This document shows positions 1 through 64,000 of a DNA stretch of 64,000 bases, one piece after another. The DNA is from Allobosea sp. CS1GBMeth4. Its GTDB lineage: Bacteria > Pseudomonadota > Alphaproteobacteria > Rhizobiales > Beijerinckiaceae. Position 1 is the stretch's first letter. Every line of letters starts with the position of its first letter. A program made the translations under genes and the position numbers. Below the pieces are notes generated by a model. The model made no database searches. It was not told the origin of the DNA and saw only the letters and a list, made by a program, of their open reading frames with translations. The stretch covers positions 1-64,000 of the forward strand of contig NZ_FYAS01000053.1 in assembly GCF_900185715.1 (NCBI RefSeq), read 5' to 3'.

Positions 1-2
1 CG

Positions 3-131
3 GCGCCGGAACCCGCCACCGGCCCGCGGCCGCGCGTGCCGGCGAATCGACGGCGCGGCCGGCGCGGCTCGCGCCCCGCCCCGAAGCGCGGTTCGCGCCA
101 GGCCGGGCACCCCGCCGCGAAGCTGGCTTGA
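3..131 (+). CDS. 3' end of an upstream gene with an Arg/Pro/Ala-rich tail (partial)
   Basis: The frame beginning at base 3 is open from the window edge to a TGA at 129-131 and gives 42 residues rich in Arg, Pro, Gly and Ala. Such basic, low-complexity tails are common on nucleic-acid-binding proteins of high-GC alphaproteobacteria, but no domain is visible and the protein cannot be named. In very GC-rich DNA an open frame of this length can occur by chance, so this is a tentative call. The following 118 bases up to the next start hold no other gene. Confidence 0.35.
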   Translation, partial: APEPATGPRPRVPANRRRGRRGSRPAPKRGSRQAGHPAAKLA

Positions 132-249
132 CGCTTCGACGCTCCGCCTGGAAAGTCGAGGTCATGATGAGCCGGCTGAACTCTGGATTGGCTACGGCGC
201 AGGGCCTGCCCCTGCCGCCCCGGCCAGTCATGGCCGGGCGGAGGCCGGG

Positions 250-453
250 ATGACCGACCTCGCCCTCATCGCCGCGAGCATCGCCACCCTCGCGCTCTCG
301 GTCTGGCTCGCCTTCGAGAACAGCGCTGCGCTGGCCCTGCCGCTGGTCATCGTCTTCGCCGGCCTGGTGCGGACGCTCGTCCGCCGCTCGGCCCGGCGCG
401 GCATCACGCCGGCCGAGATCCGGCCGCCCTCGCACGAGGACACGCGCTCCTGA
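250..453 (+). CDS. small two-helix membrane protein of unknown function
   Basis: A 67-residue protein with two hydrophobic segments (roughly residues 4-22 and 27-44) separated by a short polar turn, then a basic cytoplasmic-type tail (RRSARRG) and a hydrophilic C terminus. The ATG lies 6 bases after a GGAGG Shine-Dalgarno sequence, which supports real translation. It is followed by a tRNA gene and shows no operon partner. I do not recognise the family; small proteins of this kind in Hyphomicrobiales are usually uncharacterised inner-membrane proteins. Confidence 0.6.
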   Translation: MTDLALIAASIATLALSVWLAFENSAALALPLVIVFAGLVRTLVRRSARRGITPAEIRPPSHEDTRS

Positions 454-532
454 GAGCGCCGGCGGCGCTTCCGCCGACTCTCGCAATTGCCGCGTTGCAT
501 CGCGACGACGGGCCCTCTATAAGCCGTCGCGT

Positions 533-610
533 CGGAGCGTAGCGCAGCCCGGTTAGCGCACTTGTCTGGGGGACAAGGGGTCGGAGGTTCGAATCCTCTC
601 GCTCCGACCA
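533..610 (+). tRNA. tRNA-Pro (anticodon GGG)
   Basis: A complete 78-base cloverleaf can be drawn. The acceptor stem CGGAGCG (533-539) pairs with CGCTCCG (600-606), followed by discriminator A and an encoded CCA (608-610). The anticodon stem CTTGT/ACAAG encloses the loop CTGGGGG, which puts GGG at 568-570, and the T arm contains GGTTCGAATCC. GGG reads CCC/CCU proline codons, fitting the GC-rich codon use of the neighbours. No integrase or attachment-site duplication was seen next to it. Confidence 0.97.
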
Positions 611-739
611 TTTCTTCATCCATCGCCGGTATCATGCGAGCGGCGGCTTCGCCGCCCGCGCCCGCGCGCCTTGCCCAATACGGATTCAGGCAGCGCCGAT
701 CGGGCGGAGCTGATCGCCCATGCTCGACGGAACGGCCGC

Positions 740-880
740 ATGTCTGTCCTGTCCAACAGAATCACGCTCCTCCTGCTGCTCGCCGCCTTCGCACTCTCGG
801 CCTGCGCCGACAACGGGACCCGTCGAGCGACGTGCCATACCCACCGAGCCGGTCATGGCGAACTGACCGAATGCGGCTGA
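740..880 (+). CDS. possible small lipoprotein
   Basis: A 46-residue frame starts with a typical lipoprotein signal: short basic N terminus, a leucine-rich stretch, then the lipobox LSAC (Cys about residue 21). The remainder is only about 25 residues and is polar (Cys, His, Arg). Entericidin-like and other tiny lipoproteins have this architecture, but the mature part matches no motif I know. The Shine-Dalgarno is weak. It could be a real small lipoprotein, a truncated one, or chance; the lipobox is the only solid evidence. Confidence 0.3.
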   Translation: MSVLSNRITLLLLLAAFALSACADNGTRRATCHTHRAGHGELTECG

Positions 881-1053
881 TCGGCCGGGAGGCGTCGCGC
901 CCGCGTCCGTGCCCGGCCGGAGGCGGCGAGCCGTCCCGTTTCGGGGCGGGTCACCTCGCCTCGCATTAACTCTCTCTTAAGGCTTCGATTGCGCGGGCCG
1001 GGCAGTGGGCGCAGGGTTCGGCCCATCACAGCTGGACAGCGAGGAGTGTCGCG

Positions 1054-1869
1054 ATGTCGATGGCGTTGACCGACCGGCAGCCGCTTCGGCCGCGGGGCGC
1101 CGCCATCGCGGCCGGCAAGGGGTCGCTCGAGAGCTTTTTCGCCGGGCTCCGGCCCGATTGGCATTCCGCCTGGGCCTGGGACCATTACGAGGCGACGATC
1201 CTGGCGCTGATGCACCAGTTCGGCCTGCAGCGGCTCTGCGAGATCGGCGGCGGCCGCGATCCGCTCTTCACCGCCGAGGAAGCGCGCCGCTACGGGCTCG
1301 ATCTCGTCGTCAACGACATCGATGCGGGCGAGCTCGCCTTGACGCCGAAAGGGCTGCGCACCGCCCGCTTCGACATCGCCGGCGACCTCTCCGAGCCGGA
1401 CATCGCACGCGGCGGCTACGACATGATGGTCTCGCGCATGGTGTTCGAGCACGTCCATGACGTCGAGCGGGCCTGGAGCAACATCCACGCCCTGCTCGCG
1501 CCGGGCGGAATCGGCCTCGCCTTCGTGCCGACGCTGTGGGCGCCGGTCTTCGCCCTCAACCACATCCTGCCGGAAAAGGCCTCGCGCGCCATCGTCCATG
1601 CGCTCTTCCCGGCGCGGCGAGAGGGCGGCGGCGATCCGAAGTTTCCGGCCTTCTACGATTGGTGCCGCGGCAGCGAGGCCAGGCTCGCGCCGATGCTGCG
1701 CCGGGCCGGCTTCAGCGACTTGCACATCCAGCCCTTCTGGGGCCATGGCTATTTCGAGCGGATGCCGGGGCTGCGCGAGCTCGACGGCGCGTTCAACCGG
1801 CTCGCGGCCAGGGTCGACTGGCGCTTCGTCACGACCTACGCCTATGTGGTCGTCCGCAAGGAGCGCTGA
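1054..1869 (+). CDS. class I SAM-dependent methyltransferase
   Basis: A 271-residue soluble protein with the Rossmann-type methyltransferase fold. Motif I is CEIGGGRDPLF near residue 63, followed by an acidic strand end (VVNDIDA) that would bind the SAM ribose, and a post-I segment FDIAGDL. The stretch MMVSRMVFEHVHDVERAW is the usual 'fehv.d' region of Methyltransf_11/23 enzymes. The start follows a GAGGAG ribosome site. It opens the exopolysaccharide locus and ends convergently, overlapping the polymerase gene by 28 bases. A sugar or glycan-end methylation role is inferred from context; the substrate is unknown. Confidence 0.82.
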   Translation: MSMALTDRQPLRPRGAAIAAGKGSLESFFAGLRPDWHSAWAWDHYEATILALMHQFGLQRLCEIGGGRDPLFTAEEARRYGLDLVVNDIDAGELALTPKGLRTARFDIAGDLSEPDIARGGYDMMVSRMVFEHVHDVERAWSNIHALLAPGGIGLAFVPTLWAPVFALNHILPEKASRAIVHALFPARREGGGDPKFPAFYDWCRGSEARLAPMLRRAGFSDLHIQPFWGHGYFERMPGLRELDGAFNRLAARVDWRFVTTYAYVVVRKER

Positions 1870-3086
1870 GCGCCCGGCTCCGGCAGCGCCGCCAGCCCCC
1901 AGATCAGGCCGAGCATCAGATAGAAGTGGCGCCAATGGTCGGTGTCGATCTGCAGCCCCTGCAGGATCGTGACGAACAGCACCGACCAGAGCACGATCGC
2001 ATCGCCCTGCCAGGGCCCGCGGCGGAAGACCGCGCGCCAGCCGGCGATGCAGGTCGCGACCGTCAGCGCGAGATAGGCGAAGCCGCCGATCCAGCCATAG
2101 GACGCGAAGGCGTTGATGTAGACGTTGTGCGGGTCTTCCGGGAAGGTGAAGCGGAAGCGCAGCGGCCCGAAGCCGTTCGGCAGGTCCAGCAGCATCGGGA
2201 TCGAGCGCAGCTGGTTGCCGAAGCGGCCGGTGACGCCCTGGTCGTAGTCCTGGTCGAGGCTGGCGCGGATCTCGAAGACGCTGCGGATGCTCTCGAAGGA
2301 GAGTGCGATCAAGAGCGCCGCCGCCACCAGCACCAGCGTGACCAGCGTCAGGAAGACGATGCGGGCGCGCTGCGTGGCGCTCGTCGAGGTCAGGAAGGTC
2401 AGCCCCGCCATCATCAGCGCCGCGGCGACGAGGTTGCCCCAGGCGCCGCGCGAGAACGACAGGAACAGCGCCAGCAGCGGCACGCTCATCAGCAGCACGC
2501 CCCGGGCCAGCCCGATCTTGCCGATCAGCACGGCGTGCAGCAGGTAGATCAGCGGCAGCACCAGGAAGGGGCCGAGCACGTTCGGGTCCTTGAAGGTGCC
2601 GGAGGCGCGGCCGCTCAGCGTGAAGATCTCGCCCAGCCCGGCGATGTCGAAATAGCCGGCGATGGCGGCGAAGCCGGCGCACCAGGCGGCGAACAGATAG
2701 CCCTTGCGCAGGGTCGCGAGCCGGCCGAGCGGGTCCTCCGCCATGATCGCCGCGAAGAAGATCGCGGTCAGCATGAGGTAGACCGAGACGGCGGTGAAAC
2801 GGACCGAGGCCGCCTCGTCCATCCAGGGGATCAGCGCGATCACGCCGCCGATATTGTAGAGCAGCAGCAGCAGCGCCATCGGCAGCAGCTTCTGCGAGAA
2901 GCGGATGCCGGTCAGCGCGAAGACGAGAAGCGTGACCGGGAAGACGAATTCATAGGGCGAGGGTTCGATCAGGGCGAGGAAGCTCACCGCCGTCAACAGC
3001 CACAGCACGCCGCGCTTGATCGCGGCATGGGAGATGGTCAGCCCGCGCCGGGCTCGCCCGTCCCGCCCGTGCGCCAGCGCGCTCAA
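1842..3086 (-). CDS. O-antigen ligase/polymerase-like membrane protein (Wzy/ExoQ type)
   Basis: A 414-residue polytopic membrane protein with about ten hydrophobic segments. A larger periplasmic loop falls in the second half (about residues 265-325), as in the Wzy_C/O-antigen ligase family (PF04932). FSFSRGAWGNL and the loop segment with TGRFGNQ and DPHNVYINAFASYGWIG are typical; the H-N-x-x-(I/L) motif is conserved in ligases. The protein would polymerise or ligate lipid-linked repeat units at the periplasmic face of the inner membrane. Its start overlaps the sugar-transferase stop by 4 bases (3083-3086), so the two are translationally coupled. Confidence 0.85.
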   Translation of the reverse strand: MSALAHGRDGRARRGLTISHAAIKRGVLWLLTAVSFLALIEPSPYEFVFPVTLLVFALTGIRFSQKLLPMALLLLLYNIGGVIALIPWMDEAASVRFTAVSVYLMLTAIFFAAIMAEDPLGRLATLRKGYLFAAWCAGFAAIAGYFDIAGLGEIFTLSGRASGTFKDPNVLGPFLVLPLIYLLHAVLIGKIGLARGVLLMSVPLLALFLSFSRGAWGNLVAAALMMAGLTFLTSTSATQRARIVFLTLVTLVLVAAALLIALSFESIRSVFEIRASLDQDYDQGVTGRFGNQLRSIPMLLDLPNGFGPLRFRFTFPEDPHNVYINAFASYGWIGGFAYLALTVATCIAGWRAVFRRGPWQGDAIVLWSVLFVTILQGLQIDTDHWRHFYLMLGLIWGLAALPEPGAQRSLRTTT

Positions 3087-4624
3087 TAGGCGTTCTCGCT
3101 CTTGGTCATCAGCGAGAACGGCGTCCTGATCAGGATGTAGAGGTCGAGCAGCACCGACCAGTTCTCGATGTAGTAGAGGTCGTGCTCGACGCGGCGCTGG
3201 ATCTTGTCCTCCGTGTCGGTCTCGCCGCGCCAGCCATGGATCTGGGCCCAGCCGGTGATGCCGGGCTTCACCTTGTGGCGGGCGAAGTAGCCGTCGACGA
3301 CCTGTTCATAGGCGCGGTTCTGCATGGTGGCGTGGACCGCGTGCGGCCGCGGGCCGACCAGCGAGAGATTGCCCTTGAACACGACGTTGAGCAGTTGCGG
3401 CAATTCGTCGATCGAGGTCTTGCGGATGAAGCGGCCGACGCGCGTGACCCGCGGATCGTCCTTGGTCACCTGCTTGGCGGCGGCGAAGTCGCTCATCTCG
3501 TGATAGAGCGAGCGGAATTTCAGCACCTCGATCATCTCGTTGTTGAAGCCGTAGCGCTTTTGCCGGAACAGGATCGGGCCGCGGGAATCGAGCTTGACCG
3601 CGATCGCGGTCGCCAGCATCAGCGGCGAGAGGGCGACCAGCGCCAGCGTGCCGACGATCTTGTCGAACAGCCATTTGACGACGATGTCCCAGTCGGCGAT
3701 CGGCCGGTCGAACACGTCGAGCACCGGGACCGCGCCGATATAGGAATAGGAGCGCGGCCGGAATCTGAGCTTCGACATATGGGCCGAGAGCCTGATGTCG
3801 ATCGGCAGGACCCAGAGCTTGCGCAGCATGGCGAGCAGCCGCGTCTCGGCCGAGATCGGCAGGGTGAAGATCACGAGGTCGAGCTTGGTGCGGCGTGCGA
3901 ACTCGACCAGGTCGTCGATCGTGCCGAGCTTGGGATAGCCGGCGACGAGATCGGGCGAGCGGTCGTCGCTGCGGTCGTCGAACACGCCGCAGATGCGCAG
4001 CCCGGTGTCGCGCTGGGCCTCGAGCGCCCGGATCAGTTCCTCGCCGGCCTGGCCGCCGCCGACGATGGCGGTGCGCCGCTCCAGCCGTCCCATCCGCGTC
4101 AGGCGCAGCACGATCAGCGAAACCGCCAGGCGCTCGACGAACAGCGCCGCCAGGCCGATGCCGTAGAAACCGGCGAACCAGACGCGCGAGACCTGCCCGC
4201 CGATCTTGAGGAAGAAGAAGCTCGCCAGCGCGAGCAGGAACAGCAGCGTCCAGCCCGCAGTGATCCGCACCGCCATGCTGACGACGTTGCGCAGCGCTCC
4301 GATGTGATAGAGGTGCAGCGCCTGGAAGGCGGCGAGCGCGCCGACGGCCATCAGCGGCACGGTGAGCTGATAGGCCAGGGCGTCCTCAACCTTGCCGGCG
4401 ACGTAGAAGGCGAAGACCAGCCCGCCGACGCCGAGGATCGCGAGCACGTCGGCGAGACGCACGAGGCCTTCGACCAGCACCGGCGACAGCGTCTGCTTGA
4501 GCGGCATCGCGGCGATGCGCTCGGCCAGCGGGTGGAAGGTCCGGGTGCCGCCGGACTCTGCGCTCGCCGGCGCAGGGCCGGCGGAATCCGCCTTGATCAG
4601 GTCGCGAACGTCGAAAGCGCCCAT
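3083..4624 (-). CDS. undecaprenyl-phosphate sugar phosphotransferase (WcaJ/PssY type)
   Basis: A 513-residue polyprenyl glycosylphosphotransferase, the enzyme that starts exopolysaccharide synthesis by moving a hexose-1-phosphate from UDP-sugar to undecaprenyl phosphate. The N-terminal part has four to five membrane helices. The middle is a CoA-binding-like Rossmann domain ([14 protein letters not shown]). The C terminus is the catalytic bacterial sugar transferase domain with [26 protein letters not shown] and LSLVGPRPH. Its length matches the long WcaJ/Pss family rather than short PglC enzymes. It is the first gene of a two-gene minus-strand operon with the O-antigen-ligase-like protein. 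Confidence 0.93.
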
Positions 4625-4683
4625 CTCGCCAAGTCCTCGCGCGCGGCGGCATCCGCGCCAGCCGCGCTGAAAGCCGTCGTGAC

Positions 4684-4801
4684 CTAGAGCCCGTTCCGAT
4701 CAGCTTGCACCGCAAGCTGATCGGCAAAACGGTCTCTGAGCCAAAAGTGAGAGACGGATTCACCGATCAGATTGATCCAATCTGATCGGATCCGGCTCTA
4801 G
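4684..4801 (+). repeat. 118-bp palindromic element with CTAGAGCC/GGCTCTAG ends
   Basis: The element begins CTAGAGCC and ends GGCTCTAG, an 8-bp terminal inverted repeat. It contains nested hairpins: GATCAGCTTG/CAAGCTGATC, then GTCTCT/AGAGAC, then CAGATTG/CAATCTG. A diverged copy in the opposite orientation lies at 52989-53076. The small size, the terminal inverted repeat and the lack of coding potential suggest a non-autonomous, MITE-like or REP-like element. The sequence shows the structure; mobility is inference. Confidence 0.7.
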
Positions 4802-5251
4802 CGCAAATTGCTCTCGGAAGACTTAATCGAACGCTGCGGAAGCGAGCGGGATTCGCCGTGACCCCGGCCATCGCGAGGGTCCGGAACCGCATGGCCGGAG
4901 CAGGATTTTTCGCGACCTGAGCAAGGTTGATTTTCGCTCGGCCCTTCAAGGTATTAGCGCATGGTTTCGTCGGTCGAGAACAGGTCTCGGCGGCTTCGGA
5001 AGTCGTATCCACGTTGACAAAAAGCATAATTTCAGGCACTTAGGCCGCCAGATGAGTGTCTGAGAAGCACATATTTCCTTGGTCTTGCCCGCCGGTATTT
5101 CCGGACATTGGGGCAAGGCGGTGTGCTGGCCTCCGGCGAAAGCCAGAGCGCTCCCTTCATCTCGAACATCATCTTGAACGCCAACGATGCGCACCCCGCA
5201 GACGCCGCCCCCGCGTCGCCTGCGCCCCGGGCCTGCGTCCCTGTGTGACTT
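4802..5251. other. intergenic region upstream of the SMR pair
   Basis: About 450 bases with no convincing gene on either strand. The first half is less GC-rich than its surroundings (around 4800-5050). The second half contains a short hairpin (CTGGC, 11-base loop, GCCAG at about 5127-5147) and could be the untranslated leader of the mdtJI-like genes. I looked for guanidine-II/III riboswitch features (paired ACGR-loop hairpins) because SMR genes often carry them, and did not find them. Confidence 0.4.
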
Positions 5252-5608
5252 ATGTCTTTCCATTGGTTGATCCTGCTCGCGGCCATCGCCGTCGAGCTCG
5301 TCGCGACGTCGGCGCTGAAGGCCTTCGTCGCGGCTCCGGTCCTCGTCGCGGTGCTGCCGCTCGCGCTGATCGGCTTGTCCTTCGCCCTGCTCAGCGTCGC
5401 CCTGCGCGTCATCCCGATGGCGGTCGCTTATGCGGTCTGGGAAGGCCTCGGCATCGTCGGCATCGCCCTGATCGGGCATGCCTTCTTCGCCGAGCATCTG
5501 ACGGTCCCGCGCATGCTGGCGCTGGCCCTGATCATCGGCGGCATCGTGCTGCTGGAACGCGGCGTCGGTCACGAGGCCGCCAGGGAGGATGAGCGGAGGC
5601 CGGTGTGA
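5252..5608 (+). CDS. mdtJ: SMR-family transporter, MdtJ-like subunit
   Basis: A 118-residue, four-helix small multidrug resistance protein. The essential membrane glutamate of helix 1 is present (E15 in AIAVELVATSALK). The helix 3 motif AYAVWEGLGIVGIAL resembles E. coli MdtJ (AYALWEGIG) more than EmrE (AIWSG). The C terminus has a hydrophilic tail, also MdtJ-like. MdtJ works as an obligate heterodimer with MdtI, exporting spermidine by proton antiport. The gene overlaps the next by 4 bases (GTGA). Assignment to mdtJ is by motif and gene order, so paired SMR of other specificity is possible. Confidence 0.75.
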   Translation: MSFHWLILLAAIAVELVATSALKAFVAAPVLVAVLPLALIGLSFALLSVALRVIPMAVAYAVWEGLGIVGIALIGHAFFAEHLTVPRMLALALIIGGIVLLERGVGHEAAREDERRPV

Positions 5609-5943
5609 CCTTCGCTGCCTCCGCGCAGGCCTTCGCTCTGGCCTGGCTGGCGCTCGCCGTCGCCCTCGAGGTGGTCGGCACCAGCCTGCTGAAGATCTCC
5701 GACGGGCTGAAGCGCCGGCTGGTCGGTGGCCTCGGCGTCGCCTGCGTCGTCGGCGCCTTCGGTGCGCTGGCCCAGGCCATCCGCGGCATGGACCTCTCGG
5801 TCGCCTATGCCGTCTGGGGTGGAGTCGGCCTCGTCCTGACCGCGGTCGTCGGTTCGCTCGCCTTCGGCCAGCGCATCCGGCCGGGCGGCTGGCTCGGCAT
5901 CGTCCTGGTCGTCGCCGGCGTGGTCGCGCTCAAGCTGCTCTGA
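5605..5943 (+). CDS. mdtI: SMR-family transporter, MdtI-like subunit
   Basis: A 112-residue four-helix SMR protein starting at a GTG that overlaps the upstream partner's stop. The conserved helix 1 glutamate is E22 (ALEVVGTSLLK). Helix 3 reads AYAVWGGVGLVLTA, and helix 4 begins FGQRIRPGGWLGI, closely following E. coli MdtI (YALWGGFG, FGQRLNRKGWIG). Together with the previous gene it forms the MdtJ-MdtI order seen in spermidine exporters. Its place inside an exopolysaccharide locus looks accidental; no functional link is evident. Confidence 0.75.
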   Translation: MTFAASAQAFALAWLALAVALEVVGTSLLKISDGLKRRLVGGLGVACVVGAFGALAQAIRGMDLSVAYAVWGGVGLVLTAVVGSLAFGQRIRPGGWLGIVLVVAGVVALKLL

Positions 5944-6022
5944 CCGGCTGCCGACCCCGGCCGAGCCGGGCAGCGGCGTCGGGCTCGCTTGCGCCTCGGG
6001 AGGCCGTCTCCAACCGGACGGC

Positions 6023-7186
6023 TCAGCCGCCGCGCTTCGCCAGCGCGGCGCGATAGGCGTCGAGGACGCCGTCGACCATGGCGTCGAGGCGGAACCTGGC
6101 CCGCACATGCCTCGCCAGGTCGGCGGCCTCGGCCAGCCTGTCCGCCGCGGGCTTGGCCAGCGTGGCGCGGATCGTGTCGGCCAGCACGATCGGGTCGTTC
6201 GGCGGGATCAGCCGGTCGGCATGCCTCGGGCCGTAGATCTCCTTGATGCCGCCGACATCGGTCGCGATCAGCGGCTGCGCCGCCGCCGCCGCCTCCAGGA
6301 TGACGTAGGGCAGGGACTCCGCCCGCGAGGGGATCACCATGACATGCGCCTTGGCGAGTGCGGCCCGGATCGGCCCCGGCGGATCGAACACGCATTGCGC
6401 GGCGACGTCCTGGTCGACGGTCATCTGCCGCAGCACGGCCTCGTCCGGGCCGGATCCGACGATCAGGACGCGCGGCGTCAGCCGGTCGCGGCGCTTCAGC
6501 AGCGCGAGCGACTCGATCAGCGTATCGACGCCCTTGGCGGAGCGCAGCTCGCCGAGATAGACGAGGTCGAACCCCGCCCGGGCATGGTCGATCGGCTCGA
6601 ATTCGGCCTCGGAGATGCCGTTCAGCACGATGCGGTGGTCGGTGCGCGGCTTGTGACCGATATGGGCCTCGAAGCGGCCGGCGATGAAGGCGCTCTCGAA
6701 CAGGAACATGTCGGTCGCCGGCTCGAGCAGGCGCTCGACCGCCATATAGACGCGATGTTCGGCGCTGCCGGGCTTGTAGTTGAAGCTGCCGCCATGCGGC
6801 GTGTAGGCGGTGACGTAGCTGCGCCCGGGCGAGAGCAGGGCGGGCAACCGCGCGTAGACGCCGCCCTTGGAGCCGTGCGCGTGCACGATCTGCGGCGCGA
6901 TCCGCCTGCGTGTCGAGACCGCGGCGATCTGGGCGCGCAGATCCGTCAGGCTCGGATAGCGCGACATCGGCACGCGCGTGACGCCGAGCGACAGCTGTGG
7001 TCCGAGTTCGGCGAAGACCTCGTCGGCGCGCGGTCCGCCCGTGCTCGCATCGCAGAAGATGCCGACGGCGTGGCCGCGCGCGAGCTGGCCGCGGGCCAGG
7101 TCGAGCACATGGCGGAACAGCCCGCCGAGCGGGGCGCGGAAGACGTGCAGGATGCTCAGCGAGGCGGAGCCGGCCGCGACGGACAT
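6023..7186 (-). CDS. glycosyltransferase family 4
   Basis: A 387-residue GT-B fold enzyme. The N-terminal acceptor half begins ILHVFRAPLGGLFRHVLDLA, the usual GT4 glycine-rich loop. The C-terminal donor half contains FDLVYLGELRSAKGVDTLIESL, VLIVGSGPDE and PSRAESLPYVILEAAAAAQPLIATDVGG, which includes the E-x7-E nucleotide-sugar signature. It has no membrane segment and would act at the cytoplasmic face on the growing lipid-linked saccharide. It lies 46 bases downstream of the Wza-like gene on the same strand, so the two are probably co-transcribed. Sugar specificity cannot be read from sequence. Confidence 0.9.
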   Translation of the reverse strand: MSVAAGSASLSILHVFRAPLGGLFRHVLDLARGQLARGHAVGIFCDASTGGPRADEVFAELGPQLSLGVTRVPMSRYPSLTDLRAQIAAVSTRRRIAPQIVHAHGSKGGVYARLPALLSPGRSYVTAYTPHGGSFNYKPGSAEHRVYMAVERLLEPATDMFLFESAFIAGRFEAHIGHKPRTDHRIVLNGISEAEFEPIDHARAGFDLVYLGELRSAKGVDTLIESLALLKRRDRLTPRVLIVGSGPDEAVLRQMTVDQDVAAQCVFDPPGPIRAALAKAHVMVIPSRAESLPYVILEAAAAAQPLIATDVGGIKEIYGPRHADRLIPPNDPIVLADTIRATLAKPAADRLAEAADLARHVRARFRLDAMVDGVLDAYRAALAKRGG

Positions 7187-7232
7187 GATCGGTGCTCCGT
7201 GTCTGGACGATTCCGCCCGAATGCGGCGCGAT

Positions 7233-7793
7233 CTAGAACCAGCGTTCCTTGATCACGATCGTATCGCCGGGCCGCACCGGATAGGTGATCGGCACGGTGC
7301 CGGTGACGAGCTGGCCGTCCATCAGCCGGGTGACCTCGGCATAGTTGCGCTGGCCGCGCGGGGTGAAGCCGCCGGCGATCGCCACCGCCGTCTGCACGGT
7401 CATGCCGTTCACGAACGGGAACTGCCCCGAATTGGTGACCTCGCCGAGCACGAAGAACGGCCGGTAGGCGTCGACCTCGACCGAGACCTTCGGCTCGCGC
7501 AGATAGCCGGCGCGCAGGCGCGCCTCGATCGCCCGCTCGAGCTGCTGCGTCGTGCGCCCCTGTGCCTCGACCGCCCCGATCAGCGGCATCGAGATGCGGC
7601 CGGAGCCGTCGACGGCGTAGATGTTGGAGAGGTTGTCCTGGCCGAAGACGATGACGCGCAGCCGGTCGCCGCTGGCGAGCTGATAGGGCGCCGCGGTCTC
7701 GACCGCGAACTCCGGCGCGACCACGCGCGGCGCACAGCCTGAGGCGGCGAGCGCTACGGCAAGCGCCAGACAGACGGGATGTCTACTCATCAT
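7233..7793 (-). CDS. polysaccharide export outer-membrane lipoprotein (Wza/ExoF-like)
   Basis: The start chosen (MMSRHP) gives 186 residues with a lipoprotein signal peptide and lipobox ASGC; an in-frame ATG at 7808 would add five residues. The mature protein has a Poly_export domain (YQLASGDRLRVIVFGQDNLS...VDGSGRISMPLIG), then an SLBB-type domain (FFVLGEVTNSGQFPFVNGMTV...AGGF). It lacks the long C-terminal helix of E. coli Wza, as is usual for short rhizobial exporters. It should form the periplasmic/outer-membrane part of the export channel with the Wzz/Wzc-like protein encoded divergently 183 bases away. Confidence 0.9.
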   Translation of the reverse strand: MMSRHPVCLALAVALAASGCAPRVVAPEFAVETAAPYQLASGDRLRVIVFGQDNLSNIYAVDGSGRISMPLIGAVEAQGRTTQQLERAIEARLRAGYLREPKVSVEVDAYRPFFVLGEVTNSGQFPFVNGMTVQTAVAIAGGFTPRGQRNYAEVTRLMDGQLVTGTVPITYPVRPGDTIVIKERWF

Positions 7794-7975
7794 CACCGGC
7801 GGACCCATCGAGACATGGCCCCTAGGGATAGGTCGTCATGGTTAACAAAACCTGATCGGGTCCGGATTTCGTCGCGTGCAGGAGGGCGGCTCTTAACTCA
7901 CCACTAACCTTAATGGGCTCACATGACGCTGCGTTTCTTCGCGGGGCGCGAGAGTTCTGCGTGAATGGAAGCCTC

Positions 7976-10162
7976 ATGACCGCTCGCTACGACACCGTTG
8001 CGGCTGCCGGCGAGAGCCGCTCCGACGTGCTCGACCTGCCGGCCCTCTGGGCCGCGATCAAGGCGAGGAAGCTCTGGATCGTCGGGCCGACGCTGGCGGC
8101 GCTCGGGCTGTCCTTCGTCGCGGTCAACCTCGTCACGCCGCGCTATACCGGCGAGGCGCGGCTGCTGCTGGAGAGCCGCGACAGCTTCTATACGCGCCCC
8201 GGCCAGACGCCGGACGGCGCCGGGCCGCAATTCGATCCGGAAGGCGTGCAGAGCCAGGTCCAGGTGATCATGTCGCGCGATCTCGCCCGCGAGGCGATCA
8301 AGCGCATCGGCCTGGTCGGCAATGCCGAGTTCGATTCGGGTGCCGGTGCGCTCGGCGCACTCAAGAAGATCGGTGTCCTGCTCGGCATCGGCGCCCATCC
8401 GGCGGACCGTTCGCCCGAGGAGCGCGTCCTGGAGAAATACTACGATCGGCTCCTCGTCTTCCCGGTCGGGCGCTCGCGCATCGTCTCGATCGAGTTCACC
8501 TCGCAGGACCCGGCGCTCGCCGCCAGGGCGGCCAACGAGATCGCCGCCGTCTACCTCGAGATGCAGGAGGCGGCCAAGCAGGACACGGCCCGCAGCGCCT
8601 CATCCTGGCTCTCGACCACGATCGAGCCGCTGCGCCGGAAGCTGGCGGAGTCGGAGGCGAAGGTCGAGGCGTTCCGCTCCAGCCACGGCCTGCTGGTCGG
8701 CACCAACAACACCACCATCACCGCCCAGCAGCTCGCCGACCTGTCGACGCAGCTCACCAACGCCCGCAGCCAGCAGGCGGACGCGCAGGCCAAGGCGGCG
8801 ATCATCCGCGACGCGATCAAGAGCGGACGCACCTTCGAGATCCCCGACGTCGCCAACAACGAGCTGGTTCGCCGCCTGATCGAGCAGCGCGTCAACCTGC
8901 GCGCCCAGCTCGCGCTCGAATCGCGCAACCTGCTGTCGGAGCATCCCCGCATCAAGGAGCTGAACGCCCAGCTCGCCGATCTCGAGGGCCAGATCCGCGC
9001 CGCCGCCGAACGGGCCGTGCGCACGCTGGAGAACGAGGCCAGGATCGCCGGCCAGCGCGTCGAAAGCCTCACGGCCGCGCTCGAGGGCCAGAAGAAGACG
9101 GCGTCCGGCGCCAATGACGACGAGGTCCAGCTGCGCGCGCTCGAGCGCGACGCGCGCACCCAGCGCGAGCAGCTCGAGCAATACATGCTGCGCTATCGCG
9201 AGGCGCTGGCCCGCGACACGCAGAACGCCTCGCCTGCCGATGCGCGCGTCATCTCGCGTGCCGTGGAGCCGACGCAGCCCTCCTTCCCGAAGAAGCTGCC
9301 GACCATCCTCGTCGCGACGCTCGCGACCTTCCTGGTCGCGCTGGCGGCCGTGGTCTCGCGCGAGCTCCTGAACGGAGCCGGGCCGATGCCGGCCGATGAT
9401 CGGCCGCGCCGCAGCGGCCCGGACAGGGCCGAGCCGCTCGTCGGCAAGCCGAAGGACGAGGATGACGGGGAGGGCGGCGAAAAAGACGAGGAGGTCGCGC
9501 CGCCGCCGCGCCGCGAGCGCATCGCCGGCCTCCTGACCCATGGCGGGCGCGTCGGCCAGCTCCATCTCGACCTCTCGGATCCCGACGGAGGAGCCGCCGA
9601 TCTCGCCGCCTGCCTCAACAAGGCGAGTGCCGGCCACGCGCCGCTGCTCGTCGTCCTCGACGGGGCGGAGGGGAATGCCGCGCCGCGGGTCCTGGCCCAG
9701 CTGCTCTCCGAGCGCAGCCGCTGCATCCTGGTCGATCTCGCCGGCGATGGCGGCCGCGACCAGGCCGGCTTCTCCGAGCTGCTCGCCGGCGAGGCGATGT
9801 TCTCCGACATCATCACCCGCGAGGAGGATTCGCGCCTGCACGAGATCGCGCCGGGGCGGGCCGGGCGCAGCGCCGTGCTGGCGGTTCCCGACATCGTCGA
9901 CGTCGCGCTCGATGCGCTCTGCGAGACCTATGACTGGGTGCTGGTCGCCGTCGCCTCCACCGACGAGGCGCAGGTGCTGGCGCCGCTGCTGGCGCGCGCC
10001 CAGGGAGCGCTGGTCATGGCCGGCCATGCCGGCAACGGCCATGCGGTCGAGGCCGCCTATCGCCTGACCGACCTGACCGGGGCGCCGATCGCCCTGGTCA
10101 TGGTCGAGACGCCGGAGCGGGTCGTGGCCGCCGCCGAGGAGCAGGAGCCGGTCCCGGCCTGA
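7976..10162 (+). CDS. polysaccharide co-polymerase with degenerate tyrosine-kinase half (GumC/Wzc-like)
   Basis: From the ATG at 7976 (GGAAG ribosome site at 7967) the protein has 728 residues. Residues about 20-110 are a Wzz domain with the first membrane helix (WIVGPTLAALGLSFVAVN). A long coiled-coil periplasmic region with the GNVR-type segment follows, ending in the second helix (TILVATLATFLVALAAVV) near residue 450. After a charged linker (EDDGEGGEKDEE) comes a Rossmann-like domain that resembles a BY-kinase in layout, but VVLDGAEGNAAPRV stands where the Walker A P-loop should be. There is no GKT/GKS, so kinase activity is unlikely. Role: chain-length control and export. Confidence 0.88.
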   Translation: MTARYDTVAAAGESRSDVLDLPALWAAIKARKLWIVGPTLAALGLSFVAVNLVTPRYTGEARLLLESRDSFYTRPGQTPDGAGPQFDPEGVQSQVQVIMSRDLAREAIKRIGLVGNAEFDSGAGALGALKKIGVLLGIGAHPADRSPEERVLEKYYDRLLVFPVGRSRIVSIEFTSQDPALAARAANEIAAVYLEMQEAAKQDTARSASSWLSTTIEPLRRKLAESEAKVEAFRSSHGLLVGTNNTTITAQQLADLSTQLTNARSQQADAQAKAAIIRDAIKSGRTFEIPDVANNELVRRLIEQRVNLRAQLALESRNLLSEHPRIKELNAQLADLEGQIRAAAERAVRTLENEARIAGQRVESLTAALEGQKKTASGANDDEVQLRALERDARTQREQLEQYMLRYREALARDTQNASPADARVISRAVEPTQPSFPKKLPTILVATLATFLVALAAVVSRELLNGAGPMPADDRPRRSGPDRAEPLVGKPKDEDDGEGGEKDEEVAPPPRRERIAGLLTHGGRVGQLHLDLSDPDGGAADLAACLNKASAGHAPLLVVLDGAEGNAAPRVLAQLLSERSRCILVDLAGDGGRDQAGFSELLAGEAMFSDIITREEDSRLHEIAPGRAGRSAVLAVPDIVDVALDALCETYDWVLVAVASTDEAQVLAPLLARAQGALVMAGHAGNGHAVEAAYRLTDLTGAPIALVMVETPERVVAAAEEQEPVPA

Positions 10163-10244
10163 GCGCCGGGCTGGAACCTGGATCCACTTTCCGGCCGAAT
10201 CCGGCGCCCGGAAGCAGGGCGGGCCGGCTCGCCAGAAGTTCTGC

Positions 10245-11480
10245 CTACTCGTCCAGCGCCGCCGGCCTGCGGCGCCTCAGCAGGCCGAGGATGCGCTGCG
10301 CCGCCTTCAGCGCCAGGGGCGAGGCCTTGATCCGCCGCTTGAGCGCGCGTTTGGCCCGGCTGTAGCCGGCATAGGCCCGTCCCCTGGCCGTCAGCGGGAA
10401 GAAGGTGTCGACGAGCTCGTCGCTGTCGTCGCAGATCGTCGTCTTGTAGCGCGCCTCGCCGACGCCGAGGTCGAACATGGTGAATCCGGCCCGGCATTTG
10501 CGCTTGATCAGCTCGACCAGCAGGAGCTCGCCGGGGCTGGTGCGCGCCGCCTCGGCGGCGAGGTCGAAAGCCGTCGCCATGCCGGAGAAGCGCTCGCCCT
10601 GCACGGCGCCGACATAGGTCGCGACCGAACGGCCCGCGAGGTCGAGCGAGTAGAGCTCGATCGCCGGCGGGCGGCCGGGCTGCCCGATCGCGCCCTGGCG
10701 CAGGAAGGCGCGGGTCGCCGGCGCCGCGAACGGGTCGGGCAGGCCCATCTGGGCGAAGCGGGCCGCCTTCTGCGCCAGAAAGGCGTCGAGCACGCGCGCG
10801 ATCTCGGCTTCACCATGCGCCTGGATCAGTTCGGACGGGCCGAGCTCCGCGAAGCGGTTGCGCTTCGTCGTCAGTTTCTTGCGGGCGTGCTTGCTCATCG
10901 AGCGCCGCAGCGTGCCCTCGCAATCGCCCGGCACGAGCGCGAGCTTGTAGGCCCGGCTCGGGCTCTGCCCGGCGGCGAGCCGCGCAGGCGGGTTCGCGAC
11001 GCCATGCCAGAGGGATGGCTGGTTGACGAAGAACAGCGCGTCGATCCCGCCCAGCGCCGTGCCGATATCCGCGAGCAGGCTGCGCGTCGCCGCGTCGTCG
11101 AGCGCCGCGGCGAAGGCGGGCCGGTAGAGCGCCATGTGATAATTGGCGTGCTTGCCGCCGATGAATTCGGCGAAGCGCGTGCCGAGCCGGCGGGTGATCA
11201 CCAGCGGGAACAGCGCGAGCAGCCCGCCCTGGCCGTCCTCGACCCTGACGAAGCGGAGCGCCATGCCTTCGGCGCGCCCGATCGTCTCGGCGAAGGGCCG
11301 GACCCAGTCATAGCTCTGATAGGGCGTCACCAGGGCATCGGCCTCGAGCGCGCGCCAGTCGGCTTCGAGAGCGGCGATGTCGCTCTCGGCCCGCACCCTG
11401 GCGAAGGGGCGCGCCTCCGCGTCCCGGCGCGAGGCAGGGGCGGCCGAGGTGCTTCGTGCGGGCTGGGCGAGGGCGGACAT
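10245..11480 (-). CDS. GNAT-like acyltransferase, CelD/BcsL family
   Basis: A 411-residue protein of the 'acetyltransferase involved in cellulose/exopolysaccharide biosynthesis' type (BioF2-like, PF13480). The tandem GNAT-fold layout is visible: an N-terminal half (ALEADWRALEADALVTPYQSYDWV) and a C-terminal half (ELYSLDLAGRSVATYVGAVQGERFSGMATAF, then ELLLVELIKRKCRAGFTMFDLGVGEARYK). FDLG-x-G-x-x-x-YK is a family hallmark. Its likely role is acyl decoration of the polysaccharide, inferred from its place between the chain-length gene and the deacetylase. It is transcribed convergently with the former and divergently from the latter. Confidence 0.85.
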   Translation of the reverse strand: MSALAQPARSTSAAPASRRDAEARPFARVRAESDIAALEADWRALEADALVTPYQSYDWVRPFAETIGRAEGMALRFVRVEDGQGGLLALFPLVITRRLGTRFAEFIGGKHANYHMALYRPAFAAALDDAATRSLLADIGTALGGIDALFFVNQPSLWHGVANPPARLAAGQSPSRAYKLALVPGDCEGTLRRSMSKHARKKLTTKRNRFAELGPSELIQAHGEAEIARVLDAFLAQKAARFAQMGLPDPFAAPATRAFLRQGAIGQPGRPPAIELYSLDLAGRSVATYVGAVQGERFSGMATAFDLAAEAARTSPGELLLVELIKRKCRAGFTMFDLGVGEARYKTTICDDSDELVDTFFPLTARGRAYAGYSRAKRALKRRIKASPLALKAAQRILGLLRRRRPAALDE

Positions 11481-11585
11481 GCCGCCTCCTTAACCCGGCA
11501 TTGTGAACGGACCTGCCATGATCGCCGGCACCGCGAACGCCATCGCCGAACAGCGTTAGCGAAGGGTTGAATCGATCTCTCGGAG

Positions 11586-12647
11586 ATGTCGGGTATGAGC
11601 CTGCGCCACAAGGCTTTTTCGGCCGCCTTCGCGGCGATCGCGGCGACCGGCGCCGATCGCTGGGGCAGGGGCCTCGCCCAGGGCCGGGGCGCGATCCTGA
11701 CGCTGCACCATGTCCGTCCGGCGGCCTCCGGCGGCTTTCGGCCCAACGGCCTGCTCGAGGTCACGCCCGATTTCCTCGACCGGGCGCTGAGCCTGATCCG
11801 CGCCGAGGGCTACGACGTCGTCTCGCTCGACGAGGCGCTGGCGCGGCTGGCCGCCCCCCGGCCCGGCCGCTTCTTCGTCACGCTCACCTTCGACGACGGC
11901 TATCGCGACAATCTCGACCACGCCTGGCCCGTGCTGGCGAAGCATGGCGCGCCGTGGACCCTCTATGTCGTGCGCGGCTTCGCCGAGCGCACGGCGCGGC
12001 TGTGGTGGCTGGAACTGGAGGAGGCCATCCGGGCGTTGCCGCGCATCGCGCTCGACCTGCCGGGCGGCCGCTTCGACGCCGCGGCCGGAAGCGACGCCGA
12101 GAAGCAGCGGGCCTTCGACCAGCTCTACTGGCGCTTGCGCAAAGGGCCGGAAGCGAGTCTGCTCTCGGTGATTTCCGGGCTCGCGGCTCAGGCCGGCATC
12201 GACCCCACCGCCCTGGTCGAGCGCGAATGCCTGCCGGCCGAGACGCTGCGCTCGCTCGCCGGCGCGCCCGGGGTCACCATCGGCGCCCACACACTGAGCC
12301 ATCCGATGCTCGCCAGACATCCGGAGGAGGTCGCGCGGCAGGAGATCGTCGAGAGCAAGGCCTGGCTGGAGACGACGCTGGAAACGCCGATCCGCCACTT
12401 CGCCTACCCGGTCGGCGATCCCGGCTCGGCCGGGCCGCGCGAATTCGCCCTGGCGAGGGAGGCCGGCTATGTCAGCGCCGTGACGACGCGACCGGGGCAC
12501 CTCTTCGCCGAGCACGTCGGGCACCTGCACGCGCTGCCCCGCGTCTCGCTCAACGGGCTGCACCAGAGCGAAGCGGCGCTCAAGGCGCTGCTCTCGGGGC
12601 TGCCGTTCCTGCTGTGGAACCGCGGCCGGAAGCTGAGCGTCGGATAG
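11586..12647 (+). CDS. polysaccharide deacetylase (NodB-type, CE4)
   Basis: A 353-residue carbohydrate esterase 4 protein. The catalytic motif 1 is TFDDGYRDN (TFDDG) and motif 2 is IGAHTLSHPML (H-x3-H metal ligands). The C-terminal half carries FAYPVGDPGS, typical of the family. No signal peptide is evident, as in many exopolysaccharide-locus deacetylases that may act on intermediates. It should remove N- or O-acetyl groups from the polymer or its precursor. The start used (ATG, MSGMSLRHK) has a second ATG four codons on, and either could be used. Confidence 0.88.
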   Translation: MSGMSLRHKAFSAAFAAIAATGADRWGRGLAQGRGAILTLHHVRPAASGGFRPNGLLEVTPDFLDRALSLIRAEGYDVVSLDEALARLAAPRPGRFFVTLTFDDGYRDNLDHAWPVLAKHGAPWTLYVVRGFAERTARLWWLELEEAIRALPRIALDLPGGRFDAAAGSDAEKQRAFDQLYWRLRKGPEASLLSVISGLAAQAGIDPTALVERECLPAETLRSLAGAPGVTIGAHTLSHPMLARHPEEVARQEIVESKAWLETTLETPIRHFAYPVGDPGSAGPREFALAREAGYVSAVTTRPGHLFAEHVGHLHALPRVSLNGLHQSEAALKALLSGLPFLLWNRGRKLSVG

Positions 12648-12653
12648 AGTTGC

Positions 12654-12759
12654 CGTCATGCTCGGGCTCGCCCGAGCATCCCAGGCCGGATGAGGCCCGC
12701 AGGGCGCCTCCTCGCCGGGAGATTCTCGGCTCTCCGCTTCGCTGCGGCCGAGAATGACG
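12654..12759 (+). repeat. dispersed palindromic repeat, copy 1 (CGTCAT...ATGACG)
   Basis: About 106 bases ending in CGTCAT and ATGACG, with two hairpins: a 5' one (ATGCTCGGGCTCGCCCGAGC) and a 3' one (GAGATTCTCGG ... CCGAGAATGACG). Related copies lie at 14161-14268, 22031-22138 (opposite orientation), 38953-39046 (different 3' half) and 43815-43923. All are directly after stop codons, so they may also act as transcript ends or mRNA stabilisers. Confidence 0.75.
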
Positions 12760-12760
12760 G

Positions 12761-12967
12761 CTACCCGTCCTTGCGCTCCATCCATTTGATCAGCGGCAGC
12801 AGCGGCAGGATCCAGACCAGCCCCAGCGCGACATAGGCGATCGTCTGGACGAGCTTCGAAGCCTCGGTGATCCGCCCCTGCGCCAGCGCCATGGCGACGA
12901 GCGCGTAGACGCAGACGAAGACGATCATCACGACCGTGCCGACGAGCTTGCGATAGGTCTGCCTCAT
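12761..12967 (-). CDS. DUF2842 family membrane protein
   Basis: A 68-residue protein starting MRQTYRKLVGT with two membrane helices (about residues 9-29 and 42-60) and a short WMERKDG tail. This length and the pattern R-K-L-x-G-T...YALVAMALA...W-I/V-L-P match the alphaproteobacterial DUF2842 family, whose function is unknown. The frame stays open upstream to 13033, but the family length supports the start at 12967. It is divergent from ctaA, a common neighbour in Hyphomicrobiales. Confidence 0.8.
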   Translation of the reverse strand: MRQTYRKLVGTVVMIVFVCVYALVAMALAQGRITEASKLVQTIAYVALGLVWILPLLPLIKWMERKDG

Positions 12968-13094
12968 GCGATCCTGGTCCGGGCTGCGGCATTGCGGGCG
13001 TTGTTCAGCTCTCGAGGGCGGACTATCTGTCACCCGCCGCCGCGCTTGTGAAGCGTATTCAAGCCTGCTCCCTGCGACCCGAGGTCCCGCCGCC

Positions 13095-14156
13095 GTGACG
13101 ATCGCGCTCGATCAGCCTGCCATGCCGGCCGCCGCCAGCCATGCCGGCATCCGCCGGTGGCTCTGGGCCGTCGCAGCCCTCGTCTTCGTCATGGTCGTGG
13201 TCGGCGGCGCGACGCGACTGACCGGCTCGGGTCTTTCGATCACCGAATGGCGCCCCGTCACCGGCGCGATCCCGCCGCTTTCCGACGCCTCCTGGGCGCT
13301 GGAATTCGAGAAGTACCGGGCGAGCCCGCAATACCAGCTCCTGAATGCGGGCATGGCGCTCGCCGACTTCAAGTTCATCTACTGGTGGGAATGGGGCCAC
13401 CGCCAGCTCGGCCGCTTCATCGGGCTGGTCTATACCGCCGGCTTCCTCGTCGTCCTGCTGCGGCGGCTGATGCCGTGGCGGCAGACGGCGCTCCTGTTCG
13501 GCATGGGCCTCTTGCTCGGCCTGCAGGGCACGATCGGCTGGATCATGGTGGCCTCGGGCCTACAGCCGGGCATGATCGCGGTCGCGCCCGTTAAGTTGAC
13601 GCTGCATCTCGTCTTCGCCGGCCTCTTCTTCGCCAGCGTCGTCGCCTTCGCCACCTGGCTCACCCCGCTGCGCCGCATCGAGGCGGTCAGGGGCAGGGCG
13701 GGCGCCTGGTTCCTGCTCCTGCTGCTCTTCGTCCAGGTCGCGCTCGGCGGCCTCGTCGCCGGCTCCAGGGCCGGCTTCACCTTCAACACCTGGCCGCTGA
13801 TGGACGGGGCGCTGGTGCCGTCCGCCGCGACGCTGTTCGCCGGCACGCCGGTCTGGGAGAACTTCGTCGACAATGTCGCGCTGGTGCAGTTCAACCACCG
13901 CCTCGGCGCCTATGTCCTGCTCGCCTTCGCGCTCTGGCACATGCTGGCCTTGCGCCGCGCCGCGCCGGGTTCCGGCAGCGCCAGGCGCGCCACCGCCATT
14001 GCCGGGCTGGTCCTGGCGCAGTCCGCGCTCGGCATCGTGACGCTGCTGCTGGTCGTGCCGCTCTGGGCCGGGCTCGCCCATCAGGCGCTCGGCTTCACCG
14101 TGCTGGCGATGGGCGTGGTGCATGTGACGCGTACGCAGCAGGCAGCGCGAGGGTAG
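13095..14156 (+). CDS. ctaA: heme A synthase (COX15/CtaA)
   Basis: Starting at GTG 13095 (the frame is open further upstream, but family length supports this start) the protein has 353 residues and eight predicted membrane helices. It converts heme O to heme A for cytochrome c oxidase in the inner membrane. Diagnostic parts are GGATRLTGSGLSITEWRPVTG, WWEWGHRQLGRFIG with the first heme-ligand histidine, LVAGSRAGFTFNTWPLMDG, and later FNHRLGAYVLL and LAHQALGF with further ligand histidines. This is the proteobacterial/mitochondrial class, with the long N-terminal signature, not the Bacillus class. Confidence 0.95.
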   Translation: MTIALDQPAMPAAASHAGIRRWLWAVAALVFVMVVVGGATRLTGSGLSITEWRPVTGAIPPLSDASWALEFEKYRASPQYQLLNAGMALADFKFIYWWEWGHRQLGRFIGLVYTAGFLVVLLRRLMPWRQTALLFGMGLLLGLQGTIGWIMVASGLQPGMIAVAPVKLTLHLVFAGLFFASVVAFATWLTPLRRIEAVRGRAGAWFLLLLLFVQVALGGLVAGSRAGFTFNTWPLMDGALVPSAATLFAGTPVWENFVDNVALVQFNHRLGAYVLLAFALWHMLALRRAAPGSGSARRATAIAGLVLAQSALGIVTLLLVVPLWAGLAHQALGFTVLAMGVVHVTRTQQAARG

Positions 14157-14160
14157 CGCG

Positions 14161-14268
14161 CGTCATGCTCGGGCTTGCCCCGAGCATCTCAGGCCAGAAG
14201 GGGCTCCGGCCAGCGCTTTCGCGTCATGAGATTCCCGGGCCGGCGCTTTGCGCCGCCCGAGAATGACG
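14161..14268 (+). repeat. dispersed palindromic repeat, copy 2 (CGTCAT...ATGACG)
   Basis: Same family and orientation as the copy at 12654-12759: 5' hairpin ATGCTCGGGCTTGCCCCGAGC, then GAGATTCCCGGGC...GCCCGAGAATGACG. It fills almost the whole gap between the convergent ctaA and metY stops, so it may serve as a bidirectional transcript end. Confidence 0.72.
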
Positions 14269-14275
14269 TCGTAGA

Positions 14276-15553
14276 TCAGGCCAGCGCCTGGTCGAGATCC
14301 GCGATCAGGTCCTCCGGATCCTCGATGCCGATCGACAGGCGCACCACCTCGGGGCCGGCGCCGGACGCGGTCTTCTGCGCGTCCGAGAGCTGGCGATGCG
14401 TGGTCGAGGCCGGGTGGATCACCAGCGAGCGGGTGTCGCCGATATTGGCGAGATGCGAGAACAGCTGCAGCTTCGAAACCAGCTGGACGCCGGCGTCGTA
14501 GCCGCCCTTGAGGCCGAGCGTGAACACCGCGCCGGCGCCCTTGGGCGAATAGCGCTTGGCGAGCTCGTGGTACTTGTCGCCGGGCAGGCCGGGATAGCTC
14601 ACCCAGGCCACCGCCGGGTGCGTGGAGAGATGCGTCGCGACCTTCAGCGCATTGTCGCAATGGCGCTGCATGCGCAGCGGCAGCGTCTCGATGCCGGTCA
14701 GGATCATGAAGGCGTTGAAGGGCGAGAGCGCCGGGCCCATGTCGCGCAGGCCGAGCACGCGGGTCGCGATCGCGAAGGCGAAATTGCCGAAGGTCTCGCC
14801 CAGCACCATGCCGTTATATTCCGGCCGCGGCTTGGACAGCATCGGATAGCGCTCGTCGCCGACCCAGTTGAACGAGCCGCCGTCGACGATCAGCCCGCCG
14901 ATCGAGTTGCCATGGCCGCCGAGGAATTTGGTCGCCGAATGCACGACGATGTCGGCGCCGTGCTCGAAGGGGCGGATCAGGTAGGGGCTCGCCATCGTGT
15001 TGTCGACGATGAACGGGATGTTGTGCTTCTTCGCGATCTTCGAGATCGCCTGAAGGTCGACGATGACGCCGCCCGGATTGGCGATGGACTCGACGAAGAT
15101 CGCCTTGGTCTTCGGCGTCACCGCCGCGGCGAAGGCGTCGAGATCGTCCGGATCGGCCCAGATCACGTTCCAGCCGAAGTTCTTGTAGGAATGGTTGAAT
15201 TGGTTGATCGAGCCGCCATAGAGCTTTTTCGCCGCCACGAACTCGTCGCCCGGCTGCAGCAGCGCATGGAAGGTCAGGAACTCGGCGGCATGGCCGGAGG
15301 CCACCGCCAGCGCCGCCGTCCCGCCCTCCAGCGCCGCGACGCGCTCCTCCAGCACCGCGTTAGTCGGGTTGCCGATGCGGGTGTAGATGTTGCCGAAGGC
15401 CTGCAGTCCGAACAGCGAGGCGGCGTGGTCGACATCGTCGAAGACGAAGGAGGTCGTCTGGTAGATCGGCGTGGCGCGCGCGCCGGTGGCCGCGTCGGGA
15501 GCGGCGCCGGCATGGACGGCGAGCGTGTGGAAACCCGGTGCGCGGTCGGTCAT
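14276..15553 (-). CDS. metY: O-acetylhomoserine aminocarboxypropyltransferase (sulfhydrylase)
   Basis: A 425-residue PLP enzyme of the Cys/Met metabolism family, making homocysteine (or cysteine) directly from O-acetylhomoserine and sulfide in the cytoplasm. Key parts are [15 protein letters not shown] near the N terminus, [22 protein letters not shown], and the PLP-lysine segment [31 protein letters not shown] is typical of O-acetylhomoserine sulfhydrylases rather than cystathionine enzymes, as is the length (about 425 rather than 380-400). It has its own strong promoter with overlapping palindromes, so it is probably regulated by sulfur or methionine status. A CoA-binding protein gene lies upstream on the same strand. 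Confidence 0.93.
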
Positions 15554-15578
15554 GGCGTGCTCCCTCGGGAAGGTCTTT

Positions 15579-15623
15579 TCGAACAGGTCTGTTCGATTTA
15601 ACGAACGCTCGCCGCAGCGTCAA
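15579..15623 (-). promoter_or_regulatory. metY promoter with two overlapping palindromes
   Basis: On the minus strand a near-consensus -35 TTGACG (15618-15623), a 17-base spacer and -10 TAAATC (15595-15600) lie about 40 bases before the metY start. Two palindromes overlap the -10 and expected start site: TCGAACAGGTCTGTTCGA (15579-15596, 8-bp arms) and GTTCGATTTAACGAAC (15591-15606, 5-bp arms). This is an ideal place for a repressor. Both share GAAC/GTTC half-sites, so one regulator could bind both. No regulator gene is adjacent. Confidence 0.7.
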
Positions 15624-15896
15624 TTGCACCGCTCTTCCCTCGGCCCGCCAATGCCCGGCATGCTCGCAAGCCCGCGAGAGGAATGGTGCGGCGCTCGAGA
15701 GGGGGCGTGGGCCTTCTCCGTAGGATGGCTCACCATACCGTGGTCATCCCGGACAGGCGGCGAAGCCTCGCCAACCCCGGAGCCATGCCGGAACGGTTCA
15801 GGCATGGGGGGCCGGGTCTCCCTTCGGTCGCCCGGAACGACCGGAAGAGAGGAGGCCGACATGGCTGCGATCAAGCGGCTCCGCCGAGCCTCGCCC
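15624..15896. other. intergenic region between metY and the CoA-binding gene
   Basis: About 270 bases without a supported gene. It includes a repeat-like stretch at about 15738-15845 beginning GTCATCCCGGAC, with an internal inverted repeat (GCCATGCC...GGCATGG). It looks like another intergenic palindromic element, unlike the CGTCAT/ATGACG family except at its start. Confidence 0.35.
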
Positions 15897-16427
15897 TCAC
15901 GTCCCCGGGCGGTCGATCGTCAGCTTCTGGAAGCCCTTGCCGGCCAGCGCCGGCTTCTTTGCCGACAGGATGCGCGAATTGATGCCCTGCCAGCCGATCT
16001 CGCCGGAGAGCCGGCCGTACTCGATCTTCGGGCAGCGGTTCATGACCACGGTGACGCCCCTGGCCTCGGCCTTCGCCGCGGCTTCGTCGTTGCGCACCGA
16101 GAGCTGCATCCAGATCACCTTGGGCAGCGGCTCGAGACCCAGGGCCTCGTCGGTGATCGGGCCGGCCGCCTCGGAATTGCGGAAGATCTCGACCATGTCG
16201 ACCGGCCGCGGGATGTCCTTCAGCGAGCCGTAGACGGTCTTGCCGAGCAGCGTCTGCCCGGCGAGCCCGGGATTGACCGGGATCACGTCGTAGCCGCGCT
16301 CGAGCAGGTACTTGCTGACGATCCAGCTCGGCCGCGCCTCGTTGGCGGAGGCGCCGACGAGGGCGATGCTCTTGACCTCGCGCAGGATGCGGCGAATGAG
16401 CGCATCATCGTAGGAATCATGGTTCAA
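15897..16427 (-). CDS. CoA-binding domain protein (YccU-like)
   Basis: A 176-residue protein made of one Rossmann-fold CoA_binding_2 domain. The segment SIALVGASANEARPSWIVSKYLLERGYDVIPVNPG is the nucleotide-binding P-loop and beta-alpha-beta unit. VDMVEIFRNSEAAG and VIWMQLSVRNDEAA complete the fold, and VVMNRCPKIEYGRL is the conserved C-terminal signature. The domain is related to the succinyl-CoA synthetase CoA-binding domain, but the biological role is not established. It lies upstream of metY on the same strand, as in many Hyphomicrobiales, which hints at a link to sulfur or acyl-CoA metabolism. Confidence 0.85.
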   Translation of the reverse strand: MNHDSYDDALIRRILREVKSIALVGASANEARPSWIVSKYLLERGYDVIPVNPGLAGQTLLGKTVYGSLKDIPRPVDMVEIFRNSEAAGPITDEALGLEPLPKVIWMQLSVRNDEAAAKAEARGVTVVMNRCPKIEYGRLSGEIGWQGINSRILSAKKPALAGKGFQKLTIDRPGT

Positions 16428-16581
16428 GGCACGAAAATCCCTGCGAATTGAAACCGTTGCCGAACCGCTCCGGCCGGGCCGCGAAGGCCTGCCGCCGCCG
16501 GAACATCGCGCGGCCGAGCTTGTTGCCTCTGTCGGAGAGGGAGAGGCAAATCCCGCTCTTCACCAGTGAGGAGGGCCTGCC

Positions 16582-17022
16582 ATGTGCGACTACAGTCTGC
16601 ACCATGTGATGTCGACTCCTGCCAAAGTCGGCGACGTCCTCAAGACCACCAGTTTCGCGGGAACGAGCACCAGGGGCTTCTGCGCCGCTGGCGAGCCGAA
16701 TGTCGCGGTCTGCGTGCTGCCCGGCACGGAGCTGGCGTTCGCGTCGGAGATCGAATGCGACAGGGCGGTCGGCTTCCTGCCGCATCGCCGGCTCGCGGCG
16801 ACGGTGGCGCGCTTCCGGCAGGTCGACCTCGACAAGCCCTACGCTCATCACGACGCGATCGAACTGCCCAGCGGACAGACCGTGCTGCTGACCAATCTGT
16901 CTGAGGGGCAGACGGTGACCGTGCTGCAATTGCCGGCAGAGCCGCAGGGCGAGCGGGCCGCGACGGCCGAGGCCGATCCCGCGCCGGCCGAGCCGGAACC
17001 GGTCCGGATCCTCGGCATCTGA
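16582..17022 (+). CDS. conserved hypothetical protein (MCDYSL family)
   Basis: A 146-residue soluble protein beginning MCDYSLHHVMSTPAKVGD. It contains an internal 'GFLPHRRLAATVARFRQVD' block and a Pro/Glu/Ala-rich C-terminal tail (about residues 115-142). I recall similar proteins as uncharacterised in Bradyrhizobium-like bacteria. The Cys2 near the N terminus plus Cys41 and Cys51 could bind metal, but this is speculation. The ATG has a GAGGAG-type ribosome site about 10 bases upstream. No operon partner is visible. Confidence 0.75.
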   Translation: MCDYSLHHVMSTPAKVGDVLKTTSFAGTSTRGFCAAGEPNVAVCVLPGTELAFASEIECDRAVGFLPHRRLAATVARFRQVDLDKPYAHHDAIELPSGQTVLLTNLSEGQTVTVLQLPAEPQGERAATAEADPAPAEPEPVRILGI

Positions 17023-17037
17023 TCGCGTCACCGGAGG

Positions 17038-17155
17038 GGCCTGGAGCATGCTGCGAAAAGTGGCAACGGGTCTTGCGCCGAGCATGCTCTAAGCTAGTGG
17101 AATCGGTCACGTTGGCTGCATTTGGACGATTCCGTCCAAATGCAGCGTGATCGAG
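17038..17155 (+). repeat. two-hairpin Rhizobiales-type intergenic repeat
   Basis: The first hairpin has arms GAGCATGCT (17044) and AGCATGCTC (about 17083-17091) around GCGAAAAGTGGCAACGGG. This resembles the very common 'AGAGCATG...GAAAAGTGG...CATGCTCT' intergenic repeat of Hyphomicrobiales. The second is a perfect 14-bp stem, GCTGCATTTGGACG, loop ATTC, CGTCCAAATGCAGC (about 17115-17146). A fragment of the second hairpin's 3' side recurs at about 7211-7238, just upstream of the GT4 gene. Confidence 0.7.
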
Positions 17156-17197
17156 GAGCCATTCGCGACGGCGGCTCGTCTTCGTGGCGAGCCGGCC

Positions 17198-18004
17198 TCA
17201 GCCGTGCCGCCAGTCCGGCTGGCGCTTCTCCATGAAGGCGCCGATGCCCTCCTCGGCGTCGCGGGCCAGCATGTTCTCGACCATCACCGCCGAAGCGTGG
17301 TCGTAGGCCGCCTTCAGCCCCATCTCGCGCTGTTCGTAGAAGGTGCGCTTGCCGACCTTCACCGTCGCCGCCGATTTGGAGGCGATGATCCCGGCGAGCC
17401 GCCGCGCTTCTCCGAGCGCCTCGCCCGCCGGCACCACCCGGTTGACGAGGCCCATGCGCGCCGCCGTCTCGGCCGGCACCATCTCGCCGAGCAGCAGCAT
17501 CTCCATCGCATGCTTGGCCGAGAGGTTGCGCGAGAGCGCGACCATCGGCGTCGAGCAGAACAGGCCGATATGGACGCCGGGCGTGCAGAAGCGCGCTCCG
17601 TCGCCGGCGACCGCGAGGTCGCAGGTCGCGACGAGCTGGCAGCCGGCGGCGGTCGCCGTGCCCTCGACCGCGGCGATCACCGGCTGGGGCAGGGCGGTGA
17701 TCTGCTGCATCATCGCCGAGCAGCGCCCGAGGATCTCGGCGAAATAGGCCCGGCCGCGGTCGGGATCGGCGCGCCGGGCGCTCATCTCCTTGAGGTCGTG
17801 GCCGGCGGAGAACACCGGGCCGGCCGCCGCCAGCACCACCGCGCGGATGCTGCGGTCGTTGGCGATCGCGACGAGCGTTTCCGACAGGGCCGCCAGCATC
17901 GCCTCGCTCAGCGGGTTGCGCGCCTCGGGCCGGTTCAGGGTCAGCGTCGCGATGCCGTCGGCATCCTCGCGCAGCAGAATCTGCGCTCCGGCATGGGCGT
18001 TCAT
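17198..18004 (-). CDS. enoyl-CoA hydratase/isomerase family protein
   Basis: From the ATG at 18004 (MNAHAGAQILL) the protein has 268 residues, standard for crotonases. The oxyanion-hole segments FSAGHDLKEM and VEGTATAAGCQLVATCDLAVA are present. At the second catalytic position, where ECHA enzymes have a glutamate, the sequence reads GVHIGLFCSTPMVALSRN, typical of the 'enoyl-CoA hydratase' ECHDC3-like group (mitochondrial ECHDC3) rather than a true beta-oxidation hydratase. An upstream extension of the frame to 18562 is chance. Substrate is unknown. It is divergent from a PaaI thioesterase gene. Confidence 0.87.
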   Translation of the reverse strand: MNAHAGAQILLREDADGIATLTLNRPEARNPLSEAMLAALSETLVAIANDRSIRAVVLAAAGPVFSAGHDLKEMSARRADPDRGRAYFAEILGRCSAMMQQITALPQPVIAAVEGTATAAGCQLVATCDLAVAGDGARFCTPGVHIGLFCSTPMVALSRNLSAKHAMEMLLLGEMVPAETAARMGLVNRVVPAGEALGEARRLAGIIASKSAATVKVGKRTFYEQREMGLKAAYDHASAVMVENMLARDAEEGIGAFMEKRQPDWRHG

Positions 18005-18091
18005 GGCAACGGGCCTTTCGCTGTTTGTCCTATTGTCGGAAGCCGGGTGCCGTGCTGCAAGGGGTCTGACAGCCTCTAGGTTTTCCGCACG

Positions 18092-18520
18092 ATGACGATC
18101 CGCATGAGCGCCGCCGAGATCGAGGCCTATCTCGATCAGGTCTTCCCGCAGCTCCACTATGGCGGCCGCACCTATGTCGTCGAGGAGGTCGGGCCGCTCT
18201 ATGCGCGCATGCGCTGCGACTATCACGAGAGGCATTTGCGGCCGGGCGGCACGATCTCCGGGCCGACGATGATGGCGCTCGCCGACCTCGCCCTCTATGT
18301 CGCCATCCTCGCCCAGATCGGCCCGGTCGCGCTCGCGGTGACGACGAGCCTCAATTACAATTTCCTGCGCAAGCCCGGGCAGGCCGCGCTGGTCGCGGAA
18401 GCGAGGCTGCTCAAGCTCGGCAGGCGGCTCGCCGTCGGCGAGGTCCGCCTGTATTCGCAGGGTGAGACCGAAATGGTCTGCCATGCCACTGGCACCTATT
18501 CGATCCCGGCGGAGCGATGA
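18092..18520 (+). CDS. PaaI-family hotdog thioesterase
   Basis: A 142-residue single hotdog-fold protein. RPGGTISGPTMMALADLALYVAI is the family helix region with G-G-x-I-x-x-P and the active-site Asp in ALAD. TTSLNYNFLRK is the following strand, and the C terminus is ATGTYSIP. PaaI-type enzymes hydrolyse aryl- or acyl-CoA thioesters in the cytoplasm, usually as tetramers. It precedes rplM-rpsI, a conserved arrangement in Hyphomicrobiales, although a separate promoter lies between them. Its neighbour on the other side is a crotonase-family gene, so an acyl-CoA role is plausible. Confidence 0.85.
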   Translation: MTIRMSAAEIEAYLDQVFPQLHYGGRTYVVEEVGPLYARMRCDYHERHLRPGGTISGPTMMALADLALYVAILAQIGPVALAVTTSLNYNFLRKPGQAALVAEARLLKLGRRLAVGEVRLYSQGETEMVCHATGTYSIPAER

Positions 18521-18593
18521 GGCGGTATCCAGATACCGTTTTGCCCAGTCCTCTGAAAACAATGCGTTTTTGGCCAGGGCGCGACATCTTTGC

Positions 18594-18622
18594 TTGACAT
18601 CGCCGGGGCGGCCGCCTATCCA
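18594..18622 (+). promoter_or_regulatory. rplM-rpsI promoter
   Basis: A consensus -35 TTGACA (18594-18599), a 17-base spacer and -10 TATCCA (18617-18622) lie 65 bases before the rplM start. The leader between them contains a GC hairpin (CGCCGCCGGCCTGCCGGCGGC), which could be the structured region used for ribosomal-protein feedback control; that is inference. Confidence 0.7.
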
Positions 18623-18687
18623 GCGCCCACATCGCCGCCGGCCTGCCGGCGGCTTGTCCTTTTTTCCGAAGCTGAAGGGGTGCCGCG

Positions 18688-19149
18688 ATGAAGACCATGT
18701 CGCTCAAGCCCGCCGATGTCGAGAAGAAGTGGGTTGTGATCGATGCCTCCGGGCTCGTCGTCGGCCGTCTCGCCTCCCTGGTGGCGATGCGCCTGCGCGG
18801 CAAGCACAAGGCCGCCTACACCCCGCATGTCGACTGCGGCGACAACATCATCGTCATCAACGCCGAGAAGGTGGTGCTGACCGGTCGCAAGCGCGACCAG
18901 AAGGTCTACTACCACCACACCGGCTTCCCGGGTGGCATCAAGGAGCGGTCGGCCAAGTTCCTGCTCGACGGTCGCTTCCCGGAGCGCGTCGTCGAGAAGG
19001 CCGTCGAGCGCATGCTGCCGCGCGGCCCGCTCTTCCGCCAGATCCTCGGTAATCTGCGCGTCTACAAGGGCTCGGAGCACCCGCACGCCGCCCAGTCGCC
19101 GGAGGTGCTGGACGTCGCCAAGCTCAACTCCAAGAACGCGAGGGTCTGA
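18688..19149 (+). CDS. rplM: 50S ribosomal protein L13
   Basis: A 153-residue L13 protein. Recognisable parts are [58 protein letters not shown] and [25 protein letters not shown]13 is an early assembly protein of the large subunit and, with S9, forms an operon in nearly all bacteria. The next gene begins 3 bases after the stop. The full-length sequence shows no oddities. Confidence 0.99.
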
Positions 19150-19151
19150 CG

Positions 19152-19631
19152 ATGGCCGAGGTTCTCCAGTCTCTCGAGCAGCTCGGCCAGGTCGCCAAGG
19201 GCACCCAGCCCGAGGCTCCGGTCCACGTCAAGAAGGTCGACGCGCTCGGCCGCGCCTATGCCACCGGCAAGCGCAAGAACGCGATCGCCCGCGTCTGGAT
19301 CAAGCCGGGCTCCGGCAAGATCACGGTCAACAGCCGCGACCAGGAAGTCTATTTCGCCCGCCCGGTGCTGCGCATGATCCTGCAGCAGCCGCTGCAGCTG
19401 GTCGATCGCCTGACCCAGTACGACGTCGTCGTCTCGGTCAAGGGCGGCGGCCTCTCCGGCCAGGCCGGCGCGGTCCGTCACGGCCTCTCCAAGGCCCTGA
19501 CGCATTACGAGCCGGAGCTGCGCGGCCCCCTCAAGAAGGAAGGCTTCCTGACCCGCGACTCGCGCGTGGTCGAGCGCAAGAAGTTCGGCAAGGCCAAGGC
19601 CCGCCGCAGCTTCCAGTTCTCGAAGCGCTGA
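19152..19631 (+). CDS. rpsI: 30S ribosomal protein S9
   Basis: A 159-residue S9 protein with the typical alphaproteobacterial N-terminal extension of about 30 residues. The S9 core follows: [26 protein letters not shown] and [26 protein letters not shown]. The conserved basic C terminus is [17 protein letters not shown], which reaches the ribosomal P site. It is co-transcribed with rplM and followed 35 bases later by a strong intrinsic terminator. Confidence 0.99.
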
Positions 19632-19665
19632 TCTCCTCATCGGCTTCGGCCGGTATCGATCCGAA

Positions 19666-19692
19666 GGGCGGCTCTCGCGAGCCGCCCTTTTT
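19666..19692 (+). terminator. intrinsic terminator of rplM-rpsI
   Basis: A perfect 9-bp GC stem GGGCGGCTC / GAGCCGCCC with a TCGC loop is followed by TTTTT. It lies just after rpsI and next to the stop of the convergent LysR gene. It works for the plus strand; the minus strand lacks a T run. Confidence 0.92.
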
Positions 19693-19695
19693 CGT

Positions 19696-20586
19696 TCACG
19701 CATTGCCTTCCAGCCAGGCGGCCACCTCGGCGCGCCGCGGATGCGGCCTGCCGGCCGGCGGGAACAGCAGCGTCAGCCGGTCGCCGCTCGGGAGTTCGTC
19801 GGCGAAGGGGGCGACGAGCCGACCGTCGGCGAGATGCGGCGCCACCAGGCTCCGGCGGCCGATCAGGATGCCGGCGCCGCCGAGCGCGGCGTCGAGCGCC
19901 AGCGCATAGAGCGAATAGGACGGGCCGCGGCCGGCATCGATTCCGCTCGCGCCGGCATGGCGCAGCCAGCGCGCCCAGTCGCCACGCCAGACCGCGTCGT
20001 GCAGCAGGGTCTGCCCGGTGAGATCGGCAGGGGTCCGCAGGGTGCGGGCGAGCGCCGGGGAGCAGACGGGAAACAGGCTGTCCTCGGCCAGCACCAGCGC
20101 GTCAGCGGGCGGCTCGGTGAGATAGAACAGCGCCAGGTCGAAGCTGTCGTGCCGGCCTGCCGGCGGGGTCTCCATCGCGCTGATCGAGATCGGCAGGGCT
20201 GGAAAGGCCCGCTGCAGCGCCGGCAGGCGCGGCGACAGCCAGAGCTGCGCGATGCAGGGCAAGGCCGCGATGGCGAGCGCCCGGCCGGCATGGCTCGCCC
20301 TGAGCTCCTGCACGGCCAGCGCCAGCGCATCGAAGGCGGCGCTGAGGCGTGGCCGGGCGTCCCGGGCGGCCTCCGTCAGCGCCACGCCCTGGGGCAGGCG
20401 CCGGAACAGCGCCAAGCCGAGGAAGGCCTCGAGATGGCGCACCTGCTGGGCGATGGCGCCCTGCGTCACGCCGATCTCCTCGGCCGCCTTCGAGAAGCTG
20501 CCGAGCCGGGCCGCGGCCTCGAAGGCGCGCAGCGCGTTGAGCGGCGGCAAGGGCGGGCGGGGCGGTCTGACGGACATCGGCGGCAC
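19696..20586 (-). CDS. LysR-family transcriptional regulator (GcvA-like)
   Basis: A 296-residue LysR protein. The N-terminal winged helix-turn-helix is LNALRAFEAAARLGSFSKAAEEIGVTQGAIAQQVRHLEAF, and the C-terminal periplasmic-binding-like effector domain follows. The LNALRAFEAAAR start and ELLG-like composition place it with the GcvA/AmpR/DsdC subgroup, in which glycine, serine or cell-wall metabolites act as effectors. It is divergent from an SHMT-like gene with a palindrome between them, so it probably controls that gene. Target control is inferred from divergence only. Confidence 0.88.
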   Translation of the reverse strand: MPPMSVRPPRPPLPPLNALRAFEAAARLGSFSKAAEEIGVTQGAIAQQVRHLEAFLGLALFRRLPQGVALTEAARDARPRLSAAFDALALAVQELRASHAGRALAIAALPCIAQLWLSPRLPALQRAFPALPISISAMETPPAGRHDSFDLALFYLTEPPADALVLAEDSLFPVCSPALARTLRTPADLTGQTLLHDAVWRGDWARWLRHAGASGIDAGRGPSYSLYALALDAALGGAGILIGRRSLVAPHLADGRLVAPFADELPSGDRLTLLFPPAGRPHPRRAEVAAWLEGNA

Positions 20587-20598
20587 GAGGTTGCAGGC

Positions 20599-20611
20599 CT
20601 AGATTTTCTAG
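20599..20611. promoter_or_regulatory. candidate LysR box
   Basis: The palindrome CTAGATTTTCTAG (5-bp arms, 3-base centre) lies in the 76-102 base gap between the divergent LysR and SHMT-like genes, 12 bases before the LysR start. LysR regulators usually bind T-Nx-A dyads in exactly such gaps. Confidence 0.45.
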
Positions 20612-20688
20612 CCCTGCCGGCGACGATAACTGGTTTGCGCACGCGCCGGCAAATCGCTGCAATGGCCAGACGAAACAGCTCTGCGGGG

Positions 20689-22020
20689 ATGACGATGACG
20701 GCGAAATTGGCGCGGCGCGGCTGGGTGCCGACGGCGAGCGAGGATCATGTTCTGCGGATCGCCGGCGAGGTCGCCGGGCAGGACCGCGCGACGCGCGAGG
20801 CGAGGCTCGCCGGTCTCGTCGCCGAGAACCGCACCATCCACGAGCGCGACTGCGTCAACCTCAACCCGGCGACCAATGTCATGAACCCGCGTGCCGAGGC
20901 GGTGCTGGGCCAGGGGCTCGGCACGCGGCCCTCGCTCGGCTATCCCGGCGACAAATACGAGATGGGCCTCGAGGCGATCGAGCAGATCGAGGTGATGGCG
21001 GCCGAGCTCGCGGCCGAGGTCTTCGGCGCCACCCACGCCGAGATCCGCGTCCCCTCGGGCGCGATCGCCAATCTCTACGTCTTCATGGCGGCGGCGAGGC
21101 CCGGCGACGTCGTGATCGCGCCGCCGCCCGCGATCGGCGGCCATGTCACCCATCATGGCGCTGGCGCCGCCGGGCTCTACGGTGTCGTTACCCATCCCGC
21201 CCCGGTCGATGCCGGCGGCTATACGGTCGATGTCGCCCGGCTGCGCGAGGACGCGCTGCGGCTGCGGCCGAAGGTCATCAGTATCGGCGGCAGCCTCAAC
21301 CTGTTCCCGCACCCGATCCGGGAGATCCGCGCCATCGCCGACGAGGTCGGGGCGATCGTGCTCTTCGACGCAGCCCATCTCTCCGGCATGATCGCGGGGC
21401 ACGGCTGGCAGCAGCCTTTGGCGGAAGGCGCTCACGTCATGACGATGAGCACCTATAAGAGCCTGGGCGGCCCGCCCTCCGGACTGATCGTCACCAATGA
21501 CGCCGGTCTCGCCGAGAAGCTCGACGCCATCGCCTATCCCGGCCTCACCGCCAATTTCGACGCGGCCAAGTCGGCGGCGCTGGCGATCACCCTGATGGAC
21601 TGGCAGGAATTCGGGCGCGACTACGCCGCGATGATGGCGGCGACGGCGAAGGCGCTGGCCGAAGCCCTGGCGGAGCGGCAGGTCCCCGTCTTCGCGCGCG
21701 ATCGCGGCATGACGGCCTCGCACCAGTTCGCGATCGAGGCGGGCGGCTATGGCGGCGGGCAGGCCGCGGCGAAGCGGCTGCGCGCCGTCAACATTCTGAG
21801 CTGCGGCATCGGCCTGCCGATTGCGGAGGTGGAAGGCGACGTCAACGGCCTCCGGCTCGGCACGCCCGAGATCGTCCGCTTCGGCATGCGGCCCGAGCAC
21901 ATGCCGGAACTCGCCGGCTACATCGCCGACGGGCTCGCGGGCGCGCGCCCGGACGAGGCGATCGCCCGCGACGTCACCGCCTTCCGCCGGCGCTTCGACA
22001 GGTTGCATTATGTGAGGTGA
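20689..22020 (+). CDS. serine hydroxymethyltransferase-like PLP enzyme (paralogue)
   Basis: About 443 residues from the ATG at 20689 (alternatives at 20662 and 20695; a GGGG at 20685 best fits 20695). It follows the SHMT fold, with LGYPGDKYEMGLEAIEQIE, IGGHVTHHGAGAAG and FDAAHLSGMIAGHGW. However, the PLP-lysine segment is MSTYKSLGGPPSGLI instead of the canonical TTHKTLRGPRGG, and PSGAIAN replaces HSGSQAN. So it is a divergent family member, not the housekeeping glyA. It may act on a modified serine (for example alpha-methylserine) or a beta-hydroxy amino acid by retro-aldol cleavage. The adjacent GcvA-like LysR fits amino-acid induction. Confidence 0.8.
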   Translation: MTMTAKLARRGWVPTASEDHVLRIAGEVAGQDRATREARLAGLVAENRTIHERDCVNLNPATNVMNPRAEAVLGQGLGTRPSLGYPGDKYEMGLEAIEQIEVMAAELAAEVFGATHAEIRVPSGAIANLYVFMAAARPGDVVIAPPPAIGGHVTHHGAGAAGLYGVVTHPAPVDAGGYTVDVARLREDALRLRPKVISIGGSLNLFPHPIREIRAIADEVGAIVLFDAAHLSGMIAGHGWQQPLAEGAHVMTMSTYKSLGGPPSGLIVTNDAGLAEKLDAIAYPGLTANFDAAKSAALAITLMDWQEFGRDYAAMMAATAKALAEALAERQVPVFARDRGMTASHQFAIEAGGYGGGQAAAKRLRAVNILSCGIGLPIAEVEGDVNGLRLGTPEIVRFGMRPEHMPELAGYIADGLAGARPDEAIARDVTAFRRRFDRLHYVR

Positions 22021-22030
22021 GATGGGCAGG

Positions 22031-22138
22031 CGTCATTCTCGGGCGGAGCGAAGCGCAGACCCGAGAATCTCGCGACGAGAAGGCGCTGATTGGAGCCTCC
22101 TCCAGGCGGAGATGCTCGGGTCAAGCCCGAGCATGACG
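22031..22138 (-). repeat. dispersed palindromic repeat, copy 3 (inverted orientation)
   Basis: The same family as 12654-12759 in opposite orientation: CGTCATTCTCGGG at the left and GATGCTCGGGTCAAGCCCGAGCATGACG at the right (given as two parts of one hairpin). The right end runs into the last codons and the stop of the serine hydrolase gene (22121-22138), so the repeat provides the C terminus of that protein. Confidence 0.72.
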
Positions 22139-23512
22139 CCGGTCATACCTCTCCAGCATCTCAGCCTTCAGCGCCTCTTCCGCGATCGCCTGTGCGCCGC
22201 CGAGCCAGGCCGCCTCGATCTCGCCCGATGCGTTGCGGACGAGGCGGGCCGGCTCGCCCGGGCTGGCGAAGCCCGAGGCCTTGACGATGCGCCCCCGGTC
22301 TTCGGCCGCCGGCTCGATCTCGCCGGCGTCGAGGAACGGGTTGAACAGCGCCGGATTGGCGATCAGCACCTTGCCGCCCGCCGGGACGAGGTCGCCGGCG
22401 CCCCAGATGGTCCAGAGGCGCTTGCGCCAGCGCTTGGTCGCGGGCGTCGGCCCGCCGTGCTCGGAGAAGGTCCGCAGGATCTGGATCACGCCGTCGAGCC
22501 AGGGATGCGCCAGCCCGTCGATCGCGTTGGTCAGCACAGAGACGGTCAGGTCCTGCTCCGGCATGGTCACCGTGCGGGTGATGAAGCCCTGGAAACCGCC
22601 GGAATGGCCGACCCAGTCCCAGCCGTCACCGCCGCCCGAGATCGTGCCGAGCCCGTAATGGCGCCCCAGGCTGCTCTCGGCATCAGGCCAGAGCCGGCGC
22701 GTCATCTCGCGGCGGCTCAACGGCGAGATGACGCTGCGCTCGGCCCTGGGGGACAGCTGGGCGATGAAACGGGCGATGTCGGCCGCCGTCGCGACGAAGC
22801 CGGCGGCCGAGACCATGGCGTTGCCCGGATTGTCGGCCGGGATCACCACGCGCCGGCCGAGCGGCATCGTCCCGCTATGGCCCTTCGCCATCGGCCCGCT
22901 CCAGAGCGTGATGTCGGGCCGTGTCTCCCGCAGCCCCGCCGGCGCGACGATCTCGCGGGCGATCCAGTCGGCATAGGCCTCGCCCGTCACCGCCTCGATC
23001 ACCAGTCCGAGCAGGGCGAAACCGTGATTGGAGTATTTGAAGCGCTGCGAGGCCGGGAAGACCGGAGGCCTGGCGAGGTCGGCCAGCAACTCGTCCCTGC
23101 GCAGATAGGGCCTGCGGTCGAAGAACTGGCCGGAATCGGCGCCGTCGCGGCAAAGGCCGGCGCTGTTCGAGAGCAGCTGGGTCAGCGTCGCCGCGGCGAC
23201 CTCGGGATGCAGGCCCCGGACATGGGCGCCGGCTTCGTCGTCGAGCCGCAGGCGGCCGGCTTCGGTGAGACGCAGGATGCCGGCGGCGGTGAAGCTCTTC
23301 GAATGCGAGGCGATGCGGAAGCCGTGGCGCGGCGTCAGCGCTTCGCCGGTCGCAAGGTCGGCGCTCCCGAAGGCGGCCTCGAGCACGATCTCGCCGCCAT
23401 CGGCGATCGCCACCGCGCAGCCGGGCTGGTCATGGAAACGGCGCTGGAATTCGAGCCAGCTTGCGACGTAATCGAGCGCGGCGGGCAGCCAGGGCTTCAT
23501 CGGGGAATCCAT
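22121..23512 (-). CDS. serine hydrolase of the beta-lactamase/PBP4* family
   Basis: A 463-residue protein with a class C beta-lactamase-related domain over residues about 10-360. The nucleophile motif is S69-H-S-K72, the tyrosine motif is KYSNHG (Y-x-N), and VGHSGGFQGF supplies the third (H-x-G) box. There is no signal peptide, so it is probably a cytoplasmic esterase or D-aminopeptidase-type hydrolase rather than an antibiotic-resistance enzyme. A C-terminal domain of about 100 residues follows. The last codons are encoded by a dispersed repeat, suggesting the 3' end was reshaped by repeat insertion. The substrate is unknown. Confidence 0.83.
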   Translation of the reverse strand: MDSPMKPWLPAALDYVASWLEFQRRFHDQPGCAVAIADGGEIVLEAAFGSADLATGEALTPRHGFRIASHSKSFTAAGILRLTEAGRLRLDDEAGAHVRGLHPEVAAATLTQLLSNSAGLCRDGADSGQFFDRRPYLRRDELLADLARPPVFPASQRFKYSNHGFALLGLVIEAVTGEAYADWIAREIVAPAGLRETRPDITLWSGPMAKGHSGTMPLGRRVVIPADNPGNAMVSAAGFVATAADIARFIAQLSPRAERSVISPLSRREMTRRLWPDAESSLGRHYGLGTISGGGDGWDWVGHSGGFQGFITRTVTMPEQDLTVSVLTNAIDGLAHPWLDGVIQILRTFSEHGGPTPATKRWRKRLWTIWGAGDLVPAGGKVLIANPALFNPFLDAGEIEPAAEDRGRIVKASGFASPGEPARLVRNASGEIEAAWLGGAQAIAEEALKAEMLERYDRRHARA

Positions 23513-23669
23513 CGTCGAGCGGAGCGGGAGCGGCAGCTTGGCACGGGTGCCGGCGCGGCGTCAGCGCCGCAGAGCGCGGGAGCCATGCGTTGTTGGCCGT
23601 AGCGCCTTCGTCCTTGCCCTCGGCGCCGACGCGTGGCATCCGTCCGCGCAACACATAAGGACCGTCATC

Positions 23670-23882
23670 GTGGACAAGACCGAACTCGCCAAGCTCGAGG
23701 CGTATCTGCGCCGCACCTTCTCGAACCACAACATCAGCGTGCGCGCGCGGCTGAAGAAGACCGACTCGGCCGAGGTCTATCTCGCCGACGAGTTCATCGG
23801 CATCATCCATGTCGACGACGAGGACGGCGACCGCTCCTTCAACTTCACCATGGCGATTCTCGACGTCGACCTCGACGATTGA
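23670..23882 (+). CDS. DUF3126 family protein
   Basis: A 70-residue acidic protein starting at GTG 23670, eight bases after an AAGGA ribosome site. The sequence KTELAKLEAYLRRTFSNHNISVRARLKKTDSAEVYLADEFIG and the C-terminal ILDVDLDD-type ending match the small DUF3126 family of alphaproteobacteria, whose function is unknown. The frame extends upstream to 23538 but the extension is low-complexity. No partner gene is adjacent on this strand. Confidence 0.85.
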   Translation: MDKTELAKLEAYLRRTFSNHNISVRARLKKTDSAEVYLADEFIGIIHVDDEDGDRSFNFTMAILDVDLDD

Positions 23883-23954
23883 GGCCGGCGCAGAGGCGTC
23901 GCTCGCAGTCGATCTCCTCGCGATGAGGCCTTCGGCACGAGGCGGGCGTTCTGC

Positions 23955-24674
23955 TCAGCGCATCAGCCGGTCGATGGTGCGGCGCACGCCGCCGAGCATC
24001 ACCTGCCAATCGGCGACGATGGCGCGCGGGAAGCGGATGTTCACATCGACGCCGCGATGGCGGAAGGTCACGCGGCAGGGCTCGTCGAGGCCGCTCTGCG
24101 CGGTCTCGACCGGGCAGCGCGCCGCGAAGCCGCGCCCGTCCGGCACCGAGACATAGAGCTCGTCGCCGTCATAGGGTGACCCCTTGCGGAAGCCGCGCAC
24201 CACCAGCCCGCCCGGGTTGGACCAGACCGTCGGCGTCAGGAAGCGGGCGTAGACGGAGAGCTGCGTCGCCGGCTCGTTGACCTTGTCCGGCGGGCTCAGC
24301 GTCACCAGAAGCCGCTGCCTGCTCTCCGGCGTCACCGGCCCGAGGCTCGGCCAGTCGAGGCGCAGGCGCGCCATGCCGACGAGACGGCCTTCCTCGCTGT
24401 CGGCGCCGGCCAGATTGGCGGGAATCGCCAGCACCACCTCGCCGACCCGCGCCGGCCGCAGCTCGCTCCCGGCATCGGGCTGCGGGCGGGTTGCGAACAG
24501 GGCGAGGCCGGTGCCGGCCGCTCCGAGCGCGAGGATGCCGGCGGCGAGCTGCAGCAGCGCCCGGTCGCCGCGCGGCGGCAGCGGCGCCGGCCGGCGCTTG
24601 AGATGGTTGCGGATCAGCGCCGCCACGTCGGTAGCGTGGGCGTGCGGCTGGTCCCGGTCGGCGTAGAGGCTCAT
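23955..24674 (-). CDS. single-pass membrane protein of unknown function
   Basis: A 239-residue protein with a cytoplasmic N terminus of about 40 residues, one membrane helix (LLQLAAGILALGAAGTGLALF) and a periplasmic domain of about 175 residues. The domain holds a Cys pair (CPVETAQSGLDEPC) that could form a disulfide. I do not recognise the family. Proteins of this layout (anchored periplasmic domain with a recurring GEVVLAIPANL-type start) are frequent orphans in Bosea-like genomes. It is transcribed on its own and convergent with the DUF3126 gene. Confidence 0.7.
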   Translation of the reverse strand: MSLYADRDQPHAHATDVAALIRNHLKRRPAPLPPRGDRALLQLAAGILALGAAGTGLALFATRPQPDAGSELRPARVGEVVLAIPANLAGADSEEGRLVGMARLRLDWPSLGPVTPESRQRLLVTLSPPDKVNEPATQLSVYARFLTPTVWSNPGGLVVRGFRKGSPYDGDELYVSVPDGRGFAARCPVETAQSGLDEPCRVTFRHRGVDVNIRFPRAIVADWQVMLGGVRRTIDRLMR

Positions 24675-24845
24675 CGGATTCGTCCCCGGGCCGATCGCGG
24701 CCCTGCCGGGACACTGAACCAGAGCCGCCTTAACGTGTCGTAAACCATGTCCGGGCCGGCGTGGTTAACCATTGGTTAAGGCTTTGCTTCCGCAGCCGGC
24801 GCCCTTGCGCCATGCTTCGGCGGCATCCGCTGGGAACCGTCTTCC

Positions 24846-25175
24846 GTGTCGCTCGATCCATCGGCCGTCGAGGCCCTGAAATCGCTGGTTCTCGGCTTCG
24901 CTTTCGCCGGCCTGCTGGCGAGCGCCTTCGAACTGTTCACGCAGAGGCGCGCCGGCTTCGAGCTCCTGCAGGGCGGCGGCGTCGGCGCGGTGGCGAGCGT
25001 GCCGGTGGTCGTGTTCAGCGCGCCGTTCCTGATCATCCGCAACACCGTGCGCGGCCGGCGCATCGAGGGGCGGCCCTTCTTCTTCGTCATGGCGGCGAGC
25101 ATGGTCGCCTCGCTCTGGAGCTTGGTCAGCGGCCGCCTGGTGCTCGACCTGCTCATGGCGCTCGGCGCGGCTTGA
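24846..25175 (+). CDS. small membrane protein, conserved in Hyphomicrobiales
   Basis: A 109-residue protein from a GTG start with three hydrophobic segments (about residues 13-30, 43-64 and 80-106). The middle contains APFLIIRNTVRGRRIEGRPF, a likely cytoplasmic loop. I believe it belongs to a conserved but uncharacterised family of alphaproteobacterial small membrane proteins and give no name. It is 54 bases upstream of the gamma carbonic anhydrase gene on the same strand and may be co-transcribed with it. Confidence 0.65.
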   Translation: MSLDPSAVEALKSLVLGFAFAGLLASAFELFTQRRAGFELLQGGGVGAVASVPVVVFSAPFLIIRNTVRGRRIEGRPFFFVMAASMVASLWSLVSGRLVLDLLMALGAA

Positions 25176-25229
25176 CGGCCGGGGCGGCAGCCCTGCAATC
25201 CTCAGGCTGGACAGCCCGGAGGATACGCC

Positions 25230-25760
25230 ATGCCGCTCTACTCGCTCGACGGAACCGCGCCGGAAACGCCGCCGCAGGGCCATTGGTGGCTCGCGCCGGA
25301 CGCCCATGTCATCGGCCGGGTCCGGCTCGCGCGCGATGTCGGCATCTGGTTCGGGGCCGTGCTGCGCGGCGACAATGAGTGGATCGAGATCGGCGAGGCC
25401 ACCAACATCCAGGAAGGCTGCGTGCTCCACACCGACATGGGCGCGCCGCTGAAGGTCGGCGCCGGCTGCACCATCGGCCATCGCGCCATCCTGCATGGCT
25501 GCATCATCGGCGAGAACAGCCTGATCGGCATGGGCGCGACCGTGCTCAACCATGTCAGGATCGGCCGCAACTGCCTGGTCGGCGCCAATGCGCTGGTGAC
25601 CGAGGGCAAGGAGTTCCCCGACAATTCGCTGATAGTCGGTTCGCCTGCCCGGGCCATCCGCAGCCTCGACGAGGCGGCGGCCGCGGGTCTGCGCGCCTCC
25701 GCCGCCGGCTATTCCGAGCGCTGGAAGCAGTTCGCCAGGGGCATGCTGCGGATCGACTGA
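25230..25760 (+). CDS. gamma-class carbonic anhydrase family protein
   Basis: A 176-residue left-handed beta-helix protein with hexapeptide repeats. The metal-binding histidines are visible in the order CVLHTD, TIGHRAILHGC, as in CamH/YrdA-type gamma carbonic anhydrases. RGDNEWIEIGEATNIQEG is the family signature. The product probably forms trimers in the cytoplasm. CamH proteins often lack the acidic loop of Methanosarcina Cam and may be weakly active or serve other acyl-CoA or metal roles, so catalytic activity is uncertain. Confidence 0.9.
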   Translation: MPLYSLDGTAPETPPQGHWWLAPDAHVIGRVRLARDVGIWFGAVLRGDNEWIEIGEATNIQEGCVLHTDMGAPLKVGAGCTIGHRAILHGCIIGENSLIGMGATVLNHVRIGRNCLVGANALVTEGKEFPDNSLIVGSPARAIRSLDEAAAAGLRASAAGYSERWKQFARGMLRID

Positions 25761-25793
25761 CCGCGTTGTCCCGTCCCTGGCCCCGAACGAAGC

Positions 25794-25823
25794 GGGCCGG
25801 CTCCCCGGGGGAGGAGCCGGCCC
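25794..25823 (+). terminator. strong hairpin after the carbonic anhydrase gene
   Basis: GGGCCGGCTCC and GGAGCCGGCCC form a perfect 11-bp stem with an 8-base loop, 34 bases past the stop codon. There is no T run, so it may be a processing or Rho-related hairpin rather than a classical intrinsic terminator. Confidence 0.45.
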
Positions 25824-26048
25824 TGGACGATGCCCGGTCGGGGACGGGTGGGTGGGGACGTGACCGGACTTCGTCGTCCCTGGGGCGGATCCGATCGGGA
25901 CGAGCCCGCCGGATCCGCCCGACTTCGAGGATGGAGGCCGTCCGGCCGATCGGCTAGCGATGCGAGCGGGTCGGACGGGCTCCGCGAAATCCCTTCGATT
26001 CCGCGGTTTTGGACGCGCCGGGTTCCGTCCCGCCCGGCGCCGAGCCGT

Positions 26049-26681
26049 TCAGCGCAGCGACGCCACGGTCGAGGTCGACAGGCCGCCGAGCGAGGCCCAC
26101 CCGGTCTGCGCCTGGGATTCGCGCTTGACGTAGGTGTAGCCGGTCTGGCTCCAGGGCAGCACGGCGTTGCGCTTGTTGTCGAGGATGAAGTCGCCGCGAT
26201 CGGTGCGGATCATCAGCACGGCGTGGCCGGCATTCTCCTCGTCGATCACCACGGTGACGCGCATGGCCCGGCGCGGCACGCCGGCCGCGGCGAGACGCTG
26301 GCGCTTCAGCAGGACGAAGTCCTCGCAATCGCCCTTGCCGTCGGTGGGGATGTCCCAGCGGTCGACCACGCCCCAATGGTCCTGGTCGGTGATCGCGACG
26401 ATGTCGCGATTGACCCGCTGATTGGTTCCGACCAGCAGGCTCCACAGCCGCGGCGTCAATTCGACGGTCTCCGGCTCGCGGGTGTCGACGCTGCACTGAG
26501 CCGGCATGCGCTTGCAGAAATCGGTCCAGGCGTAAGGAGCGCGGGCGTCGCCGCCGGCGGTGATCGGCGCGCTGGCGACCGGCAGATTGGCGCTCTGCTG
26601 CGCCTGGGCGCCGGCCGCACCTGCGAAGGTGATGACGGCGGCGGCGATGACGTGGCGATAACCCCGGAAACGCGAAAACAT
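26049..26681 (-). CDS. periplasmic transglutaminase-like cysteine peptidase (LapG/BTLCP family)
   Basis: From the ATG at 26681 (GGGGG ribosome site) the protein has 210 residues. A signal peptide ending GAQAQ is followed by the bacterial transglutaminase-like cysteine protease domain (PF06035). The catalytic Cys lies in GKGDCEDFVLLKRQRL, the His in NAGHAVLMI and the Asp in FILDNKRN. In pseudomonads LapG cleaves large adhesins under control of the c-di-GMP sensor LapD. Neither LapD nor an adhesin is encoded in the window, but a tandem-PilZ gene is next to it. The family is expanded in Hyphomicrobiales, so the target is open. Confidence 0.85.
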   Translation of the reverse strand: MFSRFRGYRHVIAAAVITFAGAAGAQAQQSANLPVASAPITAGGDARAPYAWTDFCKRMPAQCSVDTREPETVELTPRLWSLLVGTNQRVNRDIVAITDQDHWGVVDRWDIPTDGKGDCEDFVLLKRQRLAAAGVPRRAMRVTVVIDEENAGHAVLMIRTDRGDFILDNKRNAVLPWSQTGYTYVKRESQAQTGWASLGGLSTSTVASLR

Positions 26682-27128
26682 GATGTCCCCCTGTCTTGTC
26701 CCGGGAATGACCATGCTCTGGGGGGCGTGGAAGTCGCTTGAAGTCAATCCGCGCAATTTTACTGAATTCGACTTCGCAGCGCGCAAAAATACTTACGACG
26801 AACCAAGTATAAATTCGTCGGTAAGATTTTTCTGCGTGGGCGTAAGGAATTCTTAACCGAGCGTTTTCTTAACCATGGAGCCGGCCTGCTCGTCAAGCTC
26901 CTCGGGCTAGGTTCTGTGAATTGCGGGGGAGGCGCCGGCCGCGGCGGGGTAACTCCAAGGCCGCCGCGCGGCGCCCGCGATCCGGACCGCCGCGGGTCTT
27001 CGGGCTATGAAGCGGGCGCAGCGAGGCTGCGAGCCTGCCGGCTGGCGGCGGGCGAAACCGGCCTGCGCCGGCGTCGGCCGGGCGGCGGGAGGTCGGAGGT
27101 CTGGATAGGGCGCGACGAGGCGCGCGCT
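26682..27128. other. intergenic region with AT-rich promoter-like part
   Basis: 447 bases without a supported gene. The part from 26740 to 26880 is clearly AT-richer than its surroundings and includes several TTAA/TAAA-type stretches (for example AGTATAAATTCGTCGG). These suit promoters for the protease gene on the minus strand. The remainder (26900-27128) is very GC-rich with no recognisable signal. Confidence 0.4.
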
Positions 27129-27743
27129 TCAGAGCTCGAGGTTCTCGTCGAGCTCGTCGGCGGAGAGCGGCATGCGGAACTGGGCGGCGTAACCGCCGTC
27201 GAAGCGCCGCACGATCATGGCCGGCGTGCTGCCGAGCCGGATCGCCGTGCCCATCTCGAACTGGTGGTCGGTGGCGAAGGCCGCGCCCGACAGCGAGAAG
27301 TCGATCAACCGCACCGCGTGCTCGCTGCCGTCCTCGAGGGTCAGGATGCTGCGCGGATTGCGCGGCACGATGCGCTCATGGCGCCGGTCCTCCGGCAGCC
27401 CGAGCTCGTCGCGATTGGCGAGCCAGGTCAGCTGCGCGGTGAACTTCTCGCGCTTGCGGCTGGTCGCGGTGATCGTCATCGCGAAGCCCGTCGGCGTGGT
27501 GCGCACCGCCGTCCCCTCGATGCGGCCGAGATGTTCGAGGTAGACGATGATGCGGTCGCCGACCGCCGGCTTGGCGGGCGCCACCATATGCAGCCCGCCC
27601 GGCGAGATGTCGGTGGTCTGGCAGGGATATTCCATGCGGTTGGGCAGCATGTAGCGTCCGAGCAGGACGACCTTCATGCGCTGATGGCGCCGGCGCTCGA
27701 CCGGGACCGAGCCCGTCCTCTGATTTTGGGGCGCCGTCAGCAT
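27129..27743 (-). CDS. tandem PilZ-domain protein
   Basis: About 204 residues from the ATG at 27743 (AAGG ribosome site six bases upstream; an ATG at 27770 is possible). Two PilZ domains are visible. The first has RRRHQRMK and DISPGG (R-x3-R and D-x-S-x-x-G), and the second has DRRHERIVPRN and DFSLSGA. Both sets of c-di-GMP contact residues look intact, so each domain may bind the dinucleotide. The protein is soluble and has no output domain, suggesting it acts by protein contact. Proximity to a LapG-like protease and the wider exopolysaccharide locus suggests a role in surface attachment. Confidence 0.88.
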   Translation of the reverse strand: MLTAPQNQRTGSVPVERRRHQRMKVVLLGRYMLPNRMEYPCQTTDISPGGLHMVAPAKPAVGDRIIVYLEHLGRIEGTAVRTTPTGFAMTITATSRKREKFTAQLTWLANRDELGLPEDRRHERIVPRNPRSILTLEDGSEHAVRLIDFSLSGAAFATDHQFEMGTAIRLGSTPAMIVRRFDGGYAAQFRMPLSADELDENLEL

Positions 27744-27806
27744 CACAGACCTTGTTCCTAACAGGGTCATGCTACCGGCCTGCCGGTTAAGAGCTGGTTA
27801 GTATTC

Positions 27807-28379
27807 TCAGGCCCTGCCGCCGGGCAGGAGCATCAGCTTCGGCCTGCGCTCCTGGGCCGCGGCCTCGCTGCCGCGCGCCGCGCGGGCGTCGGGCCAGATC
27901 ATCCGAAGCGAGATGGTGCGCATCGAGGCGAGCGTGTCGAGGCCGAGCCAGTCCGGCGACAGCCCGGGCGACAGCGCGCCGAGAATGCGCGCATGGGTGC
28001 GGCCGCGATAGCGCAGCGGAAGCAGCAGCAGCTCGAGATGGACGCTCGCGCCGTTCTGCGTCTGCGCCGACAGGCCGGCGACGGCACCCGCGCTCTCGTC
28101 CATCACCGTCTGGACCAGGCGGCGCATGTCGCCTTGCGTCTCGACGTCGGGCCACAGCGCGGCGAAGGCGCGCCCGCGCAATTCCCGCCCGAACAGCGCG
28201 CAGAGCCGCGTTCCGGCCAGGCGGAAGACCGGCCCGATCGGCTCGTTCTCGAGCACGAAGGTGTCGGCCAATGCGTGGCGCAGCGCGCCCGGCTCGATCT
28301 CGCCCCGCTCCGGAGCGCTCCGCTCGCCGCGCAGCGTGTCCCAGTAGTCGAAAACCAGGCGGGTGCTCGGGTTCTTCAT
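27807..28379 (-). CDS. PAS-domain protein (PAS_5 type)
   Basis: About 190 residues from the ATG at 28379 (MKNPSTRLVFDYWDTLRG); the frame is open to 28556 but the extension is basic and low-complexity. The protein matches the alphaproteobacterial PAS_5 (PF07310) layout: FDYWDTLRGER...P.R.EIEPGALRHAL, then FRLAGTRLCALFGRELRGRAF, then LELLLLPLRYRGRTHARILGAL. There is no output domain. Such stand-alone proteins are probably sensory or localisation factors; ligand and function are unknown. It lies 63 bases downstream of the PilZ gene's far end on the same strand, and both may belong to one transcript. Confidence 0.8.
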   Translation of the reverse strand: MKNPSTRLVFDYWDTLRGERSAPERGEIEPGALRHALADTFVLENEPIGPVFRLAGTRLCALFGRELRGRAFAALWPDVETQGDMRRLVQTVMDESAGAVAGLSAQTQNGASVHLELLLLPLRYRGRTHARILGALSPGLSPDWLGLDTLASMRTISLRMIWPDARAARGSEAAAQERRPKLMLLPGGRA

Positions 28380-28556
28380 ATCCTGTCCAATCCGGTCTGC
28401 GCTGTCCCTGTTCGTGCGAAGGCGTTTCAAATCGGAGCGCATTCGTTCGAGGCGGGGACTGCCGTGCCCTTGCGAATCGGCACGACGCAGCACGCATGCC
28501 GTCTTGGCACGCGACCCGGGCGGGCGGAGCCTGCGGGGACTGTTAAGGTTAAGCAA

Positions 28557-28730
28557 CGGTTAAACTTGTGGAAGATCCCTAAAATGCAGGATAAAACCGT
28601 CATCGGTTTCGAGCTCGTGCGAGCTCGGGGGACGGCAGGGGGACGCGGGGGCGTGACCCGCCGGGGGGAGGAAAGGGGAGGGCGCCCGCTCTCCCCTTTT
28701 CTGTTGCCCGCCTTTTCTGTTGCCCGCCTT
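28557..28730 (+). ncRNA. candidate small RNA or orphan leader ending in an intrinsic terminator
   Basis: A terminator-like hairpin, AAAGGGGAG / CTCCCCTTT with a 10-base loop followed by TTTTCTGTT (28672-28705), lies on the plus strand with no plus-strand gene upstream of it. The 115 bases before it form further hairpins: AAACC/GGTTT around 28597, and CGAGCTCG-TG-CGAGCTCG around 28610. A 16-base tandem repeat TTTTCTGTTGCCCGCC (twice, 28697-28728) follows. A small RNA ending here is plausible, but no convincing promoter was found. Confidence 0.35.
28672..28705 (+). terminator. orphan intrinsic terminator
   Basis: A 9-bp stem AAAGGGGAG/CTCCCCTTT is followed by TTTTCTGTT. It is upstream of the rhomboid gene and downstream of no known plus-strand gene. 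See the candidate small RNA at 28557-28730. Confidence 0.6.
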
Positions 28731-28754
28731 GGGCTGATGCGCCAGTGAGGCCCG

Positions 28755-29573
28755 ATGTCGGACCATTCAGACGATCTCCGCGGCCCAGCTGTCCGCGAGC
28801 CGATCTTCAACCTGCCCGCCGCCGTGGTCTGGCTGATCGCGGCGCTGGTGCTGGTCCAGGGCGCGCGCGAACTGCTCAGCGAGCGTGACGATTTCCTGCT
28901 CGTCTCCTGGCTCGCCTTCGTCCCGGCGCGGCTGACCTTGTGGTTCGCGCCGGAGCGCCTGCAGGAGGTCTCGCAGGCCCTGGGCGCGACCGGCGCGCCC
29001 GGCTTCGTCCAGAAACTGCAGCTCGTGCGCCTCCTCCTGGCGGATGGCGGCGGCCAGCCCTGGACGCTGCTCAGCTACGGGCTGCTGCACGGTTCCTGGC
29101 TTCATCTGATCTCGAACGTCGTCTGGCTGGCGGCCTTCGGCAGCCCGGTGGCGCGCCGGCTCGGGGGCGCGCGCTTCCTGCTGCTGATGGCGCTCTCCAC
29201 CATCGCCGGCGCCGTGCTGCACTGGTGGTCGCGCGAGCTCGACGTCCTGCCGTTGGTCGGCGCCTCGGCCGGCGTCTCCGGCGCGACGGCGGCGGCGATC
29301 CGCTTCGTCTTCTCGCCCGGCGTCCATTTCACCGCGCTCGGCCATGATGCGGCCGTCCGGCGGATTCCGGCCGAGCCGCTCGGCGGGATCTGGCGCAATT
29401 CGCGGGCGATGCTGTTCGTCGTGATCTGGTTCGTCACCAACATCCTGTTCGGCGCGGGGCTGATCCCGATCCTCGGCGAGGAGACCAGCATCGCCTGGGA
29501 GGCGCATATCGGGGGCTTCGTCGCCGGCCTGCTGCTGTTCCCGCTGCTCGACCGGGGGCCGGTCCGGCGCTGA
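28755..29573 (+). CDS. rhomboid-family intramembrane serine protease
   Basis: A 272-residue protein with about seven membrane segments. The catalytic Ser is S171 in GASAGVSG and the catalytic His is H251 in EAHIGGFVAG. The oxyanion residues H117/N121 lie in LHGSWLHLISN. Rhomboids cleave transmembrane substrates within the inner membrane; the bacterial substrate cannot be predicted here. The protein has an extended first loop (residues about 40-90), as in many alphaproteobacterial members. The start follows a GAGG-type site. Confidence 0.92.
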   Translation: MSDHSDDLRGPAVREPIFNLPAAVVWLIAALVLVQGARELLSERDDFLLVSWLAFVPARLTLWFAPERLQEVSQALGATGAPGFVQKLQLVRLLLADGGGQPWTLLSYGLLHGSWLHLISNVVWLAAFGSPVARRLGGARFLLLMALSTIAGAVLHWWSRELDVLPLVGASAGVSGATAAAIRFVFSPGVHFTALGHDAAVRRIPAEPLGGIWRNSRAMLFVVIWFVTNILFGAGLIPILGEETSIAWEAHIGGFVAGLLLFPLLDRGPVRR

Positions 29574-29740
29574 ACGGCGCCGCGACCGCCTTGCCGTCGC
29601 CTCAGACTTCGCTCACAGTCGGGACAGTCCAGCGTAGCGTCGCACCGCGGACGAAGACGATCCGCGTTCCGGCGTTGCTCTCGTCGCAACCCATCAATGC
29701 GCGCCGGCCAACGGCGCCGCTATCGTCGGAGGAGAAGTCG

Positions 29741-30172
29741 ATGAACGTCGCTCATATTCTCGGCAGCAAGGGGGGAGATGTGGTTTCGGTGCAGCCGCAC
29801 CGGACGCTCGGCGAGGCAGCGCGCACCCTGGCCGAGAAGCGGATCGGCGCGGTGGTGGTGACCGGGGCCGATGGCGACCTGCTCGGCATCCTGTCCGAGC
29901 GCGACATCATCAGGGCGCTGGGCGCGGGCGGCGCCGCCGCGCTGGAGACGCCGGTGTCGCGGGCGATGACCGCCAAGGTCGTGACCTGCCGGCCCGACAC
30001 CAGCGTCGACGACCTCATGGAGATCATGACTTCGGGCCGGTTCCGGCACGTGCCGGTGCTGGACGGCGGCCGCATCGCCGGCATCGTCTCGATCGGGGAC
30101 GTGGTCAAGCATCGCGTCGCCGAGATCGAGGCGGAGAGCCGCGCGATGCGCGATTACATCGCCATGGCCTGA
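29741..30172 (+). CDS. CBS-domain-pair protein
   Basis: A 143-residue soluble protein consisting of one CBS pair. The first repeat is TLGEAARTLAEKRIGAVVVTGADGDLLGILSERDIIRAL and the second is TSVDDLMEIMTSGRFRHVPVLDGGRIAGIVSIGDVVKH, with IGDVVKHR as the usual end of the second motif. The ATG follows GGAGGAG. CBS pairs bind adenosyl ligands such as AMP, ATP or SAM and regulate partner proteins. Stand-alone pairs of this size are very common in alphaproteobacteria, and the partner is unknown. Confidence 0.9.
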   Translation: MNVAHILGSKGGDVVSVQPHRTLGEAARTLAEKRIGAVVVTGADGDLLGILSERDIIRALGAGGAAALETPVSRAMTAKVVTCRPDTSVDDLMEIMTSGRFRHVPVLDGGRIAGIVSIGDVVKHRVAEIEAESRAMRDYIAMA

Positions 30173-30324
30173 GGGGAGAAGGTTGCTCCGCGAAGCCGAG
30201 ACGGATGAGGGGTCGCGCTGCGCTTGCCGATCGACGTCCTGGTAGGCGAGAGCCGGCGACGTCGCGCGCCTCCTCACCCAACCCTCTCCCGCAAGGTGAG
30301 AGCGGGCCGTTGCGCCTGAATCTG

Positions 30325-31341
30325 TCAGTTCAGCGGCAGGTGGTTGGCGGCGATCATCGCCCCGATCTCGTCGAGCGCACGCTCGGCGGCCTGCCGCCCG
30401 AGCGCGATCGCCTCGTCGGCGCGATGGAAGTCGAACAGGCCGACGCGCGCCAGCTTGGGGCCGATCATCACGTCCGGCGGGTCTCCGGCGAGGCGCGAGC
30501 GCGAGATGCGGTCCTGCGTGATGTTGAAGGCGTCGACCATCACGCCGGCGAGTCCGGGCTGGTCGTTGTTGGCCTTGCCGACGATGCCGCGCATGCGCTC
30601 GCGCATGCCGCCGAACCAGCCGCCGGCCGCGCGCTGTTCCGGCGCCGGCTCGGGATCGGCGTCGGCGCCATAGGATTGGATCACCGTGCCGCGGCCGCTC
30701 ATGTCGCTGTTGAGGTTGACGCAGAGCACCACGTCGGCGCCGAGCGCGCGCGCCACGGTGACGGGCACCGGGTTGACCAGCGCCCCGTCCATCAGCCAGC
30801 GGCCGCCGAGCTTCACCGGGTCGAAGACGCCGGGCAGCGCATAGGAGGCGCGCAGCGCGTCGACCAGCGAGCCGCGGGTCAGCCAGATCTCGTGGCCGGT
30901 GCCGAGCTCGGTCGCGACGGCGGCGAAGATCTGCCCGAGCTCGCCGATCTGGAGGCCGGTGAGGTCGCGCTCGAGCAGGCGCTTCAGCCGGCTGCCGGCG
31001 ATCAGCCCGGCACCGCCGAGATGGAAGTCCATCAGCCCGACGACGCGGCGCTTGGTCAGGCCGAGCGCGAATTCGCGCAGCTGTTCGAGCTTGCCGGCGG
31101 CATAGCAGCCGCCCACCACGGCGCCGATCGAGGTGCCGGCGATCACCTCCGGCGCATAGCCGGCCTCGCTCAGCACGTCGAGGACGCCGATATGCGCCCA
31201 GCCGCGTGCCGCGCCGCCGCCGAGCGCCAGGCCGATCCGCGGCCTGCCGAAGCGGGTGGCGGGTTCGGAAACGAGATCGTTCATCGCAGCTCCGCCGCCG
31301 CCCAATCCGAAAGCCCGTCTGGCGATGTTCTCCAGCATCAT
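30325..31341 (-). CDS. patatin-like phospholipase (RssA-like)
   Basis: A 338-residue patatin-fold protein. The oxyanion loop is LALGGGAARGWAH, the nucleophile is S71 in GTSIG, and the catalytic Asp lies in WLMDGALVNPVPV (D-G-A). The dyad is therefore complete. No signal peptide is visible. This bacterial RssA/YchK-type family acts on phospholipids or acyl esters, but few members are characterised. It is last in the order folE, hisI, patatin on the minus strand, a conserved neighbourhood in Hyphomicrobiales whose functional logic is unclear. Confidence 0.9.
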   Translation of the reverse strand: MMLENIARRAFGLGGGGAAMNDLVSEPATRFGRPRIGLALGGGAARGWAHIGVLDVLSEAGYAPEVIAGTSIGAVVGGCYAAGKLEQLREFALGLTKRRVVGLMDFHLGGAGLIAGSRLKRLLERDLTGLQIGELGQIFAAVATELGTGHEIWLTRGSLVDALRASYALPGVFDPVKLGGRWLMDGALVNPVPVTVARALGADVVLCVNLNSDMSGRGTVIQSYGADADPEPAPEQRAAGGWFGGMRERMRGIVGKANNDQPGLAGVMVDAFNITQDRISRSRLAGDPPDVMIGPKLARVGLFDFHRADEAIALGRQAAERALDEIGAMIAANHLPLN

Positions 31342-31490
31342 CGGCGCGATCCCTCCGCGGGAGGCTCAGGGTCGCGCGGGCCGATGAGCGAAAGATGAAC
31401 GGCGCCGGGGCCTTGGGCGGCTATCAGTCGCTTTTGAAGGAAACATGAAAGCGTGGTGAAAGGATTGCCAACGAAGCAGGCGCTCCCGGT

Positions 31491-31892
31491 TCAGAAGGTC
31501 AGCGGCCCGTCGGCTGCCGCGCCGACCGGCTTAACCCGATAGAAGCAGCTCCTGCGGCCCGTATGGCAGCAGCCGCCGTCGCCGCCGACCCGGACCTTGA
31601 TCCAGATCGCGTCCTGATCGCAGTCGAGGCGCATCTCGACGATGGTCTGGATCTGGCCCGAGGTTTCGCCCTTGCGCCAGAGCGCCTTCCGGGAGCGCGA
31701 CCAGTACCAGGCCTCGCCGGTCTCGATGCTCAGCCGCAGCGACTCCGCGTTCATGTGCGCCACCATCAGCACTTCGCCGCTCGTCGCTTCGGTGGCGACG
31801 CAGGTGACGAGGCCGTCGCGGTCGAAGCGGGGGGCGAGCACCGTGCCCTCCTCGATCTCGGCCTTGCTGGAGAGGGTGGGAAAGATGGTCAT
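31491..31892 (-). CDS. hisI: phosphoribosyl-AMP cyclohydrolase
   Basis: A 133-residue monofunctional HisI, the third step of histidine synthesis (opening the purine ring of phosphoribosyl-AMP). [42 protein letters not shown] and the metal-binding segment [13 protein letters not shown] followed by [14 protein letters not shown] are diagnostic. The cysteines bind zinc. It is separate from HisE, as normal in alphaproteobacteria. The minus-strand sequence CTATATAG about 30 bases upstream could be its -10 element. Confidence 0.96.
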
Positions 31893-31941
31893 GTGAGGGT
31901 CCAGAGGATTTGCTGCTCGCTATATAGAGCCGGCGACGCCA

Positions 31942-32030
31942 GCCGTCATCGCGAGCGAAGCGAAGCAATCCGGGGCCGCGGGCGAGCCGTTCGGGATTGC
32001 TCCGTCGCTTGCGCGCCTCGCAATGGCGGT
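31942..32030 (+). repeat. intergenic palindromic repeat (GTCATCGCGAGCGAAGCG type)
   Basis: An imperfect inverted repeat with GCAATCC...GGGATTGC at its centre and GCCGTCATCGCGAGC...GCCTCGCAATGGCGGT at its ends. It belongs to the widespread Rhizobiales type 'CGTCATTGCGAGCGAAGCGAAGCAATCC'. It fills the hisI-folE gap and may affect the shared transcript. Confidence 0.65.
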
Positions 32031-32035
32031 CGGTG

Positions 32036-32677
32036 CTACAGCGCCGGCGACTTCACCATGGTGAAGAAGCGCACCTGCTCGGCCGGGTCGCGGAAGCGGC
32101 CGGTGTATTGCGTCGTCATGGTCGACGAGCCCTGCTTCTGCACGCCGCGCATCGACATGCACATATGCTCGGCCTCGACCAGCACGGCGACGCCGCCGGG
32201 CTTGAGCGCGCGCTCGATCGCCTGCGCGATCTGCGCCGTCATCGTCTCCTGCGTCTGCAGCCGGCGCGCATAGACCTCGACGACGCGGGCGAGCTTCGAC
32301 AGGCCGACCACGCCGCGGCTCGGATAGTAGCCGATATGGACCTTGCCGACGAAGGGCACCATGTGGTGCTCGCAATGCGAATAGAACGGGATGTCGCGCA
32401 CGAGGACCATGTCCTTGTAGCCGTCGACCTCCTCGAAGACGCGCTCGAGCATGTCGTCCGCGTCCTCGTGATAGCCCCTGTAGAATTCGCGATAGGCCTT
32501 GGCGACGCGCTGCGGCGTATCGGTCAGCCCTTCCCGCGACGGATCGTCGCCGGCCCAGCGGATCAGCGTGCGCACGGCCTCCTCGGCCTGCTCCTGTGTC
32601 GGTCGGGTGATGATGAACTTGTCTGCGGAGGGGCCGCGTGCCCGCTCTACGGACAAGGACTTAACCACATGGTCCAT
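32036..32677 (-). CDS. folE: GTP cyclohydrolase I (type IA)
   Basis: From ATG 32677, six bases after a GGGAGG ribosome site, the protein has 213 residues. It converts GTP to dihydroneopterin triphosphate, the first step of folate and pterin synthesis. Diagnostic parts are [39 protein letters not shown] (zinc Cys/His and catalytic His), [22 protein letters not shown], and [22 protein letters not shown] with the second zinc Cys. All catalytic residues are present. It is divergent from the IscU-like gene. Confidence 0.97.
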
Positions 32678-32832
32678 GTGGAGCCTCCCGTTTCGGTTCG
32701 CCGGCGGCAAGCCGGCAGGTCAGACAAGTTCGCCCTCTCGTCCAGTGAATTGCACGGCTCTCCCGGAGCACGCGCCGGCACTCTATATTGGTTGCGAAAG
32801 CCGGCAACTCCAGTCCCCGGCCGGGACAACCC

Positions 32833-33282
32833 ATGCTGAACGACGTCTATAACAAGCGAATCCTGGAATTGGCAGGAAACATTCCGCTGCTCGAGCGCCT
32901 GCCGGCGCCCGACGCGACGGCCACGGCCCATTCGCGCCTGTGCGGCTCGACGGTGACGGTCGACCTCACCATGGACGATGATGTCGTCACCGGCTTCGGC
33001 CATGACGTCAGGGCCTGCGCCCTCGGCCAGGCCTCCTCCTCGATCATGGCGCGCCATGTCGTCGGCTCGACCGCGGCGGAACTGCGCGAGATCCGCGAGC
33101 GGGCCCGGGCGATCCTCAAGGACGGGGCCGAACCGCCGGACGGCAAATGGGCCGACCTGTCGGTGCTCGTGCCCGTGCGCGACTTCAAGGCCCGGCATGC
33201 TTCGACCATGCTGACCTTCGACGCCGTGGTCGACGCCATCGGCAAGATCGAGGCGAAGCGGCGCGAGGCGGTCGCGGGGTAG
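32833..33282 (+). CDS. IscU/SufU-like iron-sulfur scaffold protein (two-cysteine form)
   Basis: A 149-residue NifU-N/IscU-fold protein. YNKRILELAGNIPLLERL and RLCGSTVTVDL place the first ligand at C37, and RACALGQASSSIM gives C62. The third scaffold cysteine of IscU/SufU, expected in the RH-x-C-x-x-L segment, is alanine here (KARHASTML). This two-cysteine form recurs in alphaproteobacterial homologues beside folE, so it may be a specialised paralogue rather than the main scaffold. No other iron-sulfur assembly gene is adjacent. Confidence 0.85.
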   Translation: MLNDVYNKRILELAGNIPLLERLPAPDATATAHSRLCGSTVTVDLTMDDDVVTGFGHDVRACALGQASSSIMARHVVGSTAAELREIRERARAILKDGAEPPDGKWADLSVLVPVRDFKARHASTMLTFDAVVDAIGKIEAKRREAVAG

Positions 33283-33345
33283 CCGAACCTCGGCGTCATT
33301 CCGGGCCCACGCCTGCGGCGTGCCCGGGAAAGACGGTTCAGGACG

Positions 33346-34077
33346 TCATTTCAGCCCGAAGGCCTGGCGGATCTCCGGACGCGTCTCGTCGTAGCGGACC
33401 TTGAACGCCTTCTCGGCCAGCAGCGCCTTGGCGACGACGCGGCCGATCTTGTCGCCGGCCTCCAGATCGGTCGGGTAATGGAAGCCGCAGACCAGGCGGC
33501 TCTCGTCATAGCTCTTGACCCGCTCCTCGAACCTGTCGGCGAGCTCGGGGACGGCGTCGGAGAGCAAGGTGGCATAGAGCGCCGCCGTGGCGGCATGGGC
33601 CGACGGGAAGGAGGTGCCGTCCGGCCGCCCGCCGGGGCAGGGCTTGACCCTGACCTTGTTCCACATGGCGAAGGGCCGGATGCGGTTGGTCAGGCGGTTG
33701 ACGCTCTTCAGCAGGATGGCGAGCTCGACCTGCGCCTCGCGCATCAGCAGGCGCGTTTCGCGATGCGTGCCCTCGACATAGGCGTGGTCCATGCCGGCGA
33801 GGAAGGCGTTCAGCGTCTGGTACTGGTCGGCGATCGCCTGCTTCTCGCGCTCGGGCGTGCGGGCCGAGGAGATGGCGAGCACCTTCTCGAACTCGGCCCG
33901 ATGCTCGGGCGAATTCTGCGCCGGCGGCAGCCCCATGACCTTGGCGACGTCGATTTTGGCGGCGTCGAGCCAGATGAGGTAGGGTCGCTGCTGCGCGGCC
34001 GCAGGCGTGGCGAGAGCCAGCGCGACGAGCGGTGCGCAGAGGACGGTGGCGGGGGCGAGGAAGCGAGAGCGCTGCAT
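33346..34077 (-). CDS. periplasmic class A acid phosphatase (PhoN/PAP2 family)
   Basis: A 243-residue protein with a signal peptide ending ATPAAAQQ. The PAP2/class A phosphatase motif is complete: KSVNRLTNRIRPF (K-x6-R-P), SFPSAHAATAALY (P-S-G/A-H) and SRLVCGFHYPTDLEAG (S-R-x5-H-x3-D). These carry the nucleophile His and the phosphate-binding Arg and Lys. The enzyme would dephosphorylate small phosphoesters in the periplasm. It is monocistronic and convergent with the IscU-like gene. Confidence 0.9.
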   Translation of the reverse strand: MQRSRFLAPATVLCAPLVALALATPAAAQQRPYLIWLDAAKIDVAKVMGLPPAQNSPEHRAEFEKVLAISSARTPEREKQAIADQYQTLNAFLAGMDHAYVEGTHRETRLLMREAQVELAILLKSVNRLTNRIRPFAMWNKVRVKPCPGGRPDGTSFPSAHAATAALYATLLSDAVPELADRFEERVKSYDESRLVCGFHYPTDLEAGDKIGRVVAKALLAEKAFKVRYDETRPEIRQAFGLK

Positions 34078-34152
34078 GTCCGGGATCTGGAAGGACCGAC
34101 CTGTGCCGGAAGAGGGCGGAATCGAATGACGGGGCGCCGGGATGGGCCCTCC

Positions 34153-34527
34153 ATGTCTTACTTACCTGGACATGCTGAAAAAAGCCTTTCCTGGCGCGGG
34201 GCGCTCCTGCACGCGCCGCGTCGCGCCGCGCATCTGCTGATCCGCGGCTACCAGCTCAGTCTCTCCATGCTGATCGGGCGGCAATGCCGGCACTGGCCGA
34301 GCTGCTCGGACTACACCGACGAGGCGATCCAGCGTCACGGGCTCTGGGCCGGCGGCTGGGTCGGCTTCGCGCGCATCTGCCGCTGCACGCCGCTCGGCAC
34401 CTCCGGCATCGACCTGGTCTGCGAGGAGTTGCCGGCCGAAGGCGCCTGGTACCGGCCCTGGGCCTATGGCCGCTGGCGCGGCGTCAACGCGCCGCCGGCC
34501 GACGAGGCTCAGCCGTCCGAGCGCTGA
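34153..34527 (+). CDS. yidD: membrane protein insertion efficiency factor YidD
   Basis: A 124-residue YidD protein. The core RGYQLSLSMLIGRQCRHWPSCSDYTDEAIQRHGLWAGGWVGFARICRCTPLG holds the conserved C-R-x-x-P-(S/T)-C-S-x-Y and R-C-(H/R/C)-P/T signatures (written here as one core, positions about 30-80). YidD assists YidC-dependent insertion at the inner membrane. It is not next to rnpA/yidC here, which is usual in Hyphomicrobiales. Its 3' end overlaps the convergent Cys-rich protein gene by 19 bases. Confidence 0.93.
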   Translation: MSYLPGHAEKSLSWRGALLHAPRRAAHLLIRGYQLSLSMLIGRQCRHWPSCSDYTDEAIQRHGLWAGGWVGFARICRCTPLGTSGIDLVCEELPAEGAWYRPWAYGRWRGVNAPPADEAQPSER

Positions 34528-34748
34528 GCGCGCATCTGCTCCAGCGTCGTCAGGCAGGCCTGCGAGAACGCGGCGTGTTTCTCCTTCAGACAGGCGGCGA
34601 GGCGCCCGCCGCCGGGCTTGATGCCCGGGCAATGCTTCCGGAAATCGGCGGCGCAGGCGCTGCGGACCGCGCCGCGTCCGGGCGACTGCGCGAAGGCCGC
34701 CGCGGGGGCGAGGGCGAGGACCAGGGTCAGGGCGAGGGCTCGGGTCAT
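34509..34748 (-). CDS. small secreted cysteine-rich protein
   Basis: A 79-residue protein from ATG 34748 with a clear signal peptide (RALALTLVLALAPAAAFAQ). The mature part has the spaced pattern C-x7-C-x12-C-x11-C (CAADFRKHC, AACLKEK, SQACL). This matches the 'cysteine-rich repeat' (eukaryotic GLG1-like) type seen in small rhizobial periplasmic proteins. The four cysteines probably form two disulfides. Function is unknown. It overlaps yidD tail to tail. Confidence 0.75.
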   Translation of the reverse strand: MTRALALTLVLALAPAAAFAQSPGRGAVRSACAADFRKHCPGIKPGGGRLAACLKEKHAAFSQACLTTLEQMRAQRSDG

Positions 34749-34984
34749 GATCACGGGCTCCGGATGGCGATTCTGCGATCCTGGCGGTGCGGGCGTTGCC
34801 GCGGCCTGACCGGAAGATGACGAAACCGAAAGCTTGGGCGATCGCGCCATTCCCGCGATTGCCTGCGCCGTCCGTCTCGTATAGGCCTCGCCGGCGCGTC
34901 CGATCCGGCTGCCGGCCGCGCCCACCTTCAAGGCGGCCGGCCTTCTTACGGGGCTCGTATCCCCGAGTGAGCAGGAGCCGGTCG

Positions 34985-36982
34985 ATGACGATCTCCCTGA
35001 CTTTCCCCGATGGCGCGAAGCGCGAATTCCCGGCCGGTATCACCGGCAAGGACATCGCCGGCGGCATTTCCCCCTCGCTCTTGAAGCGCACTGTCGCGAT
35101 GGCGCTCGACGGCACGGTCGTCGACCTCGCCGACCCGATCACCGCCGACGCCAGGATCGAGTTCCTCAACCGCGAGGATCCGCGCGCGCTCGAGCTGATC
35201 CGGCACGATTGCGCCCATGTCCTCGCCGAAGCGGTGCAGGAGCTCTATCCCGGCACCCAGGTGACGATCGGTCCGGTCATCGAGAACGGCTTCTATTACG
35301 ACTTCTTCCGCAACGAGCCCTTCACTCCCGAGGATTTCGCGCCGATCGAGAAGAAGATGCGCGAGATCATCGCGCGCGACAAACCCTTCACCAAGGAAGT
35401 CTGGAGCCGCGACAAGGCCAAGGCCTTCTTCCGTGACAAGGGCGAGGCCTTCAAGGTCGAGCTGGTCGATGCGATTCCTGACGACCAGACGCTGAAGATG
35501 TATGCGCAGGGCGACTGGATCGACCTCTGCCGCGGCCCGCACATGACCTCGGTCGGCAAGGTCGGCGGCGCCTTCAAGCTGACCAAGGTCGCCGGGGCCT
35601 ACTGGCGCGGCGACAGCAGCAAGCCGATGCTGACCCGCATCTACGGAACGGCCTTCGCCAGGCAGGAGGATCTCGACGCCTATCTCAAGCAGCTCGAGGA
35701 GGCGGAGAAGCGCGACCACCGCCGGCTCGGCCGCGAGATGGACCTGTTCCACTTCCAGGAGGAGGGGCCGGGCGTCGTCTTCTGGCACTCGAAGGGCTGG
35801 CGGCTGTTCCAGGAGGTGCTGACCTATATGCGCCGGCGGCTCGCCGCCGACTATGAGGAGGTCAACGCCCCGCAGGTGCTAGACAAGTCGCTCTGGGAGA
35901 CCTCGGGCCATTGGGGCTGGTACCAGGACAACATGTTCGCGGTGAAGTCGGCCTCGGCCTTCGAGAATCCGAACGACCAGGAGCGCGACCACAAGGTCTT
36001 CGCGCTCAAGCCGATGAACTGCCCCGGCCATGTCCAGATCTTCAAGCACGGGCTGAAGAGCTATCGCGATCTGCCGATCCGCCTGGCCGAATTCGGCAAT
36101 GTGCACCGCTACGAGCCCTCCGGCGCGCTGCACGGGCTGATGCGGGTGCGCGGCTTCACCCAGGACGACGCCCACATCTTCTGCACCGAGGAGCAGCTCG
36201 CCGCCGAGTGCCTGAAGATCAACGACCTGATCCTCTCGGTCTACGAGGATTTCGGCTTCACCGACGATCTCGTCATCAAGCTCTCGACGCGGCCGGACAA
36301 GCGCGTCGGTTCCGACGCGCTCTGGGACCATGCCGAGGACGTCATGACCAGGGTGCTCGACCAGATCGCGAAGCAGTCCGGCAACCGGATCAGGACGGCG
36401 ATCAACCCGGGCGAGGGCGCCTTCTACGGGCCGAAGTTCGAATATGTCCTGCGCGACGCCATCGGCCGCGACTGGCAGTGCGGCACCACGCAGGTCGACT
36501 TCAACCTGCCCGAGCGCTTCGGCGCCTTCTATATCGGCTCGGACGGCGAGAAGAAGACGCCGAGCATGGTCCATCGCGCCATCTGCGGCTCGCTGGAGCG
36601 CTTCGTCGGCATCCTGATCGAGCACCATGCCGGGCATTTCCCGCTCTGGCTGGCGCCGGAGCAGGTCGTCGTGGCGCCGATCACCTCCGAAGCCGACGCC
36701 TATGCCGAGGAGGTCACCATGGCGCTGCTCTCCGCCGGCCTGCGCGCCCGCGCCGACCTGCGCAACGAGAAGATCAGCTACAAGGTGCGCGAGCACTCGC
36801 TGGCCAAGGTCCCGGTGATCCTCGCCGTCGGCAAGCGCGAGGCCGAGGAGCGGACCGTGACGCTGCGCCGGCTCGGCAGCCAGCAGCAGAGCGTCGTCGC
36901 GCTCGATGCCGTCGTCGCCGCGCTGACCGAGGAGGCGACGCCGCCCGATCTCGCCCGCAAGACGAAGGCGAGGGCGGCCTGA
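34985..36982 (+). CDS. thrS: threonine--tRNA ligase
   Basis: A 665-residue class II synthetase starting at ATG 34985 after an AGGAG site; the open frame extends much further upstream but the family N terminus is [15 protein letters not shown]. The domains run in order: TGS (1-60), the editing domain with [19 protein letters not shown], then the catalytic core. The core carries zinc ligands in [13 protein letters not shown] and later H residues, motif 2 [21 protein letters not shown], and motif 3 [22 protein letters not shown]. The C-terminal anticodon domain starts WLAPEQVVV. No truncation is seen. Confidence 0.99.
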
Positions 36983-37030
36983 GCCGGCCGCCCTCGCCAA
37001 AACTCCTCAGCCCATGCCAAATGGACCGCG

Positions 37031-38317
37031 ATGCTGACGGGTTCCTATCGTAAACGGCTCGAAGCCGATCTCGGTCGCTGGGTGGGCGAGGGGCTGGTCA
37101 GCCCCGAGAACGCGGCGACCATCCGCCGTTCGCTGGCGCAGGAGAGCGGCTTCAAGCTGCCCGCCCTGCTCGGCCTGTTCGGCGGCCTCCTGATCGCCTC
37201 CAGCGTCTCCGCCTTCGTCGCGGCGAACTGGGACGAAATTCCGCGGCTCGTGAAGCTGGTCATGGTGCTGGTCGGGCTGGCCGGTGCGCTCGGCGTCGCA
37301 ATCAGGCTGGAAAGCCGGGGCTCGACGGCCGGCGCCGATGCCGCCGCCACCTGTGGCACCCTGATCTTCGCCGCCGGCGTCGCGCTCGTCGGCCAGATGT
37401 ACCATCTGCCGGCCGATTGGCCGGGCGGCGCGCTCCTGGTCGCGCTCGGAGCGCTGCTCGTCGCCTTCCTGCTGCGCTCGAACGGCGCGCTCGTCATCGC
37501 CCTCGTCGCGATCGGCGCCTGGGCCGTGGGGCGCTGGGACGAGGGCGAGCCGCGGGCCCATCTCCTGTTCTGGCTGCCCTTCCTGCCGGCGCTCTGGCTC
37601 GCTGCCACCCGGCACAACCGCCTCGTCCATCATGTCGCGGTGCTGGCCCTGCTCGGCTGGTTCGCGACGCTGCCGGGCCAGCCCGCCTTTATCCGCTTCG
37701 ATTACGGGCTGCTGGCCTATGGGCTCGCCGTCTCGGCGCTGTTCGTCGCGCTCGGCGCGCTCGCGCTCGATCGCGGCGGGCCGGGCCTCCTCACCGCCTT
37801 CCTGCCCTGGGGACTGCTCGGGCTGATCCTTTCGCTCGGCGTCGAGCTCGTCCGCATCCTCGAGCCCGCCGAGGCGCGTCCCGGCACGGCGTTGTGGCTG
37901 AACTATTTCGTCTATGCGCTGGCGTTGCCGGCGCTGCTCGGGCTCGGCCTGCTGGCGCGCGAGCGCCGCTTCGCCTGGCCGCTGGCGCTCGCGCTCCTCA
38001 TGGCACTGCTGGTGCCGGTGCTGTTCTGGAGCGGCGGCGGGGTCAGCCTAGCCGGCAAGATCGTCGTCGCGGCGCTGATCCTGGCGATCGCCATCGGCAT
38101 CGTCGTCGCCGGGGCCGGCGGCGGCGTGCGCCGGCTCGGCATCGCGGGCTCGGCCCTCTTCGCCGTCGCCGTGGTGATCCTGCTCTGGCAGACCATCGGC
38201 ACGCTGCTCGACCAGTCGCTGTTCTTCCTGGTCGGCGGCGCCGCCCTGATCGGCCTCGCCGGCGGGATGCGCCGGCTCCTCGCCAGGTTCGGCAAGCCGG
38301 CGGAGGCAGCGCCGTGA
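37031..38317 (+). CDS. DUF2157 multi-spanning membrane protein
   Basis: A 428-residue protein beginning with a short cytoplasmic DUF2157 segment (YRKRLEADLGRWVGEGLVSPENAATIRRSL). About eleven membrane helices follow, starting LPALLGLFGGLLIASSVSAFVAANWDEIPR. The motif FVAANWDEIPR is highly typical of the family. Function is unknown. It is coupled by a 4-base overlap to a GDYxxLxY protein gene, the standard partner of DUF2157 proteins, which suggests they act together in the membrane. Confidence 0.88.
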   Translation: MLTGSYRKRLEADLGRWVGEGLVSPENAATIRRSLAQESGFKLPALLGLFGGLLIASSVSAFVAANWDEIPRLVKLVMVLVGLAGALGVAIRLESRGSTAGADAAATCGTLIFAAGVALVGQMYHLPADWPGGALLVALGALLVAFLLRSNGALVIALVAIGAWAVGRWDEGEPRAHLLFWLPFLPALWLAATRHNRLVHHVAVLALLGWFATLPGQPAFIRFDYGLLAYGLAVSALFVALGALALDRGGPGLLTAFLPWGLLGLILSLGVELVRILEPAEARPGTALWLNYFVYALALPALLGLGLLARERRFAWPLALALLMALLVPVLFWSGGGVSLAGKIVVAALILAIAIGIVVAGAGGGVRRLGIAGSALFAVAVVILLWQTIGTLLDQSLFFLVGGAALIGLAGGMRRLLARFGKPAEAAP

Positions 38318-38937
38318 TCCGCCTGCCATCCGCCGACAGCTTCACCGGCCGCATCCCGCCGCTCTGGCGCGGGCTTGTCGCCATCGCCTTGCTCTGCGGG
38401 CTGGTCCTCGTCCTGGTCGAGTCGCGCGCCGGCATCCTGCGCTCAGGCAGCGAGATCAGGCTGGCGACCGCGCCGGTCGACCCGCGCGACCTGTTCCGCG
38501 GCGATTATGTCATTCTCAATTACAGGATCAGCACGCTGGAGCCGGCGGCGCTCGACGGCGACAAGGCGTTCGAGCGCAACCAGGCGGTGTTCGTCCGGGT
38601 CGCACCCGGTGCCGACGGGCTGGCCGAGGCGAAGGGGGTCTATCTCGCCCGCCCGCCCGCCGCGGAGGGCGGGACCGTGCTCGCGGGCAAGGTCGCCTCG
38701 ACCGGCGCCTGCGCGCTCGATGCGAACGGCGCCCCCGATTGCGCGGCCGGCCGCCGCGCGATCCGGGTGAGCTACGGGCTCGAAAGCTATTTCGTGCCGC
38801 AGGGCACCGGCCGCGCCATCGAGACCACCGAGCGCAAGCGGCTGGAGATCGTCGCGGCCGTATCGGGCTCGGGCCAGGCGGCGATCAAGCGCCTTCTGAT
38901 CGACGGCAAGCTCGTCCATCAGGAACCGCCCTACTGA
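38314..38937 (+). CDS. GDYxxLxY (GDYXXLXY) domain membrane protein
   Basis: A 207-residue protein from a GTG start at 38314 that overlaps the upstream stop (GTGA). One N-terminal membrane helix (LVAIALLCGLVLVLVES) precedes a periplasmic domain. The domain carries the eponymous motif RDLFRGDYVILNYRIS near residue 65 and the later SYGLESYFVPQGTGRAIE segment, both hallmarks of this family. Biochemical function is unknown. Gene coupling with DUF2157 is conserved broadly in bacteria and supports a joint role. Confidence 0.88.
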   Translation: MIRLPSADSFTGRIPPLWRGLVAIALLCGLVLVLVESRAGILRSGSEIRLATAPVDPRDLFRGDYVILNYRISTLEPAALDGDKAFERNQAVFVRVAPGADGLAEAKGVYLARPPAAEGGTVLAGKVASTGACALDANGAPDCAAGRRAIRVSYGLESYFVPQGTGRAIETTERKRLEIVAAVSGSGQAAIKRLLIDGKLVHQEPPY

Positions 38938-38952
38938 GGGGCGGTCCTCTCC

Positions 38953-39046
38953 CGTCATGGTCGGGCTGGTCCCGACCATCCACGTCTTCATTCGTCGAGC
39001 GCGGTGTTCAAGACGTGGATGCTCGGCACAAGGCCGAGCACGACGG
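38953..39046 (+). repeat. dispersed palindromic repeat, variant copy
   Basis: Starts CGTCATGGTCGGGCTGGTCCCGACCATC, a hairpin of the same plan as the CGTCAT family (split here as CGTCATGGTCGGG and CCCGACCATC). The centre pairs CACGTCTT with AAGACGTG, and the end reads CTCGGCACAAGGCCGAGCACGACGG. It lies between the GDYxxLxY gene and serS. Confidence 0.6.
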
Positions 39047-39153
39047 TTAGCGCCTTGTCTCGCTTGCACCTGCGCCACGCCGACGGAACGCTTCCGTGCC
39101 GGCGCGCCATGCTCTAGAGCATCAGCCGATTCCACAATGGATCGGCTTGAGCG

Positions 39154-40713
39154 ATGTACGACATCAGATGGATTCGCGAGAACGCCGCGGCGTTCGATCG
39201 GGGCTTGCAACGGCGCGGGCTTGAGAAACTGTCGTCGTCGCTGCTGGCGCTCGATGATCAGCGCCGCGCCGCCATCGGCAAGTCGCAGGCCGCTCAGGAG
39301 CGCCGCAACGCCCTCTCCAGGGAGATCGGCAAGGCGATGGGCCAGAAGGACCTCGCCTTGGCCGAGCAGCTCAAGGCCGAGGTCGCCGCGCTCAAGGAGC
39401 AGGTGCCGGCTCTGGAGGCCGAGGAGCGGATCGCCGTCGAGGCGCTGAACGCGCAGCTCGCCGCCATTCCGAACGCGCCGCTCGACGACGTGCCCGAGGG
39501 CGCTGACGAGCACGGCAACGTGCTGCTGCATGCCCATGGCGCGAAGCCCGAGGAGAACGGCCGGCTCGCCGGCGTCAATCGGCCCAAGGAGCATTACGAG
39601 CTGGGCGAGGCGCTCGGCCAGATGGATTTCGAGACGGCGGCGAAGCTCTCCGGCTCGCGCTTCGTGGTGCTCGACCGCCAGCTCGCGCGCCTCAACCGCG
39701 CCATCGGCCAGTTCATGCTCGACACCCATGTCGACGAGCACGGCTACACCGAGGTCAACCCGCCGCTGATGGTGCGCGACGAGGCGATGTTCGGCACGGC
39801 GCAATTGCCGAAATTCGCCGGCGATCAGTTCCATGCCTTCGCCTATGACCTGCCCGATCATCTGAAGCCGCACGGGCCGGCGGCGGAGCTCTGGGAATCG
39901 CTGGCCGAGGATTGGACCTCGGCCGAGGGCAGGCGCGAGCAGGCGACCTTCGGCTCGGTCGTGCAGGCGCTGATCGACCAGAAGATGCGCCAGGACGAGA
40001 TCGACCAGATCGTCGGCTTCTTCGAGCTCCTCAAGCGAGAGCTCGCCATGGCACGCCATGGCAAGGCGCGCGGCGATGTCGTGCTCGATGCGGCGGCGAG
40101 CGGGCACTGGCTCATCCCCACCGCCGAGGTGCCGCTGACCAATCTCGTCCGCGAATCGATCCTCTCCGAGGAGGAGCTGCCGCGCCGCTTCACGGCGCTG
40201 ACACCCTGCTTCCGGGCCGAGGCCGGCTCGGCAGGCCGGGACACCCGCGGCATGCTGCGCCAGCACCAGTTCGAGAAGGTCGAGCTCGTCTCGATCACCG
40301 CGCCGGAGAAGTCGCGCGAGGAGCACGAGCGCATGCTCGCCTGCGCCGAGACCGTGCTGAAGAAGCTCGACCTGCACTATCGCGTGATGACGCTGTGCAC
40401 CGGCGACATGGGTTTCGCCTCGCAGAAGACCTACGACATCGAGGTCTGGCTGCCGGGTCAGAAGACCTATCGCGAGATCTCGTCCTGCTCGGTCTGCGGC
40501 GATTTCCAGGCGCGGCGCATGAACGCCCGCTACAGGACCAGGGACGGCAAGGGGCCCTTCTTCGTCCACACCCTCAACGGCTCGGGCACGGCGGTCGGCC
40601 GCGCCCTGATCGCGGTGATGGAGAACTACCAGAACGCCGACGGCTCGATCACCGTGCCGGAGGTGCTGGTCCCCTATATGCGCGGGGTCACCCGCATCGA
40701 GAAGGCGGCCTGA
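39154..40713 (+). CDS. serS: serine--tRNA ligase with a large internal insertion
   Basis: A 519-residue class II SerRS, about 85-90 residues longer than the usual 420-430. The N-terminal coiled-coil arm (residues 1-110) and the catalytic motifs are intact: motif 1 near [11 protein letters not shown] (198-207), motif 2 [18 protein letters not shown] (350-367) and motif 3 [18 protein letters not shown] (475-492). The extra block lies at about residues 227-316 (codons about 39832-40101), between LPKFAGDQF and [11 protein letters not shown]. There the E. coli enzyme has only about 20 residues. The insertion is mostly helical and in frame. The enzyme is certainly SerRS; the role of the insertion is unknown. 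surE starts 5 bases downstream. Confidence 0.97.
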
Positions 40714-40717
40714 TCCC

Positions 40718-41479
40718 ATGCGCATCCTGGTGACCAATGACGACGGCATCCATGCCGAGGGGCTCTCCGTCCTCGAGCGCATCGCGGCGCAGCTCTCCGA
40801 CGATGTCTGGGTGGTGGCGCCCGAGACCGACCAGTCCGGCGTCGCCCATTCGCTGTCGCTGTCGAACCCGCTGCGCCTGCGCCAGATCGCGGAGAAGCGC
40901 TATGCCGTCCAGGGCACGCCGACCGATTGCGTGATCATGGCGGCGCGCTCGATTCTGGCCGAGACGAAGCCCGATCTCGTGCTGTCCGGCGTCAACCGCG
41001 GCCAGAACGTCGCCGAGGACGTGACCTATTCCGGCACCATCGCGGCGGCCATGGAAGGCACGCTGCTCGGCATCCCCTCGATCGCGCTCAGCCAGGCCTA
41101 TATGCCGGGCGACCGCAGCAGCATCATTTGGGACTGCGCCCTGCAGCACGCCCCCGGCATCGTCCGGCGCCTGCTGGAGGAGGGGATTCCGGACGGCGTC
41201 CTGTTCAACCTCAACTTCCCGAACGTGGCGCCGGCCGAGGTCGCGGGCGTCGCCGTCACGGCGCAGGGCCGGCGCGACCAGGAGCTGATGCGCCTGGAGC
41301 CGCGGCGCGACGGGCGCGGCAATCCCTATTACTGGATCGCCTTCCAGCGCGGGAAGACCGAGCCGGCCAACGGCACCGATCTGCGCGCGCTCGCCCAGAA
41401 CAAGATCTCGCTGACGCCGCTCGAGCTCGACCTGACGCATGAGCCGACGATGACGCGCTTCGCGCAGCTCTTCGCCTGA
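40718..41479 (+). CDS. surE: 5'/3'-nucleotidase SurE
   Basis: A 253-residue SurE with the family N terminus [19 protein letters not shown], whose D-D pair binds metal. [66 protein letters not shown] and GIPSIALSQ follow. The enzyme removes phosphate from nucleoside monophosphates and possibly polyphosphate. It sits in the conserved order serS-surE-pcm with very short spacing (12 bases to pcm), so it is an operon member linked to stress survival and protein repair. Confidence 0.97.
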
Positions 41480-41490
41480 AGGCGGCAGGG

Positions 41491-42150
41491 ATGACCGGGG
41501 AGGGCGCCAGCAGCGAGAGCGAACGCACCGTCGCCTTCCTGTTGTCGCTGCGCGCGCGCGGCGTGCGCGACATCGCGCTGCTGCGGGCGATGGAGCGGGT
41601 GCCGCGCGAGCATTTCGCGCCGTCGCGCTTCGCCGACCTCGCCCGCCAGGACGTCTCCGTGCCCTTGCCCTGCGGCCAGACGATGACGGCGCCGCACACG
41701 GTCGCCGCGCTGGTCGGCGCGCTCGAGATGAAGCCCGACTGCCGCGTGCTCGAGGTTGGTTCCGGCTCGGGCTATGTCGCGGCGCTGCTGGCGGCGATGG
41801 GCGGCCAGGTGGTCTCGCTGGAGCGCTACCGGACGCTCGCCCTCGCGGCGCATGAGCGGCTCGCCGGCGGCGGCTTCGCCGACCAGGTCGAGCTCCGCCA
41901 TGCCGACGGCTTCCAGCCCGACCGCACGCTCGGCCGCTTCGAGCGCATCCTGGTCAATGGCGTGATGCACGCCGTGCCGGAGGCGCTGCTCGCCCGGCTC
42001 GGCGTCGGCGGGCGCCTCGTCGGCGCGCTCCGCGTCGAAGGCGCGGCGCGGCTCGTCGTGGTGACGCGCAGCGAGGACGGCTTCGACCATGCCCTCGGCC
42101 CGGTCGTGCGCATCCCGCCGCTGGCGCCGGGCCTGTCGCAGGCGCTTTAG
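41491..42150 (+). CDS. pcm: protein-L-isoaspartate O-methyltransferase
   Basis: A 219-residue Pcm. The fold is class I methyltransferase with MERVPREHFAPSRFADLARQDVSVPLPCGQTMTAPHTVAALVGALEM at the N terminus (positions about 31-77) and motif I VLEVGSGSGYVAALLAAMGGQVVSLER. The enzyme methylates isoaspartyl residues in aged proteins so that they can be reset to aspartate. It follows surE by 11 bases and precedes the NlpD-like gene, the same arrangement as surE-pcm-nlpD in enterobacteria. Confidence 0.95.
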   Translation: MTGEGASSESERTVAFLLSLRARGVRDIALLRAMERVPREHFAPSRFADLARQDVSVPLPCGQTMTAPHTVAALVGALEMKPDCRVLEVGSGSGYVAALLAAMGGQVVSLERYRTLALAAHERLAGGGFADQVELRHADGFQPDRTLGRFERILVNGVMHAVPEALLARLGVGGRLVGALRVEGAARLVVVTRSEDGFDHALGPVVRIPPLAPGLSQAL

Positions 42151-42263
42151 GCGCGGGTCTGCTTCAGAAATTTACGTGGCCCGTCAGCGGCGAAACACCT
42201 TCTTAACCTAACCGGCTCTTTAATGCGGACCGTTGAGTTGCGTCGTTCGCGAGTGCTGAGTCC

Positions 42264-43619
42264 ATGCGTAAGCAAGTCGAGCTGGCCGTGCCGAAGTCCC
42301 TGGTTCGCGTCGTGTCGGTCTGCGCCCTTGCAGCCGGCCTGGGCGCCTGCTCCTCGGACACGCTGCGCTTCACCGAGGCGCCTTTCGACAACCCCTTCAA
42401 GACCGCCCATGCCCCGGCGCCGCAGCGCGACCCGGCCACGACCGGCTCGATCGGCAGCAATGGTCCGCGCCAGTCCTACGAGACGGCCTCCGCCGCCGGC
42501 AATCCGGGCGTGCGCAGCCAGCCGCTGCCGCCGCCGACATCCTCCGTCGCGCTCCGCACCTCGCCGCCGGCTGCCCCGGCTCCGAGTGCGGCCGGCTCCG
42601 CCGCCGGCTGGACCGCGCAGGGCGGCACCCCGATCGTCGTCGCCCATGGCGAGACGCTGGAAGTGATCTCCGGCCGTTACGGCGTGCCGCGCTCCGCGCT
42701 GATGCAGGCGAACGGCCTCTCGGGCGAGGTCACGCCCGGCACCCGCATCGTCGTGCCCGTCTACAATGGCGCCGGCAGCCAGACCGCCGCGCGCCAGCCG
42801 GCACCGGTCGATCACCGTCCGGAGCAGCCGCGCCTGGCGCCGCCGCCGGCGTCGCGTCCGGTCGCCTCCGCGCCCGCCGTCGCCCCGAAGGCGGCTGCCG
42901 TCGACGCCAGGGCGCAGGCCGCCCAGACCAAGGCGCAGGCCGCGGCCGAAGCCAGGGAGAAGGCCGCAGCCGACGCCAGGCGCATGGGCGAGGCCCGCGC
43001 CCGCTTCGCCGCCGAGGCCAAGGCCAAGGCTGCCGCCAAGGCCGCCAACCCCGCCGCGGAGACCAAGACCGCCGCGCTGCCGACCCCGGCCGCCCAGCCG
43101 GCGAAGCCGAAGGCGGCTGCGCCGGTCGTCGCCAGCGCCCCGGCCGACAAGGTCGCCGTCCAGCCCAAGGCCGTGGCTCCCGCGCCGGAGCCGAAGGCCG
43201 AGCCGCAGACCACGGCGAGCCTGCCCAAGGCCGAGGAGCCGGCCTCCTCCGGCGCGGAGTTCCGCTGGCCGGCCCGCGGCCGCGTCATCGCCGGCTATGC
43301 CGGCAAGGGCGGCAATGAGGGCATCAACATCGCGGTTCCGGAAGGCACGCCGGTCAAGGCGGCCGAGGGCGGCGTCGTCGCCTATGCCGGCAGCGAGCTC
43401 AAGGGCTACGGCAACCTCGTGCTGATCCGCCACCCGAACGGCTACGTCTCGGCCTACGCCCATAATGGCGAGCTCGCGGTCAAGCGCGGCGAGACGGTGA
43501 AGCGCGGCCAGGTCGTCGCCAAGTCCGGCCAGACCGGCAACGTCAACTCGCCGCAGCTGCATTTCGAGCTGCGCAAGGGTTCGACCCCCGTCGACCCGAT
43601 GCCCTATCTCAGCAACTGA
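42264..43619 (+). CDS. NlpD-like lipoprotein with LysM and degenerate LytM (M23) domain
   Basis: A 451-residue outer-membrane lipoprotein; the signal ends at lipobox LGAC (Cys near residue 29). After a disordered region comes one LysM (HGETLEVISGRYGVPRSALMQANGL, about residues 130-175), then a long Ala/Lys/Pro-rich linker of about 150 residues. The M23 domain from residue about 330 reads FRWPARGRVIAGYAGKGGNEGINIAVP. The zinc site is lost (N-E-G-I-N-I instead of H-x-G-x-D-I), as in NlpD/EnvC, whereas LHFEL remains. It probably activates an amidase during division rather than cutting peptidoglycan itself. It follows pcm, matching the enterobacterial surE-pcm-nlpD order. Confidence 0.88.
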   Translation: MRKQVELAVPKSLVRVVSVCALAAGLGACSSDTLRFTEAPFDNPFKTAHAPAPQRDPATTGSIGSNGPRQSYETASAAGNPGVRSQPLPPPTSSVALRTSPPAAPAPSAAGSAAGWTAQGGTPIVVAHGETLEVISGRYGVPRSALMQANGLSGEVTPGTRIVVPVYNGAGSQTAARQPAPVDHRPEQPRLAPPPASRPVASAPAVAPKAAAVDARAQAAQTKAQAAAEAREKAAADARRMGEARARFAAEAKAKAAAKAANPAAETKTAALPTPAAQPAKPKAAAPVVASAPADKVAVQPKAVAPAPEPKAEPQTTASLPKAEEPASSGAEFRWPARGRVIAGYAGKGGNEGINIAVPEGTPVKAAEGGVVAYAGSELKGYGNLVLIRHPNGYVSAYAHNGELAVKRGETVKRGQVVAKSGQTGNVNSPQLHFELRKGSTPVDPMPYLSN

Positions 43620-43766
43620 TCGCGGCAACCCCGGGCGGGCGCGGCTCCGCCCGCAGGCCTCCATTCCTCCACCGGCTCAGGGACGCGAAATCGTTCCGGG
43701 CTGTCGCTGGAAAGATTTCGGTTCACACTTCGGCCGGTATTCGCGAGACCCCGCCGGCCGAGACGA

Positions 43767-43806
43767 GGCGGGGCGGTCCCAGGAAAGGCCGCCCCGTTTT
43801 GCTTTT
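43767..43806 (+). terminator. intrinsic terminator of the serS-surE-pcm-nlpD-like operon
   Basis: An 8-bp stem CGGGGCGG/CCGCCCCG (43769-43776 with 43789-43796) is followed by TTTTGCTTTT. It lies 150 bases past the NlpD-like stop; the gap contains no gene. Confidence 0.8.
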
Positions 43807-43814
43807 GCGAAGCG

Positions 43815-43923
43815 CGTCATGGCCGGGCTTGACCCGGCCGTCTCTGGCCGGACGAGGCGCCGGCCGGCCCCTTTCTCGCCGGGAGATTCTCGGATCTGCG
43901 CTTCGCTCCGGCCGAGAATGACG
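43815..43923 (+). repeat. dispersed palindromic repeat, copy 4 (CGTCAT...ATGACG)
   Basis: Same orientation as the first copy: CGTCATGGCCGGGCTTGACCCGGCC at the left (one hairpin) and GAGATTCTCGG...CCGAGAATGACG at the right. It lies between the terminator at 43767 and the stop codon of the convergent DUF815 gene. Confidence 0.72.
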
Positions 43924-43927
43924 CCTC

Positions 43928-44815
43928 CTAACCCTCCAGCTTCGTCTCCAGCCGCCCGGCCAGGTCCTGGATGTACTGCCAAGCCGTGCGGCCCGAGCGC
44001 GAGCCGCGCGTCGTCGCCCATTCCAGCGCCTCCCGGCGCAATTGCTCCGGCTCGATCCTCAGCCCGAAATGGCCGACATAGCCGTCGATCATCGAAAGGT
44101 ACTCGTCCTGGCTGCATTTGTGGAAGCCGAGCCAGAGCCCGAACCGATCCGACAGCGAGACCTTCTCCTCGACCGCCTCGCCGGGATTGATCGAGGTCGA
44201 GCGCTCGTTCTCGACCATCTCGCGCGCCAGCAGATGCCGGCGATTCGAGGTCGCGTAGAACACGACGTTCTCGGGCCGCCCTTCGACGCCGCCGTCGAGC
44301 GCCGCCTTCAGAGACTTGTACGAGGTGTCCTGGCCGTCGAAGGAGAGATCGTCGCAGAAGACGATGGCGCGATGCGAATCGGCGCGGAGCAGCCCCATCA
44401 GCACGGGCAGGCTCTCGATGTCCTCGCGATGGATCTCGATCAGCTTGAGGGGGAGGGCGCCTTTCGGCAGGCGCTGATTGGTGTCGGCGTGCACCGCCTT
44501 GACCAGCGACGACTTGCCCATGCCGCGCGCGCCCCAGAGCAGGACATTGTTCGCCGGCAGGCCGCGGGCGAAGCGCTCGGTGTTCTCGGCGAGGGTGTCG
44601 CGCACCCGGTCGACGCCGCGCAGCAGCGCCAGCGCGACGCGGTTCACCTTGGCGACAGGCGAGAGCTCCTGGCCGGCGGCATGCCAGACGAAGGCGTCGG
44701 CGGCGGTGAGGTCGGGCTGGCGCTTCGCCGGCGGAGCGAGGCGCTCCAGCGCGTCGGCGATGCGCAGGAGGGTGGCGAGCGTCGGGTCGGGGGCGGTCTC
44801 GGTCATCGCTGGCAT
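43928..44815 (-). CDS. DUF815 AAA-type ATPase
   Basis: A 295-residue ATP-binding protein of the DUF815 family. Walker A is LLWGARGMGKSSLVKAV, Walker B is IVFCDDLSFD, and FYATSNRRHLLAREM provides a sensor-1-like Asn. The C-terminal part LSDRFGLWLGFHKCSQDEYLSMI is diagnostic of the family. Its function is not established. An ATG at 44803 is an alternative start. A TetR-type palindrome lies just upstream of the start. It is divergent from yajC, a common pairing in Hyphomicrobiales. Confidence 0.9.
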   Translation of the reverse strand: MPAMTETAPDPTLATLLRIADALERLAPPAKRQPDLTAADAFVWHAAGQELSPVAKVNRVALALLRGVDRVRDTLAENTERFARGLPANNVLLWGARGMGKSSLVKAVHADTNQRLPKGALPLKLIEIHREDIESLPVLMGLLRADSHRAIVFCDDLSFDGQDTSYKSLKAALDGGVEGRPENVVFYATSNRRHLLAREMVENERSTSINPGEAVEEKVSLSDRFGLWLGFHKCSQDEYLSMIDGYVGHFGLRIEPEQLRREALEWATTRGSRSGRTAWQYIQDLAGRLETKLEG

Positions 44816-44828
44816 GTCCGCTAGATAC

Positions 44829-44851
44829 GCGTACCGAACGGTACGGTACGC
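44829..44851. promoter_or_regulatory. TetR-like dyad operator
   Basis: Nested inverted repeats: the inner is a perfect GTACCG-AA-CGGTAC (44831-44844), and the outer is GCGTACC...GGTACGC (44829-44851). This strongly resembles operators of TetR/AcrR-type repressors (ACCGaaCGGT cores). It lies 14 bases upstream of the DUF815 start. No TetR gene is in the window. Confidence 0.5.
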
Positions 44852-44945
44852 TCATAGCTCCGCTCGCGCGGCGAAGGCAAGGCCATTGCGCATGGGGCAG
44901 GGACAGCTTAGCTGGGGGGTGCTGCCGCAGATCGGCCGCTTCCGA

Positions 44946-44973
44946 TTGATTTCACGACATCGCTGGCTATAGT
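44946..44973 (+). promoter_or_regulatory. yajC-secDF promoter
   Basis: -35 TTGATT (44946-44951), a 16-base spacer and -10 TATAGT (44968-44973) lie 68 bases before yajC. The leader carries a GC-rich hairpin (CGCCGGCCGGCCG). No other promoter precedes the operon. Confidence 0.6.
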
Positions 44974-45040
44974 CCGCGCGATTTTACCAACCCCCGCGCC
45001 GGCCGGCCGTCAATCGGCGGCGACGTGAAGGAGCCTTCCC

Positions 45041-45367
45041 GTGATCACCCCCGCTTTCGCCCAGGGCCTTGGAGGCGCCGGCACCAATGACGTGCTGATG
45101 TCGCTGGTCCCCTTCGTCCTGATCTTCATCATCATGTGGTTCCTGATCATCAGGCCGCAGCAGAAGCGGGTGAAGGCGCATCAGGAGCTGATCAAGAACG
45201 TCCGCCGCGGCGACACTGTGATCACCTCGGGCGGCATCATCGCCAAGGTCTCCAAGGTGGTCGACGACGTCGAGATCGAGGCCGAGATCGCCGATGGCGT
45301 GCGCGTGCGCATCCTCAAGGGCATGATCTCCGACGTGCGCGCCAAGGGCGAGCCGGTCAAGAGCTGA
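45041..45367 (+). CDS. yajC: preprotein translocase subunit YajC
   Basis: A 108-residue YajC from a GTG start. The protein has one membrane helix (VLMSLVPFVLIFIIMWFLIIRPQQKR), ending in the classic IIRPQQKR motif. A small cytoplasmic domain follows (LIKNVRRGDTVITSGGIIAKVSKV). YajC associates with SecDF at the inner membrane. It is first in a yajC-secD-secF operon; secD starts 58 bases on. Confidence 0.97.
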   Translation: MITPAFAQGLGGAGTNDVLMSLVPFVLIFIIMWFLIIRPQQKRVKAHQELIKNVRRGDTVITSGGIIAKVSKVVDDVEIEAEIADGVRVRILKGMISDVRAKGEPVKS

Positions 45368-45424
45368 AGGCCGTGAGGCGCGGGGGCCAGAGCGCCCGCG
45401 CCCGCTAACAAGGCTTACCCGCAG

Positions 45425-47035
45425 ATGCTTCGTCTCCAGGCCCGCAAGGTCATTCTCGTTCTGCTCGTGCTGGTCTTCGGCTGCGGGCTCGCCGTGCCGA
45501 ATCTGTTCTCGCCCGAGACCCGCAAGGCGATCGAGCAGGGCGCGCCGGCCTGGATTCCGCGTTTCCTGCTGCCGATCCACGCGATGACGCTCGGCCTCGA
45601 TCTGCAGGGCGGCTCCCACGTCCTGCTCGAGATCGACCGGGCCGACCTGATCCGCAGCCAGGTCACGCAGCTGCGCGACGACGTCCGCCGCATCCTGCGC
45701 GAGGAGCGCGTCGGCCTGCAGGGCGGCATCGGCATGACCCCGCGCGGCGTGCAGTTGCGCGTTCCCGATGCCGGCGACCGCGCCAGGCTGATGCCGAAAT
45801 TCCGCGAGCTCGCCCAGCCGATCGGCACCCTCGGCGCCTTCGGACCGTCCGGAAACCAGTCGATCGAGGTCGCGGAGAATCCCGACGGGCTGATCCAGCT
45901 CAGCGTGACCGAGGCCGGCGCCAACGAGCGCATCCGCCGCGCCGTCGAGCAGGCGATGGAAGTGCTGCGCCGCCGCGTCGACGCGCTCGGCACCACCGAG
46001 CCGAACATCCAGCGCCAGGGCCTCGACCGCATTTTGGTGCAGGTGCCTGGCCTGCAGGATCCGCAGCGGCTGAAGCAGATCCTCGGCGAGACGGCCAAGC
46101 TCCAGTTCCGCATGGTCGCCGACCAGAACTCCGGCGACGTCGACATGCTGCCCTCTCAGGACGCTGGCGGCCAGCCGATCCCGATCAGCCGCCAGGTCAT
46201 CGTCGAGGGCGAGGACCTGATCGACGCCCAGCCGGCCTTCGATCAGCGCAGCGGGCAGCCGATCGTCAATTTCCGCTTCAATATCCGCGGCGCCCAGCGC
46301 TTCGGCCAGGCGACGACGGAAAATCTCGGCCGCCAGCTCGCCATCGTGCTCGACAACAAGGTGATCTCGGCCCCGGTCATCCAGTCGCCGATCACCGGCG
46401 GATCGGGCCAGATCTCCGGCAACTTCACCGTCGAGCAGGTCAACAACCTCGCCATCCTGCTGCGTGCCGGCGCGCTGCCGGCGAAGATGACGATCGTCGA
46501 GGAGCGCACCGTCGGCCCCGGCCTCGGCCAGGATTCGATCCAGGCCGGCAAGACGGCGACCCTGATCGCGACCGCGCTGGTCATCCTCTACATGATCGGG
46601 AATTACGGCATCTTCGGCATCATCGCGAGCGTCGCGCTGCTGGTCCATGTCTGCCTGATCCTCGGCCTGATGTCGCTGCTGGGCGCGACCATGACCCTGC
46701 CGGGCATCGCCGGCATCGTCCTGACCATCGGTACGGCGGTCGATTCCAACGTGCTGATCTACGAGCGCATGCGCGAGGAATCGCATCTGGGCCGCTCGCT
46801 CGTCTCGGCGCTGGAGGCCGGTTTCCAGCGCGCTTTCGCGACCATCATCGATTCGAACGTCACCATGCTGATCGCGGCGGTGGCGCTGTTCACGCTCGGC
46901 TCCGGCCCGGTGCGCGGCTTCGCCGTGGTCTTCATCCTCGGCATCCTGACCACGGTCATCACCGCGGTGACGCTGACGCGGATGCTGATCGCGCTCTGGT
47001 ATCGCTGGGCGCGGCCGAAGGCCCTTCCGTTCTGA
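45425..47035 (+). CDS. secD: protein translocase subunit SecD
   Basis: A 536-residue SecD with six membrane helices: one at the N terminus and five in the C-terminal half (from about residue 385). The first periplasmic P1 domain has GLDLQGGSHVLLEID near residue 60, and NIQRQGLDRILVQVPGLQDPQ follows. DVDMLPSQDAGG and ISAPVIQSPI lie in the P1 head. The C-terminal RND-like helices contain MTLPGIAGIVLTIGTAVDSNVLIYERMREE, including the conserved Asp. SecDF uses the proton gradient to help protein export. It is distinct from fused SecDF, since secF is a separate gene 28 bases downstream. Confidence 0.98.
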   Translation: MLRLQARKVILVLLVLVFGCGLAVPNLFSPETRKAIEQGAPAWIPRFLLPIHAMTLGLDLQGGSHVLLEIDRADLIRSQVTQLRDDVRRILREERVGLQGGIGMTPRGVQLRVPDAGDRARLMPKFRELAQPIGTLGAFGPSGNQSIEVAENPDGLIQLSVTEAGANERIRRAVEQAMEVLRRRVDALGTTEPNIQRQGLDRILVQVPGLQDPQRLKQILGETAKLQFRMVADQNSGDVDMLPSQDAGGQPIPISRQVIVEGEDLIDAQPAFDQRSGQPIVNFRFNIRGAQRFGQATTENLGRQLAIVLDNKVISAPVIQSPITGGSGQISGNFTVEQVNNLAILLRAGALPAKMTIVEERTVGPGLGQDSIQAGKTATLIATALVILYMIGNYGIFGIIASVALLVHVCLILGLMSLLGATMTLPGIAGIVLTIGTAVDSNVLIYERMREESHLGRSLVSALEAGFQRAFATIIDSNVTMLIAAVALFTLGSGPVRGFAVVFILGILTTVITAVTLTRMLIALWYRWARPKALPF

Positions 47036-47062
47036 GCCCGCAGGCCAGGAGTTCATCAGACC

Positions 47063-48004
47063 ATGCGCCTGCTTCGCATCGTACCCGACAACACCCGCTA
47101 CCGCATCGTCCATTGGCGGCGCCTCGCCTACCCGTTCTCGGCGGCCTACTCGCTGCTGACGGTGGTGCTGTTCCTGACGGTCGGCCTCAATTTCGGCATC
47201 GACTTCCGCGGCGGCACGCTGATGGAGATGCAGGCCAAGAGCGGCAGGCCCGACATCGCCCAGGTGCGCCAGACCGCCAACGCCTTCGGTTTCGGCGAGG
47301 TCGAGGTTCAGGAGTTCGGCAGTGCCGGCGAGCTCTCCATGCGCTTCGCGCTCCAGCCAGGCGGCGAGGTCGCGCAGCAGGCCGTGGTGACCAGGGCACG
47401 CGAGGCCTTCTCGCCGAACTATGAGTTCCGCCGCGTCGAGACCGTCGGCCCGCGCGTCTCCGGCGAACTGGTCCAGGCCGGTACGCTCGGCGTCGTGCTC
47501 GCGATCATCGGCGTGCTGGTCTATCTCTGGTTCCGCTTCGAGATGCAGCTCGCGATCGGCGCGATCGTCGGCACCATGCACGACATCGTGCTGACGCTCG
47601 GCTTCTTCCTGATCACGCAGCTCGAATTCAACCTGACCTCGATCGCGGCGATCCTGACCATCGTCGGCTACTCGCTGAACGAGACGGTGGTGGTGTTCGA
47701 CCGGACGCGCGAGCTGCTGCGTCGCTACAAGACCATGCCGATCCCCGAACTGCTCGACCTCTCGGTCAACTCCACTCTGTCGCGCACGGCGATGACGGCG
47801 ACGACGACCGTGCTCTCGCTGGTCGCGCTCGTGCTGTTCGGCGGCACGGCGATCGAGGGCTTCGCGCTCGTCATGCTGTTCGGCGTCTTCGTCTGCACCT
47901 ATTCGGCCATGTTTGTCTCGACTCCGGTGCTGCTCTATCTCGACGTCCGCGCCGGCCGTCTCGACCAGGGCGAGGACGCCGCCGAGGCCAGGGCCCGGGT
48001 CTGA
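47063..48004 (+). CDS. secF: protein translocase subunit SecF
   Basis: A 313-residue SecF. The N-terminal helix is followed by NFGIDFRGGTLMEMQ, and the periplasmic P4 domain contains VETVGPRVSGEL. The RND-like helices contain FEMQLAIGAIVGTMHDIVLTLGFF, LTSIAAILTIVGYSLNETVVVFDRTRE (conserved Asp), and SRTAMTATTTVLSLVALVLFGG. It closes the yajC-secD-secF operon. The next gene, Mth938-like, follows after 90 bases and may share the transcript, as in related genomes. Confidence 0.98.
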   Translation: MRLLRIVPDNTRYRIVHWRRLAYPFSAAYSLLTVVLFLTVGLNFGIDFRGGTLMEMQAKSGRPDIAQVRQTANAFGFGEVEVQEFGSAGELSMRFALQPGGEVAQQAVVTRAREAFSPNYEFRRVETVGPRVSGELVQAGTLGVVLAIIGVLVYLWFRFEMQLAIGAIVGTMHDIVLTLGFFLITQLEFNLTSIAAILTIVGYSLNETVVVFDRTRELLRRYKTMPIPELLDLSVNSTLSRTAMTATTTVLSLVALVLFGGTAIEGFALVMLFGVFVCTYSAMFVSTPVLLYLDVRAGRLDQGEDAAEARARV

Positions 48005-48094
48005 GGTCCAGCGCCAGGGGCTGGTCATCGCGGGGCCGCCCTCCGGCTGTCCGGGACGGACACGCGCTCTCGCAGCGGTGATGTGAGGACGATC

Positions 48095-48475
48095 ATGGAA
48101 CGGCGCTTCGACGGCTTCGTCCCCGGCCGGTACCAGATCGACGCCTTCGGTGCCGGCGGCTTCCGCTTCGCCGAGATGAGCCATCGCGGCTCGATCCTGG
48201 CGACGCCGTCGGGCGTCCGGATCTGGCCGGTCGCGGCCTTCGCCGAGCTGACCCTCGCCAGCCTGCAACCCGTTCTCGACGAGGCGGAAGCGATCGATTT
48301 CCTCATCCTCGGCATTGGCCGCGAGATCGCCTTCCTGCCGCCGTCGCTGCGCGACCCGCTCAGGGCCGCCGGCATCACCGTCGAGGCGATGGCGACGCCC
48401 GCCGCGGCGCGCACCTACAACGTCCTCGTCGCCGAGGAGCGGCGCGTCGCCGCAGCGCTGATCGCCGTCGACTGA
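48095..48475 (+). CDS. Mth938/DUF498 domain protein, NDUFAF3-like
   Basis: A 126-residue protein from ATG 48095 (GAGGA site five bases upstream). It shows the Mth938-like fold sequence: FDGFVPGRYQIDAFGAGGFRFAEMSHRGSILATPSGV with later ILGIGREIAFLPPSLRDPLRAAGITVEAMATPAAARTYNVLVAEERRVAAAL (about residues 68-120). The family includes the mitochondrial complex I assembly factor NDUFAF3. In alphaproteobacteria it commonly follows secDF and precedes the squalene/phytoene synthase-like NDUFAF6 homologue, as here. Function in bacteria is not established. Confidence 0.87.
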   Translation: MERRFDGFVPGRYQIDAFGAGGFRFAEMSHRGSILATPSGVRIWPVAAFAELTLASLQPVLDEAEAIDFLILGIGREIAFLPPSLRDPLRAAGITVEAMATPAAARTYNVLVAEERRVAAALIAVD

Positions 48476-48585
48476 TTTGGCGGCCAGGTCCGATCGGCCA
48501 TGCCGCTCCCGCGTAGCCAAGCTCGCCGGGCGGGCCTAGACTGCCGGCGCTTCGGCCCGGGCGATCACCGGAGCGGGGAGGGCGC

Positions 48586-49476
48586 ATGACCACGAAGACC
48601 GAGGACCGCGCCGGCACCGTACCGGGTCCGCTCTCGCAGGCCTATGCCCATTGCCTGTCGCTCGTGCGCGAGCACGACCCGGACCGCTACATCGCCTCGC
48701 TCTACGCGCCGGAGGCGCTGCGGCCCGGCCTGTTCGCCCTCTATGCCTTCAGTCACGAGATCGCTCGCGTGCGCGAGCAGGTCAGCGAGCCGCTGCCGGG
48801 CGAGGTCCGCCTGCAATGGTGGCGGGACGTGCTCGAAAGCTGGCCGGACGCGCCCGTGCCGGGCCATCCCGTCGCGCAGGCGCTGCTCGACACCATCAGG
48901 CGCTTCCGCCTGCCGATCGCACCGCTCTCGGGCCTGATCGAGGCGCGCGTCTTCGATCTCTATGACGACCCGATGCCGTCGCTTCCGGAGCTCGAAGGCT
49001 ATGCCGGCGAGACCTCGAGCGCGCTGATCCGCCTCGCCTGCCTGGTGCTCGCCCAGGGCCGCGACCCCGGCGGCGCGACGGCGGCCGGCCATGCCGGCGT
49101 CGCCTATGCGCTGGTCGGGCTGATGCGCGCCTTTCCCTGGCACGCAGCGCGGGGGCAGGTCTATCTGCCGGCCGACCTGCTGGCGCGCAACGGCGTCACC
49201 CGCGAGGATATCGTGCGCGGGCGCGGCGGGCCGGGGCTCAACTATTCGCTCAAGGAGATGCGGGCGCTGGCGCGCATCCATCTGCGCAAGCTCGGCGATC
49301 TCGCCGCCACCGTGCCGGCCTCGGTCAGGCCGGCCTTCCTGCCGGTGGCGCTGGTCGAGCCTTATCTGCGCCGGATGGAGCGGCGCGGCTACGACCCCTA
49401 TCGCACCATCGTCAGCCTGTCGCCGCTGCGGCGGCAATGGATCTTATGGCGGGCGGCGAGGGCGGGGCGATCGTAG
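48586..49476 (+). CDS. squalene/phytoene synthase family protein, NDUFAF6-like
   Basis: A 296-residue protein with the trans-isoprenyl diphosphate synthase fold. YAFSHEIARVREQVSEPLPGEVRLQWWRD is the first conserved segment and YAGETSSALIRLACLVL the second. However, the canonical DxxxD pairs that bind diphosphate (as in YCR-x-x-D-D) are replaced (EIARVRE, RLQWWRDV), so it is probably not a phytoene synthase. This fits the NDUFAF6 group. It lies next to an NDUFAF3-like gene, so a respiratory complex I assembly or lipid role is plausible. It is the last gene before the convergent trmFO. Confidence 0.85.
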   Translation: MTTKTEDRAGTVPGPLSQAYAHCLSLVREHDPDRYIASLYAPEALRPGLFALYAFSHEIARVREQVSEPLPGEVRLQWWRDVLESWPDAPVPGHPVAQALLDTIRRFRLPIAPLSGLIEARVFDLYDDPMPSLPELEGYAGETSSALIRLACLVLAQGRDPGGATAAGHAGVAYALVGLMRAFPWHAARGQVYLPADLLARNGVTREDIVRGRGGPGLNYSLKEMRALARIHLRKLGDLAATVPASVRPAFLPVALVEPYLRRMERRGYDPYRTIVSLSPLRRQWILWRAARAGRS

Positions 49477-49491
49477 AAGCCCAGGGGCGTT

Positions 49492-50904
49492 TCACTCCGC
49501 CGCCTGCGCGCTGGCCTCGCCGATCCAGCCGTCGAGCTCGACCTTCGCCCGCGCCGTCAGCGCCTGCTTGCGGGCGAGGCTCTTGGCCGGGCCCTTCAGG
49601 CGCTTGCCGTCGGGGCCATGCGTCGCGACGCCCTCGATGGGCGGGAACAGGCCGAAATTGATGTTCATCGGCTGGAAGGAGCGCGGCCCCTCGTCGATCG
49701 TGACGATGTGCCCGCCGGTGATGTGGTTGACCAGCGCGCCGAGCGCCGTCGTCGCCGGCGGCAGCCCGAGCGGCCGGCCGAGGCGCTCGGCGGCGGCGAG
49801 GCGCCCTGTCAGCAGGCCGATGGCGGCGCTCTCGACATAGCCCTCGCAGCCGGTGATCTGCCCGGCGAAGCGCAGGCGCGGATCGGCCTTCAGGCGCAAT
49901 TGCGCATCGAGCAGCTCCGGCGAGTTGAGATAGGTGTTGCGGTGGATGCCGCCGAGCCGGGCGAACTCGGCGTTCTCCAGGCCGGGGATCATCCGGAAGA
50001 TCGCGGCCTGCGCAGCGTATTTCAGCTTGGTCTGGAAGCCGGTCATGTTGAACAGCGTGCCGAGCGCATTGTCCTGGCGCAGCTGGACGACGGCATGAGG
50101 CTTCACCGTCGGATTGTGCCTGTTGGTCAGCCCGACCGGCTTCATCGGCCCCCAGCGCAAGGTTTCGCGGCCGCGCTCGGCCATCACCTCGATCGGCAGG
50201 CAGCCGTCGAAATAGGGCGTGCCCTCCCATTCCTTGAATTCGGTCTTCTCCGCGCCCAGGAGCGCGTCGACGAAGGCTTCGTATTGGTCCCGGCTCAGCG
50301 GGCAGTTGATGTAGTCGGCGCCGGTGCCGCCCGGGCCGGCCTTGTCGTAGCGCGACTGGAACCAGGCGACCTCCATGTCGATCGATTCGAAATGGACGAT
50401 CGGGGCGATGGCGTCGAAGAAGGCGAGCTCGCTTGCCCCGGTCAGGGCGCGCAGGCCCTCCGCCAGCGCCGGCGAGGTGAGGGGGCCGGTCGCGACGATG
50501 ACCTTGTCCCAGTCGGCCGGCGGCAGGCCGGCGACCTCGCCGCGCGCGATGGTGACGTTGGGATGGGCCGCGAGCGCGGCCGTGACGGCGGCCGAGAAGC
50601 CGTCGCGGTCGACCGCGAGCGCCCCGCCCGCCGGCACCTGGTGCGCGTCGCCCTTGGCCATGATCAGCGAGCCGAGCCGGCGCATCTCCCAATGCAGCTG
50701 GCCGACGGCGTTGGAGGACGAATCATCCGAGCGGAAGGAGTTGGAGCAGACCAGCTCGGCGAGGCCCTCGGTCTTGTGGGCCTCGGTGCCGCGCGCCGGG
50801 CGCATCTCGTGCAGGATGACGGGAACGCCCGCCTCGGCGATCTGCCAGGCGGCTTCCGAACCGGCGAGGCCGCCGCCGACGACATGGATGGGTGCGATGC
50901 TCAT
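49492..50904 (-). CDS. trmFO: methylenetetrahydrofolate--tRNA-(uracil-5-)-methyltransferase
   Basis: From ATG 50904 the protein has 470 residues, the family length. The FAD-binding motif is [19 protein letters not shown] at the N terminus. [30 protein letters not shown] is the TrmFO block with the catalytic Cys at the start. FVLGAEK-type and PIVHFESID segments follow. It makes ribothymidine at position 54 of tRNAs using methylene-THF rather than SAM, as in Gram-positives and many alphaproteobacteria. The gene is monocistronic and convergent with the squalene-synthase-like gene. Confidence 0.96.
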
Positions 50905-50969
50905 GGCCGCGATGTGTCCGCGGCGGGGCGCGAGGTCAAGGGCGCCGGTGCGAATCCGGCCTCCGAAAC

Positions 50970-50998
50970 GCAAAATGCCCGCTCGAAAGCGGGCATTC
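50970..50998 (-). terminator. terminator of the DUF1127 gene
   Basis: On the minus strand AATGCCCGC/GCGGGCATT form a 9-bp stem with a 6-base loop, followed by TTGCGTTT. It lies 90 bases past the DUF1127 stop and 65 bases before the trmFO start. Confidence 0.7.
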
Positions 50999-51088
50999 GC
51001 TCTTCGACCAGACCCTGAGGGGAGGAACGCGGGGTCCGGGAGAAACTACGGTCGCGAAACTGATCTCGAAAACGCCGGCGGCCGGAAA

Positions 51089-51244
51089 TCAGGCCGTGGC
51101 GTGGGTGCGCGCGACGTACTGGATGTCCGAGCGCGACAGGCCGAGATCGTCGAGCTCGCGATCGGTCAGGCGCGACAGCTCGCGGACGGTCTCGCGATAG
51201 CGAAGATAGGCGCGGATCTTGGCGGCGATCATGGTCAGGAACAT
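51089..51244 (-). CDS. DUF1127 family small protein
   Basis: A 51-residue Arg-rich protein from ATG 51244 (AGAGG site eight bases upstream). The C-terminal half RETVRELSRLTDRELDDLGLSRSDIQYVARTHA is the DUF1127 signature (YjiS-like). Such proteins in rhizobia and Agrobacterium affect phosphate or RNA metabolism and are often induced by stress. The gene has an AT-rich upstream region and its own terminator, so it is probably a strongly expressed single-gene transcript. Confidence 0.9.
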   Translation of the reverse strand: MFLTMIAAKIRAYLRYRETVRELSRLTDRELDDLGLSRSDIQYVARTHATA

Positions 51245-51692
51245 GGTGGTAACCTCTTGGTTTCTTGGGGTTTCCCCCACAGCGATGAATTCGTTGTGCA
51301 CTGCATATAGAATGGCCAGGCCGCCTATCACAGGGGCGTGGCGTCAGTTCCGTTATGCTCCGGATGCATGTCGAATTAAGGGATCGTTTGTGAAATGGCT
51401 CCTGACCCGCGCAGGGCGCTTAACGATTTTGTCGGAACGATGAAAAATCAGCCTAATATTTGGGCTGGTCCTGCGCGGTTCGAACCCGGATCCGGGTTCT
51501 GCTGCGATTTGATGCAGAATTGCCCCTCTTCGCCATGCGCTTTGCGCTGCAGCATCGGAATTTCGCCCGCCGACGGCCTCGACGCTGCGCCAGCCAGGCC
51601 CTGAAGGGGCGGTGCCGGCGCCCCTCCTGCGGCATCATGTCATGCGTTCGCCCGCGGCGGCGGCTTGCGCTGGCGCGGACGGCGAGCGGCCC
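51245..51692. other. intergenic region with an 18-bp perfect palindrome
   Basis: About 450 bases without a supported gene, with mixed GC. The palindrome GAACCCGGATCCGGGTTC (51482-51499) is exact. A shorter hairpin-like TAATATTTGGGC lies just before it. Part of the left half probably carries the DUF1127 promoter on the minus strand, including AT-rich GCATATAGAATGG. I see no tRNA or small gene here. Confidence 0.4.
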
Positions 51693-52193
51693 TCAGCCGC
51701 AGCGCTCCAGCAGCTTCGAGGCCGCGGTCACGCCCTCGAGCGAGAAGGTGTAGCTGGTCTCGTTGCCGCGGGCCGAGCGCGCCGCCAGCACCATCTCGTC
51801 GCCGGCCTTCATCGCCGCGAGCAGCTCGCCCTCGCGCTCCAGCCTCTGCAGCCAGGCATTGTTGCCGGAGGTCAGCATCCGGAAGCTGTCCTCGCCGATC
51901 GTCACGGTGACGGTCGAATCCTTGGCGAAATCATAGCCGGTCTGGAAGCTCGATTCGGTGCGGGCCGGCGCGTTCGGCGCGGTCTGCACGAAGAAGAACA
52001 CCTCGCCGTGACGCAGGCTCTCAGGTTTCTCGGTGGTCGGCGAGGAGACGATATAGCAACGCTTGCCGTTCTCGCCGGAATAGGAGGCGGCGTTCCACTG
52101 CTTGAACTGGCCGAGCGGCTGCGCCGGGGCGGCGAAAGCCGGAGCCGAGGCGAAAAGAAGGCTGAATGCCGCGGGAAGCGCCAGTCTGATCAT
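51693..52193 (-). CDS. invasion-associated locus B (IalB) family protein
   Basis: A 166-residue secreted protein with a signal peptide ending APAFAAPA. The mature domain has FKQWNAASYSGENGKRCYIVSSPTTEKP near its start. Two Cys residues (one in GKRCYI and one in the C-terminal ERCG) could pair. The C-terminal motif FSLEGVTAASKLLERCG is the IalB ending. IalB was defined in Bartonella invasion of erythrocytes, but homologues are common in harmless Hyphomicrobiales as periplasmic proteins of unknown role. Confidence 0.88.
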   Translation of the reverse strand: MIRLALPAAFSLLFASAPAFAAPAQPLGQFKQWNAASYSGENGKRCYIVSSPTTEKPESLRHGEVFFFVQTAPNAPARTESSFQTGYDFAKDSTVTVTIGEDSFRMLTSGNNAWLQRLEREGELLAAMKAGDEMVLAARSARGNETSYTFSLEGVTAASKLLERCG

Positions 52194-52310
52194 CGGGTCA
52201 TCTCCTGTTTGCGTCGCAGGGATGAAAGTGCCGGGCTTAACAAGGCGTAAACAAGACCCTCACAAAGCCGTGCGACGCAAGGGCGCGGCGGGGGGCGGCG
52301 CGGCGCGAGC

Positions 52311-52613
52311 TCAGCGCGGCGGCAGGCTGGCGTAATAGGCGGCGAGCGCGCCGATCTCCTCCGTCGTCATCAGGCGCGAGAGATAGCGCATCTCCTTGTG
52401 CGGCCGCTTGCCGGATTTGAACGCCAGCATCTGGTTGAACAGATAGCGCTCGTTCTGCCCGGCGAGGTGCGGCACCTCGGCGTCGCGGGCGATGCCGTCG
52501 GCGCCATGGCAATAGGCGCATTGCTCGATCAGCGGCCCCGGCACCTGGGCCCGCGCCGCGCCCGCCGCGAGCACGAGGCCAAGACCGACACAGGCGACAC
52601 GCCACCGACTCAC
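52311..52613 (-). CDS. small periplasmic cytochrome c
   Basis: About 100 residues from a GTG at 52613, placed five bases after a GGGAGG ribosome site. The signal peptide ends ARAQ. The haem-binding motif is QCAYCHG, and the distal Met ligand is probably in EMRYLSRLMT. VPHLAGQNERYLFNQMLAFKSGKR is the typical cytochrome c4/c553 continuation. It would be a single-haem electron carrier in the periplasm. The open frame upstream of 52613 is chance. Confidence 0.87.
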   Translation of the reverse strand: MSRWRVACVGLGLVLAAGAARAQVPGPLIEQCAYCHGADGIARDAEVPHLAGQNERYLFNQMLAFKSGKRPHKEMRYLSRLMTTEEIGALAAYYASLPPR

Positions 52614-52988
52614 CGACACCTCCCTTGGACTGCCGGGCGACTCTACGGGCTCGCCCGCCGGAACGGAACCGGCGGCGCTCCGCCGGCCAGCGGAAGGGCG
52701 CACGGCCTCGCCCGCCCGCAGGCCTGCCTGCGGGCGCTTCGAGAATAGGGGGCTGGCGGAGCGCCGCGAGGCGCGTTGGTATCCGCTTCCATTGAGCCGG
52801 GAAGCGGCGCGGAAGGATTGAGCCACCCTCCGCACGCCCCGTGGCGCTCCGCCTTCGGCGATTTCAAAACTCCGGGCCGCGCTTCTGCGAAGCCGGCTGC
52901 TGGCCGTGTCGCGATGCCGTTGGAAGCCAGTTCCCCTCTTCGGGTCGTCGCTCCCTTCGGCCGTCGCGCTGGTCCGAGCCGGGTTCGG
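52614..52988. other. intergenic region, nothing supported
   Basis: About 375 GC-rich bases upstream of the cytochrome c gene with no convincing open frame, promoter or repeat. The minus strand carries the ribosome site for the cytochrome gene at its left edge. Confidence 0.4.
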
Positions 52989-53076
52989 CCGGATTGGATC
53001 AATCCGATCGAACCCGTCTCTCACCTCCAGTGAGAGACCGCTTGCTCCGATCGGCGAGCCGATCGGAGCGGGCTCT
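52989..53076 (-). repeat. diverged copy of the CTAGAGCC/GGCTCTAG element
   Basis: In reverse complement this segment follows the 4684-4801 element: AGCCCGCTCCGATC, then GGTCTCTCACTG and GTGAGAGACGGG, then GATCGGATTGATCCAATCC. It is shorter in the first hairpin and has lost the exact terminal repeat. The copies are in opposite orientation about 48 kb apart. Confidence 0.65.
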
Positions 53077-53206
53077 GTGCAGCCGCTTCATCTAGCGAGC
53101 TCCTCGCGCAGGGATCCTAGTGTCCCCAGGTCGGTTCCCGAAGCCTCCCGGGAGCGGGGCGTAACCCCCGCCCGCAGGCGCCGACCCTCACCCAGCCTCT
53201 GGCATA

Positions 53207-53280
53207 CCTCCGGACGGCCGCCCCGTATGGGTGATGGGCGAGGGGAGTGTACGGGAGGTTTCGGGAGCGGGGATGAAGTT
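53207..53280 (+). repeat. repeat A, first copy
   Basis: A 74-base segment starting CCTCCGGACGGCCGCC and ending GGGAGCGGGGATGAAGTT. It recurs at 54327-54400 with only 3 mismatches. Its tail CGGGAGGTTTCGGG is complementary to CCCGAAGCCTCCCG at about 53138, so the copy may be part of a longer palindrome. Confidence 0.8.
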
Positions 53281-53327
53281 GCGGCCTATCCCCGCAAGGC
53301 ACTTGAACCGCAACCAACCTTCTCCCG

Positions 53328-53550
53328 GATGGGAGAAGGTGGCGCGCAGCGCCGGATGAGGGCCTGCCGTTGCCGCAGAAGGTGCAGCGGCTCGGCTGCG
53401 CCTTGACGATCGGCGGCAGGCCCTCACCCCTGCCCCTCTCACTGATCTCGGGCTTGCCCGAGATCAGCACTCAAAGTGTCGAAGTCGGGTAGACCCGCTT
53501 TCGATGCGGGAGAGGGGTTTCCCGCGCTCTGTCCTGAGAGGGGCAGTGCC
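53328..53550 (+). repeat. repeat B, first copy
   Basis: About 223 bases beginning CTTCTCCCGGATGGGAGAAG (a hairpin) and containing GATCTCGGGC-TT-GCCCGAGATC. It recurs in the same direction at 54063-54294. It resembles the common Hyphomicrobiales 'GGGAGAAGGTGGCGCG...CCGGATGAGGG' intergenic repeats. Confidence 0.8.
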
Positions 53551-53654
53551 GGGCCGATAGCAGTGGAGGGGCGCGAAGCGCCGCCTCACGACACCCCCCG
53601 GGAACATCCCCGCCGCGCCGTAGTCTCTGGACCAGGCACGGCATGGAGACGGTG

Positions 53655-54005
53655 ATGAAGGTCTGCAAGTTTTCGCTCGGCGACGCGACGCTGGAACGCT
53701 CGCCCGGACAGGTCGGCGAGGTCTTCGCCGGCAATCTCGTCGACGAGCGCCATGGCGGGCCGGTCACCATCGGCTATGGCCGCTACGGCCCGGATCAGAG
53801 CCTCGCCGAGACGATGGCGGTCGACGACGTCATGATCGTGCTCGAAGGCCGGCTCTCGGTCGAGACGGCGGAGGGAACGCTGACCGCCGGCCCCGGCGAG
53901 ATCGTCTACATGCCCAAGGGCGAGACGGTGACGATCCGCTCGCATGAGGAGGGCGCCGTGACGGCCTATGTCACCTATCCGCACTGGCGCGAGGCGCACG
54001 CCTGA
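53655..54005 (+). CDS. cupin-domain protein (EutQ-like)
   Basis: About 116 residues from ATG 53655 (GGAG site six bases upstream; an ATG at 53643 is also possible). One cupin barrel is visible: VDDVMIVLEGRLSVETAEGTLTAGPGEIVYMPKGETVTIRS. This resembles the EutQ acetate-kinase-like cupin of ethanolamine use, but no other eut gene is present. The usual metal-binding histidines of many cupins are not evident. Function is unknown. It is flanked on both sides by copies of repeats A and B. Confidence 0.8.
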   Translation: MKVCKFSLGDATLERSPGQVGEVFAGNLVDERHGGPVTIGYGRYGPDQSLAETMAVDDVMIVLEGRLSVETAEGTLTAGPGEIVYMPKGETVTIRSHEEGAVTAYVTYPHWREAHA

Positions 54006-54062
54006 GCGAGCACGACCCATCGGCGGAGGTTTGACGGGCGAGGCGAGGGACCCGCGACCGAG

Positions 54063-54294
54063 CCTTCTCCCGGATGGGAGAAGGTGGCGCGGAGCGCCGG
54101 ATGAGGGCCTGCCCTTGCCGATTTAGGTAGCAGCGGCGCGGCTGCGCCTTGACGATCAGCGGCGGGCCCTCACCCCTGCCCCTCTCACTGATCTCGGGCC
54201 TGCCCGAGATCAGCACTCAAAGTGTCGAAGTCGGGTAGACCCGACTTCGATGCGGGAGAGGGTTTCCCGCGCTCCATCCTGAAAGGGCGGTGCC
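54063..54294 (+). repeat. repeat B, second copy
   Basis: About 232 bases, same direction as 53328-53550 and highly similar, differing by scattered changes and small indels. In particular, the part after GCCTGCC reads TTGCCGATTTAGGTAGCAG rather than GTTGCCGCAGAAGGTGCAG. Confidence 0.8.
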
Positions 54295-54326
54295 CGAAGG
54301 CCCGCCCGCAGACGCCGCCCCGCGTC

Positions 54327-54400
54327 CCTCCGGACGGCCGCCCCGTATGGGTGATGGGCGAGGGGATTGTACGGGAGGTTTCGGGAGCGGGGATAAATTT
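54327..54400 (+). repeat. repeat A, second copy
   Basis: A 74-base copy of 53207-53280, differing at three positions. Relative to the first set the order of A and B is reversed (A-B, cupin, B-A), but both A copies and both B copies keep one direction. The accessory two-gene cassette begins 205 bases downstream. Confidence 0.8.
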
Positions 54401-54605
54401 GCGATGAGCTCGCAGTCGCCTCCGCTTGGTTGGAAGACAATTTTATTCGAAGCGTGTCGGTTTACTGCAGCTCTGGCGAGAGTAGTCGCAGCGCCTGATT
54501 GGCTCTTGTCGGCGCGAGCGAGGAAGACGACATTCTGCGGTCAGGCGATTGATTCATCCTCAAAATCGATGCGGCCAACCAGCAGGCGGTTCTTACGGAG
54601 GAATT

Positions 54606-56339
54606 TTGACCCATAGGGCCGATATTGTTGCATGTTGCCAAGCGGGAACGCTTCTGCAACTGCTTGTTGAGCGTGCGCGCCGACATCATAGCGATGAAAT
54701 CGGCAAGGAATTTCGAAGCCATCTGGTAGAACTTCACAACAGTGGCACGATTGATGTGCTTGAAGTGGCGCGATCGATTGGTCAATCTTCAATCAGTGAG
54801 AGCGATTTTTTCTCTGTACAAAGTATATTTATGAAATTGATTCCAGAACTTAAGGCTCCCGCGCCGGCAATGCTCGCTGCGGTCAAGGCGTTGGTGGCGC
54901 GGGGCGGTGACGACGGCGCTGCTAGTTGGCCCAACAGCGCCTACCGTCGCTGGGCAGAGATTGGCAGCCGCGCGCACGCAACGCTCGCGGCAGTCAACCA
55001 AGACGACCCCAATGATGCTGCCTACGTGTTGCTTGGCCTTCAGGCGCTCGCCAGGAATGAGCCGGAGGCAGCGCTCGACCGCGCTATCGCCCTTCTTACC
55101 AACAGTTCGCCTCCTGCCAGATCCGCTGCTGCCAAGGCGGTGGGGACATTGCCGCTCATAACTGACGAAGCACGCAGCCGTGCCGCCAATGCGCTTGAGG
55201 CTGCTCGTGCAAGCTGCGCTGACGACAACCTGTTGGGCCATATCCTGACTGCGATCAGCGAAATTGCTCGCAAAGCGCCCGAATGGGAGCCCTCAGCGTC
55301 GGCAATGATCGCAGCGAGCGAGTGCGATGCCGAGGACCTAGCGATCCACCAAGTATCATTGGAGTTGATGTTCCATGGCAAAGACCTGCCTCCATCAATC
55401 GTCGCTGGGCTCTCCGCGATCGTGCGAAAGGTTCAAGTCCAAGACACTGGGACAATGAATAATATCGACCATGCCGCCAGTTCGTTGATCCGTGCCGGCA
55501 GGGTTGACGAAGGGCTTGCGCTGATCACGCCAATAATCTCGACGCACGAAGCGCTCATTTCTCTTGATATGCTTGATGGTACTAGCCACGCGCTACTCGA
55601 ACTCAGTTGTGATCGGCTTGCGCATGTTGTCGTCAACTGGCTGTTGGCATTCGATACCAATCTCGGTTTAGCAGTACTCAAGCTGGTCGGAAAACATCAC
55701 GGATCGCCTTTGGTACTCGACTTCGACGCCGGCAGCCTCGCGCTTTCCGATGAGAACGCCTTGCTGCTTGCGCACCGTGCGATTGGCTATCTCTTCATCC
55801 ATCCGATCACCGCAGCCTCGATAGTGCTGGCACTGATCCGGGTCGTCGGGCCAGAGGCGCGGCAAGTGATGACAGATATACTTTTTGACCCGCTTTTGAT
55901 CAATTACTCTGGTGAATTCGCGGAGTGGCTCAGGGTTAAGTCCAAGGAAGAAGATGACCCTGGGCTATCGGTAGCTGTAGGTCTGCTTGCTCGGCTGGAA
56001 GCCTATATCGACGGTCTGAGTAAGGTTGGACGAATCAAAGAACTTCGCCCCTCAGAGCGTGAGAGGCTGATAGAGGCGAACCGGCAGCACGAATCAATGC
56101 GGCAGCTGCATAAGGAGGTCGAGAAGAGGTCGGTCCTGATGTCGATCGTAAGCCGATCGGTGCTACTCTATGGTAACCGCTCGATCAGCTATTTCGATCT
56201 AAATGGCGATAAGCAGCGCCATGAGATGAAGCTGCATAAAATGAGCCACAGCATTGAGGCTCCTCGGCTTGACATTCTCGAGCCATTTGAACTGGACTAC
56301 CGACTGAGAGTATTTCGTGCAATGCGGGCTGGGCCATGA
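54606..56339 (+). CDS. large helical-repeat protein, first gene of the accessory cassette
   Basis: I do not recognise a family. The chosen TTG start at 54606 follows GGAGGA (54597-54602) and gives 577 residues; the frame is open to a TTG at 54549. The sequence is almost wholly predicted alpha-helix, with repeated amphipathic 30-40 residue units resembling HEAT/ARM-type solenoids (for example DAAYVLLGLQALARNEPEAALDRA and PPARSAAAKAVGTLPLITD). No transmembrane, P-loop or nuclease motif is seen. The C-terminal 90 residues are charged and more varied (LRPSERERLIEANRQHESM, ISYFDLNGDKQRHEM). GC and codon use differ from neighbours (AAT, TTG, GTT and GAT codons are frequent). It overlaps the next gene by 4 bases. 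Confidence 0.75.
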   Translation: MTHRADIVACCQAGTLLQLLVERARRHHSDEIGKEFRSHLVELHNSGTIDVLEVARSIGQSSISESDFFSVQSIFMKLIPELKAPAPAMLAAVKALVARGGDDGAASWPNSAYRRWAEIGSRAHATLAAVNQDDPNDAAYVLLGLQALARNEPEAALDRAIALLTNSSPPARSAAAKAVGTLPLITDEARSRAANALEAARASCADDNLLGHILTAISEIARKAPEWEPSASAMIAASECDAEDLAIHQVSLELMFHGKDLPPSIVAGLSAIVRKVQVQDTGTMNNIDHAASSLIRAGRVDEGLALITPIISTHEALISLDMLDGTSHALLELSCDRLAHVVVNWLLAFDTNLGLAVLKLVGKHHGSPLVLDFDAGSLALSDENALLLAHRAIGYLFIHPITAASIVLALIRVVGPEARQVMTDILFDPLLINYSGEFAEWLRVKSKEEDDPGLSVAVGLLARLEAYIDGLSKVGRIKELRPSERERLIEANRQHESMRQLHKEVEKRSVLMSIVSRSVLLYGNRSISYFDLNGDKQRHEMKLHKMSHSIEAPRLDILEPFELDYRLRVFRAMRAGP

Positions 56340-58141
56340 AACTCGTTATCCGCGAGTACTTGGCTTCGTTACGTGAGCGCGGTGAACTCGACGCGGTCCT
56401 GCCTGACCTGCTTACGGAGCTTGGTTTCACCGTCTATTCACGGCCTGCGCGCGGGACCCGCCAACATGGTGTCGATATTGCCGCCGTTGGCCTTGGTCCC
56501 GATGGCATAAGGCGGGTCCACCTGTTTTCGGTCAAGTCAGGTAACCTTGATCGTGGTGATTGGAATACAGCATCGCCGCAGAGTTTGCGTCCTTCGCTCG
56601 ACGAGATTCTAGACGTCTATGTCCGAACTCGTATTCCGCCTGAATATGCCAAGCTACCGATTGCGATTTGCTTGTGCTTTGGCGGAGCAATCGACGAGCA
56701 GGTGCGTGCCGAGGTCGCTGGATACACAGAACGCAATACGACTGAGCGAGTCATCTTCGAGGAGTGGAACGGCGATCGCCTCGCTCAAGTAATCCTTGAC
56801 GGCATTCTCCGCGAGGAACTGTTGCCGACATCCTTGCGCAGCCATTTGCGAAAGGCGGTGGCGATGGTTGAAGAGCCCGATATCGCGCTCAATCATTTCG
56901 CCAGGCTGCTGCGTGCCCTAGTTAAAAACCCCGGGACGACCTTAGCGACCCGATTGTCTCAGGCGCGTCTCATAAACATCTGTGTTTGGATCATGTTTGT
57001 CTGGGCTCGCGAGGCCGACAATGTTGAGGCGCCCTATCGCGCAAGCGAGAGTGCTCTGCTTGAAGTTTGGCATCTACTCCGGGGCGACATCGATGGTTCA
57101 GCACGGATTGCGGAGGCTGCCGGCACGGTTCTCAATGCCTTGTTCGAGTTGCATTTTGCGATCTGGGGCGAAATTTTCGAAAAGAAAGTTCTGCCTCATG
57201 CTGACGTCCGGCACGCGCTATCTTCGGCAGTCGGCTCGCATGCCGCGCTCGATGTTAATCTCAAGCTGTTTGAGTTAGTTGGCCGACTGGCGCAAAGAGG
57301 CCTCTGGCAAGTGTGGCAGTTGTGCCCCGACAGTGGGCCGATCGTGGTAACCAATGATCTGATTATTACTCAGTCTAAGCCGCTTAGGGAGATCAACCTA
57401 GCGATATTGAACGAGGTTGACCGACTGTGCGGCAAGCTCATTGCCATAATCAGTAACAATCGGGCACTTCTGTCGCCAATTGGCGACTGGCAGGCGATTG
57501 ATATCGGACTTGCTTTCACACTTCTCGCCTGTCGACCTAGCTACCATGACGCTGTCGATGAATGGGCGCGGGAACTGACGAAGCGCTCAATCTTTGCCCA
57601 CAAGGTTCATGGCCGCTATCCTACAACTAGCAGTTCCTACTGGGATCTTGTTAATCACCCCGCGGATTCCACCGATGTGTACCGGAAGGACGCTACTCAA
57701 GGGAGTATCCTCTACCCAATGCTGGCACTCTGGGCGGCCGCGCGTGGTGATCAGGACTTGGTGGATGAGATCGCTGCATTTCGGGAAAAGGAACTTGCGC
57801 ACTGCACCTTCCAGACATGGCTTCCCGATGAAGACAGCGAAGACAATCTTTACCTCGACCATGATCGTCACGGAGCGGCGCTCACTGGTATTCCAGTGAA
57901 CGAAGGCACGTGCGAGACGCTCGACTTCGTCCTCGATGAGGTTGCTAGCAACCCGCATTTTGACACGTTATCAGCAGTTCGACTTGGCCATTGGCCGATC
58001 GTTGCAATGGCCTGCCGGGTGTATCGTCTGCCGGTGCCGCCGCAAATCTGGCGCTCTTTGCTGCCGGCTGTGCGCCGCCCGACTGCGCCGATAGAGAACG
58101 ATGGGCCGCCAATCGTGGAATCCCCAGGTGAATCAAGCTAG
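56336..58141 (+). CDS. PD-(D/E)XK (Mrr-like) nuclease-domain protein, second gene of the accessory cassette
   Basis: A 601-residue protein translationally coupled to the previous gene (ATGA at 56336-56339). Residues 1-110 match a restriction-endonuclease-like fold. An alpha-1 helix (LDAVLPDLLTELGFTVY, E28) is followed by the strand HGVDIAAVG with D47, a glycine turn, then HLFSVKSGN with K67 in S-x-K. The D...x-V-K layout is that of Mrr-type PD-(D/E)XK nucleases, though the usual E/Q before x-K is Ser65. A second lobe follows (LPIAICLCFGG, IFEEWNGDRLAQVIL). Residues about 180-600 form a long, mostly helical unknown region. The gene ends 2 bases before the convergent uvrA stop. Confidence 0.8.
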   Translation: MKLVIREYLASLRERGELDAVLPDLLTELGFTVYSRPARGTRQHGVDIAAVGLGPDGIRRVHLFSVKSGNLDRGDWNTASPQSLRPSLDEILDVYVRTRIPPEYAKLPIAICLCFGGAIDEQVRAEVAGYTERNTTERVIFEEWNGDRLAQVILDGILREELLPTSLRSHLRKAVAMVEEPDIALNHFARLLRALVKNPGTTLATRLSQARLINICVWIMFVWAREADNVEAPYRASESALLEVWHLLRGDIDGSARIAEAAGTVLNALFELHFAIWGEIFEKKVLPHADVRHALSSAVGSHAALDVNLKLFELVGRLAQRGLWQVWQLCPDSGPIVVTNDLIITQSKPLREINLAILNEVDRLCGKLIAIISNNRALLSPIGDWQAIDIGLAFTLLACRPSYHDAVDEWARELTKRSIFAHKVHGRYPTTSSSYWDLVNHPADSTDVYRKDATQGSILYPMLALWAAARGDQDLVDEIAAFREKELAHCTFQTWLPDEDSEDNLYLDHDRHGAALTGIPVNEGTCETLDFVLDEVASNPHFDTLSAVRLGHWPIVAMACRVYRLPVPPQIWRSLLPAVRRPTAPIENDGPPIVESPGESS

Positions 58142-58143
58142 CG

Positions 58144-61164
<3,021 letters not shown>

Positions 61165-61400
61165 TGCGATGTCCGGTTCGGATGAGCCGTAGAGATAGGG
61201 CAAATGCCGTGCCGTGCCAGTGTGGCCGGGCGACAGGCCGGCATGAGTAGCACGCAGCCCCGGATGTTGCCGCATTGTTCCTGTCTCCTGTGCTGACAAT
61301 GATTGTCAGGAGCGTGGCAGGCGGCGGAAGCGCAGCCGTCATTCACGGGGCGGGCCGAAGGCCTGCGCCCGGAAACCATGAACACGAGGTCCGGTACGCC

Positions 61401-62585
61401 TCAGCCGAAGCGTCGCTTCAGCACGATGGTGGCGATCAGCATGAGGCTTGCCAGCGTCCCGGACAGGACCAGCGCCGCGCCGGCGCCATGGCGCTCGATC
61501 AGCAGCGCATAGGCGAGCGGCGCCCCGGCCGAGAGGAAGAAGCCGGGCGCCAGCAGCCGTCCGACATAGGCGCCATAGGTCGCGGGATCGAACAGCATCA
61601 GCGGCAGCGTGCCGCGCGTGATCGTCAGCACGCCGTTGCCGGCGCCGTAGAAGAAGGCGAAGGCCAGCGCCGCGACGGCGCTCGCGCCGCCGGCGAGCCC
61701 GACCGCGAAGCAGAGCGGCAGCACCAGGCAGGCGGCGAGATTGAGGTCGAACGGGCTGGTGCGCGCCCCGAACAGCACCTCGCCGAGCCGCGCCAGCGAC
61801 TGGCCGATGCCGCGCGTCGCGCCGATCCAGACCGCGACCGCGGCCGGCAGGCCGAGCCCGGCCAGGATGCCGATCATATGCGCCGACATGCCCGCATTGA
61901 GGATGCCGGCGAAGGTGACGATCAGCGCGTAGAGCAGGCCGGCGAAGCGGGTGTCGGCCGGGTTCAGCGCGGCGACGGGTTTCGCCGCCGCGGCGCCGGG
62001 CGCGGGCCGGGCCTCGACGGCCGGCAGCGTCAGGTGCAGCGGCAGGGTCAGAAGCGCGAAGCCGGCATAGGCGAGAAGCGCGCCACGCCAGCCGAACTGC
62101 TCGGCGAGCGCATGGCCGAGCGGCCAGAACACCGTCGAGGCGAGGCCGCCGAGCAGGGTGATCTGGGCGATCGGCCGGCGCGCCGCGCTGCCGCCGATGC
62201 GGGCGAGCGCGGCGAAGGCGGCGTCGTAGAGGGTGAGCCGCATGGCGAGGCCGAGGCAGAGCCACGCGGCGTAATAGGCCACGATCGTCTGCGCGCCGGC
62301 GAGGCCGATGCAGCCGGCGGCGGTGAGCAGCGAGCCGGCGCACATCACCAGTCGGCCGCCATGACGGTCGATCAGCCGGCCGACCGCGCCCGAGGTCAGC
62401 CCCATCACCAGCAGGCCGGCCGAGAGCCCGCCATGGATGATCGCCTGCGACCAGCCGAGCTCGCGGCCGATCCGCTCGCCGAAGGCGCCGACCAGGTAAT
62501 AGGAGATGCCCCAGGAGATCAGCTGGGCCAGCCCGAGGCAGAAGACGGTGCGGCGGGAGATCACCTCGTCGATCCGGCCGTCCAT
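61401..62585 (-). CDS. MFS transporter (12 helices)
   Basis: About 394 residues from ATG 62585 (MDGRIDEVISRRTVF). Twelve hydrophobic helices are visible, with the MFS loop 2-3 motif G-x-x-x-D-R-x-G-R in [14 protein letters not shown]. The half-domain junction lies near residue 195, in a Pro/Ala-rich stretch. It is of the 'UhpC/YbfB-like' or unclassified MFS type and the substrate cannot be read. It overlaps the GNAT stop by 25 bases, so the two are in one transcript. A longer open frame upstream is chance. Confidence 0.85.
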   Translation of the reverse strand: MDGRIDEVISRRTVFCLGLAQLISWGISYYLVGAFGERIGRELGWSQAIIHGGLSAGLLVMGLTSGAVGRLIDRHGGRLVMCAGSLLTAAGCIGLAGAQTIVAYYAAWLCLGLAMRLTLYDAAFAALARIGGSAARRPIAQITLLGGLASTVFWPLGHALAEQFGWRGALLAYAGFALLTLPLHLTLPAVEARPAPGAAAAKPVAALNPADTRFAGLLYALIVTFAGILNAGMSAHMIGILAGLGLPAAVAVWIGATRGIGQSLARLGEVLFGARTSPFDLNLAACLVLPLCFAVGLAGGASAVAALAFAFFYGAGNGVLTITRGTLPLMLFDPATYGAYVGRLLAPGFFLSAGAPLAYALLIERHGAGAALVLSGTLASLMLIATIVLKRRFG

Positions 62586-63142
62586 GGCTGTGGCAACGTC
62601 CGGTCTCCGGGCCCGAGGCTGCGCTGCATCAGCACGGTGTCGACCCAGCGGCCATGCTTGAAGCCGACCGACCGCAAGGTGCCGACGGGCTCGAAGCCGA
62701 AGCGGCGGTGCAGGCCGATCGAGCCCGCATTGCCGCTGTCGCCGATCACCGCCAGCATCTGGCGCCAGGGGCCAGCCTCGCAGCGGGCGATCAGCGCGGC
62801 GAGCAATGCGCCGCCGATGCCGCGCCCGGCCTCTCCCGGCGCGACATAAACCGAATCCTCGACCGTGTGGCGATAGGCCGGGCGAGGGCGGTAGGACGAG
62901 GCATAGCTGTAGCCGACGACGCGGCCGCCAGCCTCGGCGGCGAGATAAGGCAGGCCGAGCCCGAGCACCGCCTGCCGGCGCGCCAGCATCTCCTCGACGC
63001 CCGGCGGCGTCTCCTCGAAGCTGGCGAGGCCGGTGAGGACGTGATGAGCGTAGATCGCCTGGATCGCCGCCATGTCCGCCTCGCCGGCGTCGCGGATGAG
63101 GAGAGGGGACGCCGCCCTGGCGGCGGACTCGGAAGTCGTCAT
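62561..63142 (-). CDS. GNAT N-acetyltransferase (phosphinothricin-acetyltransferase-like)
   Basis: About 193 residues from ATG 63142 (MTTSESAARAAS). The GNAT motif A is YVAPGEAGRGIGGALLAALIARCEA, with the R/Q-x-x-G-x-G/A acetyl-CoA loop. LIRDAGEADMAAIQAIYAHHVLTGLASFEETPP is the PAT/MddA-type N terminus, and GNAGSIGLHRRFGFEPVGTLRSVGFKHGRWVDTVLMQRSL is the C-terminal family end (about residues 130-170). Enzymes of this group acetylate methionine sulfoximine/sulfone or glufosinate-like amino acids, and some confer resistance. The gene is coupled to an MFS transporter, a plausible detoxification pair. Confidence 0.88.
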   Translation of the reverse strand: MTTSESAARAASPLLIRDAGEADMAAIQAIYAHHVLTGLASFEETPPGVEEMLARRQAVLGLGLPYLAAEAGGRVVGYSYASSYRPRPAYRHTVEDSVYVAPGEAGRGIGGALLAALIARCEAGPWRQMLAVIGDSGNAGSIGLHRRFGFEPVGTLRSVGFKHGRWVDTVLMQRSLGPGDRTLPQPWTAGSTR

Positions 63143-63270
63143 CGCAATCGCTCCGGCCCGGCTGGCCCGCCTTTCCATCCGGCTCATCGCCACAAGACAC
63201 TGCCCTTCCGGCCGGCCCGAGGCCTGAGGGCATGTGCAGCCAGCTTGCGCTTTGCCGCGCCATAAATGAA

Positions 63271-63292
63271 GCTTCTCGCAATTATGCGAAGC
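63271..63292. promoter_or_regulatory. inverted repeat upstream of the LysR gene
   Basis: GCTTCTCGCA-ATTA-TGCGAAGC, an imperfect inverted repeat 17 bases before the LysR start. It is probably an autoregulatory LysR box and fits the T-N11-A pattern. Confidence 0.45.
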
Positions 63293-63309
63293 ATGAGAAA
63301 TTCTTTGGC

Positions 63310-64000
63310 ATGCGCGACCTTCGTCTCGACCAGCTCCACAGCTTTCGCCAGGTCGTCGCGCTCGGCAGCTTCTCCGCCGCGGCCGAGAGGCTCGGCCTCA
63401 GCCAGCCGGCGGTCAGCCTGCAGATCCGCGAGCTCGAACGCCGGCTCGGCACGGTGCTGATCGAGCGGGTCGGCCGCCGGGCGCAGCCGACGGCGGCGGG
63501 GGCGGAACTGCTCGACCATGCCGGGCGGATCGAGGCGGCGGTGGCGGCGGCGCGTGAGGCGATGGCGCGCCATGCGACCGGGGCGATGGGCCGGGTGCGG
63601 ATCGGCACCGGCGCCACCGCCTGCATCTTCCTGCTGCCGCCGGTGCTGCGCGAACTGCGCCAGCGCCATCCGACGCTGGAGATCACGGTCAGCACCGGCA
63701 ACACCTCCGACATCGTCAAGGCGATCGAGGACAATCTGATCGATATCGGCCTGGTCTCGCTGCCGGCCGCGGGCCGCAGCCTCGAGGTCACGCCGCTGCT
63801 CGAGGACGAGTTCGCCGTGATCGCGCCGCCGGGCATGGAGCTTCCGGCGCGGTTGACGCCGGAGGCGCTGGCGCGCCTGCCGGTGCTGCTGTTCGAGCCG
63901 GGCGGCATCACGAGGCGCATCGCCGACGAATGGTTCGCCCGCGCCGGCGTGACGCTCAAGCCGGTGATGTCCCTCGGCAGCGTCGAGGCGATCAAGCGGC
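63310..64000 (+). CDS. LysR-family transcriptional regulator (truncated by window end)
   Basis: 230 residues are visible, starting ATG 63310 (MRDLRLDQLHSFRQVV). The N-terminal helix-turn-helix is LDQLHSFRQVVALGSFSAAAERLGLSQPAVSLQIRELERRLG, followed by the start of the effector domain (GRVRIGTGATACIFLLPPVLRELRQRHP). The CysB/CbbR-like 'GSFSAAAERLGLSQPAVS' core is certain. The C-terminal 60-70 residues lie outside the window. It is divergent from the GNAT/MFS pair, so it may regulate them. Confidence 0.9.
   Translation, partial: MRDLRLDQLHSFRQVVALGSFSAAAERLGLSQPAVSLQIRELERRLGTVLIERVGRRAQPTAAGAELLDHAGRIEAAVAAAREAMARHATGAMGRVRIGTGATACIFLLPPVLRELRQRHPTLEITVSTGNTSDIVKAIEDNLIDIGLVSLPAAGRSLEVTPLLEDEFAVIAPPGMELPARLTPEALARLPVLLFEPGGITRRIADEWFARAGVTLKPVMSLGSVEAIKR

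Follow-up and report, generated by a model that had tools for sequence, protein, structure and literature searches.

The two-gene cassette adjoining uvrA in the window (the whole 64,000-nucleotide stretch analysed, from contig NZ_FYAS01000053.1 of Allobosea sp. CS1GBMeth4) is an ordinary and intact copy of a known defence system, and its location is of interest. By family, the pair is almost certainly an intact Olokun (OloA–OloB) anti-phage module, which is predicted to protect against phages. The explanation as a whole, in which Olokun as the described system sits at a variable uvrA site, is judged very probable, the particular mechanism proposed below less so.

Identity, setting and spread of the gene pair

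The two proteins were assigned by profile searches of PADLOC-DB. The first matched PDLC03925 OloA (E 4e-107, residues 13–574 of 577) and the second PDLC03926 OloB (E 2e-207, residues 1–576 of 601), each being the single PADLOC-DB family found for its protein at E≤10. Olokun consists of the two proteins OloA and OloB; the genes are adjacent in the order oloA then oloB, as in homologous loci, and in comparison with Olokun (same two proteins, same gene order, near full-length profile matches) no family-level difference was found. The first-pass annotation had proposed an undescribed two-gene defence system. Because both proteins match Olokun over nearly their whole length, the cassette is not such a system; that reading, which the lack of an NCBIfam match for either protein, the two weak PHROGs matches (both E>0.1) and the absence of Pfam matches above cut-off had favoured, is refuted at family level and retains a negligible probability; placement of both proteins in one described system had been named at first pass as an outcome that would refute it. 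A false lead is thus removed, as the cassette belongs to an already described system; a defence cassette of the sensor- or adaptor-plus-nuclease type on an accessory segment had nevertheless been rightly recognised.

The founding paper of Olokun is reportedly that of Millman et al. in 2022. A literature search for the names OloA and OloB returned no paper on Olokun by title, and no published mechanism was found in the accessible text of the papers searched, a scope outside which subscription papers and preprints lay. According to the accessible parts of these sources, Olokun is placed under mechanism unknown in PMC12926258 (where a list of systems including it is attributed to Doron et al. 2018 and Millman et al. 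2022), is not yet thoroughly characterised according to PMC12592470, stands under nuclease activity in a table of PMC10855318, and is named in PMC10121019 and PMC12629846 among systems that E. coli and Pseudomonas carry in mobile islands or hotspots.

The coordinates of all features are collated in Table 1. The motif GGAGG lies just 5′ of the TTG start of oloA (54606), the oloA stop codon is the TGA at 56339, and 2 bp separate the TAG of oloB from the stop codon of uvrA (58144–58146). The ATGA overlap claimed at first pass was borne out, as were the lower GC content and different codon use relative to the core gene uvrA: GC is 55.5% in oloA and 55.9% in oloB against 67.4% in uvrA, and the corresponding GC3 values are 0.59, 0.60 and 0.93. 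In 1-kb steps, GC goes from 0.68 at 53–54 kb to 0.55–0.57 at 55–58 kb and back to 0.67. A scan of positions 53000–58300 against Rfam gave no match at gathering scores, and consensus promoters and terminators were not more numerous than in shuffled sequences. In all likelihood, the cassette arrived by horizontal transfer and now occupies a variable site immediately 3′ of uvrA.

Table 1. Positions of the features described in the window and, where a locus handle precedes them, in other records.
Feature	Position	Strand	Description
82-bp repeat copy	54322..54403	.	left edge of low-GC segment
Variable segment in window	54404–58143		
oloA	54606..56339	+	577 aa, TTG start; predicted HEAT-type alpha-solenoid protein
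oloA stop/oloB start overlap	56336..56339	+	ATGA sequence
oloB	56336..58141	+	601 aa, ATG to TAG; predicted nuclease-fold domain, then helical C-terminal part
OloB N-terminal PD-(D/E)XK-type domain	56336..56815	+	residues 1–160; FokI-nuclease-like fold in a model of moderate confidence
uvrA	58144..61299	-	core gene, convergent; forms right border of cassette
OloA variants of ~300 aa	L034:7096–7998, L035:7096–7998, L042:8189–9133, L115:10001–10903		
Divergent pairs	L044:8268–12243, L043:9188–13229		862/872-aa protein and 479/510-aa OloB-like protein
PD-Lambda-5_A	flank L098		E≤1e-40
Drt2	flank L107		E≤1e-40
LmuA, LmuB, LmuC	flank L110		E≤1e-40
Dsr1	flank L106		parts across two frames, E≤1e-40
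TIR effector	flank L104		E≤1e-40
PDC-M57B	flank L103		candidate family, E≤1e-40
OLD/AriA-type ATPases	flanks L097, L111		weaker or domain-level
TIR plus caspase-like	flank L102		weaker or domain-level
HD	flank L101		weaker or domain-level
NACHT	flank L100		weaker or domain-level
CHAT and HARE-HTH	flank L096		weaker or domain-level
ParA-like ATPase	flank L099		weaker or domain-level

The spread of Olokun in the host family and phylum is sporadic. OloB matched once in its own genome, in 3/298 genomes of the family and in 8/398 genomes of the phylum (own genome counted in both; one of the eight matches is a 64-aa fragment). It was found in 35/72,556 plasmid records, one match being a short piece; 14 of the 35 were fetched, and among the rest many records belong to the Klebsiella group and have identical match values. 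No match was obtained among 50,697 phage records, and on viral contigs OloB was located at six places by a profile scan and at none by an earlier scan with the single protein. The pairs at these six places (L047–L052) lie on contigs of the IMG/VR viral collection, which are perhaps prophages or islands. The OloA profile used by itself over-reports: it matched 17/298 family genomes, 13 of them only at E 2e-7 to 9e-4 through short HEAT-like stretches, and one of the other four (G124) has a piece of OloA where a contig ends and no OloB match. A second copy in the same genus (G225), at another place, has an OloB 76% identical to that of the window, and identity to the most distant aligned members is 25–29%.

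OloA and OloB stay together over these large distances, so that conserved pairing is shown. Loci of OloB were examined at 31 places (window, L002, L003, L023–L036, L037–L044 and L047–L052, of which L050 and L052 appear identical; the fragments L045 and L046 were excluded from the count). Full-length OloA is encoded directly upstream in 23 (window, L002, L003, L023–L032, L037, L039, L040, L041 and L047–L052). Three further loci (L034, L035, L042) have an OloA partner of ~300 aa, which in L034 aligns only to positions 313–589 of the 596-position OloA profile, that is, its C-terminal half; full-length and ~300-aa partners offer a natural comparison. A long divergent neighbour stands beside OloB in two loci, of 872 aa in L043 and of 862 aa in L044. 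The L044 protein is an OloA match (E 1e-22, profile positions 10–489), the L043 protein was assigned by size and position only, and an OloA profile built in this analysis matched neither; these pairs are possibly a sister system of Olokun. The remaining three loci (L033, L036, L038) are damaged, with an interrupted pair or a truncated OloA. The overlap of oloA and oloB, measured in 18 pairs, is 4 bp in 14 and 1 bp in two, and two pairs have an 8-bp gap, in both of which the OloB start is uncertain (the start given in the L034 record leads to a 4-bp overlap). In answer to the earlier question of co-occurrence and synteny, the two genes are thus found together in variable places and not apart in core positions.

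Three side observations concern individual loci. DNA resembling the L034 pair occurs in 2/5426 E. coli genomes. On a Burkholderia plasmid (L036:8001–11039), oloB is split by an IS3-family transposase gene. An Olokun remnant at L045:7624–8527 consists of a 242-aa OloA piece followed by a 64-aa OloB piece.

Record stretches around OloB homologues (15, two of them without annotation) were inspected for neighbouring genes. Genes of defence type accompany Olokun in several of them, which speaks for the Olokun reading: a NACHT gene lies near it in two stretches; single stretches contain SIR2, TIR and ABC-3C genes, RES with AbiEii, a DNA methyltransferase with helicases, a CD-NTase with ThiF, and, in the E. 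coli stretch, CHAT, ABC-3C and a retron. No clear defence setting was seen in two stretches with conjugation, arsenic or metabolic genes, and four were mixed.

Predicted structures and the proposed mechanism

The AlphaFold2 model of OloA (pLDDT 79, pTM 0.71) comprises ~30 helices and resembles solenoids of the PP2A-A/SF3B1/importin type. OloA is predicted to be a HEAT-type solenoid, as had been proposed at first pass; this character is weak by sequence (three Pfam matches, all below cut-off, the best being HEAT_2 PF13646 with E 0.0056) yet clear by predicted structure. Identity to the HEAT/ARM solenoids (PP2A subunit A, SF3B1, importins) is ~10%, a likeness of repeat architecture from which shared function does not follow. 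Searches of PDB sequences with single proteins and with profiles yielded no credible relative of nuclease or adaptor type for either protein; for OloA they gave weak helical-repeat matches (best E 0.0017).

For OloB, no Pfam family was matched at E≤10, but residues 1–160 have the PD-(D/E)XK core fold in the predicted model, which agrees with the fold named at first pass and, in a comparison with a listed set of nuclease families, is FokI-like (moderate confidence). Foldseek returned mostly helical repeats among the best 50 rows listed, none at E≤0.001. Identity to the FokI cleavage domain (PDB 2fok, 1fok) is 7%, and OloB differs from FokI in lacking an acid two positions ahead of the Lys and in the long helical part that follows the domain.

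In the proposed mechanism, OloA would act as a scaffold or sensor that restrains OloB in uninfected cells, a phage-derived trigger would touch the OloA solenoid, and OloB would then cut DNA of either phage or host. FokI dimerises, and OloB may do so in the same way. The active site would combine Asp47 and Lys67 with an acid from another position, for example Glu14, Glu17 or Asp19. This particular mechanism, with OloA as sensor and brake and OloB as cutter, is held to be evenly balanced between right and wrong. The OloA model and the unusual invariant residue set of OloB are handles on the Olokun mechanism.

Residues E14, E17, D19, D47, K67, G69 and R73 of OloB are invariant in 22/22 aligned rows, D47 and K67 being the putative motif Asp and Lys of the PD-(D/E)XK superfamily. 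The position two before K67 is occupied by S, T, V, I or L in all rows, so the acid of (D/E)xK is missing there. Some superfamily members deviate at this acid; its absence from the OloB alignment is the main doubt on the nuclease mechanism. It is also what speaks for a catalytically dead domain that would serve in DNA binding or as a structural element, the effect arising from another activity of the complex. That alternative is considered improbable: D47, K67 and the three upstream acids are invariant, and conservation along OloB is highest over residues 1–40 (mean pairwise identity 0.61 in the 22 rows), a pattern that fits retained chemistry.

OloB might instead be a modification-dependent restriction enzyme of the Mrr type, with OloA helping to locate modified phage DNA and no sensing of infection. 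The nuclease-like fold agrees with such an enzyme, as does the QxGVD...K of OloB, which resembles the DxGVD...QxK of Mrr-like domains; a GVD...K motif is thereby shared with Mrr-type restriction endonucleases. Against this stand the profile searches, in which Mrr_cat matched neither the window protein (Pfam, E≤10) nor 18 homologues (E≤0.1), the homologues giving no nuclease family at the latter threshold and a single weak TPR match. OloB further differs from these enzymes in the solenoid partner encoded beside it, and to our knowledge a large partner of this kind is not a feature of Mrr. The label "Mrr-like" of the first-pass annotation is accordingly left unsupported by the profile searches, and an Mrr-type enzyme is regarded as an unlikely alternative to the OloA-restrained nuclease.

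The uvrA 3′ end as a variable site

The 3′ part of uvrA is present in 61/61 genomes of the same genus (own genome counted). Among 29 relatives compared, similarity to the window around uvrA breaks off no more than about 11 bases from the stop codon in 27 and ~30 bp earlier in L069 and L078. In one relative (L064/L105), the cupin gene that the window has to the left of the cassette (53643–54008) is 58 bp away from uvrA, so that the site appears to be unoccupied. L111 resembles the window in having a cupin-like stretch at a greater distance to the left.

The left flanks of 20/60 relatives (L095–L114) were fetched, mostly as 6 kb and shorter for three. In the 1.5 kb adjoining uvrA, no similarity was detected between any two of them (blastn, E≤1e-6), and low-GC reading frames stand left of uvrA in 17/20 (absent in L105, L108 and L112). 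From the flanks 35 reading frames were picked, of which 30 were scanned with Pfam and a different set of 30 with PADLOC. Strong matches (E≤1e-40) to known or candidate defence families, counted at the uvrA site alone, were obtained in 6/20 genomes (Table 1). These are matches at protein level; only Lamassu (LmuA–C) and Drt2, a single-gene type, were represented by all genes of a system. Nothing clear was found in the flank frames of L095, L109, L113 and L114, and the Pfam matches of the flank frames (E≤0.001) included no integrase family.

The uvrA 3′ end may be a site at which modules (Olokun, Lamassu, DRT2, PD-Lambda-5 genes, Dsr1-like SIR2 genes and others) are exchanged whole, with no integrase of their own, uvrA itself and the many repeats of the left flank serving as the routes of recombination. 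The joint proposal of a genus-wide, integrase-free defence swap site and of OloB as a displaced-acid nuclease released by OloA is tentative and rather doubtful. Narrow literature searches returned no paper on a defence site at the uvrA end by title; more defence genes of the genus might be sought there.

The cassette had been said to lie between duplicated repeats and the exact 3′ end of uvrA. The uvrA border holds to within 2 bp; the repeats do not bracket the cassette, because both copies sit on its left (53.2–53.5 kb and 54.06–54.40 kb). As island borders they were rejected, being members of dispersed genome families (53 matches in the genome for 53317–53545 and six for 53090–53285, the query itself counted). 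One of them nevertheless recurs close to the left boundary of the variable segment: among the 17 relatives with low-GC genes, 14 have a sequence related to the 82-bp repeat no more than about 1 kb from where those genes begin on the left.

Two further copies of the uvrA end were observed. In G214, a 375-bp match to it lies on another contig. In L069, a second copy of the 3′ end (638–827, corresponding to G684:C3:406400–406589), 85% identical, stands to the left of uvrA, and past this copy comes a low-GC gene; the arrangement is possibly a trace of exchange through uvrA itself.
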